Below are positions 1 through 64,000 of a stretch of 64,000 bases of DNA, in pieces (the first letter of the stretch is position 1; each line of letters begins with the position of its first letter). Source of the stretch: Hyphobacterium sp. CCMP332 (GTDB lineage Bacteria > Bacteroidota > Bacteroidia > Cytophagales > CCMP332); the NCBI GenBank assembly GCA_014323545.1, contig CP058647.1:1590001-1654000 (forward strand), written 5' to 3'. The notes below the pieces were generated by a model. The model was given only the letters and a program-made list of their open reading frames with translations, ran no database searches and was not told the origin of the DNA. The translations under genes were made by a program, and so were the position numbers.

Positions 1-2903
1 AATACTTTTAAATCGACAAATCCATTAAAGTTGTTGAGTATGGAACTGTCGAGATCCGCTACAATTCCCTTAATCCCCACAAGACAAAGCGCTTTAAGCG
101 TGTCTTGCTCAAGATCCGGTGAAACTTCATTGATCTCAGTAATTAATACTCTTTTATCAGGATAGTTTAATTTCATGGATGGATCTCCCAACAATGCAAA
201 ATTTCTATTGTTAATCTGCTCACTTTCATTTTTTGACCTCCTGATGATTTCACCGAGACTCAGGGCCTGGCCATTTTCTCTGTCAAATACATTGTTGAAA
301 AATGTCAGGTTAATTGAAAGGTTAGCACTTGAATAAACGGGCCGGGTTGTCGTCATTATTCCTATGGCTCCACCTGATCTTTCAAGCAGTACCATTTCTC
401 CTCCTGCCACTACATCAGGGTCGTCATATCTCCCAAACTCACAAGTGGCAGTAAAAAAGAATGTTAATTTGTCATAATTATTCCATTGTGAAATCTGATC
501 CAACCTGAGAATTTGCTCCTCTGTCCAACCAACTTCGCCGCCATGTCCAGAATAATTTACCAAAAGTGTTCCATCCTGTATGGCCCGGTCTAAAGCATTT
601 TTACCTTCTATTGTTAATGCGCCTGATGGAGAAGAGACTTCGGGATATGCATCGATATAAATTTTCTGGATATCCATTGCTGGATTTGCATTGGCCGCAG
701 CTATTGAAGCCGCTTCCGCATCTAACATATGTCTGTTAGAATCATCATCATCAGCGACGAATGTCAATTTATTCAGCCAGTCTCCAAAAATGTTTGCTTT
801 ATTCTCATAAAAAATAACTTTATCAATAATGATTCTGGCCTCTTCAAGAGATTTAACAGGAAAGCGGCCAACACCCACGCTCATTTTATGGGTTCTTTGA
901 CATGAAACATTATAGCACCACTCTCCAAGCCCATCATCTAAAAAGGCAATATAATCATCCGATGAATGACTGTTTACATCGTGAAGAGAAATGTCTGATT
1001 CATAAACAGGAACAAAATTGGTATTTACAGGACTTCTGTATTTGTAATCGTAGGAGGCATCGCCAAATAGTAAAACATTTTCAAGTGCATTGGGATCTCG
1101 GTCAAATAACATTTTCATATAATCCCTTAAAGCGCATAAATCCTGTTTTCCACTTGAAAACTCATTGTAGATGTGATCGGTACGCACTACCTGTACACTA
1201 AGACCCATTACCTCTCTTTTGTAATTGGCGAAGCGCTCGGCCTCACTTAAGAAAATAGGGTGGGTAATAATTATTAACTCTTTGGGCTGATGCGCGTGCA
1301 GATTTTGATTTTTAACCGCTTTGACTGAAACAGGATTTCCAAGACTGGACAATGAAAAAGCAATGAATTCATTTAATACACCCTGATTGGCATCAAACTT
1401 GAAATTAACCTGACTGCCGTTTCGATTGAATGATTGTCTTATGGGATTCAAAGGATCAGTTACATCCCAAATCTCCAAATCATTGGGAGCATTATTTATT
1501 CGGAATTGAAAGGTTCCCCCTTGTTCGGTTAATTTATTTCTGAATGGAATACTACTGCCATTCCATTCAAGGGCTCGTTTTGCTTCAATAGTAATGTAAT
1601 TCAAATAACCTTTGGCATTAACACTTCCGTTTTTATCGTATCTGATGTTCACATTAAAATTATCAGCCATAGAAATGCTCTGAGGGCTCAGACAGGTTCT
1701 TTGTGTATTGGAATTGAATTTTTGTCCATAACCTGTATTAACACCTGAAATTATTGCATCATTGCCAATTGGGTTGCCATTGATATCGTATCTAAAAACG
1801 GAGCTTGTAGTTGAGGGAGTATGTCTTGCAACCGTATTTATTTCAAGACAAATATCTTCGGTTTTTATCAAGTTGGGAATAGTAAAATTAAAGCTTTGAG
1901 AAAGTGTGAAATCAAATAATTCTCCATACCATTCACGCCCGGATTTTTCAAGGTTTATAAGGTCGGATTGATGCTGAATCCTGTAATCAAAATTATCTAA
2001 GACCGCCGTAGCCGATCCACCGGATGAATTTCTGATGGCTATTCTATTGGCATTGTTTCCCTGACTGCTAATAAAATAATAACTGGTATCGGCATATATG
2101 TTAATTTCTCTTTTAAATTCTCCATCGGCCAAAGACCATTTATCTGTGGCATCTCCATAAAAGAGCAAATAATCACCTTGGTCAAATAAGCCGTTACCGT
2201 TCTGATCAAACGCCTGCATGGGGTTTTCATACAAATCATCCTTACGCGGGGCGTCATTTCTTTCAGGCAGCATGTCACCTCCATTTCCATACAATTTGAT
2301 AGAATTAATGTCTGCACCGGCAAAAATGCTGTTCAATCCACTTAGATAATTGTAATTCAACAAATAGACACCAGATTCCACTATTCCAAGTTTATACCAC
2401 TCTCCTGTGGAAAGAACAGAATTTTCCGCTTTGACAATTTTTCTTGCTTCTGAATAGGAATTTAACGAACTGTGATCGACCGCTTCTATAATGGAAATAT
2501 CGAATGAAACCAGTTTTTCAGCTTTGCCGTTGACCGGATTTAATCTAATTGGAATGAGCTCAATATAAGAGGTGATTTTACCTTCAAATTTTTTCAAACT
2601 TGTAGTGAAAGCAATTTCATCGCTAAGTAAAGTAACATCCACCAGCTCCAGCTCAGCATCACTTAAAGCCACAAATACCTGATTTTGCAGATAGGCTTCA
2701 TCAATAATTTTTGAATGGTATTTCTTAATAAAGACAGGAAGTTGCTTTTCAGGACTGAAAATAGCGCCTTCAAAAATCAAACGATCTTCAAAACCCTGAG
2801 ACTTTTCAATTGTCCAATTCAGTACCGTAAATTCAGCCAATAGGTTTGCCGATGTAAACAGAACTAAAAAAAATAATAACAACGTTGATTTTACAGCATT
2901 CAT
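1..2903 (-). CDS. porU: T9SS sortase/signal peptidase PorU (C25 family), 3' end outside window
   Basis: About 967 residues are visible, read from ATG at 2903; the frame stays open to the window edge, so the C-terminus is missing. A signal peptide (MNAVKSTLLLFFLVLFTSA) is followed by a long beta-rich prodomain and a C25 gingipain-like catalytic domain. The catalytic pair is visible: His about 787 in SGHGGEVGW and Cys about 821 in FTATCEFGRYDDP. In known T9SS, PorU is an outer-membrane-associated cysteine protease that removes the C-terminal sorting domain of cargo and attaches the product to A-LPS. Six cargo genes with such tails lie in this window. It starts 80 bp after purS on the same strand, so it may be co-transcribed with purS. 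Confidence 0.93.
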   Translation of the reverse strand, partial: MNAVKSTLLLFFLVLFTSANLLAEFTVLNWTIEKSQGFEDRLIFEGAIFSPEKQLPVFIKKYHSKIIDEAYLQNQVFVALSDAELELVDVTLLSDEIAFTTSLKKFEGKITSYIELIPIRLNPVNGKAEKLVSFDISIIEAVDHSSLNSYSEARKIVKAENSVLSTGEWYKLGIVESGVYLLNYNYLSGLNSIFAGADINSIKLYGNGGDMLPERNDAPRKDDLYENPMQAFDQNGNGLFDQGDYLLFYGDATDKWSLADGEFKREINIYADTSYYFISSQGNNANRIAIRNSSGGSATAVLDNFDYRIQHQSDLINLEKSGREWYGELFDFTLSQSFNFTIPNLIKTEDICLEINTVARHTPSTTSSVFRYDINGNPIGNDAIISGVNTGYGQKFNSNTQRTCLSPQSISMADNFNVNIRYDKNGSVNAKGYLNYITIEAKRALEWNGSSIPFRNKLTEQGGTFQFRINNAPNDLEIWDVTDPLNPIRQSFNRNGSQVNFKFDANQGVLNEFIAFSLSSLGNPVSVKAVKNQNLHAHQPKELIIITHPIFLSEAERFANYKREVMGLSVQVVRTDHIYNEFSSGKQDLCALRDYMKMLFDRDPNALENVLLFGDASYDYKYRSPVNTNFVPVYESDISLHDVNSHSSDDYIAFLDDGLGEWCYNVSCQRTHKMSVGVGRFPVKSLEEARIIIDKVIFYENKANIFGDWLNKLTFVADDDDSNRHMLDAEAASIAAANANPAMDIQKIYIDAYPEVSSPSGALTIEGKNALDRAIQDGTLLVNYSGHGGEVGWTEEQILRLDQISQWNNYDKLTFFFTATCEFGRYDDPDVVAGGEMVLLERSGGAIGIMTTTRPVYSSANLSINLTFFNNVFDRENGQALSLGEIIRRSKNESEQINNRNFALLGDPSMKLNYPDKRVLITEINEVSPDLEQDTLKALCLVGIKGIVADLDSSILNNFNGFVDLKV

Positions 2904-2983
2904 GAATTCGGTGGAACTCTCTACAATACACTCATTTTGGTTAACATAACAATTAAAAGAGTGTTTTTATTGCATTTAGAAAA

Positions 2984-3235
2984 CTAATTTTCTGAAATAG
3001 AGTAGCTGTAGGTCTCCATAATGACATTTGCCAATAGCTTTTTACAAGCCTGCTCTACTTTTGATTCGGCCTCTTCCCTGTTGGCAGCTTCTACTTCAAG
3101 GTCAATATGTCTGCCGACGCGTACATCATTAATGTTTTGTATACCAAGGTTTTGCAATCCCAACATTACCGCTTTTCCCTGAGGATCGAGTATTTCCTTT
3201 TTTGGCATGACATGAACTTCTGCTTTAAATTTCAT
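2984..3235 (-). CDS. purS: Phosphoribosylformylglycinamidine synthase subunit PurS
   Basis: 83 residues, the normal PurS length (about 80). The start MKFKAEVHVMPKKEILDPQG and the internal stretch GLQNLGIQNINDVRVGR are typical of the family. PurS is the small dimeric subunit that links PurQ glutaminase to PurL in the fourth step of purine synthesis (FGAR to FGAM, ATP- and glutamine-dependent). The start overlaps the 3' end of pssA by 11 bp, so translation is probably coupled. purQ is also in the window but 5.7 kb away in another unit; purL is not here. Confidence 0.93.
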   Translation of the reverse strand: MKFKAEVHVMPKKEILDPQGKAVMLGLQNLGIQNINDVRVGRHIDLEVEAANREEAESKVEQACKKLLANVIMETYSYSISEN

Positions 3236-3947
3236 GGTTCGTTTTGAAATGAATAAAAGAAACTCCGATATAAAGAATAACTATAATCGGAATGGCCTCA
3301 AAACTATAAAAAAACACAGATATGAGACTCAAAAGAATAAGAAGATAGCGAGATTTATTTGCTGCAAGAGAGTATTCTGCAAATTTGAAGCTCAACAATC
3401 GCATTTTGGCATTTAAAAACCAGGAAAGCAGAAGAACAAATATTAAGCTGACTTCATTAAACCAGAAGATCGGATAATAAAAACCTTTATAATAAAAGCT
3501 ATTGGCAATGGCTCCGATTAAAATAGCACTTGCCGGTGTTGCAAGGCCTTTGAAGTAAGTACTTTGTTCGGAATCGGTATTGAATTTTGCGAGTCTCCAA
3601 ACAGATGATAGAAGTATCAGCCCTGAGAAATAAGGCAAAACATTTGAAAAAGGCTTTAATACATCCAGGTAAATGCCGCCTTTTAGCATAACTAAATAAA
3701 TCAACAAGGCAGGCAAAGCGCCAAAGGTCACGGCATCTGCAAGGGAATCCAACTGTTTGCCAAGTTCGCCATCCACTTTTAGTTTTCTCGCCAGCAATCC
3801 ATCCCAAAAATCCAAAAAGGCAGCCAAGAGAATTAGCAAGAACGAAATCTGAAATTCACCCTTGAAGGCAAAAGCAATTCCCACAAATCCGGAGAAGAGA
3901 TTTCCAAGTGTAAATGCTGATGGTATGGCCAATTTCCAATTATGCAT
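3225..3947 (-). CDS. pssA: CDP-diacylglycerol-serine O-phosphatidyltransferase
   Basis: 240-residue multi-pass inner-membrane enzyme. The CDP-alcohol phosphotransferase motif is complete: D46, D49-G50, A53-R54, G63, D67 and D71 (DxxDGxxARx8GxxxDxxxD). The enzyme transfers serine to CDP-diacylglycerol to make phosphatidylserine, the precursor of phosphatidylethanolamine. Serine as acceptor is inferred from similarity to the bacterial type II PssA family; another CDP-alcohol acceptor cannot be excluded from the motif alone. It overlaps the MBL gene upstream by 8 bp and purS downstream by 11 bp. Confidence 0.85.
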   Translation of the reverse strand: MHNWKLAIPSAFTLGNLFSGFVGIAFAFKGEFQISFLLILLAAFLDFWDGLLARKLKVDGELGKQLDSLADAVTFGALPALLIYLVMLKGGIYLDVLKPFSNVLPYFSGLILLSSVWRLAKFNTDSEQSTYFKGLATPASAILIGAIANSFYYKGFYYPIFWFNEVSLIFVLLLSWFLNAKMRLLSFKFAEYSLAANKSRYLLILLSLISVFFYSFEAIPIIVILYIGVSFIHFKTNHEI

Positions 3948-4590
3948 GGATGCCTACAAAAGGATTGTGTTTTTTTTCTTCACCAATAGTAGTTAGGGGG
4001 CCATGGCCCGGATATACCTTCATATCCTCGTCTAATTTGAAAAGCTTTTGACGAATATTGCTGATCAAAGTATCGTGATCACCTCCGGGTAAGTCCGTTC
4101 TGCCTATACTCCGCTGAAACAAGACATCTCCACCTATGCAGATCTTTTCCTGAACATTGTAAAATACAAGATGTCCCGGTGCATGGCCCGGAATCCACAT
4201 GCTTTTCAATTCTGTGTTACCAAAACGAATAATGTGATCCTCATTTATAAAATTATCAACCTCCGCCTCCCGATAGCCGAAGATGCCATAGCTATCTGCA
4301 TAGGTATTAACTGCTTTATAAATCTGATTTTCCATTTCAGGAATGATTAATGGAGCCTTAAATTGCTCCTTGCAGAATTCGTTGCCAAGAACATGGTCAA
4401 TATGGCAATGTGTATTGTAAATAAATTTAATCTTTAATTCATGTTGTTCTATCCAATCCTTGAGCTCCTTTTTTTCAAAGGGTTCGTAAGCGCCCGGATC
4501 AATAATGATGGCTTCATTCGTATCATCGGATAAGACATAGGTGTTTTCCTGAAAAGGATTGAAAACAAATACCTTAATTTTGATTTTCAT
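3940..4590 (-). CDS. MBL-fold metallo-hydrolase, glyoxalase II-like
   Basis: 216 residues. The metal-binding motif HxHxDH is H61-C-H63-I-D65-H66; further ligands are in IPGHAPGHLVF and YPGHGP. This is the compact glyoxalase II-like (YcbL-type) form without the C-terminal domain of true GloB. Such proteins hydrolyse thioesters or related substrates; the substrate here is unknown. It is the first gene of a minus-strand unit with pssA, purS and perhaps porU, and is divergent from the FAD oxidoreductase 50 bp away, so that short gap must hold both promoters. Confidence 0.85.
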   Translation of the reverse strand: MKIKIKVFVFNPFQENTYVLSDDTNEAIIIDPGAYEPFEKKELKDWIEQHELKIKFIYNTHCHIDHVLGNEFCKEQFKAPLIIPEMENQIYKAVNTYADSYGIFGYREAEVDNFINEDHIIRFGNTELKSMWIPGHAPGHLVFYNVQEKICIGGDVLFQRSIGRTDLPGGDHDTLISNIRQKLFKLDEDMKVYPGHGPLTTIGEEKKHNPFVGIHA

Positions 4591-4640
4591 TGAACTTGAA
4601 AAGTAATTGCTATTTATAAGATTCCAAAAACAAATTTCCG

Positions 4641-5690
4641 TTGAATATTGATTTTCTCATAATCGGACAAGGCCTTGCCGGAACTGTATTATCGAATACC
4701 TTAAAAAATTACGGCAAATCCTTTGTGATTGTAGATGGAGGTATAGAACATTCTGCCTCACAAGCAGCTGCCGGAATATTCAATCCTATTACAGGACGTC
4801 AAATGAAAAAAACCTGGATGGCAAGAGAACTATTTGATTTCTTACCCTCATTTTACAAGGATCTCGAAATATTATTGAATCAGAAATTAATGCATTTCAA
4901 ACCGGTACTGAGAATGTTTGATTCGCAAAAGCAAATCAATGACTGGTATGGCCAACTGGAAAAACCGGGAATTGAGGATTTTCTCAGTACTGAGAAAATA
5001 GAAGTCCCAAATAATATAAAGGCTCCATTGGGATTGTTTGAAACAAAAAAATCGGGTTACCTCGATGTTTCAATGCTAATTAATGCTTACAGGACTTATC
5101 TTAAAGACAATAATTTTATAGTCGAGGAAAAATTTGAACACGCAAAACTCCAAACATCAAAAGAAGGAGTCAGATACGGAGAAATTAATGCTGAAAAGGT
5201 AATCTTTTGTGAAGGAGCTGCACTCAGGGAGAATCCCTACTTTGATTATCTGCCGCTTGTACCTAACAAAGGCGAAATACTTTCGGTTGAAATCAAAAAT
5301 TTGAGCTCAAATTATATCTACAATAAAAACGGGTTTTTGTTGCCAAGAGAAAATCATGAATTCTGGATTGGGTCAACGTATCACCGAGATAATACCAAAT
5401 TAGATTTGACCGATGAAGGTAAAGATGAATTAATGAACAAATTAAAGGCAATTACAACTGAAAAATTCAAATTAAAATCTGCAATCGTGGGCATAAGGCC
5501 TACTGTTAAGGACCGAAAGCCGCTTATCGGGCTTCACCCAAAAAATGAACAAATTGGGATTTTTAATGGTTTAGGCAGCAAGGGAGTGTCATTAGCGCCA
5601 TTTTGGGCCAATGCTTTTGTGGAACATATAATATTTAAGAAGGAATTGTCTCCTGAGGTAAATATTAGCCGCTATAATTCGTTAATTTAA
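4641..5690 (+). CDS. FAD-dependent oxidoreductase, DAO family
   Basis: 349 residues with an N-terminal Rossmann dinucleotide site, GxGxxG at G9-Q-G11-L-A-G14, and the C-terminal DAO-type segment IVGIRPTVKDRKPLIGLHP, then GLGSKGVSLAPF. The family (D-amino-acid oxidase, glycine oxidase ThiO, MnmC C-domain) oxidises C-N bonds with FAD; the substrate cannot be told. The start is TTG at 4641: it places the FAD motif right at the N-terminus, and the next in-frame ATG is after that motif. Divergent from the MBL gene. Confidence 0.85.
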   Translation: MNIDFLIIGQGLAGTVLSNTLKNYGKSFVIVDGGIEHSASQAAAGIFNPITGRQMKKTWMARELFDFLPSFYKDLEILLNQKLMHFKPVLRMFDSQKQINDWYGQLEKPGIEDFLSTEKIEVPNNIKAPLGLFETKKSGYLDVSMLINAYRTYLKDNNFIVEEKFEHAKLQTSKEGVRYGEINAEKVIFCEGAALRENPYFDYLPLVPNKGEILSVEIKNLSSNYIYNKNGFLLPRENHEFWIGSTYHRDNTKLDLTDEGKDELMNKLKAITTEKFKLKSAIVGIRPTVKDRKPLIGLHPKNEQIGIFNGLGSKGVSLAPFWANAFVEHIIFKKELSPEVNISRYNSLI

Positions 5691-5707
5691 GCTCCATTTT
5701 TTAAATT

Positions 5708-8700
5708 TTGATAAAAAAAATACTCAAATCGACCCTTTTAGTTGCCTTGTGTCTAGCCTTCTTCGGCTTTGAAGTAAAGGCACAAAATGCCAATGAAATA
5801 TTTGGCATGAATAGGGTGAATTACAAAAAAGTAGATTGGGATGTTTTTGTTTCTGAAAACTTTGAGATTTATTATTACCGCGGTGGTCAAAGACATGCGC
5901 GATTTGCTACACTTTATGCCGAAAGTCAATTTAAGAAAATTACGGACCTGATTGATTTTAGCCCTTATACAAGGATCCGTCTCTTTATTTACAATTCCAA
6001 AAACGATCTCAAGCAAAGCAATATTGATTACAGCATACCCTATTACGAAGCCGGGGGAGAAACCAATCTCGTGAATCGATCAATAGAGGTTGCGTTTCCC
6101 GGAACCAATGAGGAATTCGAATACGATCTGAAATTTGGAATAGCCAAAACATTAATCAATGAAATGATGTACGGCGGGAGTTTTAAAGACGTGGTCCAAA
6201 GTTCTTATTTGTTATCGCTCCCAACCTGGTTTGTAGACGGTGCAGCAGAATACGCATCTCGGGGGTGGAGCATTGAAATGGATGATTATGTTCGTGACCT
6301 AATTATTTCCAATGAGTTTAATAAACCTTCTGAATTTGATGAAAGAGATGCAAAATATGTAGGACAGTCGCTTTGGAATTATATTGCCATTAGATTTGGT
6401 AAAAATAATGTCGGCAGTATTTTAAATCTGACAAGGGTATTAAAAAATACTGAATCGAGTATATCAAATACCTTGGGTATACCCTACCAGGCGCTTATCA
6501 ATGAGTGGAAAAATTATTATGCCGCCCAGGCCTACAATGTGCTTGATAAATCGGACATGCCTGAAGAAGAATATGCGCTTAGAAGAAAAAATCGCAAGCA
6601 CCGCATTTATCACGATATAAAATTTAGCCCCGACGGAAATTATCTTGCCTATTCCGAAAATAATCACGGTAAATACAAGATTTATATTAAAGATCTTATC
6701 ACTGGAAAGAAGAAGAGCATTTATCGCAAGGGATTTAAGAACGAAGACCGAAGAGTTAATTACGAAATTCCGATTCTAGCATGGCAAAACAATCAAATCC
6801 TGACTTTTATTGACCTAAAAAACAATCAACTCCACAGGTTTTCTTACAATACCGAAGACAAAAAACTCAAACGTTATCGACCCTATATCTTTAGTAATAT
6901 AAGTGATGCTTCCTTTTCAGACGATGGAACCAGCCTGCTCCTAAGTGCTGAAAGAAATGGCATGACAGACATTTACATTTATTATGTGCGAAGCAATAAT
7001 CTAAAAAGAATTACCGCGGATTATTTTGACGATATCCAACCTGAATTTTTTCCGAACTCTAATTCCAAATTAATTTTTGCATCCAATCGAACAACGGATA
7101 CTTTAAAAATTAAGAAAAATGAAGAAATTGATATCAATGATACCTATAATCTATTCATTTATGATCCCGAAGAATCTACAAAAGGGGTAAGCAAGGAAAC
7201 AGAAACATTTTTTCAGAATAAAAACCCCATTCCCATTTCTGATAGTGAAGTACTTTACCTCAGCGACATCAACGGTATATTTAATGTATATAAACTTAAT
7301 TTGAATTCAGGTAAAAGTATTCAACTTACTGACTATCAGCAAAATATTAAAAGTTATGATTACAATCGTCAAACCGGTGAATGGGTGGCTATTATGCGAA
7401 ACGGAAACGCAGAATTGGTTTACCATTTGCCATCTCTTGATTTGGAAAGAGATTTTCAATCGATTGAAACTGACCGGAACAATTGGATGCTGGAAGGCAG
7501 ATTAAACCAGGAAAGCAAAATTGACAACTCCAATAATCTTATCAATATCAACAGAATTTTACCTGAAAAGCAATTTGAGGCCATAGATAAAGAAGAAATT
7601 AATCTGGAAGAAATCGTTTTTGAATCTGAGAAAAAGAAAAAAAGATTGCCCGAAAAACCGGTTCAGTCCATGAGTGAAATTGAAAGAATATTATCCAAGC
7701 TTGAAAAAAGTGAGGATGATAAAATGGAGATGATCGGCCCATTTGAAGGTCAAAACAGAATACGGGCTGAGAATATAATTTTCGCCTTGGTTCGCGATAA
7801 TCTCAGAGGATTGGGAACAGTTGCGGAATACGGACTATCCGACCTTTTTGGAAATCACAAATTCAAATTTGGAGGAATGCTCTATTTTGACTTAAACAGC
7901 CACGATGTTTATGCCGAATACAAATACCTAAAGTCGCGAGTTGATATCTCTGCCCGCTTTGATCGTCGAAAATTGCGATACGTCTCCAGAGAATCGCTGA
8001 CTTATTTCCACGATTATTATTTACATGAAGGCTCTGTTGATTTTTCCTATCCCATCAATGATGCATTAAGAGTTTCAGCAGCACCCGTTTTTACACAAAC
8101 CAGATATAGAAATACTTACGTACTCCCTACAAGTGATTTCATCACAAATTACCTGGGTGCTCGCTGGGAATTGGTTTATGATAATTCAATAACCAAAAGC
8201 ATTAATTTGAAACAGGGTACGCGCTTTAAAATAGCTCTGAGAAATTATCAGGGATGGCAAGCCAAACAAAAAAACTTCAGTAATTTTTATTTGGATTTCC
8301 GAAATTATCAACCCATTCACAATGAAATTACCTTGGCTACCAGAATCAGCTATGGAAACTTTTTTGGAAGGAATCCAAAAAATTACTTACTGGGAGGAAT
8401 TGACAATTGGTTCATTAATAACAACCAATTGGCAGAAGGTCCTCTTGATCCCAATGTCGATGATCAAATCTTTTTTAACCGCGAAGATTTACTCTTTACC
8501 CAATATGCTACCACGCTCAGAGGTTTTCCATTGAATAAAGTAAGAGGGAATGAGTATTTTCTGGCCAATGCAGAACTCAGAATTCCGATTTTTAAATATT
8601 TATCAAATAAACCTATTGGAAGTGGCTTTTTTAGAAATATGCAATTAACAGGTTTTACAGATTTCGGTACAGCATGGACTGGGATTAATCCTTTAAATCC

Positions 8701-8908
8701 GGGTAATACGGTGAATAAAGAAATCAAAGAAGCCAACCCTTTTATAATAACCACCAATAATTATCAAAATCCATTCTTATACAGTTATGGAATGGGAATT
8801 CATACAACTATGCTTGGCTACTATGTAAAAACTGATTTAGCCTATGGCGTTGAGAATTACAAAAGGCAAAAACCGGTATTGCACTTCTCCTTAGGTTACG
8901 ATTTTTAA
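5708..8908 (+). CDS. Secreted fusion protein: gluzincin-like domain, TolB-type propeller, Omp85-like barrel
   Basis: 1,066 residues, TTG start at 5708 directly before a signal peptide (MIKKILKSTLLVALCLAFF, cleavage after AQ). Residues about 30-290 resemble the peptidase MA (gluzincin) fold, with WFVDGAAEYAS, but the place expected to hold HExxH reads N151-E-M-M-Y155, so the domain looks catalytically dead. Residues about 300-600 carry PD40/TolB propeller repeats such as DIKFSPDGNYLAYS. From about 690 to the end lies a surface-antigen/Omp85-type barrel ending in aromatic GYDF. Bacteroidota genomes often annotate relatives as TolB proteins. It is inferred to sit in the outer membrane with periplasmic domains; its role is unknown. 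It ends in a 4-bp convergent overlap with purQ. Confidence 0.75.
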   Translation: MIKKILKSTLLVALCLAFFGFEVKAQNANEIFGMNRVNYKKVDWDVFVSENFEIYYYRGGQRHARFATLYAESQFKKITDLIDFSPYTRIRLFIYNSKNDLKQSNIDYSIPYYEAGGETNLVNRSIEVAFPGTNEEFEYDLKFGIAKTLINEMMYGGSFKDVVQSSYLLSLPTWFVDGAAEYASRGWSIEMDDYVRDLIISNEFNKPSEFDERDAKYVGQSLWNYIAIRFGKNNVGSILNLTRVLKNTESSISNTLGIPYQALINEWKNYYAAQAYNVLDKSDMPEEEYALRRKNRKHRIYHDIKFSPDGNYLAYSENNHGKYKIYIKDLITGKKKSIYRKGFKNEDRRVNYEIPILAWQNNQILTFIDLKNNQLHRFSYNTEDKKLKRYRPYIFSNISDASFSDDGTSLLLSAERNGMTDIYIYYVRSNNLKRITADYFDDIQPEFFPNSNSKLIFASNRTTDTLKIKKNEEIDINDTYNLFIYDPEESTKGVSKETETFFQNKNPIPISDSEVLYLSDINGIFNVYKLNLNSGKSIQLTDYQQNIKSYDYNRQTGEWVAIMRNGNAELVYHLPSLDLERDFQSIETDRNNWMLEGRLNQESKIDNSNNLININRILPEKQFEAIDKEEINLEEIVFESEKKKKRLPEKPVQSMSEIERILSKLEKSEDDKMEMIGPFEGQNRIRAENIIFALVRDNLRGLGTVAEYGLSDLFGNHKFKFGGMLYFDLNSHDVYAEYKYLKSRVDISARFDRRKLRYVSRESLTYFHDYYLHEGSVDFSYPINDALRVSAAPVFTQTRYRNTYVLPTSDFITNYLGARWELVYDNSITKSINLKQGTRFKIALRNYQGWQAKQKNFSNFYLDFRNYQPIHNEITLATRISYGNFFGRNPKNYLLGGIDNWFINNNQLAEGPLDPNVDDQIFFNREDLLFTQYATTLRGFPLNKVRGNEYFLANAELRIPIFKYLSNKPIGSGFFRNMQLTGFTDFGTAWTGINPLNPGNTVNKEIKEANPFIITTNNYQNPFLYSYGMGIHTTMLGYYVKTDLAYGVENYKRQKPVLHFSLGYDF

Positions 8909-9597
8909 GCGGGCACCATATCCAGTATAGATTCAAATACTTTTATTCCGTCTGAATTTCCAAATTCCTCATATGAGGATCGTTCGGGGTGTGGCATCAT
9001 TCCAAAAACGTTTTTTCCCTCATTACAAATTCCTGCAATATTATCAGAAGAGCCGTTGGGGTTTACAGATGCATTGATCTCAGCATTTTCATTGCAATAC
9101 TGAAAAAGAACTTGTTCATTGTCCCAAATTCTTCTCAGAGATTCACTATCCGCGTAAAACCGTCCATCGCCATGTGCGATAGGAACAGTATATGCTTTAG
9201 CCTGATCAAGATGTCTGGTAACAATATTGCTGTTGCTTGATGCTTTTAAGTAAATATTTTTGCAGATGTATTTTCTGTTAAGATTTTTTAATAGCGTTCC
9301 GGGCAATAAATGGCTTTCTGTTAAGATTTGAAACCCGTTGCAAATACCCATAACATAGCCTCCCCTTTCAGCATGCCGGATAATTTCATTCATTACCGGA
9401 GAAAAACGCGCTATGGCTCCAGAACGCAGATAATCGCCATAGGAGAATCCACCCGGGAGAACAATAAAGTCACAGCCCTGAAGGTCTGTATCTTTATGCC
9501 AAATTCTTACCACATCCTGTTTTAATTTTTTCCCGAGAAGATAAAGCATATCATCATCACAATTTGAACCCGGAAAAACAACAACACCAAATTTCAT
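8905..9597 (-). CDS. purQ: Phosphoribosylformylglycinamidine synthase glutaminase subunit PurQ
   Basis: 230 residues, a class I glutamine amidotransferase. The N-terminus KFGVVVFPGSNCDDD is the PurQ signature; the nucleophile is C86 in MGICNGFQIL, and the His/Glu of the triad are in MMPHPERS near the C-terminus. PurQ releases ammonia from glutamine for PurL, with PurS as the third partner (purS is at 2984-3235). The stop shares four bases (TTAA) with the convergent gene. The gene is divergent from yicC across a 65-bp gap. Confidence 0.95.
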   Translation of the reverse strand: MKFGVVVFPGSNCDDDMLYLLGKKLKQDVVRIWHKDTDLQGCDFIVLPGGFSYGDYLRSGAIARFSPVMNEIIRHAERGGYVMGICNGFQILTESHLLPGTLLKNLNRKYICKNIYLKASSNSNIVTRHLDQAKAYTVPIAHGDGRFYADSESLRRIWDNEQVLFQYCNENAEINASVNPNGSSDNIAGICNEGKNVFGMMPHPERSSYEEFGNSDGIKVFESILDMVPA

Positions 9598-9611
9598 AGC
9601 TCTTGAATATT

Positions 9612-9619
9612 TATATTTG
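9612..9619 (+). promoter_or_regulatory. Bacteroidota -7 promoter element of yicC
   Basis: TATATTTG matches the Bacteroidota -7 consensus TAnnTTTG exactly and lies 44 bp before the yicC ATG at 9663. No clear -33 TTTG is seen at the usual distance. The position argues against a longer yicC reading that would begin at 9603, because that start would lie upstream of the promoter. Confidence 0.5.
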
Positions 9620-9662
9620 CGAGACCGCTATTTATTCGGCAAATAACGCAAATAATTATTCC

Positions 9663-10538
9663 ATGATAAAATCAATGACAGGCTTTGGTTCTATAAGAAG
9701 TGAAAAGGACGGACATTCACTCAGTGTGGATATAAAATGCCTGAATTCCAAGTTCATGGATATCAATTTGAGAATTCCCAAAGAAGTTCAGGATAAAGAA
9801 GCAGAATTAAGGAAACTGCTCAATGATGAACTCAGCAGGGGTAAAGTTCAGTTAAGCATAGAATTGCAGGTACAGAACCTCGATCGTGCTTCTGATATAA
9901 TTGATAAGGAACTCTTTGATAAATATTTTAATACACTTTCTTCCATTGCAGATAAACACAATGCAGATAAATCTGAGTTGTTCCGGCTGGCCATGCAAAT
10001 GCCCGATGTTATCAAAAGTGGAGATCAGATGCTCGATGAAAATTTATGGGCCTGGATAAAATCTAATGTCGTTTCTGCAATTGAAAAAGCCAATCAGTTT
10101 AGAATGGATGAAGGCAAATCACTGCAAGCTCAATTTGATGAATCCTTAAATAATCTATACCGTGGACTTGAGGAGGTTGAATCACTTGACTCACAAAGAA
10201 GAAAAAGACTCTCAGAAAAATTAAAGGATGCGCTTGAAGAATTAAAAGATAAGGTTAGAGTAGATGAAAATCGCTTCGAACAGGAATTGATTTATTATAT
10301 GGAAAAATTGGACATCAGTGAAGAAAAAGTCCGTTTAAAAACGCATCTTGATTATTTTCAGAGTACTCTGGCCCATAAAGACAGCAATGGAAAACGACTT
10401 CAATTTATTTCGCAGGAAATTGGCAGGGAAATTAATACCATCGGTTCCAAGGCCAATGATGCAGAGCTTCAAAAAATTGTGGTGGGCATGAAAGATGAAC
10501 TGGAGAAAATAAAAGAGCAAAGTCTGAACGTGCTCTAA
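9663..10538 (+). CDS. yicC: YicC family endoribonuclease
   Basis: 291 residues. It begins with the invariant family N-terminus MIKSMTGFGS and ends in the conserved C-terminal region (QFISQEIGREINTIGSKAND, then KDELEKIKEQSLNVL). YicC proteins are Mn-dependent oligomeric endoribonucleases that affect small-RNA turnover in Escherichia coli; in other phyla the targets are not known. The ATG at 9663 was chosen over an upstream in-frame TTG at 9603 because the family starts at MIKSMTGFG and a promoter element lies between. The stop overlaps the convergent M28 gene by 4 bp (CTAA). Confidence 0.92.
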   Translation: MIKSMTGFGSIRSEKDGHSLSVDIKCLNSKFMDINLRIPKEVQDKEAELRKLLNDELSRGKVQLSIELQVQNLDRASDIIDKELFDKYFNTLSSIADKHNADKSELFRLAMQMPDVIKSGDQMLDENLWAWIKSNVVSAIEKANQFRMDEGKSLQAQFDESLNNLYRGLEEVESLDSQRRKRLSEKLKDALEELKDKVRVDENRFEQELIYYMEKLDISEEKVRLKTHLDYFQSTLAHKDSNGKRLQFISQEIGREINTIGSKANDAELQKIVVGMKDELEKIKEQSLNVL

Positions 10539-11785
10539 TCCAACATTTTAAAAAAATCTTGGAAGAGCGCTATCAGTTCATTGTATTTGGCCAAAGTTAG
10601 CTTTTCAGGCCTATCGTAAATGTCGTGATACCAGGGTTCACCTCCCATAGTATAAATAAAAAATGCAGGCACACCCCTCTCGCTAAAATGATAATGATCC
10701 GAATTGGCTGCCTTTCCTCTTTTTTTAACAAGGGACAAATAATTATGCGCTGAATTAATAGAATCCATAAGTTCCATTTCCTTCTCAAAAACTTTCCCGT
10801 TAACCACAGTAATGCCTTTTTCACCGTTTCCCATTAAGTCTAAATTCAATACGAAACGGATATTTTTTAAGGAAACAGGAGGGTTTTTTACAAAATACTC
10901 AGAGCCCAAAAGACCGACTTCTTCGGCACCAAAGGCTACAAACATTAAATTATAATTGAGGTCATTTCCCGATTCAACATAGCTTTTCGCCAGGTCCAAT
11001 ATCATCGCTATTCCCGAGGCATTGTCATTGGCTCCCGGAAAATAAGCCTGATCCATTTTGCCTAAATGATCGTAATGTGCAGTGATTAATATGTATTGAT
11101 CCGATTTGTTTTTTGAAGGTAAAATTCCAATTACATTCTGAGTTAGAAGGTTTTCCCGGAACTCGGCCTGTACTTCGTATTTCAAGCGCTTTGCTTCATC
11201 GTCAAATTGTGAGTCAAGCATTTCGATACTTACTCCGCTGTATTGTTTTTGAGAAAAGCTCGCTGTAAGCTTTTCCTTTAACTCGATTGTAGCAATTGAT
11301 GAAAAAGCTTTTTCAACATATTCATAAGGAAGCTCTGTGAGTTTTGAGTAATCGTCTTTGGAATAAACCAAAACTTTATTATTCAATTTCAACTTTAGAA
11401 AATTCTTCGCCGCTGTGCTATCTGAAAAAATTAAAGAGTCAAGCCTTACAATTTTTCTTCTTTTTTTGTCAGAGCCCGAAAATGACTTGGGAATAAAATC
11501 TTTGCCCTCTACAAATTCTTTTCGCCTCATTTTAAGGCTAAGTTCTCCGGGAAAGGTATTGACATCAATTGAAAAATTTTGAAAATATGAATCTTTATTT
11601 GGAATTAGTCCGATTTCCTTAAACTCATTTGCTATAAATTGAGCTGCCCTGTAATGCCCGGAATCCACATAGCCCCTACCGGCCATATAGGGACTGCAAA
11701 GTGTATCCAGATACAGCCCGACTTTAAACTCCTGTGCAATAGAACTAAAGCCCGATAAAAGGAAAAGAATAAAAATTATCCTCAC
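10535..11785 (-). CDS. Secreted M28 family zinc aminopeptidase
   Basis: 416 residues from GTG at 11785. That start gives a compact signal peptide (MRIIFILFLLSGFSSIAQ) and forms a GTGA overlap with the stop of the upstream gene; an in-frame ATG at 11827 would put 14 extra polar residues in front. M28 zinc motifs are present in order: ITAHYDHLG, PGANDNASG, FGAEEVGLLGS, LDLMG and SDHYHFSERGVPAFF. The enzyme is expected to act outside the cytoplasm as a di-zinc aminopeptidase; its specificity is unknown. It is translationally coupled to the haem-binding lipoprotein gene and shares CTAA stop bases with yicC. Confidence 0.88.
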   Translation of the reverse strand: MRIIFILFLLSGFSSIAQEFKVGLYLDTLCSPYMAGRGYVDSGHYRAAQFIANEFKEIGLIPNKDSYFQNFSIDVNTFPGELSLKMRRKEFVEGKDFIPKSFSGSDKKRRKIVRLDSLIFSDSTAAKNFLKLKLNNKVLVYSKDDYSKLTELPYEYVEKAFSSIATIELKEKLTASFSQKQYSGVSIEMLDSQFDDEAKRLKYEVQAEFRENLLTQNVIGILPSKNKSDQYILITAHYDHLGKMDQAYFPGANDNASGIAMILDLAKSYVESGNDLNYNLMFVAFGAEEVGLLGSEYFVKNPPVSLKNIRFVLNLDLMGNGEKGITVVNGKVFEKEMELMDSINSAHNYLSLVKKRGKAANSDHYHFSERGVPAFFIYTMGGEPWYHDIYDRPEKLTLAKYNELIALFQDFFKMLD

Positions 11786-12432
11786 AGATCCTTGATTATT
11801 TCTTTTTTGGAAATACGGATGCTCCACATACCTCGAAGATCTCCCATTTGATGTCCAACAGCATTATCCTGAGGGTACAATGTTTTGATTAAAGCGTAAT
11901 CCTCTTCATCTAGGTATTTTCCTACTTCGCCATGACATTTGAGACAAAGGGCATTTTCAATTGTAATCGGCTTTGTATAAAGCAGGTATTCCTCGCCATC
12001 TCTTTGGATATTCGGAGATAACTTATCATCGATGTCAATTTGATATTGGTAAGCTTCCAGCAGTTGTTTTTCCAACTCATCTGGTTTATCAGCAGGGTTT
12101 CGAACTTTTAAAGTGGCTCTTTTTACTTCAACGCCAAAGTGGGATTCGATGGAATCCATAATCGGGTATGCTGCGAGATTGCAATATTTAACCGCATATT
12201 GGACACCGCCTTCTGCGATTGCTTTTTTCAATGAAGAACCGAGTAATTTTTGAGCTGAATCAGCGATTATATTTCCGCGCTGCATGGCCGCTTCAATAAT
12301 GGCGCCATCGGAGACCTTTTTTATTTCTCTTTCTTTCATTTCTTCTTTAAATGCCTCATCGCTTGTATTGGCCGGCTTATCATAACAGGAAAATAATATC
12401 AGGCTTAAAAAAATAAATATTAAGAGTCTCAT
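11782..12432 (-). CDS. Tll0287-like (DUF3365) haem-c lipoprotein
   Basis: 216 residues. The N-terminus is a lipoprotein signal with the lipobox Cys at 16 (LILFSC). One c-type haem motif is present, C163-L-K-C166-H167, in ALCLKCHGEVG. The layout fits the Tll0287-like/DUF3365 domain, a periplasmic PAS-like fold with one haem that appears in sensors and free lipoproteins. No kinase or cyclase domain is attached, so it could be a soluble redox or gas-binding protein. Its stop overlaps the GTG of the M28 peptidase. Confidence 0.82.
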   Translation of the reverse strand: MRLLIFIFLSLILFSCYDKPANTSDEAFKEEMKEREIKKVSDGAIIEAAMQRGNIIADSAQKLLGSSLKKAIAEGGVQYAVKYCNLAAYPIMDSIESHFGVEVKRATLKVRNPADKPDELEKQLLEAYQYQIDIDDKLSPNIQRDGEEYLLYTKPITIENALCLKCHGEVGKYLDEEDYALIKTLYPQDNAVGHQMGDLRGMWSIRISKKEIIKDL

Positions 12433-12501
12433 AATTCCGCTTTTAACAATATTACAAAATACATGCTTCGAATGTTCTAAATCTTTTCATTCATCATTGT
12501 T

Positions 12502-12509
12502 TATCTTTG
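12502..12509 (+). promoter_or_regulatory. Bacteroidota -7 promoter element of prfA
   Basis: TATCTTTG is a full match to TAnnTTTG, 22 bp before the prfA ATG at 12532. A T-rich stretch lies at about -33 without a clean TTTG. Confidence 0.5.
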
Positions 12510-12531
12510 CAGACTTAAAAAAAATCCACAT

Positions 12532-13605
12532 ATGCTGGAAAAACTGGAATCCTTAAAGGAAAGATTTGAAGAAGTAACCGTGCTCATATCAGACCCGGAT
12601 GTCATCTCGGATATGAAAAGGTATAAAGAACTCTCAAAAGAGTACAAAGACCTTCAGAAGATCGTTGAAAAGTATGAAAAATATAAGGTGATTCTCAGCA
12701 ATATTAAAGAATCCAAACGCATTATTGCGGAAGAAAAAGACGATGAATTTCGCGAGATGGCGAAAATGGAATTGGATGAATTAAATCCTCAAAAGGAAGA
12801 AATGGAGGAGGAAATCAAGCAAATGCTTATTCCAAAAGACCCCAATGACGGCAAAGATGTTATCATGGAGATTCGCGCGGGAGCAGGTGGTGATGAATCG
12901 GCAATATTTGCAGGAGACCTTTTCAGAATGTATCAACGCTATGCTGAAAAACAAGGATGGAGAGTAGAACTGAGCGATTTTAATGAAGGCGATGCCGGTG
13001 GATATAGTCGTTTGGTGGCCAATATTTCCGGAGAGGATGTATTTGCACATCTAAAATTTGAATCGGGGGTTCATCGTGTGCAACGCGTCCCGCAAACAGA
13101 GACTCAAGGTCGAGTGCATACATCCGCCGCTTCGGTGGTGGTATTGCCGGAAATGGATGAGGTAGAGGTAAATTTGAACATGGGAGATGTGAGAATCGAT
13201 CGTTATTGTTCTTCAGGACCTGGCGGACAATCCGTGAATACCACCTATTCTGCTGTTCGATTAACCCATGAACCTACGGGTTTGGTGGTTCAATGTCAGG
13301 ATCAGAAATCCCAATTAAAGAATCTGGAAAAAGCTAAAAAAGAGCTTGCGGCACGTCTTTATGCCATTGAAATGGAAAAACACAATGAAAGTGTCGGCGC
13401 ACAAAGGAAGTCAATGGTGGGCTCAGGTGACCGATCCGATAAAATCAGAACTTATAATTACCCTCAGGGCAGGGTCACCGATCACCGGATAGGTAAAACG
13501 GTTTACAACCTCCCGGCGGTTGTGGATGGCGAACTCGGGGAATTCGTTGAAGCCTTGCGCATGGCGGAAAATGCCGAAAAGATGAACGAAGAAGACGCTT
13601 CATAA
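12532..13605 (+). CDS. prfA: Peptide chain release factor 1
   Basis: 357 residues, the normal RF1 length. The GGQ peptidyl-tRNA hydrolysis motif is at residues 231-233 (SSGPGGQSVNTT). The stop-codon reading tripeptide is PQT at 187-189 in QRVPQTETQGRVHTS, matching the RF1 PxT motif and not the RF2 SPF motif. RF1 ends translation at UAA and UAG. A TAnnTTTG element lies just upstream. The next gene starts 14 bp after the stop and may be co-transcribed. Confidence 0.97.
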   Translation: MLEKLESLKERFEEVTVLISDPDVISDMKRYKELSKEYKDLQKIVEKYEKYKVILSNIKESKRIIAEEKDDEFREMAKMELDELNPQKEEMEEEIKQMLIPKDPNDGKDVIMEIRAGAGGDESAIFAGDLFRMYQRYAEKQGWRVELSDFNEGDAGGYSRLVANISGEDVFAHLKFESGVHRVQRVPQTETQGRVHTSAASVVVLPEMDEVEVNLNMGDVRIDRYCSSGPGGQSVNTTYSAVRLTHEPTGLVVQCQDQKSQLKNLEKAKKELAARLYAIEMEKHNESVGAQRKSMVGSGDRSDKIRTYNYPQGRVTDHRIGKTVYNLPAVVDGELGEFVEALRMAENAEKMNEEDAS

Positions 13606-13619
13606 TTTTAACAGAATCC

Positions 13620-15056
13620 ATGCGTTTCAGTGCAATGAGGCAAAGCCTTTTATTTATTTCAATCATCAGTCTGTTTTGGTTTTGCGAACCCAGAACGGAA
13701 ATTGTCACAACTGACTCCGGTGCGCAGCTGGAGTTTTCTGAGGATTCTGTGCTTTTCGATACGGTTTTTACAGAAATCCGAAATATCACAAAGCGCGTCC
13801 GTGTTTATAATCGAAATAATAATGCCATCAATGTTTCCGAAATAAAAATAGCCGGTGGAGAAAGTAGCCCTTATCAATTGATCATTAATGGTGAAGAAGG
13901 AAAGGCATTTAAGGATGTTTTAATCAGGGGTAAAGATTCAATTTATGTGTTGGTCAATATAGATTTACCAACGCCTCAACCTGTTAATAACCCTTTTATC
14001 ATCAATGATGAGATTCAGTTTTTCAGCAATGGCAATATTCAGGCGATTACCCTTCAAAGCTGGGGTCAGGATGCCATATTTTATACAGATTCACTGCTGG
14101 ACTGCAATCTTGTTTGGACCAATGAAAAACCAATAGTGATCGTTCGATCTGTAGGAGTACCCGAAAATTGCAAACTCACAATCGAGGCAGGAACTAAGAT
14201 TTATCTCGATAATGCATCAAGTATTCTGGTATTTGGTACGCTGGAAGCCAATGGTACTTTTGAAAACCCAATTACATTTTGCGGTATAAGGTTGGAGGAG
14301 GAATTTGACAATATCCCGGGGCAGTGGGGTAATAATTTTGGCAATGGCATCTGGTTTTTCGACGGCTCAAAAGATAATATTATACGCTGGGCCGAAATTA
14401 AAAATTCCACGACTGGCATTCGTCTGGGAAGTGTTTACGATGCGGAAAGGCCGGATTTAATTCTTGAAAATACCGTCGTGAAAAACATGGCAGGCGATGG
14501 CCTCATTTCATTTGGGGGCGACTTAATCGCTAATAATAATTTATTTACCAATTGCGGTGGAACCGCTGTATCATTATTATTAGGTGGCTCTCACAATCTG
14601 TATCACAATACAATTGCCAATTATTCTTTTGCATTTAACCGTGAAGATGCGGGTTTATTTCTGACCGATTTTTTCCCGGATTCTACAGGAGCAAGCATAG
14701 AAATAAATCCGATTCAGGCCGATATACAGAATAATATAATCTGGGGTGATCTCGATGATGAATTTGGATTTAACTTCCAGGGAGCGGGCAATGGGTTGAA
14801 TCTGGATTATAATTTTATAAAACTTAATGATATTGAACTCATAAACACATTTGGAAACGGCATTAATATCATTCAGGGCAATACCGATGATTTACTTTTT
14901 AAAGATTTTAGAGAATACGATTTCAATTTAGATACTCTTTCACCTGCCAAAGACCAGGGCAATATTCAAATCTCGAACTTAATCGGACCTGATCTCAATA
15001 ATAATTCCCGAAATGATGGAATGCCGGATATGGGAGCCTTTGAGAGAGAAGATTAA
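13620..15056 (+). CDS. Lipoprotein with right-handed beta-helix domain
   Basis: 478 residues. A lipoprotein signal ends at Cys22 (SLFWFCEP). Residues about 40-150 form a beta-sandwich-like region (DTVFTEIRNITKRVRVYN), followed from about 175 to 450 by parallel beta-helix-type repeats with many Asn turns (LILENTVVKNMAGDGLI, NIIWGD). The end, DMGAFERED, resembles the end of many Bacteroidota beta-helix lipoproteins. These are probably outer-membrane-anchored; polysaccharide binding is a guess from the fold. No catalytic residues are identified. Confidence 0.72.
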   Translation: MRFSAMRQSLLFISIISLFWFCEPRTEIVTTDSGAQLEFSEDSVLFDTVFTEIRNITKRVRVYNRNNNAINVSEIKIAGGESSPYQLIINGEEGKAFKDVLIRGKDSIYVLVNIDLPTPQPVNNPFIINDEIQFFSNGNIQAITLQSWGQDAIFYTDSLLDCNLVWTNEKPIVIVRSVGVPENCKLTIEAGTKIYLDNASSILVFGTLEANGTFENPITFCGIRLEEEFDNIPGQWGNNFGNGIWFFDGSKDNIIRWAEIKNSTTGIRLGSVYDAERPDLILENTVVKNMAGDGLISFGGDLIANNNLFTNCGGTAVSLLLGGSHNLYHNTIANYSFAFNREDAGLFLTDFFPDSTGASIEINPIQADIQNNIIWGDLDDEFGFNFQGAGNGLNLDYNFIKLNDIELINTFGNGINIIQGNTDDLLFKDFREYDFNLDTLSPAKDQGNIQISNLIGPDLNNNSRNDGMPDMGAFERED

Positions 15057-15363
15057 AAGTTAAGAGTTAAAAATTAAAGGTTAATTCGGTCTACAAGTTC
15101 AGGGATTGTCAATCTATTTAAACTTCAGGAATAAATTCAAAAAGCGCAGTAATCCCCGGATATTATCCGGCCGGCCTGCCTATGGTTAATTGCTTGATTT
15201 TCGGCAGGTAAACCGGTAGGCGGGGATCTCTTCAACTTTGAAAGTTAGAATAAATGGTCGATCTAAAATTTCTGGGGATCCCGGCGCGAAGCCGGGAATA
15301 ACCTTTTATGTTGATAGATTTACTGACTTAAATTGGTCAGTCTATATCAGGAACAAAAATCAC
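15057..15363. repeat. Intergenic repeats: AT-rich repeat and GC-rich palindromes
   Basis: This 307-bp gap between two convergent genes has no gene. It begins with an AT-rich TTAAAAGTTAAGAGTTAA-type stretch like the one at the end of the RNA methyltransferase gene near 63.93 kb. At 15152-15227 lies an imperfect palindrome with outer arms ATCCCCG/CGGGGAT and inner arms GCCTGCC/GGCAGG and CCGG/CCGG. At 15279-15297 a short hairpin has arms TCCCGGC/GCCGGGA. The GC content contrasts with the AT-rich surroundings. They resemble REP-like elements; termination of the flanking genes is possible but no U-tract follows. Confidence 0.6.
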
Positions 15364-15906
15364 TTATTTCGTAATTCGAAATTGATCATTCATAATTGAA
15401 TTAATCTGCTTAAAATGCCGTTTCGCGTGCAGGTTGAGAAAATCTAAAGTCATATGCATATCCATACGGCCCGTAATCGGATGGCGAAAAATCTTTTTAC
15501 GCGCCCAGTCATCAGGCATCTGAATTAAAAAGCTGTACCATTCATTTCTATTATTGTTGTAAATCATAATAGTGTTTTCCAGATTGTCTTGCTCCGGAAT
15601 AGTATTGACCACAGCAGGAGCCTTCCATTTCTTTGGTGATTTCAAATAGTAATTTAAAACCAATGATTTCAACTTTTCAATGAGTCCGGCTTTTTGAAGT
15701 TTTTCAGGACTTTGAGTCTTTTTTTTAATATAATTTAAAGTGGCTTTTTCAGCTTGAATTAAATGATGCAGTATCTGAATAATCGACCATTTATCTTTTG
15801 CGGGAGGCTTATTCAAAAATTCATTATCCAGTAAACTTATTTTATCGAAAATGGCAATTTTATCCATTTCCATTGATTCGAATTTCTTTTTAAGTTTCGT
15901 TTCCAT
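15364..15906 (-). CDS. DinB-like four-helix-bundle protein
   Basis: 180 residues with DinB-superfamily features: the N-terminal amphipathic helix, KWSIIQILHHLIQAEKAT with the first metal His, and the C-terminal NLHAKRHFKQINSIM with further His residues. DinB proteins are small metal-binding helical bundles, some acting as thiol-dependent transferases; no specific reaction can be assigned. It is divergent from the NTP-PPase gene with about 30 bp between starts. Confidence 0.75.
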   Translation of the reverse strand: METKLKKKFESMEMDKIAIFDKISLLDNEFLNKPPAKDKWSIIQILHHLIQAEKATLNYIKKKTQSPEKLQKAGLIEKLKSLVLNYYLKSPKKWKAPAVVNTIPEQDNLENTIMIYNNNRNEWYSFLIQMPDDWARKKIFRHPITGRMDMHMTLDFLNLHAKRHFKQINSIMNDQFRITK

Positions 15907-15936
15907 TAAAATTGCCGATTGTCAAACGCTACAAAG

Positions 15937-16320
15937 ATGAAAGATCATATTGAAATGGTGGCTACATTCCACAAATCATTTAAGGTCCCCGTAGAAAATT
16001 CGCCGGTGATTCCCGAAAAAGAGCGTTGTGAATTGCGCTATAAATTAATACGCGAGGAATTGGAAGAGTTTAGGGATGCCTTTGAAAAGGGGGATTTAGT
16101 AGAAGTGGCCGATGCTTTGACAGACTTGCAATACGTATTATTTGGTTCGGTTGTGGAATTTGGCCTTCAGGAAAAATTTGTAGAATTATTTACCGAGGTA
16201 CAACGCTCTAACATGAGCAAGCTGGATGAAAATGGAAAACCGATTTTTCGGGAAGATGGCAAAGTGTTAAAATCGAATCTCTGGAGTCCGCCTGACTTGA
16301 AATCAATATTAGAAAAATAG
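15937..16320 (+). CDS. MazG-like all-alpha NTP pyrophosphohydrolase
   Basis: 127 residues from ATG 15937. The family signature is visible: a helix with LIREELEEFRDAF (ExxE), then DLVEVADALTDLQYVLFG (ExxD), the metal-binding acidic sets of the MazG/PRA-PH all-alpha NTP-PPase fold. It is expected to split a nucleoside triphosphate or related nucleotide to the monophosphate; the substrate is unknown. A TTG at 15919 in the same frame would add six residues but leaves only 12 bp to the divergent gene. The M28 gene follows 2 bp after the stop. Confidence 0.78.
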   Translation: MKDHIEMVATFHKSFKVPVENSPVIPEKERCELRYKLIREELEEFRDAFEKGDLVEVADALTDLQYVLFGSVVEFGLQEKFVELFTEVQRSNMSKLDENGKPIFREDGKVLKSNLWSPPDLKSILEK

Positions 16321-16322
16321 AA

Positions 16323-17693
16323 ATGAAGAAACTATATCTTTTTTTGCTGGCCATTATGGCTTTTTCTAATGGCTTTGCCATTACTGATTCGGCGCGAATC
16401 AGGGCGATTTTCGATGAAAGTCTCGTCAATGGGCAGGCCTATGAAATATTAAGAGGGCTTTGCAAGGATATCGGGCCGCGACTCTCAGGAAGCGAAAATG
16501 CCGAAAAAGCCGTCGCTTATACTAAAAAAGTAATGGAGGATTTGGGCTTTGACACGGTCTTTCTTCAGGAAGTGATGGTGCCCAAATGGGAAAGAGGCAA
16601 ACCCGAAAAATGCATCCTAACCGGTTCTAAAAAATTTGCTCAAAAGCCTTTGAAAATTACGGCACTTGGAAATTCCATTGGCACCGGCAATAAGGGTATC
16701 CGCGCTGAAATAGTTGAAATCACTGATTTTGCACAATTGGAAGATATGGGAAGAGAAAAAATTGAAGGCAAGATTGTCTTTTATAATATTCCTATGAATC
16801 CGAGATACATACAAACCTTTCGGGCCTATGGCGAAGCCGGAAGAATCCGCTGGAACGGCGCATCCGAAGCGGCAAAATACGGGGCTATAGCTTCCGTAAA
16901 CAGGGCATTATCCAGTTCTCAGGATGATTATCCACATACCGGCAGCATGGGCTATAAACTCAATCTCCCCAAAATTCCCGGCTTTAGCATTAGCACCAAT
17001 GCTTCTGACTATTTGAGTAACCTGTTAAAAGAGGAACCTGATATTCAGATGTACCTGGAATCTACCTGCGAAATTACCGATACTGTACCTTCTTACAATG
17101 TAATTGGACAAATCAACGGCTCTGAATTTCCCGACGAATACATCATTGTTGGGGGCCACCTCGATTCCTGGGATTTGGCAGAGGGTGCCCATGATGACGG
17201 CGCAGGTAGCGTTCAATCCATTGATGCTTTAAGACATATTCTTGCACTGGGAATCAAACCCAAACACAGCCTGAGAGCGGTGATGTTTATGAATGAAGAA
17301 AATGGGCTTGCTGGTGGAAAAAAATACGCAGAAATCGTAGAAAATAATAATGAGAAACATGTGGCCGCATTGGAATCAGACGGCGGAGGTTTTAGGCCAT
17401 TGGGTTTTGGCTGTTCAGGTACGGAAGAGCAAATGGACAAATTTCAGTCCTGGCAGGCGCTATTTTTACCTTACGACATATTCAAATTTAAAAGAGGTGG
17501 CGGTGGTGCTGATATTGGCCCTCTTAGACCATTGGGTGTGCCTACAATTGGATTGAGCGTTAATTCTCAGCGCTATTTTGATTATCACCACTCTGCCAAT
17601 GATGTATTTGAAACGGTCAACAAAAGAGAGCTCCAATTGGGCTCAGCAGCGCTTGCATCGCTTATCTATCTTATTGATATCCACGGGCTTTAA
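16323..17693 (+). CDS. Secreted M28 peptidase, carboxypeptidase Q-like
   Basis: 456 residues. The signal peptide is MKKLYLFLLAIMAFSNGFA. A PA-type insert lies at about 110-240, then the di-zinc peptidase core: GGHLDSWDLAEGAHDDGAG, MFMNEENGLAGGKKY, ESDGGGF, and the C-terminal DYHHSANDVFE. The order matches plasma carboxypeptidase Q relatives in M28, which release amino acids from dipeptides. It probably acts in the periplasm or outside. It sits 2 bp after the NTP-PPase gene, but a functional link is not evident. Confidence 0.88.
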   Translation: MKKLYLFLLAIMAFSNGFAITDSARIRAIFDESLVNGQAYEILRGLCKDIGPRLSGSENAEKAVAYTKKVMEDLGFDTVFLQEVMVPKWERGKPEKCILTGSKKFAQKPLKITALGNSIGTGNKGIRAEIVEITDFAQLEDMGREKIEGKIVFYNIPMNPRYIQTFRAYGEAGRIRWNGASEAAKYGAIASVNRALSSSQDDYPHTGSMGYKLNLPKIPGFSISTNASDYLSNLLKEEPDIQMYLESTCEITDTVPSYNVIGQINGSEFPDEYIIVGGHLDSWDLAEGAHDDGAGSVQSIDALRHILALGIKPKHSLRAVMFMNEENGLAGGKKYAEIVENNNEKHVAALESDGGGFRPLGFGCSGTEEQMDKFQSWQALFLPYDIFKFKRGGGGADIGPLRPLGVPTIGLSVNSQRYFDYHHSANDVFETVNKRELQLGSAALASLIYLIDIHGL

Positions 17694-17701
17694 TTCAGAA
17701 C

Positions 17702-17766
17702 ATAATGGTATAATTTCCGTAACTCAATTTAATGCAATAAATTACCTTTAGCTTTATAATGGTATA
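17702..17766 (+). promoter_or_regulatory. Upstream region of the giant T9SS gene with an 11-bp direct repeat
   Basis: ATAATGGTATA occurs at 17702-17712 and again at 17756-17766, 54 bp apart. A near-match to the Bacteroidota -7 box (TACCTTTA, one mismatch) lies between them at 17743-17750, 38 bp before the ATG. This could be a regulatory site, but AT-rich repeats arise by chance. Confidence 0.25.
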
Positions 17767-17787
17767 TAATTAAGATTGGATTGAGCT

Positions 17788-20700
17788 ATGAGAAAAATAA
17801 TACTGCTACTAATACTTGCCATAATTACATCTAATTCCTATTCGCAAGAGTATCTCGAGCTCATGCAAAAGGAGAATGTCAACTTCTATGAAGTGCAGCG
17901 ATCAGCCGAAAAATACTTTGCCAATCGCGACAAAGGCCGTGGTTCGGGTTATAAACATTATAAACGCTGGGAATACATTCATCAAAAAGAAATCGATGAT
18001 CAGGGCTTTATAATAAAACCGGAACAGGTATGGCAGGAACAAGATCTGTTTTTAAGAAATTATCAAAACAGTCTGTCACATCAAAAGAAAGGTCCCAATA
18101 AATCACTAACGGGCAATTGGACCTCACTCGGGCCTTACGATTGGCAACGAACGAGCGGTTGGAATCCCGGAGTAGGTCGCATCGTCTGCATCGATGTAGA
18201 TGAAAATAATCAAAATTTAATATACGTGGGCTCTCCGACAGGAGGGCTTTGGAAAACCACTGATGGCGGAAATACCTGGCAGGTGCTAACCGATAGCTTT
18301 CCGGTGATGGATATCTGGTCTGTTGAAATAGACCCAACCAATTCCAATATTGTCTATATGGGGACCGCAGGAGGCGGCATTTTAAAAACCACGGACGGGG
18401 GACAAACCTGGAATCAAACAGGTTCAATTGGAGGTACTATCAGGGATATTTTAATTCATCCAACAAATAATAACATCGTATTTGCTGCCCGAACGAGTAC
18501 TTTTAGCGGGGCGGTTTACCGATCAACCAACGGCGGCAATACCTGGACACAGGTGAGTTCCGTCAATGCAGAAGATCTGCGTTTCAAACCCGGTGATCCA
18601 AATACGGTATATGCTTGTGGTAATGATTTTCAAAGATCAACAGACGGCGGATTAAATTGGACGACAATCACCAGTGGAATTACGGCTTCTGAAAGAATGA
18701 AAATGGACGTTAGTCCTGCCAACCCAAATTATGTCTATCTAATTCAAAAATCGGGAAGCATATTTGGTAGAGTTTACCGATCTACAGACAGCGGTTTGAA
18801 TTTTACTATTCGCGAGCAATACGATGGAAGTACCAACAATTATCTGGGTTATAGCTCAAACGGTACGGATACCAGAGGTCAGGCCGGTAGAGATATGGCA
18901 ATCACCGTGTCAAATACGAATGCCGAAGAAATTATTATTGCAGGTATTATTTTATTCAGATCAAGCGATGGTGGTGATAATTATACGCCTTTGACCGAAT
19001 GGTTTCTTCCCAATTCTTTGGGCTATGTCCATGCCGATGTGGAAGTATTGGATTATGTAGGTAATACGCTTTTTGTTGGATCAGATGGTGGCATTTATAA
19101 CAGCAATGATAACGGTTCAAACTTCACCGATTTGACCTCCGGACTTGGAATCCGGCAGTTTTACAGAATAGGTTGCTCTCAGCTCGATCCTAATGTAGTC
19201 AGTGGCGGCTCCCAGGATAATGGAACCAGTGTAATGCGTGGAGTCTCCAGAGATTGGGTGGATTGGCTCGGAGCCGATGGTATGGAGACCTTTGTCGATC
19301 ACAGCAATGCAAATATTCTTTATGGTACTTCCCAGTACGGCAGCATGTACAAAAGCACCAATCAGGGAAATTCAAGATCAGGAATTGCAAAACCTACAGG
19401 GGTTGGCAACGGCTCCTGGGTTACACCTTTTGAAATTGACCCTGCTGTTTCAACGACCATTTATGTAGGATTTGATCGGCTTTATAAAAATACCTCCGGT
19501 TCTGGCCCTGCAAGTAATTGGAATGCTATTTCGCCCGGAACAATTGGCTCGGGCAATATGGATGAATTGTGTCTTGCTCCTTCTGATGCAAATACAATCT
19601 ATATGTCTTATACGGATCAGCTGTACCGAACCACCGACGGAGGAAGTAATTGGTCAAATATTACGGAACCATGGTCGGGATTTATAAATTATATCTCGGT
19701 TGATCCAAATAATCCACAGAGAGTAGCTGTTGCAGTGAGTGGTGGAAACAAAATTTATATTTCTAACGATGGAGGAAATAACTGGACCAATCTGACTTTG
19801 AATTTACCCAATGTTGGCGCCAACTGTATTTTATTGGACGCCACCGCAGAAAATGGGATTTATGTGGGAATGCAATCGGGTATTTATTACAAAGATGATC
19901 TATTAAGTTCCTGGATACCTTTTTTGACTGATTTGCCCAGAGTAAGGGTTTTAGAATTGGAAATTGTAAGCTCTGTTGGTAAAATCAGGGCCGCTACCTA
20001 TGGAAGAGGCCTGTGGGAATCGGATATTTACTCCGGAAACAATGGGAATCAGGCTCCGGTTGCTGATTTTACTTCAAACACAAGTACCGCAATCGTAAGC
20101 TCACCAATAAGCTTTCTTGATAATTCCTTGGGATCTCCCAATTCATGGACCTGGTCTTTTCCGGGGGGAACACCTTCGAGTTCAGGCTTACAAAATCCTG
20201 TTGTAAGTTATGCAGCTGCAGGTACATACGACGTAAGTTTATTGGTGACAAATGCCAACGGATCTGATTCAATTTCCAAATCCGGTTTTATTACCATTAC
20301 AAATTATTGCACACCTGATCCGATAACGGGTACTTCGGATGGTGATTATATAGATGGAGTAGTGCTTGGAACCATCAATAATCAAAATACCGGGTCGAGT
20401 ACAGGGCCCTCTTACACGGATTACACCAATTTAAGTACTGATATCGCTCGCAATTCTAATCAGACGCTTAGCATCACTTCAGGTAGTTATTTCACCGATC
20501 ATTATGCCGTTTGGATTGATTTCAATCAGGACAATGACTTTGATGATCCCGGTGAAAAATTGGGAGAAGTTCAAAGCACGGTTCCGTTTGAAAGTTTAAA
20601 TATTCCGTTCACTGTTCCATTGACTGCCCAACTCGACACCACAACCATGCGCGTGCGATGTGTCTATAACGGTGTTAATATGGACCCTTGCACAGATTAC

Positions 20701-23700
20701 ACATGGGGCGAAACGGAAGATTATACGGTTGTGATTACTTCTGCAGTAGCCTGCACACCTACCTTCACGGTTGGTACAAGCGATGGAGATTTTATTGACG
20801 GTGTAGAGTTTGGAACAATGTCTAATACGGGGACAGGTAGTACCACCGGTCCGGATTTTAACGATTACGGCAGTATCAGTTGCCAGGTCAATAAATTAGA
20901 TTCGGTTTATTTAAAAATTACCAGTGGATCCTATTTCACAGATTATTACGCAGCATGGATCGATTGGAATAATAATGGCGATTACACGGACCCCGGTGAA
21001 AAAATTGGAGAATTTCAATCTTCTTCAGCATTTGAAACCGATTCATTTCTTGTAGATATCGCCATGAATGTGAATACAGGATTTTATGGAATGCGGGTTC
21101 GCTGCTCTTACAATTCACCAAACATGAGTCCTTGTACACAATATACCTGGGGTGAAACCGAAGATTATCAAATTGAAGTCCTGCCCTCCAACGATATTTG
21201 TGTATTGCCAAATTCGCCGACAGCAATTGCTGATTCTGTATGCGATTCCGGCATTATGAATCTGGCAGTACTCGGAACTGCTAATTCATTTAACTGGTAT
21301 ACGGATTTAGCAAATGATACTCTATTCAATACCGGAAATACCTATACCACGCCCTTGCTGACTAATTCCGAAACCTATTATGTTGCAGCGAGCAATGAAG
21401 AAATGGGTTTAACACAAACCACCTGGTTCAATTCCAACAATGGTTCCAGTGGAAATCTATTTGATGTTTTTTCCGCTAAAAATATTCATATTGATGGATT
21501 TAGCGTAAATCTGACCGGGACTGTCCAAAAAGAAGTGGCCGTTTATTACAAAATAGGATCTTATGAGGGTTTTGAAACCAATCCGGCGGCCTGGACATTA
21601 CTTGGCGTAGATACAGTTTTACCGGCAGGCCAGGATATTCCCACTTATGTGGATGTCGGTGGATTGGTAATTAATCAGGAGCAAACTTATGGCATACTTG
21701 TACACACCAATCAGGGTGGTATTCAATATACCAATTTAAGTTCAGACAGCACTTTAATGAACGATGATTTCGCTATTACCATGGGCAAAGGAATGGGGGG
21801 AATATTTAACCAAATTTTCAGTCCAAGGGCCTTTAACGGTATAATTCACTATACAAAATACGCCGGATGTGAATCGCAAAGAATACCTGTAATTGCAAAA
21901 GTCAATCCTAATCCCCAGGTTCAGATTTCCAATGCTGGACCTTATTGTGTTGACGAAAACTCTACCATTTTAAGTGCAAATCCTTCGGGTGGTCTTTTTA
22001 GCGGAGCGGCAAGTGCAAGTGGTGTATTTGATCCACAAAGCGCAGGTGTAGGTTTCCATGATGTTTATTATGATTATACGGATGCAAGTGGTTGTTCAAA
22101 TTCCGACACCATCAGTATTGAAGTAAAAGCTCTGCCAAATGTGACATTGAATTCCTTTAGCGCGCTTTGCGAAAATGATCCTCAAATCACATTATCAGGT
22201 GGAAATCCCACAGGTGGTATCTTTAGCGGACCTGGTGTAAGCAATGGCATTTTTGATCCTTCCGTATCTGGCAGCGGTACTTTTAATATCAATTATTCCT
22301 ATACCGATAATTTTGGTTGTTCAAATTCTGATGTTCAAAGCATTACTGTAAATTCCAAACCCTCTGTTAGCTTTATTGAAAATACGGATTTCTGTGAAGG
22401 CGATCCGGTTGCAAGTTTGAGCGGAGGAAGTCCAACGGGTGGCCAATACTTGGGAAATGGAGTTAGTGGAACTCAATTTGATCCTGTTTCTGCGGGTATC
22501 GGTAATCATTTAGTGAGCTATGCCTATCAAAATTCCAATGGCTGCTCAGATACAGTCAGTTTGAATTTCAGCGTGCATGCCAAACCAAATGTTTCACATA
22601 ACAGTGTTCAGGATTTATGCGAAGATGAAGGTGTGCTTGTTCTAAGTGGAGCTTCACCATCGGGAGGTATTTATTCAGGTCCGGCAATCACAGGCAATAA
22701 TTTTGATCCCCAGGTATCTGGAGTTGGCATATTTGGTATAACCTATTCCTATACAGATGTTAATGGATGCTTTGACAGTGTACAATTTTCGATAAGTGTC
22801 AACGCACTGCCAACAGTCAGTCTTTCCGGAATACCGAATCTTTGCGAAAGCGATAATCCAATTGTTTTATCCGGTGGCTCTCCGTTGGGAGGTCTTTATT
22901 CCGGCCCGGGAGTAAATAACGGGATACTGGACCCGGCCATAGCCGGTAGTGGAGTCATTTCGATAACTTATAATTATACCGATGCTTCGGGTTGTACTAA
23001 TTCTGCTAGTCAGAATATAAATATTACAGCAAAACCAAATGTAACTTTTAATGCAAGTACAAATTTTTGTGAAGGTGATCCTACCATAAATCTGAGTGGC
23101 GGACAGCCGGCCGGCGGTACGTATCTCGGAAATGGTGTGAGCGGATCAACATTTAGCCCTACATCAGCAGGAACCGGCACACACTTAGTTCAATACGCTT
23201 TTCAGGATATAAACGGTTGCTCCGACACGGCCAGTCTGAATTTTAATGTTTATGCTAAACCAAATCTAATCCATAGTGCCATCGCGGATGTTTGCTCGGA
23301 TGCAGTTTCGTTTGCCTTGAGTGGAGGAACGCCTTCCGGCGGCGTCTATAGTGGTGTTGGAGTCAGCTCGAATAGTTTTGATCCACAGCTGAGCGGTGTT
23401 GGCAATCACCCGATCTATTATTCATTCACCGATAATAATGGATGTACTGATTCTATTATGGTAAATGTTCAGGTCAATGCGCTGCCAACGGTAACACTTC
23501 AAAATTTCCAGGACATTTGTGAAAATGAATCAGCTCTATTACTATCAGGAGGAAATCCTTTGGGTGGAATTTACTCTGGTACAGGCGTCAATAATGGCCA
23601 GTTTGACCCTTCCCTGTCAGGCACAGGTGTATTTAATATTACATACAATTTCACAGATATTAACGGTTGCTCGAATTCAGAAACAAAATCAATCACAGTT

Positions 23701-25104
23701 AATTCGGCACCCCAGGCTGCTTTAAGTTTGAGCAATGCAATTTGTGAAAACGAAGGTCTTTTGGTATTAAATGGCGGAAGTCCTGGCGGTGGTGTGTACA
23801 GTGGCCCTGGTGTAAGCGGTAATACTTTTAATCCTAATCAGGCAGGCATAGGACTGCATACGCTTTCTTATATTTTAACAAATGCTAATTCCTGTTCAGA
23901 TACTGCTACAGCAAGTATTCAGGTCAATGCAGCACCATCAATCACACATAGCCCGGTTCAGGATCTTTGCATAAACGATAGTGCCATTACTTTAAGCGGG
24001 GCTAACCCGAGCGGTGGAACCTATTTTGGAGTTGGAATTTCAGGAAATCAGTTTGATCCTCAAATAGCAGGCATCGGAAATCATACGGTACATTATACTT
24101 ACAGTAATACGAACAATTGTTCAGATACCATTTCGCTTGGAATAAACGTGCTTAGCAGTCCTGCAGTCTCAATCAGCCCAGTACCCGATATTTGTGAGAA
24201 TGCTTCTGCACTGCAATTGAGTGCAACGCCCACAGGAGGCGTATTTTCAGGAACAGGCGTTAATGGCTCTTTATTTGACCCAGCGATTAGTGGCATCGGA
24301 TCCTTTGTAATCAGCTATTCATTTACCAATGCTGCCGGCTGTACCGGAATTGATTATGATACTATCATTGTTTATTCCAGTCCGCTCGTAACACTGGATA
24401 GTTTTAATTCTGTTTGCGAAAATGATTTGCCTTTTGCGCTGAGCGGTGGTTTTCCGGCCGGTGGGCTTTATTCCGGAAACGGTGTTACAAATGGTAATTT
24501 TAACCCTTCTATTGCCGGTGTTGGAACACATCAGATTACCTATATGTATACAGATGCGAATTTATGCGTGGCACAGGCTTTTGAAAATATTGAAGTAAGA
24601 CTGAGCCCATTGGCTAATTTTGGCTATACTGTATCGGGTCAAACAGGAAATTTCTCCGACAGCTCTCTCAATGCCAATGACTGGTTATGGAATTTTGATG
24701 ATGGAAATACTTCTACGAGCCAAAATCCCATACATACCTATGCTTCCAGTGGAAATTACAATGTCTGTCTCACTGTCAATAACAATGGCTGTTCGGATCA
24801 GTATTGTGAGCTTTTAACAATTATTACAAATCTGAATTCTTCGCTATTCGATGAAAATTTTCAATTCTTCCCTAACCCCTTCGAATCCACATTGAATTAC
24901 AAGATCAATTTGGAAAAAGCCGGTCTATTTAGATTTGACCTGTTAGATATCCGGTCTGTAATCGTTAAAAGTTTTGAACTGAATCTTGAGAAAGGTGAAA
25001 ACAGCGGACGAATCGACTTGCAGGGTTTGGGAACGGGAACTTATTTATTAAATATCAGTAATAAGGATTCTCGAAAAACAATAAAAGTTGAAAAAGTAAA
25101 ATAG
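17788..25104 (+). CDS. Giant T9SS-secreted surface protein with BNR propeller, PKD, GEVED and 12 Ig-like repeats
   Basis: 2,438 residues with signal peptide (MRKIILLLILAIITSNSYS). Domains in order: VPS10/sortilin-type BNR propeller repeats (about 110-750, motifs such as TTDGGNTWQ), a PKD domain (about 753-838), two GEVED domains (about 840-980 and 988-1132; each ends in TWGETEDY), an Ig-like segment and a jelly-roll-like segment (about 1135-1370), twelve tandem repeats of about 75 residues (1374-2272), a last PKD (about 2273-2345), and a T9SS type A tail (FFPNPFESTLNY to the C-terminal KVEKVK). It is expected to be exported by T9SS and anchored on the surface or released; adhesion is inferred from architecture. 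No protease or glycosidase site is seen. It ends 1 bp from the convergent universal stress gene. Confidence 0.88.
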   Translation: MRKIILLLILAIITSNSYSQEYLELMQKENVNFYEVQRSAEKYFANRDKGRGSGYKHYKRWEYIHQKEIDDQGFIIKPEQVWQEQDLFLRNYQNSLSHQKKGPNKSLTGNWTSLGPYDWQRTSGWNPGVGRIVCIDVDENNQNLIYVGSPTGGLWKTTDGGNTWQVLTDSFPVMDIWSVEIDPTNSNIVYMGTAGGGILKTTDGGQTWNQTGSIGGTIRDILIHPTNNNIVFAARTSTFSGAVYRSTNGGNTWTQVSSVNAEDLRFKPGDPNTVYACGNDFQRSTDGGLNWTTITSGITASERMKMDVSPANPNYVYLIQKSGSIFGRVYRSTDSGLNFTIREQYDGSTNNYLGYSSNGTDTRGQAGRDMAITVSNTNAEEIIIAGIILFRSSDGGDNYTPLTEWFLPNSLGYVHADVEVLDYVGNTLFVGSDGGIYNSNDNGSNFTDLTSGLGIRQFYRIGCSQLDPNVVSGGSQDNGTSVMRGVSRDWVDWLGADGMETFVDHSNANILYGTSQYGSMYKSTNQGNSRSGIAKPTGVGNGSWVTPFEIDPAVSTTIYVGFDRLYKNTSGSGPASNWNAISPGTIGSGNMDELCLAPSDANTIYMSYTDQLYRTTDGGSNWSNITEPWSGFINYISVDPNNPQRVAVAVSGGNKIYISNDGGNNWTNLTLNLPNVGANCILLDATAENGIYVGMQSGIYYKDDLLSSWIPFLTDLPRVRVLELEIVSSVGKIRAATYGRGLWESDIYSGNNGNQAPVADFTSNTSTAIVSSPISFLDNSLGSPNSWTWSFPGGTPSSSGLQNPVVSYAAAGTYDVSLLVTNANGSDSISKSGFITITNYCTPDPITGTSDGDYIDGVVLGTINNQNTGSSTGPSYTDYTNLSTDIARNSNQTLSITSGSYFTDHYAVWIDFNQDNDFDDPGEKLGEVQSTVPFESLNIPFTVPLTAQLDTTTMRVRCVYNGVNMDPCTDYTWGETEDYTVVITSAVACTPTFTVGTSDGDFIDGVEFGTMSNTGTGSTTGPDFNDYGSISCQVNKLDSVYLKITSGSYFTDYYAAWIDWNNNGDYTDPGEKIGEFQSSSAFETDSFLVDIAMNVNTGFYGMRVRCSYNSPNMSPCTQYTWGETEDYQIEVLPSNDICVLPNSPTAIADSVCDSGIMNLAVLGTANSFNWYTDLANDTLFNTGNTYTTPLLTNSETYYVAASNEEMGLTQTTWFNSNNGSSGNLFDVFSAKNIHIDGFSVNLTGTVQKEVAVYYKIGSYEGFETNPAAWTLLGVDTVLPAGQDIPTYVDVGGLVINQEQTYGILVHTNQGGIQYTNLSSDSTLMNDDFAITMGKGMGGIFNQIFSPRAFNGIIHYTKYAGCESQRIPVIAKVNPNPQVQISNAGPYCVDENSTILSANPSGGLFSGAASASGVFDPQSAGVGFHDVYYDYTDASGCSNSDTISIEVKALPNVTLNSFSALCENDPQITLSGGNPTGGIFSGPGVSNGIFDPSVSGSGTFNINYSYTDNFGCSNSDVQSITVNSKPSVSFIENTDFCEGDPVASLSGGSPTGGQYLGNGVSGTQFDPVSAGIGNHLVSYAYQNSNGCSDTVSLNFSVHAKPNVSHNSVQDLCEDEGVLVLSGASPSGGIYSGPAITGNNFDPQVSGVGIFGITYSYTDVNGCFDSVQFSISVNALPTVSLSGIPNLCESDNPIVLSGGSPLGGLYSGPGVNNGILDPAIAGSGVISITYNYTDASGCTNSASQNINITAKPNVTFNASTNFCEGDPTINLSGGQPAGGTYLGNGVSGSTFSPTSAGTGTHLVQYAFQDINGCSDTASLNFNVYAKPNLIHSAIADVCSDAVSFALSGGTPSGGVYSGVGVSSNSFDPQLSGVGNHPIYYSFTDNNGCTDSIMVNVQVNALPTVTLQNFQDICENESALLLSGGNPLGGIYSGTGVNNGQFDPSLSGTGVFNITYNFTDINGCSNSETKSITVNSAPQAALSLSNAICENEGLLVLNGGSPGGGVYSGPGVSGNTFNPNQAGIGLHTLSYILTNANSCSDTATASIQVNAAPSITHSPVQDLCINDSAITLSGANPSGGTYFGVGISGNQFDPQIAGIGNHTVHYTYSNTNNCSDTISLGINVLSSPAVSISPVPDICENASALQLSATPTGGVFSGTGVNGSLFDPAISGIGSFVISYSFTNAAGCTGIDYDTIIVYSSPLVTLDSFNSVCENDLPFALSGGFPAGGLYSGNGVTNGNFNPSIAGVGTHQITYMYTDANLCVAQAFENIEVRLSPLANFGYTVSGQTGNFSDSSLNANDWLWNFDDGNTSTSQNPIHTYASSGNYNVCLTVNNNGCSDQYCELLTIITNLNSSLFDENFQFFPNPFESTLNYKINLEKAGLFRFDLLDIRSVIVKSFELNLEKGENSGRIDLQGLGTGTYLLNISNKDSRKTIKVEKVK
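21907..24603 (+). repeat. Twelve tandem ~225-bp repeats (75-residue Ig-like units)
   Basis: Twelve units, each near 75 residues, share the core LCEN..LSGG.P.GG.YSG.GV..G.FDP...G.G...I.Y.YTD..GC...... Units 1, 4, 7 and 10 all have PSGG and FDPQ; units 2, 5, 8 and 11 share P(T/L)GG with VNNG/VSNG in the first three; units 3 and 6 share FCEGDP and YLGNGVSG. So the array reads as four copies of a three-unit block (about 675 bp). The Cys pair in each unit could form one disulfide. Confidence 0.85.
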
Positions 25105-25105
25105 T

Positions 25106-26020
25106 CTAGAGACGGAAAATGGCTTCAAGAAATCCCATATTGGAGCCTTTTTGTTTTACAATCAAAAATGGAATTTTAGCATTTCGATTAACGAGTTTTT
25201 CGGCCAGACTTCCCAATAAGAAGGACGCGGCATTTGTTCTTCCTTTGGATCCTACGGCAAGAACATCAACATCGTTTTTCACAGAATACTCGACAATTTC
25301 ATCCAACACATCTTTATCGTGACTGCACACATATTTAAATTCATAATCGTGTCCTTCAAGATCCAGTTTACTAATAAATTCATTCATGTCTCTTTTGGCA
25401 TGGCCCTTCATTATTTCAGCAAATTCTTCAAAGGTTTTGCCGATTTTGGAATAACCCATGGGCACATGGTAAACATGAAAGAAAACGAGTTTGGTGTTTT
25501 TACTCGCTTCGGCAAGATGAAGACATTGCTCTGCCACTAAATGCGAATGACGCGAAAAATCAACGGATAAGAGTATCTTATTAATTTCAAAATTGACTTT
25601 CTCCGGGACCAGCATTATTGAACAGGGGGCCGCTCTGGCCACTTTCCCCGGCACCAATCCCGAACCCTTCATCACAACCTTTCTTCCCAATAAAATCAAA
25701 TCCACTTCTTTGATTTTGGCCCATTTCAATACCTGTTCTTCGGGATTTCCATCTACCACTTTTAATTCTGCCTTAGCCAAATCGCCTTTCCAGCATTTAC
25801 CCAATTCCAATTTGATATCGTGTTTATAGGTATCATCCAATGGAGCGAGTAATTCAGGATGCTTGTCGAGTAATTCTTGTGGGTATTCTAATGTTTTGGC
25901 TACATGCAGGAAATAAACTTTATCGAAATCGTATAATTTGTCCATAAAGCATGCATAGCGGATAAGATTTTCATCCATTTCAGTAAAATCAAGTGCTACC
26001 AATACCTGCTTTATTTCCAT
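25106..26020 (-). CDS. Universal stress protein with two UspA domains
   Basis: 304 residues made of two UspA-like halves (1-145 and 147-304). The C-terminal half has the ATP-binding motif GxxGx9GS in AVGSKGRTNAASFLLGS; the first half has a weaker version (LGRKVVMKGSGLVPGKVA). Tandem Usp proteins bind ATP and respond to stress, but the molecular role is seldom known. The end is only 1 bp from the giant surface gene, convergent. The htpG gene is divergent 160 bp away, so the two stress genes share that region. Confidence 0.87.
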   Translation of the reverse strand: MEIKQVLVALDFTEMDENLIRYACFMDKLYDFDKVYFLHVAKTLEYPQELLDKHPELLAPLDDTYKHDIKLELGKCWKGDLAKAELKVVDGNPEEQVLKWAKIKEVDLILLGRKVVMKGSGLVPGKVARAAPCSIMLVPEKVNFEINKILLSVDFSRHSHLVAEQCLHLAEASKNTKLVFFHVYHVPMGYSKIGKTFEEFAEIMKGHAKRDMNEFISKLDLEGHDYEFKYVCSHDKDVLDEIVEYSVKNDVDVLAVGSKGRTNAASFLLGSLAEKLVNRNAKIPFLIVKQKGSNMGFLEAIFRL

Positions 26021-26108
26021 TCTGAAAATTTAAATAAAAATCAAATAATAAATAATCATCATTCAATATAAAGGATTTTTCCTTTTCACTAATTAATTAT
26101 GTCATCTT

Positions 26109-26123
26109 GTCATATACAATGAC
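26109..26123. promoter_or_regulatory. Short palindrome between usp and htpG
   Basis: GTCAT-ATACA-ATGAC is a perfect 5-bp inverted repeat with a 5-bp spacer in the divergent region between the Usp gene and htpG, 58 bp before the htpG ATG. It may be an operator; it is not the CIRCE sequence. A Bacteroidota-like box with one extra base (TACTATTTG) lies closer to htpG. Confidence 0.25.
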
Positions 26124-26180
26124 GTAAATCATCTTGGAATACTATTTGATCAGTCTTCTCAAATCTTAAATTAAAAAACT

Positions 26181-28076
26181 ATGCAGGAGAAAGGAACAAT
26201 ATCAATACACACGGAAAATATCTTTCCGATTATTAAAAAATTCCTCTATTCGGATCATGAAATATTCTTGAGAGAATTAATCTCAAATGCCGTAGATGCA
26301 ACACAAAAGATCAAACGCTTATCATCGCTCGGTGAATATACTGACGATTTGGGTGATCTGACCATCGATGTCAAGGTGGATAAAAAGAAAAAGACCATCA
26401 CCGTGATTGATCGCGGAATTGGTATGACTGCGGAAGAAATAAAAAAATACATCAATCAGATCGCTTTTTCGGGAGCAACTGAATTTGTAGAGAAGTTTAA
26501 GGATGCCGCCGATGCAAAGGAAATAATCGGAAAATTTGGTTTGGGTTTCTATTCCTCATTTATGGTGGCCAAAAAAGTCGACATCATTACTAAATCTTAT
26601 CAAAAAGATGCAGAAGCTGCCAAATGGGAATGCGAAGGAGAAACTGATTTTGAAATCTCTAAGGCAGAGAAAACAGAAAGGGGCACAGAAATCGTTCTTC
26701 ACATCGCCGATGACTCAGAGGAGTTTCTTGAAGAATCTAGAATTCAGGGCATCCTCGATAAATACTGCAAATTTCTGCCTGTCGAGATAAGATTTGGTGA
26801 AAAGGAAAATTCGGTTGAGGATGGAAAAGACAAGGATGGGAATCCTAAATACAAGACCGAAAAGGTGGATAATATTATCAATAACACTTCGCCTATTTGG
26901 ACCAAATCACCGAGTGAACTAAAAGATGAAGATTACCTGGCCTTTTACAAAGAACTGCATCCATTTTCAGAAGATCCATTATTCTGGATCCATTTAAATG
27001 TGGATTATCCCTTTAATCTTACCGGGGTTCTCTATTTCCCGAAAGTGAGCAATAACATCGAACTGGATAGAAACAAAATTCTATTATTTAGCCGTCAGGT
27101 GTTTATCACCGATGAAGTGAGGGACATCGTTCCTGAGTATTTGAGATTATTACATGGGGTGATCGACTCTCCGGATATACCTTTGAATGTTTCAAGGAGC
27201 TACTTGCAGTCGGACAGCAATGTCAAAAAGATCAATAACTATATCACCAAGAAAGTGGCCGATAAGCTTGGAGAGATCTTTAAAAACGACAGAAAATCCT
27301 TTGAAGCTAAATTCGACAATATTGATGTATTCATAAAATACGGAATGATCAGCGATGAAAAATTTTACGAGAAGGCCAAAGACTTTGCCCTGGTAAAAGA
27401 CATCGATGATAAATATCACACTTTTGATGAATACCGAAGCAAAATTGAAGGCAGTCAGAAAGACAAAAACGATACGGTCGTATGGTTATATGCTTCCGAT
27501 CTGGATAAGCAGCATACTTATATTGAATCCGCCAAGCGAAAAGGCTACGATGTGATTCAAATGGGAGGGCCTTTGGATAATCATTTTATCAATCACATTG
27601 AAATGAAAATGGATAAAACAGCTATTAAGCGAGTGGATTCCGACATCATTGACAAACTAATTGAGAAAGACGAAAAACTGGATCATGTTCTTACTGAAGA
27701 TGAGCAGAACAAAGTAAAAGACATATTCGCTAAAGTAGTTCCCAACAAGAATTACAGTGTCTCGGTGGAATCGCTTCCGGAAGGTGAATTGCCAGTGAGC
27801 ATTACCATGGCGGAATACATTCGAAGGATGAAGGACATGCAAGCCATGGGAGGTGGTGGCGGAATGGCCTTTATGGGCAATATGCCCGATAGCTATTCTG
27901 TGCAAGTCAATGGCAATCACAAACTAATTCAGAAAATCCTTAAAGCAAAGACTGAAAAAACACAGAAAAACTATGCAAAACAAGCCATGGATTTGGCTTT
28001 ACTTTCTCAGGGTTTGCTCGGCGGAAAAGACCTGAGTGAATTTGTAAAACGAAGCGTTGAGATAGCGAGTAAGTAA
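26181..28076 (+). CDS. htpG: Chaperone protein HtpG (Hsp90)
   Basis: 631 residues. The N-terminal GHKL ATPase domain shows FLRELISNAVDATQKIK, DRGIGMT and GKFGLGFYSSFMVA; the middle domain has DIPLNVSRSYLQSD; the C-terminal dimerisation domain is complete. An acidic/charged insert (KENSVEDGKDKDGNPKYKTE) lies at about 214-233. HtpG is the cytosolic bacterial Hsp90 that remodels client proteins with ATP. A hairpin terminator follows the stop. Confidence 0.97.
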   Translation: MQEKGTISIHTENIFPIIKKFLYSDHEIFLRELISNAVDATQKIKRLSSLGEYTDDLGDLTIDVKVDKKKKTITVIDRGIGMTAEEIKKYINQIAFSGATEFVEKFKDAADAKEIIGKFGLGFYSSFMVAKKVDIITKSYQKDAEAAKWECEGETDFEISKAEKTERGTEIVLHIADDSEEFLEESRIQGILDKYCKFLPVEIRFGEKENSVEDGKDKDGNPKYKTEKVDNIINNTSPIWTKSPSELKDEDYLAFYKELHPFSEDPLFWIHLNVDYPFNLTGVLYFPKVSNNIELDRNKILLFSRQVFITDEVRDIVPEYLRLLHGVIDSPDIPLNVSRSYLQSDSNVKKINNYITKKVADKLGEIFKNDRKSFEAKFDNIDVFIKYGMISDEKFYEKAKDFALVKDIDDKYHTFDEYRSKIEGSQKDKNDTVVWLYASDLDKQHTYIESAKRKGYDVIQMGGPLDNHFINHIEMKMDKTAIKRVDSDIIDKLIEKDEKLDHVLTEDEQNKVKDIFAKVVPNKNYSVSVESLPEGELPVSITMAEYIRRMKDMQAMGGGGGMAFMGNMPDSYSVQVNGNHKLIQKILKAKTEKTQKNYAKQAMDLALLSQGLLGGKDLSEFVKRSVEIASK

Positions 28077-28101
28077 ACTCCATATTTCATATAACAATAT
28101 T

Positions 28102-28129
28102 AAGGTCGGCTTTCAGTCGGCCTTTTTTT
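28102..28129 (+). terminator. Rho-independent terminator of htpG
   Basis: Stem AAGGTCGGC and GTCGGCCTT with a TTTCA loop, nine pairs including two G-U, followed by a run of T. It lies 25 bp after the htpG stop. Confidence 0.85.
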
Positions 28130-28155
28130 AATTATTTATTGGTTTAGAAACCTTC

Positions 28156-28222
28156 TCGTACGAATGAAATTTATCAAATTTAATTGACACAGTACGTATA
28201 AAATAATTTATAAGTACGTATA
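28156..28222 (+). promoter_or_regulatory. Toxin-antitoxin promoter/operator with repeated GTAC palindromes
   Basis: AGTACGTATA occurs twice, at 28191-28200 and 28213-28222, exactly 22 bp apart, so both contain the palindrome TACGTA on the same helix face. A third GTAC palindrome, TCGTACGA, is at 28156-28163. A TTGACA-like hexamer is at 28184-28189. The second copy ends 8 bp before the antitoxin ATG. RHH antitoxins usually repress their own promoter by binding such repeats; here this is inference. Confidence 0.5.
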
Positions 28223-28230
28223 TTTATGGT

Positions 28231-28479
28231 ATGAATACCAAGCTTACTTTATCGCTGAAGAAATCCGTTATTGAAAAAGCGAAAAAATATGCAAAAGAAA
28301 ATGGCGAAAGTCTTTCTGCTATGGTTCAGTCCTATCTTGAAAAAGTGACACAAGTAAAGGAAGACTCTGCCAAATACAGCCGAAAAGTGCGCGCTCTAAA
28401 AGGTTCTTTCAAAATAGCAGAAGACATAGATTACAAGGAAGAGCTCAATAATGCTCTAGAAAAAAAGTATCTCAAGTGA
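28231..28479 (+). CDS. DUF6364-type ribbon-helix-helix antitoxin
   Basis: 82 residues. The N-terminal NTKLTLSLKKSVIEKAK then ENGESLSAMVQSYLEKV fits a ribbon-helix-helix DNA-binding domain; the C-terminal half (about 45-82) is charged and would wrap the toxin. Arrangement, size and the GTGA overlap with a PIN-domain gene identify a type II antitoxin. It probably binds the repeated TACGTA sites just upstream and represses the operon. Confidence 0.85.
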   Translation: MNTKLTLSLKKSVIEKAKKYAKENGESLSAMVQSYLEKVTQVKEDSAKYSRKVRALKGSFKIAEDIDYKEELNNALEKKYLK

Positions 28480-28889
28480 AGGTTTTAGTGGATACAGATG
28501 TAATTCTGGATGTCTTTTTGGATCGTGAACCATTTTCTTCTCATGCCTCAGAGTTGTTAAGCCTTGGTGAAACAGGCAAGATTCAAATCTTTATTACAGC
28601 AATAGCGATAAGTAATATTTATTATACTCTAAAAAAAAGATTCAATCATAAAAAGATCATGAATCAACTTCAAAATTTAATGGATATTGTTGAAATAAGT
28701 CCAGCTGATAAGTCCGTAATTTTGGAATCTATTCAATCAAGTTTTAGTGATTTTGAAGATTCACTTCAACACTTTAGCGCAAAAAATATATCTAAGGTGG
28801 ATTACATAATCACCAGAAATATCAAAGACTATAAATTCAGTGAAATCAAAGTATTTACCCCCGAGAAATTCCTGAAATCACATTTCTAA
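28476..28889 (+). CDS. PIN-domain ribonuclease toxin (VapC-like)
   Basis: 137 residues from GTG 28476, overlapping the antitoxin stop as GTGA. PIN-domain acidic residues are visible: [16 protein letters not shown] at the N-terminus, SDFEDSLQ in the middle and [12 protein letters not shown] near the C-terminus. PIN toxins of this type cut RNA, often tRNA; the target is unknown. Its TAA shares four bases (CTAA) with the stop of the convergent aspS, so this pair is inserted tightly between htpG and an essential gene. Confidence 0.87.
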
Positions 28890-30643
28890 TTTGTACTTTT
28901 CTGAATTTTTAAATGGAGCTCATCCAATTGCTCATTGCTAATGCTACTCGGGGTATTTATCATTACATCCCTACCGGCATTATTCTTTGGAAATGCGATG
29001 AAATCCCGAATCGAATCCGAACCGCCGAGCATTGCACAAATTCTGTCGAAACCAAAGGCAATTCCTCCATGTGGTGGTGCTCCATATTCGAAAGCATCCA
29101 TTAAGAATCCGAATTGAGACCTGGCCTCTTCTTCGCTAAAACCCAGAATTTCAAACAGCTTTTCTTGCAAGATTCTGTCGTGAATTCTGATTGAACCTCC
29201 ACCCAATTCTACACCATTTATAACCATATCATAGGCATTGGCTCTTACTTTTCCGGTCTCTTTCTCAAGTAAGGATATATCCTCCTTTTTGGGAGATGTA
29301 AATGGGTGATGCATGGCATAAAAGCGTTGTGTGTCTTCATCCCATTCCAATAATGGAAAATCTATGACCCACAATGGAACAAAGGTATCTTTATCTCTTA
29401 AGCCCAATTGATTTCCCATTTCCAATCTTAATTCTGACATGGCAAATCTTGTGGCTTTTTCTTTTCCGGATAGCACCAGGATTAAATCTCCGGCTTTGGC
29501 CCCGAGCTTTTCCGCCCATTTTTTTAATTCATCCTGATCGAAAAATTTATCCACACTAGACTTGAAAGTACCGTCTGAATTGCATTTGACATAGATCAAT
29601 CCACCGGCACCAATTTGAGGTCTTTTCACCCAGTCGGTTAATGCATCCAATTGCTTTCGACTGTATTCCGCTGCCCCCTCAACATTAATGGCCAATACAA
29701 CTTCTGCATCATCAAAAACCTTAAATCCTTTTCCTTTTGCGACTTCACTAAGCTTATTAATCTCCATTCCGAAACGCAGATCGGGTTTATCATTACCGTA
29801 CTTTTCCATTGCTTCAGCAAAAGTCATGCGTTTAAATTCAGGAAGCTCAATATTCTTAATGTCTTTGAAAATGGCTCTCATCAATCCTTCGAATGTCTTT
29901 AAAACATCTTCCTGCTCTACGAAAGACATTTCGCAGTCTATCTGCGTAAACTCAGGTTGGCGATCGGCTCTTAAATCTTCATCCCTGAAACACTTTACGA
30001 TTTGATAATACTTATCATAGCCACTTACCATCAGCAATTGCTTAAAGGTTTGCGGCGATTGCGGCAAGGCATAAAACTCACCTTCGTGAACTCTAGAAGG
30101 TACTACGAAATCTCTTGCGCCCTCAGGTGTAGATTTAATCAATACCGGGGTTTCTATTTCCATAAATTCCTCAGAATCCATGTAATTTCTTGTGGAGCGC
30201 ATAACCTTATGGCGCAATCTCAGACTCTCTTGCAATGGTGCTCTTCGCAAATCGAGATATCGGTATTTCATTCTCAACTCTTCTCCCCCATCGCTTTCCT
30301 TTTCAATTGTAAAAGGCGGTACTTTTGACGCATTTAAAATACTCAAAGACTCAACCTTTAGCTCTATATCTCCGGTTTTCAAATCGGGATTCTTGGAAAA
30401 TCGCTCTATAACTTCTCCTCTCGCCTGAATTACATATTCCCGCCCTAATTTTCTGGCCGTTTCAATGGTTGCCTTTGGCGTTTTCCCTTCTTCTAAAATT
30501 AGCTGCGTAATGCCATAGCGATCTCTGAGATCTATCCATATCATTCCACCTTTATCACGTGTTTTTTGAACCCAACCCGATAAAATTACCTTTTTGCCTT
30601 CATCACTTTTTCTTAACTCGCCACAATTATTTGTTCTATACAT
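28886..30643 (-). CDS. aspS: Aspartate-tRNA ligase
   Basis: 585 residues from ATG 30643 ([14 protein letters not shown]). N-terminal OB-fold anticodon domain ([20 protein letters not shown]), class II motif 2 ([18 protein letters not shown]), bacterial GAD insertion domain (about 285-420), and motif 3 ([15 protein letters not shown]). It charges tRNA-Asp. An in-frame ATG at 30664 was not used because a full TAnnTTTG box overlaps that extension. Convergent overlap with the PIN gene is 4 bp. Whether the enzyme also charges tRNA-Asn cannot be decided here. Confidence 0.96.
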
Positions 30644-30661
30644 AATCTCAAAAATTCCGCG

Positions 30662-30669
30662 CAAAATTA
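30662..30669 (-). promoter_or_regulatory. Bacteroidota -7 promoter element of aspS
   Basis: On the minus strand the sequence reads TAATTTTG, a full match to TAnnTTTG, 18 bp before the aspS ATG. A clean -33 element was not found. Confidence 0.45.
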
Positions 30670-30759
30670 GAGCATAATCTGAAGAATCCCTTCATAATTA
30701 AAATCAATTCACTATTTGTTACAAGATTAATTAGATTTACCATTAAGCTAATAATCGCC

Positions 30760-32088
30760 TTGAAAAAAGAATTATCATTTAATATCCCGGCAAGTAATCT
30801 CCCCAGACTTGTAATAATCGGCGGGGGTTTTGCCGGTATAGAACTCGTAAAACATTTAAAGAAAAGTGATTTTCAAATTGTGCTGCTTGACAGACATAAT
30901 TATCACACATTTCAACCTTTGCTTTATCAGGTGGCAACGGCCGGCCTGGAACCCGATTCTATAGCAGGGCCTATAAGAAAGCTATTTAAAAAACAAAAAA
31001 ATGTCTTTTTTAGAATGGCAACCGTTGATCAGGTCGACCATGACAGAAAAGAAATTCACACTTCTATCGGAGAACTCCGCTACGATTATATAGTTTTCGC
31101 CCATGGTACTGTTACCAATTATTTTGGGAACGATAAATTGAAGGAAAACTCTTTTCCATTAAAGCAAATCCCACAAGCACTGGACTTGCGCAGCAATATT
31201 TTACAAAATCTGGAAAAAGCGGTTTTGGTCAATGACCTCAGCCAGAGACAGGCATTGATGAATTTTGTAATCGTCGGCGGAGGGCCTACGGGCGTTGAGG
31301 TAGCTGGAGCTTTGGGCGAATTAAAGCTGCACGTACTTCCGAGAGATTTTCCGGAACTCGATTTGAGAAGCATGCAAATACATCTTGTGGAAGGCACCGA
31401 CAGATTGCTGGGTGGCATGTCTGAACAAGCGGGTGAAAAAGCAAAAAAATATTTGGGCAAATTTGAAGTGCAGGTTTGGCTTAACAAAATGGTAAAGGAA
31501 TACGATGGAATTGAAGTTAAATTTGACAGCGGTGAGCAGATTTTAACCAAAAATCTGATCTGGGCAGCCGGTGTTACCGGAAATGTACTTGCAGGAATAC
31601 CTGAAAGCAGTTTGGGTAAAGGGAACAGACTCATTGTCGATGATTATTCAAATGTCAAAGGATTGAAAAATGCCTATGCTATAGGAGATATTTCAATCAT
31701 GCAAACCAAAGATTTTCCGGAAGGCCATCCGCAGCAGGCGCCGGTAGCTATTCAGCAAGCAAAAAACCTCGCTTCAAATCTCTCTAAAATTCAACGCGGA
31801 AAAACCCCCAAACGATTTAAGTACCTGGATCGCGGGTCAATGGCAACTGTTGGAAGGAACAGAGCCGTCGTAGATCTTAAATTTTGGAAATTTCAAGGCG
31901 CATTTGCATGGTTAATTTGGATGTTTGTTCATCTTATGTCCATATACTCGGTCAGAAATAGATTTGTGACTTTGATGAACTGGATGTGGAATTATTTTAC
32001 CTACGACAGAGGTGCGAGATTGATCATCAGGCCATTTGTCCCGAATAAAAACAAGGATGGAAAAAGTGCAGAGTTGGAAAAATTGTAA
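30760..32088 (+). CDS. ndh: Type II NADH dehydrogenase (NDH-2)
   Basis: 442 residues from TTG 30760. FAD site G21-G-G-F-A-G26, then the NDH-2 stretch NYHTFQPLLYQVATAGLEPD, a second Rossmann site (IVGGGPTGVEVAGALGEL) for NADH, AIGDIS for flavin closure, and a hydrophobic/amphipathic C-terminal segment (FAWLIWMFVHLMSIYS) that attaches it to the membrane. It oxidises NADH and reduces quinone without pumping protons. No in-frame ATG precedes the FAD site, which supports the TTG start. Confidence 0.9.
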   Translation: MKKELSFNIPASNLPRLVIIGGGFAGIELVKHLKKSDFQIVLLDRHNYHTFQPLLYQVATAGLEPDSIAGPIRKLFKKQKNVFFRMATVDQVDHDRKEIHTSIGELRYDYIVFAHGTVTNYFGNDKLKENSFPLKQIPQALDLRSNILQNLEKAVLVNDLSQRQALMNFVIVGGGPTGVEVAGALGELKLHVLPRDFPELDLRSMQIHLVEGTDRLLGGMSEQAGEKAKKYLGKFEVQVWLNKMVKEYDGIEVKFDSGEQILTKNLIWAAGVTGNVLAGIPESSLGKGNRLIVDDYSNVKGLKNAYAIGDISIMQTKDFPEGHPQQAPVAIQQAKNLASNLSKIQRGKTPKRFKYLDRGSMATVGRNRAVVDLKFWKFQGAFAWLIWMFVHLMSIYSVRNRFVTLMNWMWNYFTYDRGARLIIRPFVPNKNKDGKSAELEKL

Positions 32089-32163
32089 AAGTATTTTTCA
32101 AGTACATTTTCTTAATTGATAGAAAATTGGCTATTTAGATTTCCCATGTTATTAAGAACAGCA

Positions 32164-33657
32164 ATGAAAGCCTGGATTAACTTCCTTACCTTAACCGTTT
32201 TGGTAATAATTACATCCTGTTCTACAAAAATCAATCACGAAAAACATATCCCCAGCAATGCTTCAATGGTCGCTGTTTTAGATGTGCGAAAAATGACCAT
32301 CAAAGCATTCGATATGAGCCTTCTTTTAGAAGAAAACATGTTGGAACAAAAGCAGCAGGACAAAAACAAAAAGAAGACCGTGCCCATAGAAGAATCGGGA
32401 ATCGATTTTCTTGACAAATCCTATATCATTGGTCATGTGGCCGATAATGAAGCAGATAATTACCTCGGGTTTATCATGCCGCTCAATGACCCTTATAAGT
32501 TTCGGGATTTTGCTATTTCCTATGCTATAAAGAAACCCGGTGAAGGCGCTTCAAATGTCTCCTATGTTATTGTAGGTGATGGCGCAATATTGGGATGGAA
32601 CAACGAATCAGCCATTTACTTAATCAATCAATCGATAAAAAATGAAGCTGCAATTACATCGGAACTGTTTCGGCTCTTCACACTTCCCGAAACCAATCAA
32701 ATGACTTTGCAAAATGAAAGCTTTAGAAAAGCACAGGAAGAAAGTGCGGACATATCCGTTTGGATGGATCTCAATAGGCTGAATAAATATAGAAATCCAT
32801 TAGGCATGATCATTCCCGGGCAAAAAGTATCCAAGGGAATTTATAACGCCTGGATTGATTTCGATAAAGGAGCCATGAATGTGCGCACCAGATATTACAT
32901 CAATGAAAAAGAGAGCGAGGAAAAAAGAGATGGCGCGCTTGTCTTAAAAGAAACGATTGATAAGGAACTTCTCAAGGGCATTGATGAAAACAAGATATTA
33001 GGCTCTTTCAATCTTGGACTGAATATTCCGCTTATTCGAAATCAAATGAAAGAAGATGGCATGCTCGACAGTTCCCAAACCTATTTGGATTTGATGAATA
33101 CCAATACCAGAGAAATACTCGACATGCTAAGCGGCGATATGGCTTCGGTACTTTTAGAAAATGAAGGGGAAACAAATTTTTTTATTGCACTGGGCATCAA
33201 AGACAATGAAACTTGTCACAAAATCATTACTTCGCTGGAAGAAATTGGCTTTATTAGAAAGGTGAATGGCTTTTATACACTATTCAACCAATACATCATA
33301 CATCAAGGCAAAGGAAGACTGGTTTTTACCACGGATACAAAACTCGCAGAAAATCTCGATAATTCGGATAATAGCGTGCCCAACAATGAGTTTATTTCAA
33401 AGCTGGACGATAATCCCCTCGTATTTTATCTGGATCTTAAAAACATGCCGACAAAAAGTTATGATAAGCTTAAAACTTATTGGAAAAACTGGCCCATCGA
33501 TTCGGATGAAATTGAGGAAATGTATTTTGCACAATCTTCGATTAAAAATGGAACCTCCGATGGAGAAGCTTATGTACTCTTTAAAAATAAAGACAAAAAT
33601 AGTCTGACTATTATAGTAAAGTCACTAAAAAAGCTGTCGAACAATATTGAATCCTGA
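32164..33657 (+). CDS. DUF4836 family lipoprotein
   Basis: About 497 residues from ATG 32164; an ATG at 32146 in frame is also possible. The lipoprotein signal MKAWINFLTLTVLVIITSC is followed by NASMVAVLDVRKM, typical of the Bacteroidota DUF4836 family. The rest is a mixed alpha/beta periplasmic protein without recognised catalytic residues. The stop TGA shares a base with the ATG of the ABC ATPase (TGATG), so it is likely co-translated with an ABC transporter. That suggests, but does not show, a role in export or envelope quality control. Confidence 0.72.
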   Translation: MKAWINFLTLTVLVIITSCSTKINHEKHIPSNASMVAVLDVRKMTIKAFDMSLLLEENMLEQKQQDKNKKKTVPIEESGIDFLDKSYIIGHVADNEADNYLGFIMPLNDPYKFRDFAISYAIKKPGEGASNVSYVIVGDGAILGWNNESAIYLINQSIKNEAAITSELFRLFTLPETNQMTLQNESFRKAQEESADISVWMDLNRLNKYRNPLGMIIPGQKVSKGIYNAWIDFDKGAMNVRTRYYINEKESEEKRDGALVLKETIDKELLKGIDENKILGSFNLGLNIPLIRNQMKEDGMLDSSQTYLDLMNTNTREILDMLSGDMASVLLENEGETNFFIALGIKDNETCHKIITSLEEIGFIRKVNGFYTLFNQYIIHQGKGRLVFTTDTKLAENLDNSDNSVPNNEFISKLDDNPLVFYLDLKNMPTKSYDKLKTYWKNWPIDSDEIEEMYFAQSSIKNGTSDGEAYVLFKNKDKNSLTIIVKSLKKLSNNIES

Positions 33658-34274
33658 TGGGATTCCGCATCTCAGAATTAAAACCACTATTTTTTAAAGA
33701 AAATCCAAACTCCCAGATTTGGAATAGCCATTTTAATCTTAAAAACCAGCAGAAGTATTTGATCTGTGCGCCTTCAGGCAAGGGGAAAAGTTCTTTTTTT
33801 AATATGCTTGCCGCAATCAATAAGGATTACAATGGCCTTATTGAATACGAAGGAAAACTTTTAAAAGATGTCAGAACAGATCAACTTTCAAAATTTCGTT
33901 TTATGGATTGGTCGCTGGTATTTCAAAACCTGGCTTTGTTTAAGGATCTTAGTTTAGAGGAAAATCTCAATATCAGAGGCGATTCAGAAGATTGCATGGA
34001 ATGGCTCCATCAACTCGGTCTCGAAGACAAGTTGTATCAAAGAGTTGGACATTTATCCTATGGTGAAAGACAAAGACTTGCCATAATCAAATCCCTAAAC
34101 CGGCCCTATAATTTTCTAATAATGGATGAACCCTTTAGCCATTTGGATGCTGAATTGAAAAAAAAGGCTTTGCAGTTAATAGAAAGGGATGTGAAAATTA
34201 AAAATGCCTCTCTGATCATTTTTGATCTGGAAAATGACCCACGATATATTGACTATCAAAAACTTATGCTTTGA
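33657..34274 (+). CDS. ABC transporter ATP-binding protein, LolD/MacB-like
   Basis: 205 residues, slightly short for a LolD-type ATPase. The Walker A reads APSGKGKSS, with Ala for the first Gly; the signature is LSYGERQR (LSGGQ variant), and Walker B is FLIMDEPF followed by SHLD. It would drive the permease encoded next, whose TTG start overlaps this stop (TTGA). Substrate unknown. Confidence 0.82.
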   Translation: MGFRISELKPLFFKENPNSQIWNSHFNLKNQQKYLICAPSGKGKSSFFNMLAAINKDYNGLIEYEGKLLKDVRTDQLSKFRFMDWSLVFQNLALFKDLSLEENLNIRGDSEDCMEWLHQLGLEDKLYQRVGHLSYGERQRLAIIKSLNRPYNFLIMDEPFSHLDAELKKKALQLIERDVKIKNASLIIFDLENDPRYIDYQKLML

Positions 34275-35449
34275 ATATCAGAGCCATCATATTACCCAAA
34301 ATTAACTTCCAATCCAAGCTGATTTTCAGTACGCTGACCCTATTGCTTTCCACGATTATTACCTTTGTTATTTTTGCCTTTCTTTCAGAATTCTACTCAC
34401 AGAAATTATTAGTAAAAGAAAACCATTTATATTTCAGCCTGAGTAAATCCATTGGTATTGGCAATACAATTTTAGGCAGAACCTCTTCTTTTAATGAGGA
34501 AGAAATCAAACGTTTAAAGGAGCAGGCCTTTTGTTCAGAACTGAGTTTTATCAAAAAAGCCAAATTCAAATGCATTGCCGGATTTTTTGAACAGAAGCAA
34601 TTCAGTTCCGAAATAATCCTTGAGTCTATTCCCAATTCCATGATGGACGGCTCGGTTTATAGATTTTATTGGGAAGAAGGACAAGATGAAGTGCCAATCA
34701 TTATTTCCGCTGAGTTTTTACAGCTCTATAATTTTGTGTATGCCCCAATTGCAGGGCTTCCTCCGGTCTCTATTGAAAATTTATCGATGATCCCGATTGA
34801 AATTAGCTTAATTGCCAATGGTAAAAGAATTTCAATGAATGCTGAAATAATCGGTTTGAGCGATAGATTTTCAGGGCTTTATGTGCCCGAAACCTTTCTA
34901 AATTGGGCCAATACATATTTTACAGGTTCTGCTAGCAGCAGAAGTGATAAAGCGGTTCTCAAAGTCAATCCCGCGTTTATATCCGATTTTGAAGACTATG
35001 TAATATCCGAAGCATTGATTGTAAATGAGGAAAATCTCAGAATGGGGAAAGCCGCCTCTTTAATTTACCCGCTTAGTGCCGGATTGCTTTTGATTGCTTG
35101 CGTTTTTATTATCCTCTCCGTATCAAATTTTTGGCTTCACTGGAAATGGTTGCTCCAAAGACAAAAAGAAAATATTCAAATCCTATACTTTAACGGTTTT
35201 CATCCAAAATATATAGCAAAGCAAACTTTTAAATACCTTATCCCAATTCCCGGTTTGGCCTTTGTCCTGAGTATTTTATTGGGAATTTTGATTTGGAAAA
35301 TACTTCAGCCCTTTACGCTTAGTATCTTGAATTTGGAATATGGTGCCCTGCCGGTTTTTGCAATCGCATTGGTATCCTCTGTTTACACCTTAATATTTTT
35401 GAGCATTTATTTTGCTCTTTGGCGCTTTTGCAGAGCTATCTATATCTAA
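34271..35449 (+). CDS. ABC transporter permease, FtsX/MacB-like
   Basis: 392 residues from TTG 34271. One N-terminal membrane segment (LIFSTLTLLLSTIITFVIF), a large periplasmic domain (about 45-265), then three C-terminal segments (about 270-290, 320-345, 360-385). This 1+3 layout is that of the FtsX/LolC/MacB superfamily, in which ATP use in the cytosol drives a mechanical change in the periplasm. It forms a three-gene unit with the ATPase and the DUF4836 lipoprotein. No LolE-type second permease is present. Confidence 0.78.
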   Translation: MNIRAIILPKINFQSKLIFSTLTLLLSTIITFVIFAFLSEFYSQKLLVKENHLYFSLSKSIGIGNTILGRTSSFNEEEIKRLKEQAFCSELSFIKKAKFKCIAGFFEQKQFSSEIILESIPNSMMDGSVYRFYWEEGQDEVPIIISAEFLQLYNFVYAPIAGLPPVSIENLSMIPIEISLIANGKRISMNAEIIGLSDRFSGLYVPETFLNWANTYFTGSASSRSDKAVLKVNPAFISDFEDYVISEALIVNEENLRMGKAASLIYPLSAGLLLIACVFIILSVSNFWLHWKWLLQRQKENIQILYFNGFHPKYIAKQTFKYLIPIPGLAFVLSILLGILIWKILQPFTLSILNLEYGALPVFAIALVSSVYTLIFLSIYFALWRFCRAIYI

Positions 35450-35504
35450 ATTTGTAATTAGAATGACAGCCAGCCGGTAGATTAAATAAGATATTCACAA
35501 TTAA

Positions 35505-36185
35505 ATGATCGTTGATGTTATTATTCCCGCCTATAATGAGCAGGATTCAGTGGGGCTTGTAATTGGAGATATTCCAAAAGACTTGGTAAGAGAAATTATT
35601 GTAGTGAATAATGCTTCGAATGATAAAACTCCTCACCGCGCTGAAAATGCAGGGGCCACAGTTCTTTTTGAAGCCGAGAAAGGCTACGGTGCCGCATGTT
35701 TGAAAGGAATGGAATATATAAAAGCAAAAGGGTCAATTCCCGATGTCATTGTGTTTCTGGACGCCGACTATTCCGATCATCCTGAGGAAATGCCTTTGCT
35801 TCTGAATGAAATAAAAAATGGTGCCAATCTGGTTATTGGAAGCCGTGCCCTGGGAAAAAAAGAAAAAGGAAGCATGACAATACAGCAGATTTTTGGCAAT
35901 TGGCTGGCCACCTTGCTGATGAAATACATTTACGGAATAAAATTTACCGATCTTGGTCCTTTTCGAGCAATAAAATGGGACGCCCTGCAAAAAATTGATA
36001 TGAAAGACAGAAATTGGGGCTGGACTGTTGAAATGCAAGTAAAAGCAGGAAAACAAAATTTGAAATGCAGCGAAATCCCGGTTACTTACAGAAGACGCAT
36101 TGGTGTTTCTAAAGTCTCCGGCACCTTGAAAGGTACATTGATGGCAGGCTATAAAATTATTTACACAATTTTTAAATACAGATAA
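35505..36185 (+). CDS. GT2 glycosyltransferase, DPM1-like
   Basis: 226 residues, GT-A fold: VDVIIPAYNEQDSVGLVI at the N-terminus, a DAD metal site in VIVFLDADYSDHPEE, and GPFRAIKWDAL for the acceptor side. No transmembrane helix is present. The closest general type is dolichyl/polyprenyl-phosphate hexose synthase, which loads a sugar on a lipid carrier for GT-C enzymes. That fits its place two genes before a GT-C protein; the sugar is unknown. Confidence 0.82.
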   Translation: MIVDVIIPAYNEQDSVGLVIGDIPKDLVREIIVVNNASNDKTPHRAENAGATVLFEAEKGYGAACLKGMEYIKAKGSIPDVIVFLDADYSDHPEEMPLLLNEIKNGANLVIGSRALGKKEKGSMTIQQIFGNWLATLLMKYIYGIKFTDLGPFRAIKWDALQKIDMKDRNWGWTVEMQVKAGKQNLKCSEIPVTYRRRIGVSKVSGTLKGTLMAGYKIIYTIFKYR

Positions 36186-36187
36186 GA

Positions 36188-37666
36188 TTGCATTTAAGTA
36201 TTATCATTATTTATACGCTTTGCCTTACCGTAATATTTGTTTACAGTTTGGTGCAATTGCAATTGATCTTTAAATACAGAAAGTCAAGGAAAACCAAAAT
36301 TATGGCTTCCCCCTGGATGCATCTAGAGGGAAAACTGCCCTTTGTCACGGTTCAGTTGCCCGTATTTAATGAAAAATACGTTGCCCGCCGATTATTGGAT
36401 TGCATATCAAAACTTGAATACCCAAAAGACAAATGGGAAATTCAGGTTCTTGATGATTCCACCGATGAAACCAGAACGATACTATTTCAAAAAGTGCTTT
36501 CGCTGGAAAAAGAAGGTTTTAACATAACCTACCATCACCGCACTGACAGAAAAGGTTACAAAGCCGGAGCGCTAAAAGAAGGATTAACATTCGCCAAAGG
36601 TGAATTCATAGCCCTTTTCGATGCCGATTTTTTACCTCATCCTTCTTTTTTCAAAACCACATTGCCTTATTTTCAAGACGAAAATATTGGCATGGTTCAA
36701 ACCAAGTGGGGGCATCTCAATAAAGAGTATTCTTTGCTGACCCGTCTTCAGGCCTTTGGATTGAATGCCCATTTTACCGTAGAACAAAGAGGAAGAAATG
36801 AAGCTGATTATTTTATAAACTTCAACGGAACGGCCGGAATCTGGCGAAAAAATTGCATTATCGACGCTGGTGACTGGAAATCGGATACACTGACCGAAGA
36901 CCTCGACCTGAGCTATCGCGCTCAGCTCAAAGGATGGAAATTTAAGTATTTGGAAGATGTGGAATCCCCGGCAGAGCTGCCTGTTGAGATCACCTCTTTT
37001 AAATCACAGCAATTTCGCTGGACAAAAGGTGCAGCTGAAACGGCTAAAAAGCTCTTACCTAAAGTCTGGTCTGCGGATATAGGCAAATTGCACAAGACCC
37101 ATTCTATTTTTCATTTGCTAAACAGCACCATATTTATCTGTGTATTGGTTTCTGCCATTTTAAGTGTTCCCATGCTTTGGATAAAACACCAGGACCCTGC
37201 TTATAAATACTATTTCCATTTTGCCTCTTTCTTTTTGGTCAGTTTAGTAATTCTGGCATTTTTATATTGGGAAACCATGGCGCATGAATACAAAAGCAGA
37301 AAATCAAAATTCAAGATGTTTTTCAAAAATTTCCCGCTGTTTCTCTCGGTTATGATGGGTCTGTCGCTTCACAATTCGATCGCTGCAATTGAAGGTTTTC
37401 TGGGAATAAAAACACCATTTGTCAGAACGCCAAAATTTGACATTGTAGGGCTAAAAGCCAAAGAAAGAGAAAATGTATATGTTAGCTCCGGTTTTTCCTT
37501 TCTAAATATTATTGAGATCTTACTGGCTGCCTATTTTGTTTTTGGTATTTATTTAGGCATCGCTTTAGAAGACTACGCTTTAATCTTTTATCACTTTATG
37601 TTGGTTTTAGGTTTTGGATTGATCGTCTTTTATACTATAAGACACTCCAATGTCTTTGGGAAATAA
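36188..37666 (+). CDS. Membrane GT2 glycosyltransferase, cellulose-synthase-like
   Basis: 492 residues from TTG 36188, 2 bp after the previous stop. One N-terminal membrane helix, then a processive GT2 domain with the D, DxD, D, QxxRW set: LDDSTDE, FDADF, LTEDLDL and QQFRWTKGA. Four C-terminal membrane segments follow (about 310-332, 345-365, 376-395 and 432-485). This is the CESA/CSLA-like arrangement of inner-membrane polysaccharide synthases; the product is unknown and no cyclic-di-GMP PilZ domain is attached. It overlaps the next gene by 17 bp. Confidence 0.82.
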   Translation: MHLSIIIIYTLCLTVIFVYSLVQLQLIFKYRKSRKTKIMASPWMHLEGKLPFVTVQLPVFNEKYVARRLLDCISKLEYPKDKWEIQVLDDSTDETRTILFQKVLSLEKEGFNITYHHRTDRKGYKAGALKEGLTFAKGEFIALFDADFLPHPSFFKTTLPYFQDENIGMVQTKWGHLNKEYSLLTRLQAFGLNAHFTVEQRGRNEADYFINFNGTAGIWRKNCIIDAGDWKSDTLTEDLDLSYRAQLKGWKFKYLEDVESPAELPVEITSFKSQQFRWTKGAAETAKKLLPKVWSADIGKLHKTHSIFHLLNSTIFICVLVSAILSVPMLWIKHQDPAYKYYFHFASFFLVSLVILAFLYWETMAHEYKSRKSKFKMFFKNFPLFLSVMMGLSLHNSIAAIEGFLGIKTPFVRTPKFDIVGLKAKERENVYVSSGFSFLNIIEILLAAYFVFGIYLGIALEDYALIFYHFMLVLGFGLIVFYTIRHSNVFGK

Positions 37667-38993
37667 ACAGCTAAAAATTATTGCATCGCTGGCATTCGCC
37701 ATTCCGATTTACATTTATATTGGCTATTTCCTGGACAGAACAGAATTTGCAAATCTGCTTTTTGCTTTTAGCCTGCTATTTGTCATTTACAGCTGGCAAC
37801 TGATAAATCGGCAAAAGTTAAAATTGAATTGGCTGATAATTTCTGCCATTACTTTAAGGCTGCTTTTTTTATTTTCAGAACCGGCGCTTTCCGATGATGT
37901 GTACCGCTATATTTGGGATGGTAGATTATGGCATGCCGGCATAAATCCTTATATATATTTGCCCGAGCACATTATTAACAATGATATCCACATCGATGGA
38001 ATTGATCAAAACCTCTACGAGCAACTCAATTCCAAACAGTATTTTAGCATTTACCCGCCTTTCTCACAAGTAATTTTTTACTTATCAACAGCCTTCTCTG
38101 TTGACAACTTGTGGGTTTCTATAATTATGATCAGGGCATCCATACTATTTGCAGAAATCATTTCTTTTTTTGCGATTTTAAAAATTCTGGATCATTTAAA
38201 ACTGCCGGAAAAACATTTCGCCATTTATGCTTTGAATCCATTGGTCATAGTTGAATTGAGCGGCAATCTTCATTTTGAAGCCTGGTTGATCGCCTTTCTC
38301 TTGCTTTCATTTTTAATGTTTTTAAAAAATAGAATACTTCTTTCGGCATTTTTTATGGCCTTGTCCATATCAACTAAACTCTGGCCTTTGATGTTTCTGC
38401 CTTTGTTTTTTGGCAAACTAAAATTTAATGTGCTGTTCCGGTATTACGGCTTAACTCTGAGCTTTGTCTTGCTCAGCTTCCTCCCCTTAATGAATCTTGA
38501 TTTGATGCAGAATCTCTTCCAAAGCATCGATTTATATTTTCAAAAGTTCGAGTTTAATGCCTCTGTTTTTTATATCCTTCGCTATTTTGGGTATTTGTGG
38601 AAAGGTTATGATCTCGTTCAAGTGATTGGCCCTTTGCTAGCTTTTATTACGTTTCTGTTTATCCTGTTTTTAGCAATAAAAAGAAGACATCAAGCCATCG
38701 CTGATTTGCCAAAAGAAATGCTTTTTAGTTTTAGTTTTTTTCTCTTTCTGAGTACCACCGTTCACCCATGGTATCTTTGTTTACTACTCCTATTAAGTGT
38801 ATTTACCAATTATCGATTCGTCATACTTTGGTCATTTACTTCGATTCTATCCTATTATGCCTACAGTCAGGTCGCCTGGCAGGAAAACTTTTTATTATTG
38901 AGTATTGAATATATCCTGGTCTTTACCTTTCTGATATTGGAATTAAAATATGAAAGAACCTTCAAAGAAAAATTGGCTAAATTCCTACCTTGA
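37650..38993 (+). CDS. GT-C type membrane glycosyltransferase
   Basis: 447 residues with about 11 membrane segments. The first large loop contains SDDVYRYIWDGRLWHAGINP, with the acidic pair typical of GT-C enzymes that use polyprenyl-phosphate sugars. It resembles polyprenol-phosphate-mannose-dependent alpha-mannosyltransferases. It probably uses the lipid-linked sugar made by the DPM1-like enzyme. The start overlaps the upstream GT2 by 17 bp and the 3' end overlaps the next gene by 44 bp. Confidence 0.78.
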   Translation: MSLGNKQLKIIASLAFAIPIYIYIGYFLDRTEFANLLFAFSLLFVIYSWQLINRQKLKLNWLIISAITLRLLFLFSEPALSDDVYRYIWDGRLWHAGINPYIYLPEHIINNDIHIDGIDQNLYEQLNSKQYFSIYPPFSQVIFYLSTAFSVDNLWVSIIMIRASILFAEIISFFAILKILDHLKLPEKHFAIYALNPLVIVELSGNLHFEAWLIAFLLLSFLMFLKNRILLSAFFMALSISTKLWPLMFLPLFFGKLKFNVLFRYYGLTLSFVLLSFLPLMNLDLMQNLFQSIDLYFQKFEFNASVFYILRYFGYLWKGYDLVQVIGPLLAFITFLFILFLAIKRRHQAIADLPKEMLFSFSFFLFLSTTVHPWYLCLLLLLSVFTNYRFVILWSFTSILSYYAYSQVAWQENFLLLSIEYILVFTFLILELKYERTFKEKLAKFLP

Positions 38994-39597
38994 GCAGGAT
39001 GGCAGGGTCATCTTTCTGGCGCTTTGCATAGTACAGGTGGCTTTGATTTTTATTCAGGAAGACATTATCGGTTTTAGGGCCGATTTTTTTGATCTCCTTG
39101 AAGATGCCGGGGAAACAGGAATTTTATACTGGCTTTTACGGCTACAGGAAGTCGGCGGCTATCTGATTGTTCCATTGAATATATTTATTCAGGTTTTTTT
39201 TGCTGGGTTAATGCTTTGGATCGGAACATTCACCTTCGGCTACAAAATCGATTTCAAAGCTTCGGTAAAAATTACCGTACTCGCTTATCCATCATTTTTT
39301 ATTGCTCAATTACTTAAAATTCTGTGGTTTGGATTCATAAATAGAAACTATAGCCAATTTGAATTGGATCATTTCCACCATTTCTCAATGGCGGTTTTTT
39401 GGCCCGTGGAAGATCGTATAAATACGCTCCCCATGCTGGCAAAATCCCTGAACCCCGGATTGCTTGTTTATTTATGGTTAATGACACTATTTCTTGCAAA
39501 AATTTTGAACAGAAGCTCTAAAGTTTCATGGCCAATAGTGATGGTATTTATTTTTGGGATTGGCCTGCTTTGGAAGGTGTTTTACGCTGTGATTTAA
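38950..39597 (+). CDS. Uncharacterised five-helix membrane protein of the glycosyltransferase unit
   Basis: 215 residues with about five hydrophobic segments (roughly 20-36, 75-98, 108-130, 160-185, 195-213) and a short conserved-looking soluble stretch (NYSQFELDHFHHFSM). Its topology is Yip1-like but I do not recognise the family. The 44-bp overlap with the GT-C gene in another frame suggests tight coupling; I see no later in-frame start that would avoid it. Confidence 0.7.
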   Translation: MKEPSKKNWLNSYLEQDGRVIFLALCIVQVALIFIQEDIIGFRADFFDLLEDAGETGILYWLLRLQEVGGYLIVPLNIFIQVFFAGLMLWIGTFTFGYKIDFKASVKITVLAYPSFFIAQLLKILWFGFINRNYSQFELDHFHHFSMAVFWPVEDRINTLPMLAKSLNPGLLVYLWLMTLFLAKILNRSSKVSWPIVMVFIFGIGLLWKVFYAVI

Positions 39598-39605
39598 GGA
39601 TTCAA

Positions 39606-40196
39606 TTAATATTTCTCGAGTATTCTCCTCTTTTGGGTATCGAATTCATCTTTTGAAATCACCCCTTGATCTAATAGGCCTTTTAATTCTCGCAATTTTT
39701 GAAATTTAATTAATTCCTCATCGGATATCACCTCTTCAGTTGATTTAACAGGATCGGGGCAGCCATCATAGCTCACGGTATAATAATAGTTTTTATAATC
39801 CCCTTTCCTAATGCCGCGTTCGGCTACATTGGGTTTCCACCAGGCTCCGGTAGCTCCATCTAAAACCACCCCATAGGGTAAGGGAATGCCCGGAGGTGCA
39901 ATACCGGTCCAGAAAATTATGGATCCTAGCAAGGACCAACCGCGAAATATCTTTGAATTAAAATGATACTCCTGCGACTGACAGCCTTCTTTTTTAGCTG
40001 AAAATGCAAATCTATCCGCATATTTTCTTGAGACTAATATAGAAGTATAACCATAGCCATAGGTGCGCCCATTGTGTACAATCTCCGCATCGCGATGATC
40101 TTTGATATTAACGTGTGCAACATAATTGCTGCCCCCAAACATAGTGGCACAAGAGCTGAAGACTCCAAGACATAAAATGGCAATAAAAAATCTCAT
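39606..40196 (-). CDS. Lipoprotein with C-terminal SHOCT domain
   Basis: 196 residues. The lipobox Cys is at 16 (LGVFSSC). The C-terminal 35 residues (KLRELKGLLDQGVISKDEF then DTQKRRILEKY) match the SHOCT oligomerisation domain. In between are a region with repeated Tyr/Gly and a hydrophobic turn (PPGIPLPYGVVLDGATGA) similar to Bacteroidota outer-membrane lipoproteins of unknown function. The gene is convergent with the glycosyltransferase unit, 8 bp apart. Confidence 0.75.
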   Translation of the reverse strand: MRFFIAILCLGVFSSCATMFGGSNYVAHVNIKDHRDAEIVHNGRTYGYGYTSILVSRKYADRFAFSAKKEGCQSQEYHFNSKIFRGWSLLGSIIFWTGIAPPGIPLPYGVVLDGATGAWWKPNVAERGIRKGDYKNYYYTVSYDGCPDPVKSTEEVISDEELIKFQKLRELKGLLDQGVISKDEFDTQKRRILEKY

Positions 40197-40258
40197 CGAT
40201 GAAATTTTTAAAGAAAGAAAAATTCAAAGGATTTTTTTAATTTCCCTTGAGATTCTAC

Positions 40259-41362
40259 CTAAAAGATTCGAATTAGCTTTCTTCTGATTTTGACTCCAGA
40301 AAAATTCATCTCCAGAATATAAATACCGGCGGTGGTATTACTCAGATCTATGTTTATCGATTTTGAATTGGGAAGTGCAGAATATATTTCCACACCCAAT
40401 TCATTGAATACCTTTAGTACATCTGCTCTTCTGCTCGACTTCACATTGAAAATACCCATTTGCGATGGATTGGGATAAACAGTAAAATCATTGGAATTAA
40501 TTTCAGGAATTCCGGCCACAATTTCTGGTTTCCAAACCAGACCTAAACTATCACCAAATAGATATTCTGCCAATTCGGGATAATCGATAAAGGGATTTTT
40601 ATTACCCTGGTAACTGTAAATAACCTGGTTTCTGTTGCGCTCAAATCCATCTACCGTATCCTCGCGATTCCATGCCAATAAAGTGTTTAATGTGGCGTGA
40701 AGCGGGGTTTTGGAAGTATTGCTTTGTAAGGTATTGGTCAATTCGAGATCGGGTTCCGAACCATCGCCTTCGTAGCGCAGGGCCATGTAAAAAATCATCC
40801 TGGCAATATCGCCTTTAACATTTACCGGTGGTTCAAAAATATAAAGATTGGCATCGGTTTTCGAACCGGTATTGAATCCATTGTCAATAACATCTATACA
40901 GCTAATGCAATTGTCAAAATTTCTGTTGTTTCTTGTGGAATTGACGCTTACATCGCAAGGTCTTAAATGGTGCACATCGGTACCCGCACCCTTGGAAGTG
41001 CCAAAATCACCACGGCTTTTCGCCCATACATGTTCCCTGCTCCAACCCGCTCCGCTATTGTACTCCTGTGCCGCATTGACACTGCGGTTAGAATAAATAA
41101 GAATGACATTATTGGAATCGTTGGGGTCGCGATCGGTTTCTTTAAGGATGTCCCAGACATCAGTACCGGAAGAAGTATAGGTATATTCTGTATGGCCTTT
41201 TATAATATTGTATAATCTCGATTTCAAAGTATCGCCCGAGGAATTAAATGCACTTTGATAATAGACCGAATCCTGAGCCTGTGCGTACAAGAAAGGAAGC
41301 AACATAAGAACAATCAGAAATGTCCTTTTTAATGAAATGAAATTAGTTTGCCTTTTTTTCAA
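40259..41362 (-). CDS. Secreted endonuclease I with T9SS tail
   Basis: 367 residues. Signal peptide with a long n-region (LKRTFLIVLMLLPFLYAQA). The endonuclease I/EndA catalytic core is GWSREHVWAKSRGDFG, GTDVHHLRPCDVSVN and RNNRNFDNC, a beta-beta-alpha metal nuclease site. The C-terminal 80 residues (FTVYPNPSQMGIFNV to RRKLIRIF) form a T9SS type A sorting domain. It likely degrades external DNA or RNA for nutrients or competition. Two direct repeats flank a promoter box upstream. Confidence 0.9.
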   Translation of the reverse strand: MKKRQTNFISLKRTFLIVLMLLPFLYAQAQDSVYYQSAFNSSGDTLKSRLYNIIKGHTEYTYTSSGTDVWDILKETDRDPNDSNNVILIYSNRSVNAAQEYNSGAGWSREHVWAKSRGDFGTSKGAGTDVHHLRPCDVSVNSTRNNRNFDNCISCIDVIDNGFNTGSKTDANLYIFEPPVNVKGDIARMIFYMALRYEGDGSEPDLELTNTLQSNTSKTPLHATLNTLLAWNREDTVDGFERNRNQVIYSYQGNKNPFIDYPELAEYLFGDSLGLVWKPEIVAGIPEINSNDFTVYPNPSQMGIFNVKSSRRADVLKVFNELGVEIYSALPNSKSINIDLSNTTAGIYILEMNFSGVKIRRKLIRIF

Positions 41363-41378
41363 ATGTTGCGAAATTAAT

Positions 41379-41409
41379 TTTCACACAACAAAAATAGTGT
41401 TTCACACAA
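41379..41409 (-). promoter_or_regulatory. Endonuclease promoter flanked by TTGTGTGAAA direct repeats
   Basis: On the minus strand TTGTGTGAAA occurs twice (plus coordinates 41400-41409 and 41379-41388), 21 bp apart, with a full TAnnTTTG box (TATTTTTG, 41389-41396) exactly between. The box is 27 bp before the ATG of the endonuclease gene. The repeats may be an activator or repressor site. Confidence 0.4.
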
Positions 41410-41727
41410 TGATATTAGGTATTTATACAGTAGAATGTAGAAAAAGATGAAATTAACGGCTTATTAGAAGTGCAGCGGCTGATTAAGCATGAAATTATTT
41501 GTAATTAAATATCTACAAAAAACACTCCTCTGGCTTTTCAGAGAAGGTTGTTGTACCCGGTGCCATTCTACCTTGCCTTCGCGCCGAGCCAATTTAAACC
41601 TTCGGCGGTATTTGGAATCCGCTTCGGCCAGGCAAGGCGCCAAAACTTCGAATGGCAAGCGGGACTAATAACACTTACATTTTCTGTAAATAAAGAAACC
41701 TCCCTAGAACTAACTAAGAAGGTTTTT
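41410..41727. repeat. Intergenic region with long GC-rich imperfect palindrome
   Basis: No gene is supported here. At 41561-41660 lies an imperfect palindrome with outer arms TGCCATTC/GAATGGCA and inner arms CTTGCC/GGCAAG, then GCC/GGC pairs. It contains a GCTTCGGCCAGGCAAGGCG stretch like the one inside the broken tRNA copy downstream. Open frames across it are chance products of the palindrome. No transposase is present, so it is a small non-autonomous or REP-like element. Confidence 0.6.
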
Positions 41728-41900
41728 GTACTCGGGGCCCATCTTCGCCAAGGCTTCGATCGGCAAGCTAGACTTCCCACCTACTCCCGGAACAAATCCA
41801 GGATCCGGTAGGCAGGGAACCCGCACGGCCTTAACGGCTATCCCAATGGGACGTGCTTGTCAACCTCGATTGCAATCGGGACAGGTTCCATCTACAATCT
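41728..41900 (-). pseudogene. Broken tRNA-Leu copy split by GC-rich palindromic DNA
   Basis: Two blocks match the intact tRNA-Leu at 41961-42045: an 11-bp block GTACTCGGGGC at 41728-41738 (3' acceptor end) and a 22-bp block at 41817-41838 (variable arm and T-stem start: ACCCGCACGGCCTTAACGG). About 78 bp of foreign sequence (TCTTCGCCAAGGCTTCG, CGGCAAGC and others) separates them, where the intact gene has 6 bp. Beyond the second block the anticodon arm is unrecognisable and a palindrome CGATTGCAATCG appears. It cannot fold into a tRNA and is called a remnant. Confidence 0.65.
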
Positions 41901-41908
41901 CTTTAAAT

Positions 41909-41951
41909 AAAAAAAGTGAAAACGGAATTCTTTTTAATTCTCATTCTCACT
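41909..41951 (-). terminator. Terminator after tRNA-Leu
   Basis: On the minus strand AGTGAGAATG pairs with CGTTTTCACT (ten pairs, two of them wobble) and is followed by seven T. It starts 10 bp after the tRNA-Leu 3' end. Confidence 0.75.
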
Positions 41952-41960
41952 CTTTAAAAG

Positions 41961-42045
41961 TACTCGGGGCGGGACTTGAACCCGCACGGCCTTAACGGCC
42001 ACAGGATTTTAAGTCCTGCGTGTCTACCAATTCCACCACCCGAGC
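41961..42045 (-). tRNA. tRNA-Leu (anticodon TAA)
   Basis: 85 nt with acceptor stem GCTCGGG/CCCGAGT, D-arm with GGTAGACA, anticodon stem CAGGA/TCCTG with loop CTTAAAA (anticodon TAA), a long variable arm GGCCGTTAAGGCC as expected for a class II tRNA, and T-arm GCGGG-TTCAAGT-CCCGC. CCA is not encoded. It is downstream of tRNA-Gly on the same strand. Confidence 0.93.
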
Positions 42046-42047
42046 TT

Positions 42048-42082
42048 GTCTTCGCTGAAGCTTCGACAAGCGCGGCTTGTCA
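42048..42082. repeat. Short GC-rich palindrome between the tRNA genes
   Basis: CTTGTC, GACAAG and CTTGTC segments with GCTTCG in the middle form a small hairpin-prone repeat between tRNA-Gly and tRNA-Leu. It resembles the palindromes at 41561-41660 and inside the broken tRNA copy. Confidence 0.45.
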
Positions 42083-42103
42083 AATTTATCAGTTTGAAGA
42101 AAT

Positions 42104-42134
42104 AAAAAAAGTGAACATTAAGCTCACTTTTTTT
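42104..42134. terminator. Symmetrical hairpin between tRNA-Gly and tRNA-Leu
   Basis: AAAAAAAGTGA and TCACTTTTTTT form a perfect 11-bp inverted repeat with a 9-base loop. It starts 1 bp after the tRNA-Gly 3' end. It could stop transcription in either direction, or be a processing hairpin; tRNA-Leu would then depend on read-through or its own promoter. Confidence 0.6.
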
Positions 42135-42135
42135 G

Positions 42136-42208
<73 letters not shown>

Positions 42209-42217
42209 AATAATTAA

Positions 42218-42238
42218 TTTTACACCTTTTGTGTAAAA
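42218..42238. promoter_or_regulatory. Inverted repeat in the tRNA-Gly leader
   Basis: TTTTACAC and GTGTAAAA form a perfect 8-bp inverted repeat with a CTTTT spacer, between the promoter and the tRNA-Gly 5' end. It may be an operator or a leader hairpin. Confidence 0.35.
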
Positions 42239-42246
42239 CAGGAATG

Positions 42247-42276
42247 CAAAACTATGTAATTGCCCAATATTATCAA
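42247..42276 (-). promoter_or_regulatory. Promoter of the tRNA-Gly/tRNA-Leu unit
   Basis: On the minus strand TTG (42274-42276) and TAGTTTTG (42247-42254) are separated by 19 bp, which matches the Bacteroidota -33/-7 arrangement. The tRNA-Gly begins 38 bp after the -7 box. Confidence 0.65.
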
Positions 42277-42315
42277 TATTTATGTTTAAAAAATTAATAA
42301 CTAAATTGATCACTT

Positions 42316-42978
42316 ATGAAAATGATAAATCCCACAGAGCTTGCGATCGTATTATTTTCTTTGATCATCACACTGGCACTTCCGGGATTGGGGGTTCTTT
42401 TTGCTTTTATAGCCCTCTTTGCCTACCTGCTAATTGGCGACCGCCGTAAAAAATTTGAATCTGTTGGTTTTAACAGGCCAAAAAACTGGGTCAGTCTGAT
42501 ATTAATTACTCTGGTTTTTGGGATTATATTGGAATTGGGATTTCAAAGTATTGTCGAACCTGTTATTGAAAAGTCCTTGGGTTTTAAGCTTGATCTTAGC
42601 AATCTTGATAGTATAAAAGGTGATCCTTTTAAATATATGTTATTGCTTGCCATTGGTTGGTTGGTTGGTGGTTTTCTGGAAGAAGTTTTGTTCCGTGGCT
42701 TTTTACTCGATAGGATCAGTCAGCTTTTTAATAATAGAAAGCTCGGAAATATTTTGGCAATCTTGATTACTTCGACTGTTTTAGGTTTAGCGCATATGTA
42801 CCAGGGCTACCCGGGCGTAATTGCAACAGGCCTTATTTCCGTAATTCTGGGCGTGGTCTATGTCCATTCCAATAAAGTTTTGTGGTATTCCGTCTTTATT
42901 CACGGATTCAACAATACAGTTGGAATTACTATAATTTATCTGGATTTGGAGAAAACCGTCAGTAATTTTTTTTATTAA
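42316..42978 (+). CDS. CPBP family intramembrane metalloprotease
   Basis: 220 residues with about six hydrophobic segments. CPBP/CAAX-protease motifs are present: E122-E-V-L-F-R127 (EExxxR), then GLAHMYQGYPG and FIHGFNNTVG with the second and third His sites. The family includes Rce1-type proteases and bacteriocin self-immunity proteins; no bacteriocin gene is near. Divergent from the tRNA unit. Confidence 0.87.
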   Translation: MKMINPTELAIVLFSLIITLALPGLGVLFAFIALFAYLLIGDRRKKFESVGFNRPKNWVSLILITLVFGIILELGFQSIVEPVIEKSLGFKLDLSNLDSIKGDPFKYMLLLAIGWLVGGFLEEVLFRGFLLDRISQLFNNRKLGNILAILITSTVLGLAHMYQGYPGVIATGLISVILGVVYVHSNKVLWYSVFIHGFNNTVGITIIYLDLEKTVSNFFY

Positions 42979-43024
42979 GGAAGGATATATCGCATTAATA
43001 GAAAAATCCTTTTGCTGATATTAT

Positions 43025-43945
43025 CTAATTGACTTTCGAATTGTAAATTCTAACTCCTTTGTATCTTTTTTTGTCTCCCCCAATGTCAAAAGAAACACTT
43101 ACCCCGATAAGTCCTAATCCGATCAGGCCTACTGTAGGCTCATAGTCTGCCGCACTTTGTAAAAATGCCTGTGCAAAATTATAGCCGAACATGGCACCTC
43201 CAATGGCTCCTATTACCGAAGCTATTGTTTCATCTCTTTTTGAATTGTACATCATGGTATAGGATTCAGGCACATTCAATGTCAAATTGTATAAGTCCCT
43301 ATGGTTTAGTTTTTGTCCCTGATAATAATAGGATTTACCAAAACTTCTTTTTATTGTAATTTTCTCATTTTTTGTAGTCGGGCTTTGTTTTTCTTTTGTC
43401 TCTGATGATGAGCTAATTGAGGACGCTGAAGTTCGTTCCGGTATTTTTTGAGGAAGTATATTAATAATCGTTCGTGGGTTCATTGCAAAGCTAAAGACCA
43501 CTAATTCTGTTTTTGTCAGGCTATCCTGCCATTTAATATCATGCCTTGATGAGCCTCTTGCAATTTTCTTCATTTCAGCTTTAGTATCCTCATCGATAAG
43601 TTTTCGTTTCCCTATATCTTCACTTTTGGTTTTATAATTTGTGTTAATAGATGATTCGACTTGCTTAAATGTCTCCCAAACAGATACTAAATCCTCTTTG
43701 GAATTTATTAGCGTGTATTGAACTTTAATCAATTTATCCTGATCAAAATAATACTCTTGTACCGCCCCCTTGTCATTGATTTTGGTTTTATATTTTAAAA
43801 GTCCATCGCTTTCTGAAATGAGAAGATCCGATTTTGCTTCTTTAACCGCTTCTTTGGATGAACCCCAATTGTAGTTGACTTGAATTTGGGCCAAAGATTG
43901 ACTTACAGCAATGACTAAACAAACAAAGGCTAATAGGAATTTCAT
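43025..43945 (-). CDS. Secreted protein of unknown function, paralog of 62514-63389
   Basis: 306 residues. Signal peptide MKFLLAFVCLVIAVSQSLAQ; then NYNWGSSKEAVKEAKSD and YYFDQDKLIKVQY. The central part is charged; the C-terminus has two small-residue hydrophobic stretches (VIGAIGGAMFGYNFAQAF, TVGLIGLGLIGVSV), which resemble glycine-zipper membrane segments. The same plan (WGS motif, YFD stretch, paired Gly-rich helices) occurs in the interrupted gene near 63 kb. No known family recognised. Confidence 0.7.
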   Translation of the reverse strand: MKFLLAFVCLVIAVSQSLAQIQVNYNWGSSKEAVKEAKSDLLISESDGLLKYKTKINDKGAVQEYYFDQDKLIKVQYTLINSKEDLVSVWETFKQVESSINTNYKTKSEDIGKRKLIDEDTKAEMKKIARGSSRHDIKWQDSLTKTELVVFSFAMNPRTIINILPQKIPERTSASSISSSSETKEKQSPTTKNEKITIKRSFGKSYYYQGQKLNHRDLYNLTLNVPESYTMMYNSKRDETIASVIGAIGGAMFGYNFAQAFLQSAADYEPTVGLIGLGLIGVSVSFDIGGDKKRYKGVRIYNSKVN

Positions 43946-44049
43946 AATTAAGATTTTAAATGAAGTAAGAAGCGCACAATAATATTAAATAGATTTTAGT
44001 CTCTCTGTCATGAAAGACAAAAAATTAAAAACCCAATATTTGAATTGCC

Positions 44050-44229
44050 CTATTGAATAGAAATCTTGTGTTGCAATGCTTCCAAATCCTTTTGTTTTTT
44101 ATCCAGCTTTTTTCTTTGAGGCGTCATTGGACCGCCTTTTAAATCTTCCATATTTAGAGCAATTTTATACAGTGCTTCTTCGATGGTTTCAAGCAAAAGG
44201 CCTTTGTATTTTTCCGGTATTTGTATCAT
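44050..44229 (-). CDS. Small hypothetical protein, 59 residues
   Basis: An ORF of 59 codons starts at ATG 44229 (MIQIPEKYKGLLLETIEEAL) and ends in TAG at 44050. A purine-rich stretch (GAGGGAAATAAAGAA) precedes the ATG. The product is hydrophilic with an even mix of charges (DLKGGPMTPQRKKLDKKQKD), which looks protein-like; the 97-codon frame on the opposite strand is rich in Phe/Leu/Tyr in a shadow-like way. It may be a small helical protein. No family recognised. Confidence 0.5.
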   Translation of the reverse strand: MIQIPEKYKGLLLETIEEALYKIALNMEDLKGGPMTPQRKKLDKKQKDLEALQHKISIQ

Positions 44230-44340
44230 TTCTTTATTTCCCTCAAGTGAAAATAAGGAAAATGATCATTTTTAATTTCTATGCTTTCTTCTTCCCTATT
44301 ATCCTTTTAAATAAATGTTTGCGGCTTTACCGAAATTATT

Positions 44341-45423
44341 TTGGAAATTCAATATGTGAACCAAGCTAGTTTTGATACCTGGACCTCTCTTTTTTTATTG
44401 GCTGCCTTTCAAGGTTTGTTTCTTTCATTAATTCTGTGGAAACAAAAAGAAGAATATCATCCCGGGCGGAAATTCCTTTCCGTTTTGGTAGGCCTGTTTT
44501 CGATTATGATGATGTACTATGTTGCATTCTGGACAGGATATAACAGATATGTGTTCGGCTTTGATGGACTATTTTTAATACTTCCCTTTGCCTTTGGGCC
44601 AATTTTCTGGGTCTATTTTCATAAAATAAATGGAGTTCGGCTTCCCTCCAATTTAAAGCTTCATTTTATTCCTCTAATACTCCACCTGAGCTGGGTGTTA
44701 TCCTATAGGTTTTCGCTTTTTGCAGATTTGGGCCGTGAAACCATAATACTTACTTCAAATTGGATCGCTAATTTACAAGCCCTTCATGTATTAATATATG
44801 CCTTATTGATGTTTAGCATTTCAATTCAAGAAAATGAGGAGAACCGATTACTAAAATCATTTGCCAAAATCGCGTTTTTACTATTTGCACTGGCACATGC
44901 TTCCTATTATGCCATGGTCTTTTTTGACTCTTATGTTTTGTTATTTGATTATCTGATCTCATTTTCTATGGCATTATTTATTTATGGCCTGGCCTATACA
45001 GGTTTGAGATTTTCGAATTTTCAACAAAAACGAAATTCCGAACCGCTTCTGACTAAAGCTTCCCTGTCTTATTATTCAGCAATGCTTTCCGACATTATGG
45101 AAAAAGAACAGCTATATCTGGATGGGGATTTAAATTTAGATGCGCTTTCTAAAAAAATGGGTTTAAGTAAACACGCACTCTCTCAATTGTTGAATGGATA
45201 TTTCAAAAAAAACTTTTCAGATTATATTAATTCATTTAGAATAAAAGAAGCGGAAAAACTACTCAGCTCTGATGAATACCAGAATTTAAATGTAATTGAA
45301 ATTGCCTATCGCGTGGGATTTAATACAAAGGCCTCTTTTTACAATGCCTTCAGAAAAAAGAATCAAGTCTCGCCAAAAGAATTCCGGTCGCTGATTAATT
45401 CAAAAAGCGCCAGCCTGTCTTAA
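44341..45423 (+). CDS. AraC-family transcriptional regulator with membrane N-terminus
   Basis: 360 residues, TTG start at 44341. The first 230 residues hold about seven hydrophobic segments; the last 100 are an AraC-type double HTH (DLNLDALSKKMGLSKHALSQ, then VIEIAYRVGFNTKASFYNAF, then QVSPKEFR). This membrane-anchored AraC layout is common in Bacteroidota. The signal is unknown. The downstream secreted protein gene (45490) is a candidate target by position only. Confidence 0.85.
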   Translation: MEIQYVNQASFDTWTSLFLLAAFQGLFLSLILWKQKEEYHPGRKFLSVLVGLFSIMMMYYVAFWTGYNRYVFGFDGLFLILPFAFGPIFWVYFHKINGVRLPSNLKLHFIPLILHLSWVLSYRFSLFADLGRETIILTSNWIANLQALHVLIYALLMFSISIQENEENRLLKSFAKIAFLLFALAHASYYAMVFFDSYVLLFDYLISFSMALFIYGLAYTGLRFSNFQQKRNSEPLLTKASLSYYSAMLSDIMEKEQLYLDGDLNLDALSKKMGLSKHALSQLLNGYFKKNFSDYINSFRIKEAEKLLSSDEYQNLNVIEIAYRVGFNTKASFYNAFRKKNQVSPKEFRSLINSKSASLS

Positions 45424-45489
45424 AAAGTAAAATTTTATAAGTTTTTACTTTTTCTAATCAACTATTCACATTATTTGAAATAAAAAATC

Positions 45490-45981
45490 ATGCTAAAAGT
45501 CATTTTAAGTTTTCTGCTGCTCTGTTTTTCAACATGGTCATTTGCACAAAGCGATGCCTTTGATTTTTGGATTGGTGATTGGGATCTGACCTGGGAGGGT
45601 CCAAATAATGAAATTACAAAGGGTGAAAACATAATTGAAAGCATTTTAAATGAAAAAGTAATTCAGGAAAATTTTACATCACTGGAAGGAGATGAATCGA
45701 GCCGATTCAAAGGAAAAAGCTGGACGGTCTACAATCCTAATACCAATAAATGGAAACAAACCTGGGTGGATAACAGCGGGGCCTATTTGGACTTTGAAGG
45801 TTTTGTTGAAGATAGTCTCCTGGGATTTAAAAGAAGTTTTACTGATAAAAATGGCATTACAAGACATCAAAGAATGATTTTCTACGATATTCAGGAGGCT
45901 TCATTTGTATGGGATTGGCAAAGTTCCACTGATGCAAAAAACTGGACATTAGTTTGGAGAATAAATTATCAACGCAAGTAA
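45490..45981 (+). CDS. Secreted DUF1579-like protein
   Basis: 163 residues with signal peptide (MLKVILSFLLLCFSTWSFAQ) and a lipocalin-like beta pattern: FDFWIGDWDLTW, SWTVYNPNTNKWKQTWVDN, and a repeat of WDWQSSTDAKNWTLVWRI at the end. The FDFWIGDWD start is common in small secreted proteins of the DUF1579 type. Ligand unknown. Nine bp before the next gene. Confidence 0.68.
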   Translation: MLKVILSFLLLCFSTWSFAQSDAFDFWIGDWDLTWEGPNNEITKGENIIESILNEKVIQENFTSLEGDESSRFKGKSWTVYNPNTNKWKQTWVDNSGAYLDFEGFVEDSLLGFKRSFTDKNGITRHQRMIFYDIQEASFVWDWQSSTDAKNWTLVWRINYQRK

Positions 45982-45990
45982 AATAAGATC

Positions 45991-47994
45991 ATGAAATCAA
46001 TACTACTTACATTTCTATTCCTTTCAATTGTTCTTTTACCATCATTGGCTCAATTATCATTTACAAAGATCAACCAGCCCACAAATGACATAAGCAATCA
46101 TCCGGCAATAAGTGCATATACCGGAGCCAGCTGGATTGATTATAACGGTGATGGCCATATCGACCTCTTTGTGAATTCCAACTTTCTCTATAGAAACGAC
46201 AGCAATGGCATTTTTACTTTAAATAATAATATTGGAATCAACACCGCCAACGGATTGGGCAATGGAAATTCATGGGGTGATTTTGACAATGACGGCGATC
46301 CCGATCTGGCGCGAACTCACAGTCTTTCAGACATTCTGGAAAACAAGGACAGTCTATTTTTCAATCAAACTTCAGGACGATTGGAAAACCTGGTTTACAG
46401 AGGCTGGTCAACGGCATGGGGCGATTATGACAATGATGGTTTTCTCGATTTGGTCATGGTGCATCCACAGGGCTTTCTGGGGGCTGCTCAAAAAAATATA
46501 CTTTACCACAACGATGGCGACGGGCGTTTTACTAGAATATTTAATGATGTTACCGATGATTTCTCTGCTTATACCGGCTGTACCTGGACGGATTTTGATC
46601 TGGACGGAGACCTGGATCTTTTTGTAGGAAGCGGTGAAGTCAGCAATTTATCGCAAGATGACATTTTTATAAACAAACTCAGCGAAACTGGCAGTGCAAA
46701 TTTGATCAGGTTGGATACCGGTGTACTTGCAACGGACCTACGCGATGGACAAAACTGGAATTGGATCGACTATGACAATGATGGGGATTTGGATGGATTT
46801 GTTACGAATTACAATTCATCGAAGAGCAACGATTTTTACAAAAACGATGGCAACGGTGTTTATCGATTGTTGACATCCATAGAAGTTGGAAATATCGTCA
46901 GTCAATTAGGAGCCGGGCTTTCTAACCTTTGGGGAGATTTTGACAACGATGGCGACCTGGACTGTTTTGTCACCTTTGACGGAGGTCAACAGGACCGGTT
47001 TTACAGAAATGATTCATCATTTTTTAATGAAGTTACTTTGTCATTGAGCGCAACAGGCAGCTCTCGTGGAGCAAGTGCCGGCGATTATGATAACGATGGC
47101 TTTCTCGACCTTTTTGTAAGCTCAGCATCTGCTTCCAGTGTCGGACTTTACAAAAATGACGGAAATTCCAATAACTGGATAATTCTTGATTTGGAAGGCA
47201 GCATTTCAAATAAATCGGCAATTGGCGCAATGGTAAGACTAAAAGCCACCATTGATGGTCAGGCCGTCTGGCAAATGCGCGAAGTCAATAGCCAAAATTC
47301 TTTTTGCGGAGCCAATGATTTGAGAATGCATTTCGGATTGAGAGATGCTGCGCAAGCCGATTCAATCATTATCAACTGGCCATCAGGACTAATGAATGTT
47401 TTGGTCAATACAAGTCCGAATTCAATTTACAATATTAGCGAAAGTGTTCCTACAGGCTATATTAAAGCCAATTTTTCAGCCGACAATCTTATTGGGGAAG
47501 ACTCCCTCAATGTAAAATTTTCCAATCTCAGCTTAAACGACCCATTAGATACAATAGTAAGCTATCAATGGGATTTTGATTCCGACGGCGTAATTGACGC
47601 CATAGACAAAGAACCTGAACATCTGTTTCAATATTCTCCAAATCCCTATTCGGTTAAACTGATAGTAAGCAATGGTGCCGGTTCAAGTGATACTTTAATT
47701 CGACAAGACTATATCACTATAAATAATGATATAAGTTCTTTTGAGAATTGGCCATTTAGTGATAATTCTAATTTTATATTTCCAAACCCAATAAAGAATT
47801 CATTTCGTGTAAGAGGAATTGAAAACTTAGAAAGTATTGAGATAACTGATTTAGGTGGCCGCACAATTATAAAAATGGATGTGTTGAATCATGCATCTGT
47901 TTTTACAATTCCATCAATTCCGAAAGGCTTTTACATCTTCAAACTGAAATCCGAAAAAGCTTTAATTGTTCAAAAAGTTATTATTCAAGACTAA
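45991..47994 (+). CDS. T9SS-secreted CRTAC1-like protein (FG-GAP propeller, UnbV/ASPIC, PKD)
   Basis: 667 residues. Signal peptide MKSILLTFLFLSIVLLPSLAQ. Seven DxDxDG-type calcium loops (for example WIDYNGDGHIDLF and WGDFDNDGDLDCF) indicate a seven-bladed VCBS/FG-GAP propeller at about 45-385. An ASPIC/UnbV domain follows (REVNSQNSFCGANDLRMHFG, about 400-480), a PKD domain (about 490-575) and a T9SS tail from FIFPNPIKNSFRVRG. Probably an extracellular binding protein. The stop shares CTAA with the convergent LamG gene. Confidence 0.87.
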   Translation: MKSILLTFLFLSIVLLPSLAQLSFTKINQPTNDISNHPAISAYTGASWIDYNGDGHIDLFVNSNFLYRNDSNGIFTLNNNIGINTANGLGNGNSWGDFDNDGDPDLARTHSLSDILENKDSLFFNQTSGRLENLVYRGWSTAWGDYDNDGFLDLVMVHPQGFLGAAQKNILYHNDGDGRFTRIFNDVTDDFSAYTGCTWTDFDLDGDLDLFVGSGEVSNLSQDDIFINKLSETGSANLIRLDTGVLATDLRDGQNWNWIDYDNDGDLDGFVTNYNSSKSNDFYKNDGNGVYRLLTSIEVGNIVSQLGAGLSNLWGDFDNDGDLDCFVTFDGGQQDRFYRNDSSFFNEVTLSLSATGSSRGASAGDYDNDGFLDLFVSSASASSVGLYKNDGNSNNWIILDLEGSISNKSAIGAMVRLKATIDGQAVWQMREVNSQNSFCGANDLRMHFGLRDAAQADSIIINWPSGLMNVLVNTSPNSIYNISESVPTGYIKANFSADNLIGEDSLNVKFSNLSLNDPLDTIVSYQWDFDSDGVIDAIDKEPEHLFQYSPNPYSVKLIVSNGAGSSDTLIRQDYITINNDISSFENWPFSDNSNFIFPNPIKNSFRVRGIENLESIEITDLGGRTIIKMDVLNHASVFTIPSIPKGFYIFKLKSEKALIVQKVIIQD

Positions 47995-50900
47995 TCAATG
48001 AGTACTTTTATTGTAATGGCTTTACCGGGATTTGAAACATTAACAAAATAAAATCCCGAAGGAAGCCCATCAAAAGGTAAGTCAATGGTATTTAATCCAT
48101 TTTCTACATCAATAATGAATTGACGGCTCAATTGACTTTCCGAATTGTAAACCCGAATCCAGATTTTATCCTTTAAAGCAGAGTGGTATTGTAAGGTGGT
48201 TTTCTTATACTGGCTCGTAGGATTTGGATAAATTTTCAATTCATTGTTCGAACCAATACTCAAACTGACTATCCTAAAATAGGTTCTTTGTCCATCAAAA
48301 TCTACTTGTGATAATCTGTAGTAATTTGTACCGCTTTGGCTATTTTGATCGACGTAATTGTATGTTTTTCCTTCGGATTCAGGATTGCCGTCTATTCTTG
48401 CAATTTCTGAAAAGGTGCTTCCATCATCGGATCTCTCGAGAATGAAATAAGCATTATTGCTTTCATTTATGGTGGTCCATTGCAAGAGTGCCTTGCCATT
48501 TACTTCAGAAGCATCAAAATACAGAAGCTCGACAGGAAGTGGTTGCATTGAAGCTGATGCATGGATCCAAAATTCAGAAAAGGAGTCTGTTGAAATTTCT
48601 ATGTAATTGGCTCCAAATTGTGTTCCATTGGAGTTCTGACCAATAAAAACTAAACTGGTGGCATCGCTATCATCAAATACACCATCTTCGGTTGGGCCTT
48701 TATATCTGCTTGTTCCCAAATCATTGATGGAACTGACATCGTCATCTGCCAGAGGTGTTGCGGCTGCCGAATCCTGAAGCTCACTTAATTCTGCATTTGT
48801 AAAATACAGTCGAACAAGTGCTCCACCTACACCGGGAACCGAGTCTGTACTTACCCGAAAATGTCGCGCCATATAGGCATCATTAAAATACACACCCGCA
48901 TTTGCATCGACATAGGCATCAACGGTTATGGTTCCAAGTGGGGTGCCCTGATCATCTATGGCCATCAATACCTCATTGGATCCATTTACAATATATTGAT
49001 TGTCATTAGAGCCCAATGATAAGCAGGTGCCAACACTTGTTGCAGCATTTATTGTTGTGGGTATCGCCGGAACAATCGTGGTAGATTGAAGAAAAGAGCA
49101 GCCATTGTCATCCATTACTTCAAAATCATATGAGGCGCCGTTGTTTACTGTAAAATATTGCTCCGTCGTATTGTAAATGGCATCGTAATTAAAACTGCCT
49201 CCGGTTTCCCTGTAATCGTAATTACCGCTGCCTCCAACTCCGAGCAATCCTACATAATTGCCAAGATCGCCGGCGCAAGAAATATTTACCGTGAGATCCG
49301 TTGGCGGATCATTCACGGTAACAGTTGAAGTCTGTCGTGAAGTACTAATGCAAGTACCGCAACCCGAAATACGAGGACCGTCCGTTACCCAGTCTGTAGC
49401 TGAATTCATATTAAATAAAACACCAAAAGTGCCATTGCCGCTGTAATCCTTAATAGTATCAGTACCCATACCTTCGCTTAATGGATAATACAGCTCAAGT
49501 CCTGTTTCATTACCAATTAGACACGAATTTCGATTATTGGATATTTCAACTGCTGACCTGTCGTAATTCCAAACCCTGATTTCTTTCAACTGACCCTGGA
49601 AATACAAATTATTTCTTCCCCCATTATAGGCAGCGGCTTCAGATCCATCAGCAATTATTCCTGCACGCGGACCACCAACGCCAATAGGTCTTCCACCGTG
49701 AGGGTTGACAGCTCTGGTGACTTCTACGCCATCTATATAAATAATTTTATCCGTGCCATCGTAAACGCCAGCCACATGATGCCAATTTCCATCATTTACC
49801 ACATCGGGCGTCGCACTGTATAAATCATCTGTGGTACCAAGGTCATCAGTGGTTGAGAATCCAACTCTTCCATTATCTCCTGTAACATAAAGATTGAAAT
49901 ATTCACTTCTATCAAAATCGAGAATAGCCCAATTGTTATTAGTTCCGGAGCCAGATTCAGTTGTTCTTACATAGCCCTCAACCGTGAAAGATGAATATAA
50001 ACCAACACTATCGTATACATTGGTTAAAGCGATGTAGTCATTAATTCCATCAAAATCTAATGCATTTGTTGAATAAATAGTATCATAAATGCCCAAATAA
50101 AAATTTTGACTGCTTGTCAATATTGGAGTAGTAAATGGAATTCCTGTACCTACTATATTTCCTCCACCAGGAGCATCGTACCAATAATAAAAACCGTTTG
50201 TAGAACCTGTTGCAGACAATGTGGCTGTTCCCGGGTTGCAGGTGTCAGCGTCTGTGGAGCTCGTAGGGTTAAGAGCTATTGCTGCTTGTACAGTATCGCT
50301 GTTAAAACAACCATTTGAACCCTCTACTCTTGCCCAATAAAAATTACCTCCGTTTATATTAATGGTTTGGGTTGTTTCGGTTGTAGACCACAAATAAGAT
50401 ACGAAACCAGCACCTGCATCTAATACTGTTGCACCCTGAGAGCAAAAATCAGATCCTAAATCAATGCTTGGCAATGGTAAAATGGTTGCGGTTACAGCAA
50501 CTCTTCCAGTTTCGCAACAACCAGTTATTTGCGGGCCTGTACTCGTCCAGGCATTTGCAATCGGACTAAAATTAATAAGCGTGCCGTCCGCAGAAGCAAC
50601 TATATCACTTAAGCTTGTCCCCGACTGATCATCCATGGTGTAATAGACTTGTAGGTTGGATTCATCGCCCTGGAGACATTCACTCATTTCTCTGACGATT
50701 TCAGCCTGAGTCTTGGCTTTATTCCAAATGCGAAACTCATCGAGCTGCCCGTTGTAATAATTATTTGGGCCTGTGGTTCCGTTAAAAGTTGTAGCTTCAG
50801 AACCAGTGCCTAGAAATCCATATCGGGTTGCATTTACTCCAAATGTTACTCCAGTATTCGTAGAATTATCCAATACCCCGTCTATATAAATAGAAACCAG

Positions 50901-52409
50901 GCCATTGTCGAATACTGCTGCCACATGATGCCAATTGCCATCATCAATTCTCGTTGTTGAACCAAAATCAAGAATACCGGAACTTGTGTTAATGTCAAAA
51001 CCAATTTGTCCGGTTCCTCCTCCATCGCCATTTACTTCCAGTCGCCAAAATTCGCTTCTGTCAAAACTTGCTATAATTTGATCCGATCCATCCGAAGTGT
51101 TTAGCCAGGTCTCTACGGTCATTGCTGTTAATCCTGAACTGTTGTAAAAAAAATTATCAATGGCGATGTGGTCATCGTTTCCATCAAACAAGAGGGCATT
51201 GGTGATTATCGAACTGTCTTTCGCTGCCAGGTAAAAGTCCGTAGATGTTGAAATTATTGGACTGGTCACATTGGCTCCAATGGCAACCAGATTGCCACCT
51301 GTAGATTGGTCGTACCAATTATAATTTCCTGAAGAACCTGAAGCGCTTAGGTTGACTGTTCCGGTACCGCAATTAGAATCGGCAGCAGCAATCAGCCCGG
51401 TTCCATCAACTGTGTCAATTCTTGCGATAGCTGGTATTCTGGCACTTTCACAACAACCAAAAATTCCTAATCCCCCATTAATCCAATCATTTGCAGGGTT
51501 CATATTTTTTAAAGTTCCATTATTACCATTACCTGTTCTATCCGTAACTACGGATGCACCTGTACCGTCATCCATGCGATAATATAAATCCAAACCAGTT
51601 TCCCCTATGGCACATTTATCTTTAAACTCTGCAATCTCGCTTGCCGATCTTGCCACATTCCAAACTCTGAATTCGTCCATATCGCCATTGAAATAAACAT
51701 TAGGTCCGGTAGTTCCGTCGAATGTATTAGCTTCAGAACCAACTCCAACAAATCCAAATCGTGTTGTGCCATTTCCAAAGGTCAATCCATTGGTGGTACT
51801 TGCATCCACAACACCATCTACATAAAGAGTGATTGTTCCATTATCAAAAGTGGCTGCCACATGATGCCAATTGCCATCATCAACTCTTGTGCTTCCCCCA
51901 AAGTCCACGATGCCGGAATTTGTATTTATGCCTATTCCAATTTGGCCTGTCCCTGCAGAAGCACCGTTTATCTCAAAACGCCAGTATTCAGACCTGTCAA
52001 AGCTTGCAATCATCTGATCAGCCCCGGAACTGGTTCTTATCCAGGCTTCAACCGTTAATTCAGTTAATCCCGAACTTGAATAGCTGTAATTTTGAATTGA
52101 GATATAATCGTTCGAACCATCCATGTCCAAGGCATCATCAGTAATGGTGTCAAAAGCAGAAGCGTAAAAAGTGTCAGTGGTAAAACTGCCGACAGTAGTA
52201 TAAGTAGAACCTGTGTCAATAATTGGCCCACCCGTTGAATCAGCATACCAGGCATAATATCCTGTGGAGGATCCGACCGTTAAATTTAAACTGCCATAAC
52301 AAATGGTAGAATCATCAGTAGTTGTAGGATCCGGACATTGAGCTTTAGTAAAAATGAATATAAAGCACAATGCACATGATAGAACTAATCTTTTGATCAA
52401 TTGTGACAT
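47991..52409 (-). CDS. T9SS-secreted protein with three LamG modules
   Basis: 1,472 residues with signal peptide (IKRLVLSCALCFIFIFTKAQ). Three modules of an Ig-like segment (e.g. GNYNWYDQSTGG) plus a LamG/concanavalin-like domain are at about 30-330, 345-700 and 725-1015; each LamG has DGNWHHVA and YIDGV/YVDGV. Then follow a repeat-like segment (1030-1120), a beta-rich segment (1125-1285), the linker domain LPVELLYFDASEVNGK, and a T9SS type A tail (LKIYPNPTSQYKKTT). LamG domains usually bind glycans, so adhesion or polysaccharide binding is inferred. The gene is divergent from the 52841 cargo gene. Confidence 0.87.
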   Translation of the reverse strand: MSQLIKRLVLSCALCFIFIFTKAQCPDPTTTDDSTICYGSLNLTVGSSTGYYAWYADSTGGPIIDTGSTYTTVGSFTTDTFYASAFDTITDDALDMDGSNDYISIQNYSYSSSGLTELTVEAWIRTSSGADQMIASFDRSEYWRFEINGASAGTGQIGIGINTNSGIVDFGGSTRVDDGNWHHVAATFDNGTITLYVDGVVDASTTNGLTFGNGTTRFGFVGVGSEANTFDGTTGPNVYFNGDMDEFRVWNVARSASEIAEFKDKCAIGETGLDLYYRMDDGTGASVVTDRTGNGNNGTLKNMNPANDWINGGLGIFGCCESARIPAIARIDTVDGTGLIAAADSNCGTGTVNLSASGSSGNYNWYDQSTGGNLVAIGANVTSPIISTSTDFYLAAKDSSIITNALLFDGNDDHIAIDNFFYNSSGLTAMTVETWLNTSDGSDQIIASFDRSEFWRLEVNGDGGGTGQIGFDINTSSGILDFGSTTRIDDGNWHHVAAVFDNGLVSIYIDGVLDNSTNTGVTFGVNATRYGFLGTGSEATTFNGTTGPNNYYNGQLDEFRIWNKAKTQAEIVREMSECLQGDESNLQVYYTMDDQSGTSLSDIVASADGTLINFSPIANAWTSTGPQITGCCETGRVAVTATILPLPSIDLGSDFCSQGATVLDAGAGFVSYLWSTTETTQTININGGNFYWARVEGSNGCFNSDTVQAAIALNPTSSTDADTCNPGTATLSATGSTNGFYYWYDAPGGGNIVGTGIPFTTPILTSSQNFYLGIYDTIYSTNALDFDGINDYIALTNVYDSVGLYSSFTVEGYVRTTESGSGTNNNWAILDFDRSEYFNLYVTGDNGRVGFSTTDDLGTTDDLYSATPDVVNDGNWHHVAGVYDGTDKIIYIDGVEVTRAVNPHGGRPIGVGGPRAGIIADGSEAAAYNGGRNNLYFQGQLKEIRVWNYDRSAVEISNNRNSCLIGNETGLELYYPLSEGMGTDTIKDYSGNGTFGVLFNMNSATDWVTDGPRISGCGTCISTSRQTSTVTVNDPPTDLTVNISCAGDLGNYVGLLGVGGSGNYDYRETGGSFNYDAIYNTTEQYFTVNNGASYDFEVMDDNGCSFLQSTTIVPAIPTTINAATSVGTCLSLGSNDNQYIVNGSNEVLMAIDDQGTPLGTITVDAYVDANAGVYFNDAYMARHFRVSTDSVPGVGGALVRLYFTNAELSELQDSAAATPLADDDVSSINDLGTSRYKGPTEDGVFDDSDATSLVFIGQNSNGTQFGANYIEISTDSFSEFWIHASASMQPLPVELLYFDASEVNGKALLQWTTINESNNAYFILERSDDGSTFSEIARIDGNPESEGKTYNYVDQNSQSGTNYYRLSQVDFDGQRTYFRIVSLSIGSNNELKIYPNPTSQYKKTTLQYHSALKDKIWIRVYNSESQLSRQFIIDVENGLNTIDLPFDGLPSGFYFVNVSNPGKAITIKVLID

Positions 52410-52840
52410 TTTGGATGGAAACCAGAAAAATTTAAAATTGTTTAAGTCCTTATAATAGATTCAGGAAAGCAATCATAAGTAACTCATATTTTAATAATCA
52501 AAAACTTAGGGCAAATATAATATAGATTTGCTAATCCATTAAACTCCTACTTCATGTATTGTTTTTAATCGATAATCACATTTTTAAATATTTTCCATGA
52601 ATGTTAAAATAGTTGGAAACCCAATAGAAACATGCCAAATTTGGTATAATTGCATTTAATGGTGCAAAAATCTTACCTGTTGCGTTTTTTAAAGGTCTTT
52701 AAAAAACATATTATTTTGATGTAAGTTTTATAATACTTTTACATTAAAACACAATTTAATGGAATTATCATTGAACTTCTTACAACCTTTCACGAGCTTT
52801 GTCGTAAAATTGAATACCAAAAGCTAAAACCATTAATCGC
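52410..52840. promoter_or_regulatory. Divergent intergenic region with back-to-back promoter boxes
   Basis: 431 bp, AT-rich, no gene seen. A minus-strand TATATTTG (52512-52519) and a plus-strand TAGATTTG (52523-52530) are both full TAnnTTTG matches, 3 bp apart. The first would serve the LamG gene with a 5' leader near 95 nt; the second would give the 52841 gene a leader of about 300 nt, so that gene may have another promoter closer to it. No -33 elements were confirmed. Confidence 0.4.
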
Positions 52841-53818
52841 TTGAAATACCATATAATCCTTTTGTTTGTGATAACGATATGCTATTCGAATTCAAATGCT
52901 GTTAATTTCAAATCCGTAAGTTCAGGAGATTGGTTAAATGTAAACACATGGAGTCAAAACGGAGTATCTCCGGCATCGCGAACACCTCAGGGTGGAGATA
53001 CCATATTTATTGAAAGCAGTATTAAAGTTACAATTACTTCAAATTTAAATTTTACCGCGCAAGCACCACTTTACGTAGAAATATACGGTATACTGGAGTT
53101 TTTAGGTGGTGGCTCTAAATTAAGAACTTCCGCCGGGTCAGGTGTAAAAGTTGTCCCCGGTGGTTCGATAATTCCTTCAGGATCAGGTGGGGGCAGCAGT
53201 AAAACAATAGAAATTGGAGGAACAACGGTTTGGAAAGCCAGTAATGGGCCAATTACAACGTCAATTGATTATGGCACCACACCGGCAGCGCCTTTACCTG
53301 TAAGCTGGGTAAAAGTGGAAGTGCAAAATTATGAGGGAAGTAATATCATTCAATGGATAACCGCAGATGAAGAATTTACTTCTTACTTTAATATAGAAAG
53401 AAGCAATGATCTAATTTCATGGGTTTCCATTGCTCAGGTCGATCCAAATGAAAGTGGTAATTATAACTATTTGGATAATTCATTCAAGACTGGGTTTAAC
53501 TATTACCGTGTCAAGCATATTGAAACTAATGGCACTGAAAACATATCTACAATTGTAAATGTATTTAATGATAAAAATCAAATAACAAGTATTAGCTTAT
53601 ATCCTAATCCTTGTGTTTCGAATATAAACATCAAGGGATTAGAGAATACCAAAGTGAAAGTTAAAATTATATCACTGAAAGGTGAATTGTTTTCACCAAA
53701 CAGTTTTCAGAGTATTGATGGCTTAACTTTAGATGTAAGAAACTTACAAAATGGAAATTATGTATTAATGATATCCGGAACCGGAATTCAGGAATCCATA
53801 CCATTTATCAAAAATTAA
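52841..53818 (+). CDS. Small T9SS cargo protein
   Basis: 325 residues from TTG 52841. Signal peptide MKYHIILLFVITICYSNSNA. Residues 25-140 form a beta-helix-like domain (SGDWLNVNTWSQNG, then GILEFLGGGSKLR) of the kind found in G8-like or choice-of-anchor proteins. Then follows the LPVSWVKVEVQNYEGSN linker domain, also present in the LamG protein, and a T9SS type A tail (ISLYPNPCVSNINIKG). Function unknown. Confidence 0.8.
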   Translation: MKYHIILLFVITICYSNSNAVNFKSVSSGDWLNVNTWSQNGVSPASRTPQGGDTIFIESSIKVTITSNLNFTAQAPLYVEIYGILEFLGGGSKLRTSAGSGVKVVPGGSIIPSGSGGGSSKTIEIGGTTVWKASNGPITTSIDYGTTPAAPLPVSWVKVEVQNYEGSNIIQWITADEEFTSYFNIERSNDLISWVSIAQVDPNESGNYNYLDNSFKTGFNYYRVKHIETNGTENISTIVNVFNDKNQITSISLYPNPCVSNINIKGLENTKVKVKIISLKGELFSPNSFQSIDGLTLDVRNLQNGNYVLMISGTGIQESIPFIKN

Positions 53819-53921
53819 TTCCGCAACGCATTAAATCTATTTCAGCTTTTATTTATTTGCTCTCTTCTGACTATTTTCGCAGCCAATTTTAACAAAAAAC
53901 AAATTTTCCTGTTTAGAGGCT

Positions 53922-56333
53922 ATGCGAAAGCTGAATACATTACTAATTTTTTACCTATTCACCTTGCAATTCCTTTTCGCTCAGGAAAAATTCACTTTAA
54001 GTGGAAATATTAAGGATGCGGCAAATGGTGAAGATCTTATCGGTGCGGCCGTTACAGTAAATGGTACATCAACCGGAGCAGTAACTAATTTTTACGGTTT
54101 TTATTCATTAACACTTAGGGAAGGAAGCTACACTATAAAAATATCTTACTTGGGCTATGAAACCGTTAGTCGCCAGGTAGAACTCAATTCTGACCTTAGG
54201 CTCGATATAGAAATGCAACAGGAAGAAGAACAATTGGAAGAGGTGGTTGTAACGGCAGATCGTGAAGATGCCAACGTTACAAGTACGGAAATGAGTGTAA
54301 ACAAACTTGATATTCGCACCATAGAAAAAATGCCTGCGCTTTTGGGAGAAGTAGATGTCATAAGAAGCATACAGTTACTTCCTGGGGTTTCGACAGTTGG
54401 AGAAGGTGCCAGCGGATTCAATGTAAGAGGTGGTAGCGTTGATCAAAATCTTATTTTGCTCGATGAAGCCCCCGTTTATAATTCTTCGCATTTGTTCGGT
54501 TTCTTTTCGGTTTTTAACCCCGACGCAGTAAAGGATGTAAAACTGATCAAGGGAGGAATACCTGCTCAATACGGAGGGCGACTTTCTTCGGTATTGGATA
54601 TACGAAACAAAGAGGGAAATCTTAAAACTTTTGGAGCGACCGGCGGTGTCGGACTTATTTTTAGCCGTTTAACGGTAGAGGCCCCCATCGTAAAAGATAA
54701 GGCTTCTTTTATTATTGCCGGAAGAAGGTCTTATGCCGATGTGCTGGCAAAACCCTTTCTGAATGAAGACCTTTCTGGGAGCCAATTCTATTTCTATGAT
54801 CTTTCAGCAAAAGTCAATTATAAAATAAACGATAAAAACCGTGTATTTCTTTCGGGCTATTTTGGTAGGGACGTATTTGGAGCAGGGGAAGATTTTCGAT
54901 TCAACTGGGGCAATGCAACCGGAACTTTAAGATGGAATCACATTTTTGACGATAAGCTTTTCTTTAACCTTTCGCTTATCTATTCGGACTACGATTACGA
55001 ACTCGGCTTCGGAAGCGGGCCAGATCAATTTAACTGGAACAGCCGATTGTTCAATTACAGCATTAAACCGGAATTCGACTGGTTTCTGAATAATAACAAT
55101 CACATTACTTTCGGAGCACAAAGTATTTTATACGATTTCGAACCGGCCAATGCCGGTGGTATAAGTGAAGGGATTAGCACTGACATCAGTCTTGACAATA
55201 AATACGGTTTGGAAACTGCTTTATTTATTGCCAATGAACAAAAAGTGGGCTCAAGAATAGCTTTAAACTACGGATTGAGATATTCATTATTTGACTATAT
55301 GGGCCCCGGAACGGCCTATGATTTTGGATACATCGAACCCAATGCGGGCAGTAAACCGGTAATCGGATCAGAGAATTATGGCCGTTGGGAAACCATTCAG
55401 ATCTATGACAATTTTGAGCCCAGGTTCTCAGTTCGATACGAATTAAATGCATCTAGTTCTGTAAAGGCCAGCTATAACCGTATGGCGCAATATGTGCAAT
55501 TGGTATCCAATACCACTGCCTCTATTCCTTTAGATGTGTGGAATCCAAGTACCAATAACATTGAACCTGCGATTGCCGACCAATGGGCTCTTGGCTATTT
55601 TAAAAACTTTAAAGAAAATGCCTACGAAAGCTCAGTTGAAGTATATTACAAGGAGAGTCAAAATTTATTGGAATTTATTGATAATGCCGATTTGTTGATC
55701 AACCAGTTTCTCGAGGCTGACCTACTTCCGGCCAGAGGAAGAGCCTATGGTGCGGAATTCTTCTTAAAGAAAAAAGTAGGGCGGATCAATGGTTGGCTGA
55801 GCTATACCTTGGCACGATCCGAAAGAAGGACTCAAGGGGTTAATAATTTTGAATGGTATCCATCGAGATTCGATCAAACACATAACATAAGCCTCGTTGG
55901 TTTTTACGATTTCTCAAAACGCGTATCGGCGTCAGCTAACTTTACCTACATTACAGGAACACCTGCCACCTTTGCAACCAATGGTTATTACGTTCAGGGC
56001 TTTTATGTACCTCATAATCCACAGGGTAAAAGAAATAATTACAGAAACCCGGCCTATCACCGCCTGGATTTGTCTTTGACTATTAATGGAAAAGAAGTGA
56101 AGAAAAATGGCGAGGAGAGAAAAAACCGCGACTATCTGGTAATTTCAATTTACAATGTATATAACAGAGCCAATGCTTTTAGCATTTTTCAGGAACAATT
56201 TGATTTTGAAAGACGAAAACTTCAAACCCAACCCGGACAACTGTTACCCGGTGAATCTTTTACACCTCAAGGGACTAAATACTCGGTCATTGCCAGAATA
56301 ATACCTTCCATTTCTTACAATTTTGAATTTTAA
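53922..56333 (+). CDS. TonB-dependent receptor with CarboxypepD_reg-like domain
   Basis: 803 residues. Signal peptide to AQ22; CarboxypepD_reg-like domain (about 24-105: GNIKDAANGEDLIGAAVTVN); plug (SVNKLDIRTIEKMPAL, FNVRGGSVDQNLILLDEAP, AQYGGRLSSVLDI); and a 22-strand barrel ending in aromatic SYNFEF. It takes up a large substrate through the outer membrane with TonB energy. A DUF4249 lipoprotein gene follows 4 bp later, a pairing seen repeatedly in Bacteroidota. Substrate unknown; the pair is shorter than SusC/SusD. Confidence 0.92.
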   Translation: MRKLNTLLIFYLFTLQFLFAQEKFTLSGNIKDAANGEDLIGAAVTVNGTSTGAVTNFYGFYSLTLREGSYTIKISYLGYETVSRQVELNSDLRLDIEMQQEEEQLEEVVVTADREDANVTSTEMSVNKLDIRTIEKMPALLGEVDVIRSIQLLPGVSTVGEGASGFNVRGGSVDQNLILLDEAPVYNSSHLFGFFSVFNPDAVKDVKLIKGGIPAQYGGRLSSVLDIRNKEGNLKTFGATGGVGLIFSRLTVEAPIVKDKASFIIAGRRSYADVLAKPFLNEDLSGSQFYFYDLSAKVNYKINDKNRVFLSGYFGRDVFGAGEDFRFNWGNATGTLRWNHIFDDKLFFNLSLIYSDYDYELGFGSGPDQFNWNSRLFNYSIKPEFDWFLNNNNHITFGAQSILYDFEPANAGGISEGISTDISLDNKYGLETALFIANEQKVGSRIALNYGLRYSLFDYMGPGTAYDFGYIEPNAGSKPVIGSENYGRWETIQIYDNFEPRFSVRYELNASSSVKASYNRMAQYVQLVSNTTASIPLDVWNPSTNNIEPAIADQWALGYFKNFKENAYESSVEVYYKESQNLLEFIDNADLLINQFLEADLLPARGRAYGAEFFLKKKVGRINGWLSYTLARSERRTQGVNNFEWYPSRFDQTHNISLVGFYDFSKRVSASANFTYITGTPATFATNGYYVQGFYVPHNPQGKRNNYRNPAYHRLDLSLTINGKEVKKNGEERKNRDYLVISIYNVYNRANAFSIFQEQFDFERRKLQTQPGQLLPGESFTPQGTKYSVIARIIPSISYNFEF

Positions 56334-56337
56334 AAGA

Positions 56338-57273
56338 ATGAAGCATTTATTCTACATAATTATTGCAATTGCTTTATTATCAACATCTTGTGAAGACCCA
56401 TTTGATATTGATATCGAAAAGGGTGAGAGTCAAATGGTTGTCGATGCTTTTATAAATAATGATGCTGCTATTAAGGAAATTATACTATCTGAAACGGTGG
56501 ACTTCTTTGAGGCCAATCAGCCTCCGGCTGTAAGAAATGCAGAGGTGGCTATATTTAATTTGAATTCCGGTCTCGTATTTAATTTTACTGAAAATCAGAC
56601 AAAACCCGGTCATTACCAGTGGTCAGATAGTACGCTTCCTATTCTAAACAGAATTGGAGAAGTAGGTGATACGCTTAATTTAGCCATAGTCAATGGAGCA
56701 GACACCTTTATTTCAGCTTCTGTTTTAAAACGCACCACAGCGATAGATTCTGTCATTTTTGTTTTCGAAGAGGGCAATTCATTTACTGACGAGGGCTATT
56801 ATGCGGAATTAAAAGCGAGCGACCTTCCCGGAACAGGCGATATTTACTGGATCAGATCCTGGGTGAATGGAATTTACCTGAGCAAGGCCGCAGAGATCAA
56901 TGTAGCTTATGATGCTTCTTTTACGCCCGGTGCCTCTTCCGATGGAATCCCCTTTATCTTACCAATTAGAACAGGGATTAACCCAATTAACGATGATGAG
57001 GATGAGGAAAGAAGCGATCCTAATCAATACGTGCCCGAAACACCATATGAAATAGGCGACTCTATTTATGTGGAAATCTGGTCCATTAACGAATCCACTC
57101 TTTTCTTTTTACAACAGATTCAGGCAGAAGTAAACAATGGTGGATTATTTGCAACTCCTCCAACCAATGTTCGAACAAATATTTTTAATATCAATCCAAA
57201 CTCAGAAAAAGCAGTCGTTGGGCATTTTTGTGTTTCCGAGGTAAGCTCAGGAGGAGCCAAATTAAACCCTTAA
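56338..57273 (+). CDS. DUF4249 lipoprotein, TonB-receptor partner
   Basis: 311 residues from ATG 56338; an earlier TTG at 56323 overlaps the receptor stop and only adds NFKR. Lipobox Cys at 18 (LLSTSCEDPFDID). The segment KGESQMVVDAFINND is typical of DUF4249, whose members sit beside TonB receptors and are thought to be surface lipoproteins aiding uptake. The stop shares TTAA with the convergent dehydrogenase gene. Confidence 0.87.
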   Translation: MKHLFYIIIAIALLSTSCEDPFDIDIEKGESQMVVDAFINNDAAIKEIILSETVDFFEANQPPAVRNAEVAIFNLNSGLVFNFTENQTKPGHYQWSDSTLPILNRIGEVGDTLNLAIVNGADTFISASVLKRTTAIDSVIFVFEEGNSFTDEGYYAELKASDLPGTGDIYWIRSWVNGIYLSKAAEINVAYDASFTPGASSDGIPFILPIRTGINPINDDEDEERSDPNQYVPETPYEIGDSIYVEIWSINESTLFFLQQIQAEVNNGGLFATPPTNVRTNIFNINPNSEKAVVGHFCVSEVSSGGAKLNP

Positions 57274-58418
57274 TTTATATAGGTTATTCGGTAAATAACA
57301 CCTGCTTTATCATCAGAAACAAGCACAGCACCATCGGGCATTACCAATACATCTACCGGCCTTCCCCATGCTGTTCCATCTTCCTGCAACCATCCACTGG
57401 CAAAGTCACTATAGCCAAGTGACCTGTCTCCGTCCAGGCTAACCATTGTAATTCTATATCCAATCGGTGTCGATCGATTCCACGAACCGTGTTCTGCAAT
57501 AAGAATTTGGTTTTTGTACACTTGTGGAAACATATTACCCGTGTAAAACTTCAGACCCAGAGGGGCAACATGAGGCCCAAGGTTTTGTGCTGGTTTTTTG
57601 AAATCAGAACAAGGCCTTTTATCTCCAAATTCCGGGTCAGCAATTACTCCCCCATGACAATAAGGATAACCAAAATGCAGTCCTTTTTTTGGGGCGTGAT
57701 TTAATTCGCAAGGAGGCTCATCATCACCAAGCCAGTCTCGGCCGTTATCGGTAAACCACAATTCTTTGGTTTCGGGATGCCAGGTAAAGCCTACCGTATT
57801 TCTTATGCCTTCGGCAAATATTTCCGGTTTCGCGTTTGATACGTCCATCCTTGTGATGGAAGCATAGATGGGATTTTCACTTTTACAGATATTACAAGGA
57901 GCGCCGACAGGAACATATAACAAATCATCGGGGCCAAAAGCTATATATTTCCATCCGTGATGACCATCTGTTGGGTATCCTCCATAAATTAACTCCGGTT
58001 TCGGAGGATTTGATAGATTATTTTCAATATCCCTGAACACCCAGATTTTACTTATTTCGGCTACATAAAGATTCCCATCCTTAAATGCCACTCCATTAGG
58101 AGAATCCTTGAATTTATCATAGACCACAAAAACTTTTTCCGCATAGTTATCACCGTCTTCATCGCGTAAGGCGTAAACAGAATTCCCGCTTCTGTTGCCT
58201 GCAAATACCGTTCCCTTACTTCCCAGAGAAAGACTTCTTGCATTATCTGCCTTTCCATAAATATCAATTTCAAAGCCTGCGGGTAATTTAATATCTTCGA
58301 GCGGCAGTTTAGGTTTGTTAATCTGACCGGAATTATTTGAATTTTGGTTTTCCTGACTGTCTGCCATACAGGCATTTGAAAGAATTATCAGGACCAATAA
58401 AATTAAAATTCGATTCAT
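57270..58418 (-). CDS. Glucose/sorbosone dehydrogenase-like lipoprotein
   Basis: 382 residues from ATG 58418 with lipobox Cys at 17 (LIILSNAC). A longer frame to 58724 was rejected because it would overlap the S46 gene and bury the signal peptide. A six-bladed propeller with GIRNTVGFTWHPETKELWF, HVAPLGLKFYTG, AEHGSWNRSTPIGYRI and GRPVDVLVMPDG matches PQQ-dependent sugar (sorbosone) dehydrogenases. A CNIC pair and several other Cys are seen. PQQ use and sugar substrate are family-level inferences. Confidence 0.85.
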   Translation of the reverse strand: MNRILILLVLIILSNACMADSQENQNSNNSGQINKPKLPLEDIKLPAGFEIDIYGKADNARSLSLGSKGTVFAGNRSGNSVYALRDEDGDNYAEKVFVVYDKFKDSPNGVAFKDGNLYVAEISKIWVFRDIENNLSNPPKPELIYGGYPTDGHHGWKYIAFGPDDLLYVPVGAPCNICKSENPIYASITRMDVSNAKPEIFAEGIRNTVGFTWHPETKELWFTDNGRDWLGDDEPPCELNHAPKKGLHFGYPYCHGGVIADPEFGDKRPCSDFKKPAQNLGPHVAPLGLKFYTGNMFPQVYKNQILIAEHGSWNRSTPIGYRITMVSLDGDRSLGYSDFASGWLQEDGTAWGRPVDVLVMPDGAVLVSDDKAGVIYRITYIN

Positions 58419-58493
58419 TTTATTACCGTTTTTGTAAAACCACATCCTTAATATATTCATTATATAGACTTTAGCATTAAAAGCTTCACAATT

Positions 58494-60638
58494 ATGTACA
58501 AACAAAGAATAAATCTCCTGATCGTATTCCTCCTGATCTTTGGTTCCAGTTTTGCAGATGAAGGGCTTTGGATTCCCAAGCTTATTAAAGAGCAGGAAGG
58601 CAAAATGAAATCTCTGGGAATGGCAATTACTGCCGAAGAAATTTATAACGAAAACAGCCCGAGTCTGAAAGATGCGGTACTTCACTTTGGTGGTGGATGT
58701 ACTGCAGAAATCATTTCTGATCAAGGTTTAATTCTAACAAATCATCACTGTGGATACAGTAGAATACAAAGTCATTCGAGTCTTGAAAATAATTATTTAA
58801 AAGATGGATTCTGGGCCGAAACTTTAGATGATGAATTGCCCAATCCGGGTTTAACAGTTACAAGATATGTAAGTATGACAGAAGTTACAGATAAAGTCAT
58901 GGAAGGCATCACATCCAAAATGAGTGATGAAGAAAAAGCAGAGAAAATCGAGGACAACATCAGAAAAATTGGTAAGGAAGCTACCATGGGAACCCATTAC
59001 AATTATCAGATTAGGCCATTTTATGAAGGTAATCAATTTTATCTGATCGTCCGAGAGACTTTTACTGACATCAGATTAGTTGGAGCGCCGCCGTCTTCTA
59101 TCGGTAAATACGGCTTTGATACCGATAATTGGGTATGGCCAAGACATACAGGTGATTTTTCCATTTTCAGGGTTTATGTGGATAAAGACAATAAGCCGGC
59201 TGAATATTCGGAAGACAATGTGCCATATAAACCTTTACGTTCATTGACTATTTCCAGTAAAGGTGTTAATTCGGGCGATTTCACCATGGTCTATGGATTC
59301 CCGGGGACTACCTATTCTTATTTGTATTCTCAAAAACTTGATATCATAATAAATAAAGCTTTACCTCTGGCGATTGAGATGAGAGAAAACAATCTTGCCG
59401 TTATCGATAAAGCGATGAGAGAAAGTGAGAAAGTTGCCATTCAATACGCAGCCAAACAGTCGAGGATCAGCAATGCATGGAAAAAATGGATCGGACAGAC
59501 CAGGGGATTGGAGAGGTTTAATGCGATTGAGAAAAAGAAAGAACTGGAAGGGCGGTTTTCAAATGCAGTAGCTAAAGACAAAAAGCTAAAAAAGATGTAC
59601 GGTGAATTGTTCAGCGACTTCGAACAACATCTACCAGAATACGAAAAATACTATCTGGCATACACGCTCTGGAGAGAGTTTGTGTATTATGGGCCCGAAA
59701 TCATACGCTTTGTTAGTGGTTTAGAAAATACCCTGGAAAGCGAGGATTCACTGGAAACGAAAAAAGAAAACCTGAAGAAAAGGATTGACAATTTTTACAA
59801 AAATTATGTGCCTGAAATTGATCAGGCTTTGTTGGCCGCTTCTGCAGAAATCTTCTTTTCCAATCTTGATCAAAGTATTCTTGAGGGACAATCAGAATTA
59901 ATGGATTTCATGAAGGATTACAATTCAGAATCAGGCAATATGGCTCAGGAATTGTTTTCAAACTCGATTTTTACAAATGAAGAACGAATTACAGTTTGGG
60001 CTGACAATTATGAGGGCGGCATGGATAAAATGAAAGATGATCCTATTTATAAACTGATGAATGCCATTTACAATCTCTATTCAAATCAAATTAAAGATGA
60101 TTACAGCAAAATCTCCAGCAGGATCGATGAGATTGAAAAAGAATATATGACGGCACAAATGAAAGTGCTACCTGAGCAAAAAGATTATTACCCCAATGCC
60201 AATGGAACACTACGGGTTTCTTATGGACAGGTAGGCGGTTATGAACCAATGGATGCAGTGCAGTATGAGCATATGACTACAACGGATGGGATTTTGGACA
60301 AATACATTCCTGGGAGTTACGAATATGACTTGCCTGAGAAACTGGTGACTTTACTCAGGGAAAAAGATTTTGGTGAATTTTCCGATGAAGATAATTTGCC
60401 TGTATGTTTTATAGCCAGCAATCATACTTCGGGTGGTAATTCGGGCAGTCCTGTTTTTAATGCAAATGGAGAACTAATTGGTATCAATTTCGATCGCACC
60501 TGGGAAAGCACCATGAGCGATATGATGTTCAATCCTGAAATCTGCCGGAACATCAGTGTGGACATGCGCTATATTCTTTTCATTGTAGACAAGTTTGCAG
60601 GAGCAAATAGGTTGATTGAGGAAATGGATATAAACTAA
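58494..60638 (+). CDS. S46 family dipeptidyl peptidase, DPP11 type
   Basis: 714 residues, near the family length of about 720. Signal peptide to SSFADEGLW. Catalytic His85 lies in ILTNHHCGY; Ser650 in GGNSGSPVF. Arg668 lies in INFDRTWEST, 18 residues after the Ser, the same distance as Ser655 to Arg673 in Porphyromonas gingivalis DPP11, where Arg selects Asp/Glu at P1; DPP7 has Gly there. So an acidic-specific dipeptidyl peptidase is inferred. It acts in the periplasm to trim peptides into dipeptides. A palindromic element begins 4 bp after the stop. Confidence 0.92.
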   Translation: MYKQRINLLIVFLLIFGSSFADEGLWIPKLIKEQEGKMKSLGMAITAEEIYNENSPSLKDAVLHFGGGCTAEIISDQGLILTNHHCGYSRIQSHSSLENNYLKDGFWAETLDDELPNPGLTVTRYVSMTEVTDKVMEGITSKMSDEEKAEKIEDNIRKIGKEATMGTHYNYQIRPFYEGNQFYLIVRETFTDIRLVGAPPSSIGKYGFDTDNWVWPRHTGDFSIFRVYVDKDNKPAEYSEDNVPYKPLRSLTISSKGVNSGDFTMVYGFPGTTYSYLYSQKLDIIINKALPLAIEMRENNLAVIDKAMRESEKVAIQYAAKQSRISNAWKKWIGQTRGLERFNAIEKKKELEGRFSNAVAKDKKLKKMYGELFSDFEQHLPEYEKYYLAYTLWREFVYYGPEIIRFVSGLENTLESEDSLETKKENLKKRIDNFYKNYVPEIDQALLAASAEIFFSNLDQSILEGQSELMDFMKDYNSESGNMAQELFSNSIFTNEERITVWADNYEGGMDKMKDDPIYKLMNAIYNLYSNQIKDDYSKISSRIDEIEKEYMTAQMKVLPEQKDYYPNANGTLRVSYGQVGGYEPMDAVQYEHMTTTDGILDKYIPGSYEYDLPEKLVTLLREKDFGEFSDEDNLPVCFIASNHTSGGNSGSPVFNANGELIGINFDRTWESTMSDMMFNPEICRNISVDMRYILFIVDKFAGANRLIEEMDIN

Positions 60639-60642
60639 TTTG

Positions 60643-60712
60643 AGATTCCAGTGACACGCGCTGGAATGACGTAACAATTGAAACGTCATTCCAAGACTTG
60701 TTCTTGGAATCT
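60643..60712. repeat. 70-bp palindromic repeat element (GGAATGACGT family)
   Basis: Outer arms AGATTCCA/TGGAATCT and inner arms TGGAATGACGT/ACGTCATTCCA are perfect; the loop is about 10 bp. A second member is at 62350-62460. It begins 4 bp after the S46 stop, so it may also work as a terminator-like hairpin, though no T-run follows. No coding. Confidence 0.75.
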
Positions 60713-60785
60713 ACCTTTCATATTATTCTTAGTAAATGGTGTTTTGTCGGTGGAAGATACCCCGTCTTTATGACGGCGTCTCCTG

Positions 60786-62297
60786 CTACTTCTTAATAAA
60801 CTTACCAACTGAGTTGAACTCTTCTGATTGGATTTTGAAGATGTAAACTCCGGATTCCAAATCAAAAACATTGATGGAGGTTTTATTTTCTCCTAGAATT
60901 CTATTCTTTACCACATTTCCCTGAAGAGTGTAAACTGAAATTTCCAAATCATATAATCTTGAATCTGAAAAATTAAAAATCAATTGATCTGATGCGGGAT
61001 TGGGGAAAATACTAATTTGAGCGTTCGCAAAAAATTCTTCATTCAGATTAGAAATGGAATTTCCTAAACTATCGTAGTTCCATAGATTGAGCCTGCCAAA
61101 ATCCCAAGGGGGCAGATAGTTGAATTGAGAGGTATTTCCAACTGCAATAAAGCCACCTTCATTCGCTTCGGTAACACTTTTTGTACCATACCAGGAAACA
61201 CTTCCGGAGTCTGACCATTCTTTGTTAAAAAGGCTGTCATACTTTATAAAATATGAATATGCGCCTGCATACCAACAATCTCCGGGAGGATCGCAATATG
61301 ATCGACTTCTCCCGATTAGAATTCCCTTGTCAAAAGTCCTTTTAATAAACGAAGAAGTTTCACCAACCACTGGAAAATTTAGTTGACCCAAATTCCCGGT
61401 AGGATTTCCATTCATATCAAAATGATCAACAAATCCGGGCGTAGTCCCAGCTTCAAAAGGCGGGTCCGTATTGCCTAGAATTAAATATGTTGAGTCGAGT
61501 TTAATAATATCACAGCCTGCCCAATCGCTTCCAAATAAATAGTGAGGATATCCATATTGTTTTGACCAAACTGAATCACCATTATTGCCTAATTGAGTGA
61601 CGGCTAATTTATATCCCCATAAGGTATCATTAGGTTGAATAATATTTTTAATATAAGGAATAGCTCCAATTAAAATAAAACCCGAATCAATTGCTTCTAT
61701 CAAATCAATATAAGAACCTATTAAAACTGTTGTGTCCATCAGGTTTCCAATAGAATCTAGTTTTAAGTAATAGGATTCAGAACCACTGTAGAACTGATAA
61801 TCTCCCCAAACAGGAAACTCATTCGGCATTATCATTCTAAGAGATTGATCCGCAAGCTCTATAATTTTCGAGGAACCCATCCAATTAACAGATTCGTACG
61901 ATAAATTTATTGAGCTGGTCCAGATTTCATTTCCACTTGTGTCAATTTCTCTTAGATAAGGTTTATTAGGATATATCTCATTTAAACTATCCCCGGAAAC
62001 CAAATAATTTCCGTTTTTTCTTTTTATACTATAATGTGGGGTCTTGCCATCATAATTAAAACTCTCCCAAATCTTATTTCCCATTGGATCCATCCTGGCA
62101 AAATAGGAACCATTGTCATGTCTGGCGATTACAAAATAATTTCCTGACTCTAATTGATAAGCCGCAACAGCTTCAAGATTAACTCCATTTGGCTTAGGAT
62201 AAATTTTGTTGAAAAGGACACTTTGTGAATGTGCCTCAATATTTGATTGAAGAAGAATAAATAGTACAGAAAGGTGTATAAGTAATTTATTTCTCAT
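60786..62297 (-). CDS. T9SS-secreted protein of unknown function
   Basis: 503 residues with signal peptide (LLIHLSVLFILLQSNIEAHS). The body has repeating KYDSLGN/QLGNNGDSVWSKQYG-type segments (LDSIGNLMDT, YDSLFNKEWSD) typical of secreted Bacteroidota propeller-like proteins of unknown role. The C-terminal type A tail is ISIFPNPASDQLIFNFSD through GKFIKK. Both ends of the gene are next to palindromic repeat elements. Confidence 0.8.
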   Translation of the reverse strand: MRNKLLIHLSVLFILLQSNIEAHSQSVLFNKIYPKPNGVNLEAVAAYQLESGNYFVIARHDNGSYFARMDPMGNKIWESFNYDGKTPHYSIKRKNGNYLVSGDSLNEIYPNKPYLREIDTSGNEIWTSSINLSYESVNWMGSSKIIELADQSLRMIMPNEFPVWGDYQFYSGSESYYLKLDSIGNLMDTTVLIGSYIDLIEAIDSGFILIGAIPYIKNIIQPNDTLWGYKLAVTQLGNNGDSVWSKQYGYPHYLFGSDWAGCDIIKLDSTYLILGNTDPPFEAGTTPGFVDHFDMNGNPTGNLGQLNFPVVGETSSFIKRTFDKGILIGRSRSYCDPPGDCWYAGAYSYFIKYDSLFNKEWSDSGSVSWYGTKSVTEANEGGFIAVGNTSQFNYLPPWDFGRLNLWNYDSLGNSISNLNEEFFANAQISIFPNPASDQLIFNFSDSRLYDLEISVYTLQGNVVKNRILGENKTSINVFDLESGVYIFKIQSEEFNSVGKFIKK

Positions 62298-62349
62298 AAA
62301 ATGCAGTCTTCTTTTATGAAAATTAAGAAAAATAGTCTACAAAGGATGA

Positions 62350-62459
62350 AGATTCCAAGAACTCACTTCATTCGTCTTGGAATGACGTTCTAAAGATAGA
62401 GGCTGGACCAAAAAGTAGCCGACAATCCAAGATTTCAATTTTTTGAAATTCTTGGAATC
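62350..62459. repeat. Second GGAATGACGT-family palindromic element
   Basis: AGATTCCAAG (62350-62359) pairs with CTTGGAATCT (62451-62460); TTGGAATGACGT is at 62377-62388. An inner hairpin TCCAAGATTTCAA/TTGAAATTCTTGGA lies at about 62424-62457. The end shares motifs with the 60643-60712 element. It abuts a fossil T9SS tail. Confidence 0.7.
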
Positions 62460-62513
62460 TCACTCCTTAATAAACTTCCCTATGGAAGTAAAACCTGAAG
62501 TCTGACGATAAAC
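62460..62513 (-). pseudogene. Fossil end of a T9SS sorting tail
   Basis: Read on the minus strand this gives VYRQTSGFTSIGKFIKE followed by TGA. It matches the last residues of the gene at 60786-62297 (EEFNSVGKFIKK) in spacing and sequence, and both have the TTAATAAACTT string. The rest of that gene is missing: the stop of the 62514 gene precedes it directly, and the repeat element begins at its own stop. It looks like a residue of a deleted or recombined cargo gene. Confidence 0.5.
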
Positions 62514-63389
62514 TCAAAATGTATAGGCAATTCCAATTCCCTGATTTGTGTTCATAGAAATTCGTTTTTGATCCATCATTCCTTCTTTAATTAAATTGTT
62601 GTTTCCAGTCACATTTAATATTAAAGAGATCAAAGTAGAACCTCCAATTGCAATAAGGGCTAGTTCTGGTGAATCAATTCCAATTGCAATGCCACCAATT
62701 AACCCTCCAACAAGACTTACACCCAGAGCTGCATTATAAGCTTTTCCTGCTTTTATGAGATAATTACCAGGGACATTGGAAGGAGTTAATATCTCAACAG
62801 ATTGAGTTTTTGCTGGAGTGTATGTATTGTTATCTCCATTTATATTAGAGGAGCTCTCATTAGCCAATGCAGATGGTGTATAATCAAGGACTAAAAAAAA
62901 TCGATCCATTTTTTCGGTCAAATGTAACTCGGTTCTGGTATAGCCATCATTCCAAATCAGTGATATCCCTTTTGGTAACGAATTATTTATAATATACCTG
63001 GCATCCTTGTTTTTAATTTCTTCAAGGTCTTTATTTAAAAAATCATAAGGGGTTATGAACGTTTGATAGCTGCCCAATTCGTCCTTTAATACTTCATAAA
63101 ATTCGATAAATTCCATTAATTCTGCTTTATGGCTTGTTTTAGCCACTGCGGGTTGAATTTCCAGTTTTTCGAATTGTCCTTCTGAATCAAAGAAATATGA
63201 TTTAATAATCTTCTTTCCATAAATCGAAGAGCTGTATTGTAAAACGGAGCTTCTTGAAAGCATCTATACGCCCATCTCCTTCGACTTAATTGACTCCATA
63301 TCTGAACCCCAGTTGGCCTTAGGTTTCAATTGCGCAAATGTGAGTGAATAAACTAACACAAAGAATATAGATAAGCTTAAACTTTTCAT
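62514..63389 (-). pseudogene. Secreted protein interrupted by an in-frame TAG, paralog of 43025-43945
   Basis: From ATG 63389 the frame reads MKSLSLSIFFVLVYSLTFAQ, then ANWGSDMESIKSKEMGV, then TAG (63264-63266), then continues without shift from an ATG at 63263 for 249 more residues (SYFFDSEGQFEKLEIQ, and Gly-rich helices such as AALGVSLVGGLIGGIAIGI). The paralog at 43025 has the same order: signal, NWGS, YYFDQ, Gly-rich helices. So a single nonsense codon separates the signal peptide from the body. If the short product is made it would lack a signal. Sequencing error or true decay cannot be told apart. Confidence 0.75.
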
Positions 63390-63457
63390 TCAAGAATTTT
63401 TTGTCCAAAATAAGATTTGAAAATGAAAAAATTGAGTTTTCTGATCGCGTTTTTCAT

Positions 63458-63925
63458 TTAATCGACATGCGATACCCTCCAATTCTGAATCTCAATAATA
63501 TTCCCCTCGGGGTCCCTGGCATAAAAAGCTTTTAAAAATCCTTTTCCAGGAATTTCTGCTTCAACTACTTTTCCATACATGGAACCGCCATTATCAATTA
63601 GCTTTGCTAAAACAGCACCCACATCTTCTACATGAAAAGCAATATGTCCAAATCCAAAATCATTGATCTGAATATTCTTGTTCCGGCCTTTTTGATTGTA
63701 TTCGAAAATTTCCAGGGTAGGGCCTTTTTCAAATCCTGGTAATTGTAAATGCACACCTCTCAAATGCACATCTTCCAATGCACACATATCATCAATCCAT
63801 TTACCCTTAATATCTCTTTCAGGAAATGTAGGTACACAATCAAAAACCTCAATGTAGAATTCAGCCAACCTCTTCCAATCCTTTGCAATAAGGTTTGTAT
63901 GACTAAATATTATCGACCTTTTCAC
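63458..63925 (-). CDS. VOC superfamily (glyoxalase-like) protein
   Basis: 155 residues from GTG 63925. The vicinal-oxygen-chelate fold shows FSHTNLIAKDWKRLAEFY at the start, GFGHIAFHVEDV in the middle and ARDPEGNIIEIQNW at the end, giving likely metal ligands His and Glu. The reaction (lyase, dioxygenase or isomerase) is unknown. The start is 2 bp after the stop of the upstream SpoU-type gene, so they are co-transcribed. Confidence 0.82.
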   Translation of the reverse strand: MKRSIIFSHTNLIAKDWKRLAEFYIEVFDCVPTFPERDIKGKWIDDMCALEDVHLRGVHLQLPGFEKGPTLEIFEYNQKGRNKNIQINDFGFGHIAFHVEDVGAVLAKLIDNGGSMYGKVVEAEIPGKGFLKAFYARDPEGNIIEIQNWRVSHVD

Positions 63926-63927
63926 TC

Positions 63928-64000
63928 TTAATTTTTAACTTTTAACATTTTCCAGAACTCCCAAAGCACCACACCTGCACAAACGGAGATATTCAAAGAA
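63928..64000 (-). CDS. SpoU/TrmH-type RNA methyltransferase, 3' end only
   Basis: Only the last 23 codons are in the window: SLNISVCAGVVLWEFWKMLK then VKN and TAA. The SLNxSVxAGxxLxE pattern is motif 3 of SpoU (SPOUT) RNA 2'-O-methyltransferases, which lies at the C-terminus. Whether it is RlmB, TrmH or another member cannot be told. The last residues are encoded by an AT-rich TTAAAAGTTAAAAATTAA stretch. Confidence 0.75.
   Translation of the reverse strand, partial: SLNISVCAGVVLWEFWKMLKVKN

Follow-up and report, generated by a model that had tools for sequence, protein, structure and literature searches.

What breaks a copy of a tRNA gene at several points and places a hairpin or a palindrome at every break? 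The question is raised by the window considered here, that is, the whole stretch of 64,000 nucleotides (G000:C1:1590001-1654000, G000 being this genome, a single contig of 3.33 Mb that by gene content and relatives appears to be from Bacteroidota). All features of the locus described below are on the minus strand. Two tRNA genes are intact, tRNA-Leu(UAA) at 41960..42045 (ARAGORN; Rfam RF00005, 60.2 bits) and, upstream of it, tRNA-Gly(GCC) at 42135..42208 (ARAGORN; Rfam RF00005, 66 bits). They are the only matches above threshold in an Rfam scan of the window, where the RtT covariance model was unmatched. The original prediction, made from the sequence of the window, was that a second copy of tRNA-Leu split by GC-rich palindromes lies just downstream. 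The copy is real: an alignment permitting long inserts scores 67, the maximum of 200 shuffles being 39, which rules out a chance origin. It is also indeed downstream, lying 3' of a tRNA gene that is read from the minus strand. The prediction relied on two recurring blocks, which do recur in the same order: a 22-bp block, GAACCCGCACGGCCTTAACGGC, at 41817-41838 in the copy and 41978-41999 in the gene, and an 11-bp block, GTACTCGGGGC, at 41728-41738 and 41960-41970, respectively. The distance between them is 78 bp in the copy, as predicted, and 7 bp, rather than the predicted 6, in the gene. The copy is larger than these blocks and spans tRNA nucleotides 18-86 approximately.

Hairpins or palindromes interrupt the copy in its D-arm, anticodon arm and T-loop and on the 3' side of its T-arm. 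On the D-loop side there is a palindrome, TCCCGATTGCAATCGA (41866..41881, from sequence reading and alignment), which resembles the TCCCGATNNATCGGGA inserts of genome G002. It is followed by a fragment aligned with tRNA nucleotides 18-29 (41854..41865, 10/12 identical) and by a short hairpin, TCCCATTGGGA (41839..41853, alignment and folding), that replaces the anticodon arm. The 22-bp block (41817..41838) matches nucleotides 47-68 without mismatches (22/22). The 78-bp spacer consists of three parts. Firstly, a 41-nt hairpin, CCTGCCTACC...GGTGGG, starting with CCTGCC, interrupts the T-loop at TTC^AAG (41776..41816, MFE -22.8 kcal/mol). Secondly, there are five tRNA bases, AAGTC, aligned with nucleotides 69-73 (41771..41775) and too short to stand alone. 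Finally, a second hairpin insert (41739..41770, motif scan and folding) contains the tRNA-locus motif CTTCGCCAAGGCTTCG at 41743-41758. The 11-bp block (41728..41738) equals nucleotides 76-86 (11/11 identical), and in the model proposed below it is the displaced native 3' end. These fragments form no second working tRNA.

Further hairpins surround the locus. Leader hairpins are found directly 5' of tRNA-Leu (42046..42082, motif scan and folding), with CTTCGCTGAAGCTTCG at 42050-42065; this is the palindrome with GCTTCG that had been noted between the two tRNAs. The other such region, a GC-rich palindromic block (41545..41672), might be seen as an older decayed 3' copy (AGTCCCGC...CACCGGGTAC by eye), but its alignment is not significant: 41561-41660 scores 25, the shuffle maximum being 36, so that by itself it is not significantly tRNA-like and a second tRNA copy there is unsupported. 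A segment of 52 bp from this block recurs at 311520 with 90% identity. The gene beside the tRNA locus (40259-41362, minus strand, 367 aa) encodes a protein resembling secreted nucleases of the endonuclease I type, with a sorting domain at the C-terminus.

The arrangement is not confined to tRNA-Leu(UAA). In this genome, of which the tRNA loci and a few other stretches were covered, the 600-bp flanks of 34 tRNA entries (Thr(GGU) appears twice due to overlapping loci) were searched for partial copies of the tRNA that they flank, defined as exact matches of 10 nt or more on the same strand, with flanks swapped between tRNAs as the control. Partial copies, typically split by hairpins, were found near 16 of the 34 tRNAs, compared with 17/272 for swapped flanks (Fisher p 5e-9); the reverse-complement control yielded partial matches for 1/34. 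The values for two other genomes of the family are 12/37 and 13/25, compared with 13/296 and 15/200 (p 1e-6 and 2e-7). Swapped flanks rule out a chance origin of such copies in general and, together with the number of tRNA loci involved, a purely local accident. Fragments starting from nucleotide 1 are upstream of the tRNA, and fragments reaching the 3' end are downstream of it; this polarity is expected from any duplication with one breakpoint inside the tRNA, if one intact gene is kept. The split copy of tRNA-Arg(UCU) reads GGTTCCATAGCTCAACTGGATA, then CCTGCCTGCCGGCAGGCAGG, then GAGCAACTG; that of tRNA-Leu(UAG) reads ..GGTAGAC, then CTGCCTGCCGACAGGCAGG, then CGCACTAGA; and that of tRNA-Asn is TCCCCCTTAGCTC followed by a hairpin.

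A genome-wide search for the palindromic units had been suggested with the original prediction. The motif CTTCG-N5-GCTTCG occurs four times in 3.33 Mb, always beside tRNA genes, two of the copies being in the window (41743 and 42050). The 20-nt palindrome, with at most three mismatches, has six genomic occurrences, four of them at tRNA loci. With four and six copies genome-wide, mostly at tRNAs, a dispersed REP family is ruled out.

Tandem arrays of roughly 100-210 bp abut tRNA-Pro(GGG) (L072), tRNA-Thr(UGU) (L055), tRNA-Arg(ACG) (L070) and tRNA-Met(CAU) (L062), and the flanks read at these four arrays contain no nuclease gene. In the tRNA-Pro(GGG) units, GGATGTAGC pairs with GCTACATCC. An upstream partial copy of tRNA-Pro(UGG) with a hairpin is common to this genome and G001, which represent two genera (L088 and L143). 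Between the two genomes the same C-G to T-A change is seen in the hairpin and in the tRNA, hinting at either constraint or gene conversion.

No transposase or integrase had been seen at the locus, and the window contains no GIY-YIG gene. However, at four other tRNA loci of this genome there is a small ORF within about 310 bp of the tRNA that matches the GIY-YIG domain (Pfam PF01541, E 1e-12 to 1e-16), and in relatives such an ORF is found at tRNA-Leu(UAA) itself. At tRNA-Arg(UCU), where its coordinates are G000:C1:449358-449582, and at tRNA-Ser(UGA), it has the split 5' copy on one side and the intact tRNA on the other. Three other small GIY-YIG genes of this genome are UPF0213-like and are not at tRNAs. 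A truncated remnant of the tRNA-linked subfamily (G000:C1:879837-879992) is not beside a tRNA. At the tRNA-Arg(UCU) locus (L091) the GIY-YIG frame enters the intact tRNA (..YWFHSSTG), with the stop codon inside the tRNA gene, and upstream it reads through the split copy and the palindrome (..STGYLPAGRQGA..). As this frame crosses both the tRNA and the split copy, similar entries in public protein databases may carry translated tRNA ends.

Homologues of the four ORFs were collected by a genome-contig search with alignment. The best 80 of 343 relatives come from Bacteroidota, Patescibacteria, Omnitrophota, Nitrospirota and other phyla, and 71 of these best 80 are at most 400 bp from a tRNA, the nearest one always on the same strand. 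The commonest spacing places the tRNA 6-40 bp downstream of the nuclease match. In the control UPF0213-like family, 0/27 are near tRNAs (p 6e-18). A partial copy of the same tRNA is present on the far side of the nuclease in 47 of 57 loci of the upstream type (45/456 with swapped tRNAs) and in 10 of 20 of the downstream type (8/160 with swaps). The commonest point of insertion into the copy is ..TA^G (A21|22, D-loop; 17/55), and the insert is often exactly CCTGCCTGCCGGCAGGCAGG, a 20-mer common to loci from Bacteroidota, Patescibacteria and Omnitrophota. Most inserts (45/54) fold better than shuffled sequences at p<=0.05. A TTTGC promoter-like motif precedes the partial copy in 11 of 42 cases and the rebuilt copy in 1 of 42; these numbers are small, but the preference is consistent with insertion inside a tRNA gene.

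The residues Y5, Y16, G18, R26, H30 and E62 are invariant in all 85 aligned proteins. The ORFs are thus members of the GIY-YIG nuclease superfamily and may cleave DNA. The closest solved relatives by sequence are UPF0213 proteins (PDB 1zg2 and 1ywl, E 5.5e-7); these differ from the present family in lacking a link to tRNAs, as seen from the count of 0/27 for UPF0213-like genes in this genome and relatives of it. On the nuclease tree, which is built from few alignment columns and has many unresolved forks, lineages cluster by tRNA isotype across phyla: the isotype changes 26 times, compared with a mean of 39.8 for shuffled isotypes (0 of 200 shuffles as low). A tRNA-Leu group, for example, includes Omnitrophota, a Wolfebacteria bin and two Bacteroidota families, and a tRNA-Ala group, Nitrospirota and Myxococcota bins, where bins may contain foreign contigs. 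Upstream and downstream placement gave no clear signal against this tree.

A consensus probe for the subfamily, run over 59 genomes, matched at the orthologue of this tRNA-Leu(UAA) locus in G035 and G032, both members of the order. In G035 the intact tRNA-Leu is followed by a terminator, a GIY-YIG ORF and then ..GTGACCAATTGGTCTTGCGGG, CCTGCCTGTTGCAGACAGG and TTCAAGTCCCGCTCCTGGTAC. There (L301, 541-1660) a 345-bp unit stands three times in tandem, and every unit includes the GIY-YIG ORF, a terminator and the 3' half of tRNA-Leu interrupted by a palindrome. In G032 this arrangement is present as a single unit, where the interruption at the corresponding position is CCTGCCTGCCGGCAGGCAGG. In this assembly the upstream tRNA-Leu(UAA) beside the GIY-YIG ORF (L302, about 1380-1560) stops at ..GGGTTCAAGT, without a 3' end, and ARAGORN calls no tRNA-Leu at the site; this may reflect an error of assembly or a tRNA gene that is truly split.

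An empty site, which had been proposed as a check, was found at tRNA-Leu(UAA): G049 has plain tRNA-Gly and tRNA-Leu with no element, while its genus-mate G035 is occupied, these being different species and not strains of one. A RAYT-like ORF was seen by eye directly downstream of tRNA-Leu(UAA) in G049 (L303, about 1290-1700). For tRNA-Arg(UCU), an empty site was sought in G001, where the tRNA order differs. The same interrupted copy with intact folding in sister genomes had been named as evidence against the original prediction, and this was seen in part: G001 has 3' fragments at tRNA-Leu(UAA), although they form no second working tRNA. Among the loci examined in the first relatives search, G001 and G035 alone have such fragments; given those of G001, the insertion may predate the genus.

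The copy in the window is of the same downstream type as those of G035 and G032 and is broken in the same arm, at TTC^AAG, 3 nt from GGG^TTC, with the nuclease absent. By analogy with these two genomes, the window locus is probably a nuclease-less relic of a homing-type element that invades tRNA genes and rebuilds its target tRNA; the cleavage and mobility of such an element are what we infer. It would be a relic rather than a full member, and a nuclease gene would once have been present in it. A GIY-YIG endonuclease of about 77 residues would cut the tRNA gene in a conserved arm, either in the D-loop at ..GGNTA^GAGC or in the T-arm near GGGTTC. The block copied in during repair would contain, besides a short palindrome at the cut edge, the nuclease gene, part of that tRNA and whichever half of it is missing, so that an intact tRNA would be rebuilt on one side and the original fragment, split by the palindrome and no longer cuttable, would be left on the other. 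D-loop events would leave 5' pieces upstream, giving native(1-22)-palindrome-(23..n)-nuclease-(1-22)native(23-76), and T-arm events 3' pieces downstream, giving native(1-62)(63-85)-terminator-nuclease-(34-62)-palindrome-native(63-85). Tandem duplication, further palindrome insertions and loss of the nuclease could later produce a scar such as that of the window.

In the upstream and downstream types alike, the palindrome borders the displaced native half of the tRNA, and the half required to rebuild the tRNA is at the end of the element. This is the layout expected from insertion at a cut site by an element that carries a repair piece. The cut site and homing by the nuclease are predictions of this model, and the palindrome may be a lock against re-cutting. 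Repeated palindrome insertion at a tRNA duplication, as originally proposed, agrees with the duplication, the multiple insertions and the concentration of palindromes at tRNA genes, but the pattern is genome-wide and extends over several phyla. The palindromes are real as well; rather than the palindrome by itself, the evidence favours a larger mobile unit, made of a palindrome, a partial tRNA and a nuclease gene, of which the window keeps a part.

Several facts do not fit this homing model easily. The GIY-YIG gene is absent from the window and is kept at only 4 tRNA loci of this genome, compared with about 16 that are scarred. The palindrome site in the window is 3 nt off that of G035 and G032. 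The rebuilt intact tRNA retains the uncut site; one possibility is that recognition requires the native flank, so that the rebuilt tRNA would be spared by its own nuclease. Finally, the palindromes vary by lineage, and one copy can contain several of them, a pattern not expected from a single homing event.

The last point is better accommodated if ordinary tandem duplication produced the partial tRNA copies and REP-like palindromes, moved by Y1/RAYT or other transposases, entered them, the GIY-YIG genes being passengers. Palindrome sequences are indeed lineage-specific (CCTGCC.. or TCCCGAT..), several per copy are possible, and the genome has two Y1_Tnp genes, one about 640 bp from a tRNA. However, the palindromes are not dispersed; there are few of them, and they cluster at tRNAs. 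Passengers would leave unexplained the one-strand tRNA linkage of 71 of the best 80 of 343 homologues, the copies of the same tRNA across the nuclease gene and the clustering of isotypes. We consider this explanation unlikely. It is rather less likely that the hairpins are RNA insulators, selected after duplication to break or sequester a partial copy that would otherwise mispair or be processed. In favour of this, the hairpins track the tRNA sequence, as in the paired tRNA-Pro(UGG) change between G000 and G001 and the tRNA-Pro(GGG) pairing described above, and the promoter is often with the partial copy. Insulation would not account for the nuclease, for one fixed 20-nt sequence occurring in several phyla at a single site, or for the absence of the structure from most tRNA-Leu loci of the order.

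The 5'/3' polarity and the regular-period tandem arrays abutting several tRNAs could be produced by replication slippage or unequal recombination, since any breakpoint inside a kept tRNA gives such polarity. The repeats would then be tyrT-like and the hairpins decayed sequence. As most inserts form hairpins significantly better than shuffles, and as this account covers neither the recurrent insertion site and sequence nor the nuclease linkage, we regard it as very improbable. Phage relics were rejected, as the phage-record matches listed are the tRNA genes themselves; IMG/VR contained only five weak relatives of the nuclease, and no tRNA lies less than 2.5 kb from any of them. About 640 bp from tRNA-Val(GAC) of this genome there is a Y1 (RAYT-like) transposase gene (L310, G000:C1:2796258-2796494). 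Y1 genes near tRNAs are a possible second source of palindromes.

The homing-type element has parallels among known systems. SegB of T-even phages is a free-standing GIY-YIG homing endonuclease, without an intron or intein, that is statistically linked to tRNA genes of many isotypes, and its cutting followed by recombination leads to tandem amplification of the tRNA plus segB unit (PMC13096335). The present nucleases share the linkage to many isotypes, and the G035 array is much like the SegB arrays in its amplification. However, SegB is a phage protein, whereas the present genes are mostly in cellular genomes, encode proteins of about 77 aa that comprise hardly more than the catalytic domain, and are accompanied by a palindrome-split copy of the target tRNA. 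In fungal mitochondrial mORFs (Allomyces atp6, Glomus atp9 and cox2), an endonuclease ORF brings a duplicate gene end that rebuilds the invaded gene, while the displaced native end stays behind the ORF; the end supplied is in many cases divergent and of foreign origin, and hairpins are not mentioned (PMC3630166). Again, the invaded gene is rebuilt by an ORF-borne end and the native end is displaced, but mORFs invade organellar protein genes, whereas here bacterial tRNA genes are invaded from either end. The present system thus works like a combination of SegB and mORFs in bacterial chromosomes, with the palindrome added.

Other likenesses are more distant. REPs are dispersed in many copies; the palindromes considered here are likewise short, GC-rich and extragenic, but few and concentrated at tRNA genes, and there is no Y1 gene at the window locus. 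The 178-bp tyrT repeats of E. coli (rtT RNA) are tandem, downstream of the tRNA and each contain the tRNA 3' end, as the units described here do; to our knowledge, they lack a nuclease and their tRNA piece is not interrupted by a hairpin, and the Rfam RtT model is unmatched here. Integrative islands at tRNA genes also leave a displaced tRNA 3' fragment beside a restored tRNA. However, the gap between tRNA-Leu and the displaced fragment in the window is about 120 bp of non-coding DNA with no integrase, the units are about 100-450 bp long, 5' fragments are as common as 3' ones, and there are palindromes inside the fragments. Rickettsia palindromic elements are palindromes inserted in-frame in protein genes of Rickettsiales.

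The consulted parts of the GIY-YIG survey of 2006 give no sign of linkage to tRNA genes (PMC1564403). An association of GIY-YIG genes with tRNAs in bacterial chromosomes is undescribed in the open literature searched, most subscription journals and bioRxiv being outside its scope. Tentatively, a new class of bacterial mobile element may be proposed, comprising minimal GIY-YIG homing elements that would invade many tRNA isotypes across phyla and rebuild the tRNA. Their conserved palindrome, placed at a set point in the D- or T-arm, would act either as a lock or as the site recognised, and nuclease-free palindrome derivatives, spreading beside them, would reshape tRNA loci genome-wide.

Transfer RNA genes are essential and are usually viewed as landing sites for large integrase-borne islands. 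The loci described here point to a much smaller selfish element, present in several phyla, that would cut tRNA genes and survive by repairing them. Such an element would account for the puzzling palindromes, tandem repeats and tRNA fragments found close to tRNA genes in bacteria, and would suggest what a set of small genes annotated as GIY-YIG nucleases is likely to do. It would also offer a chromosomal parallel to phage SegB and would supply compact nucleases whose lineages apparently differ in the target tRNA.
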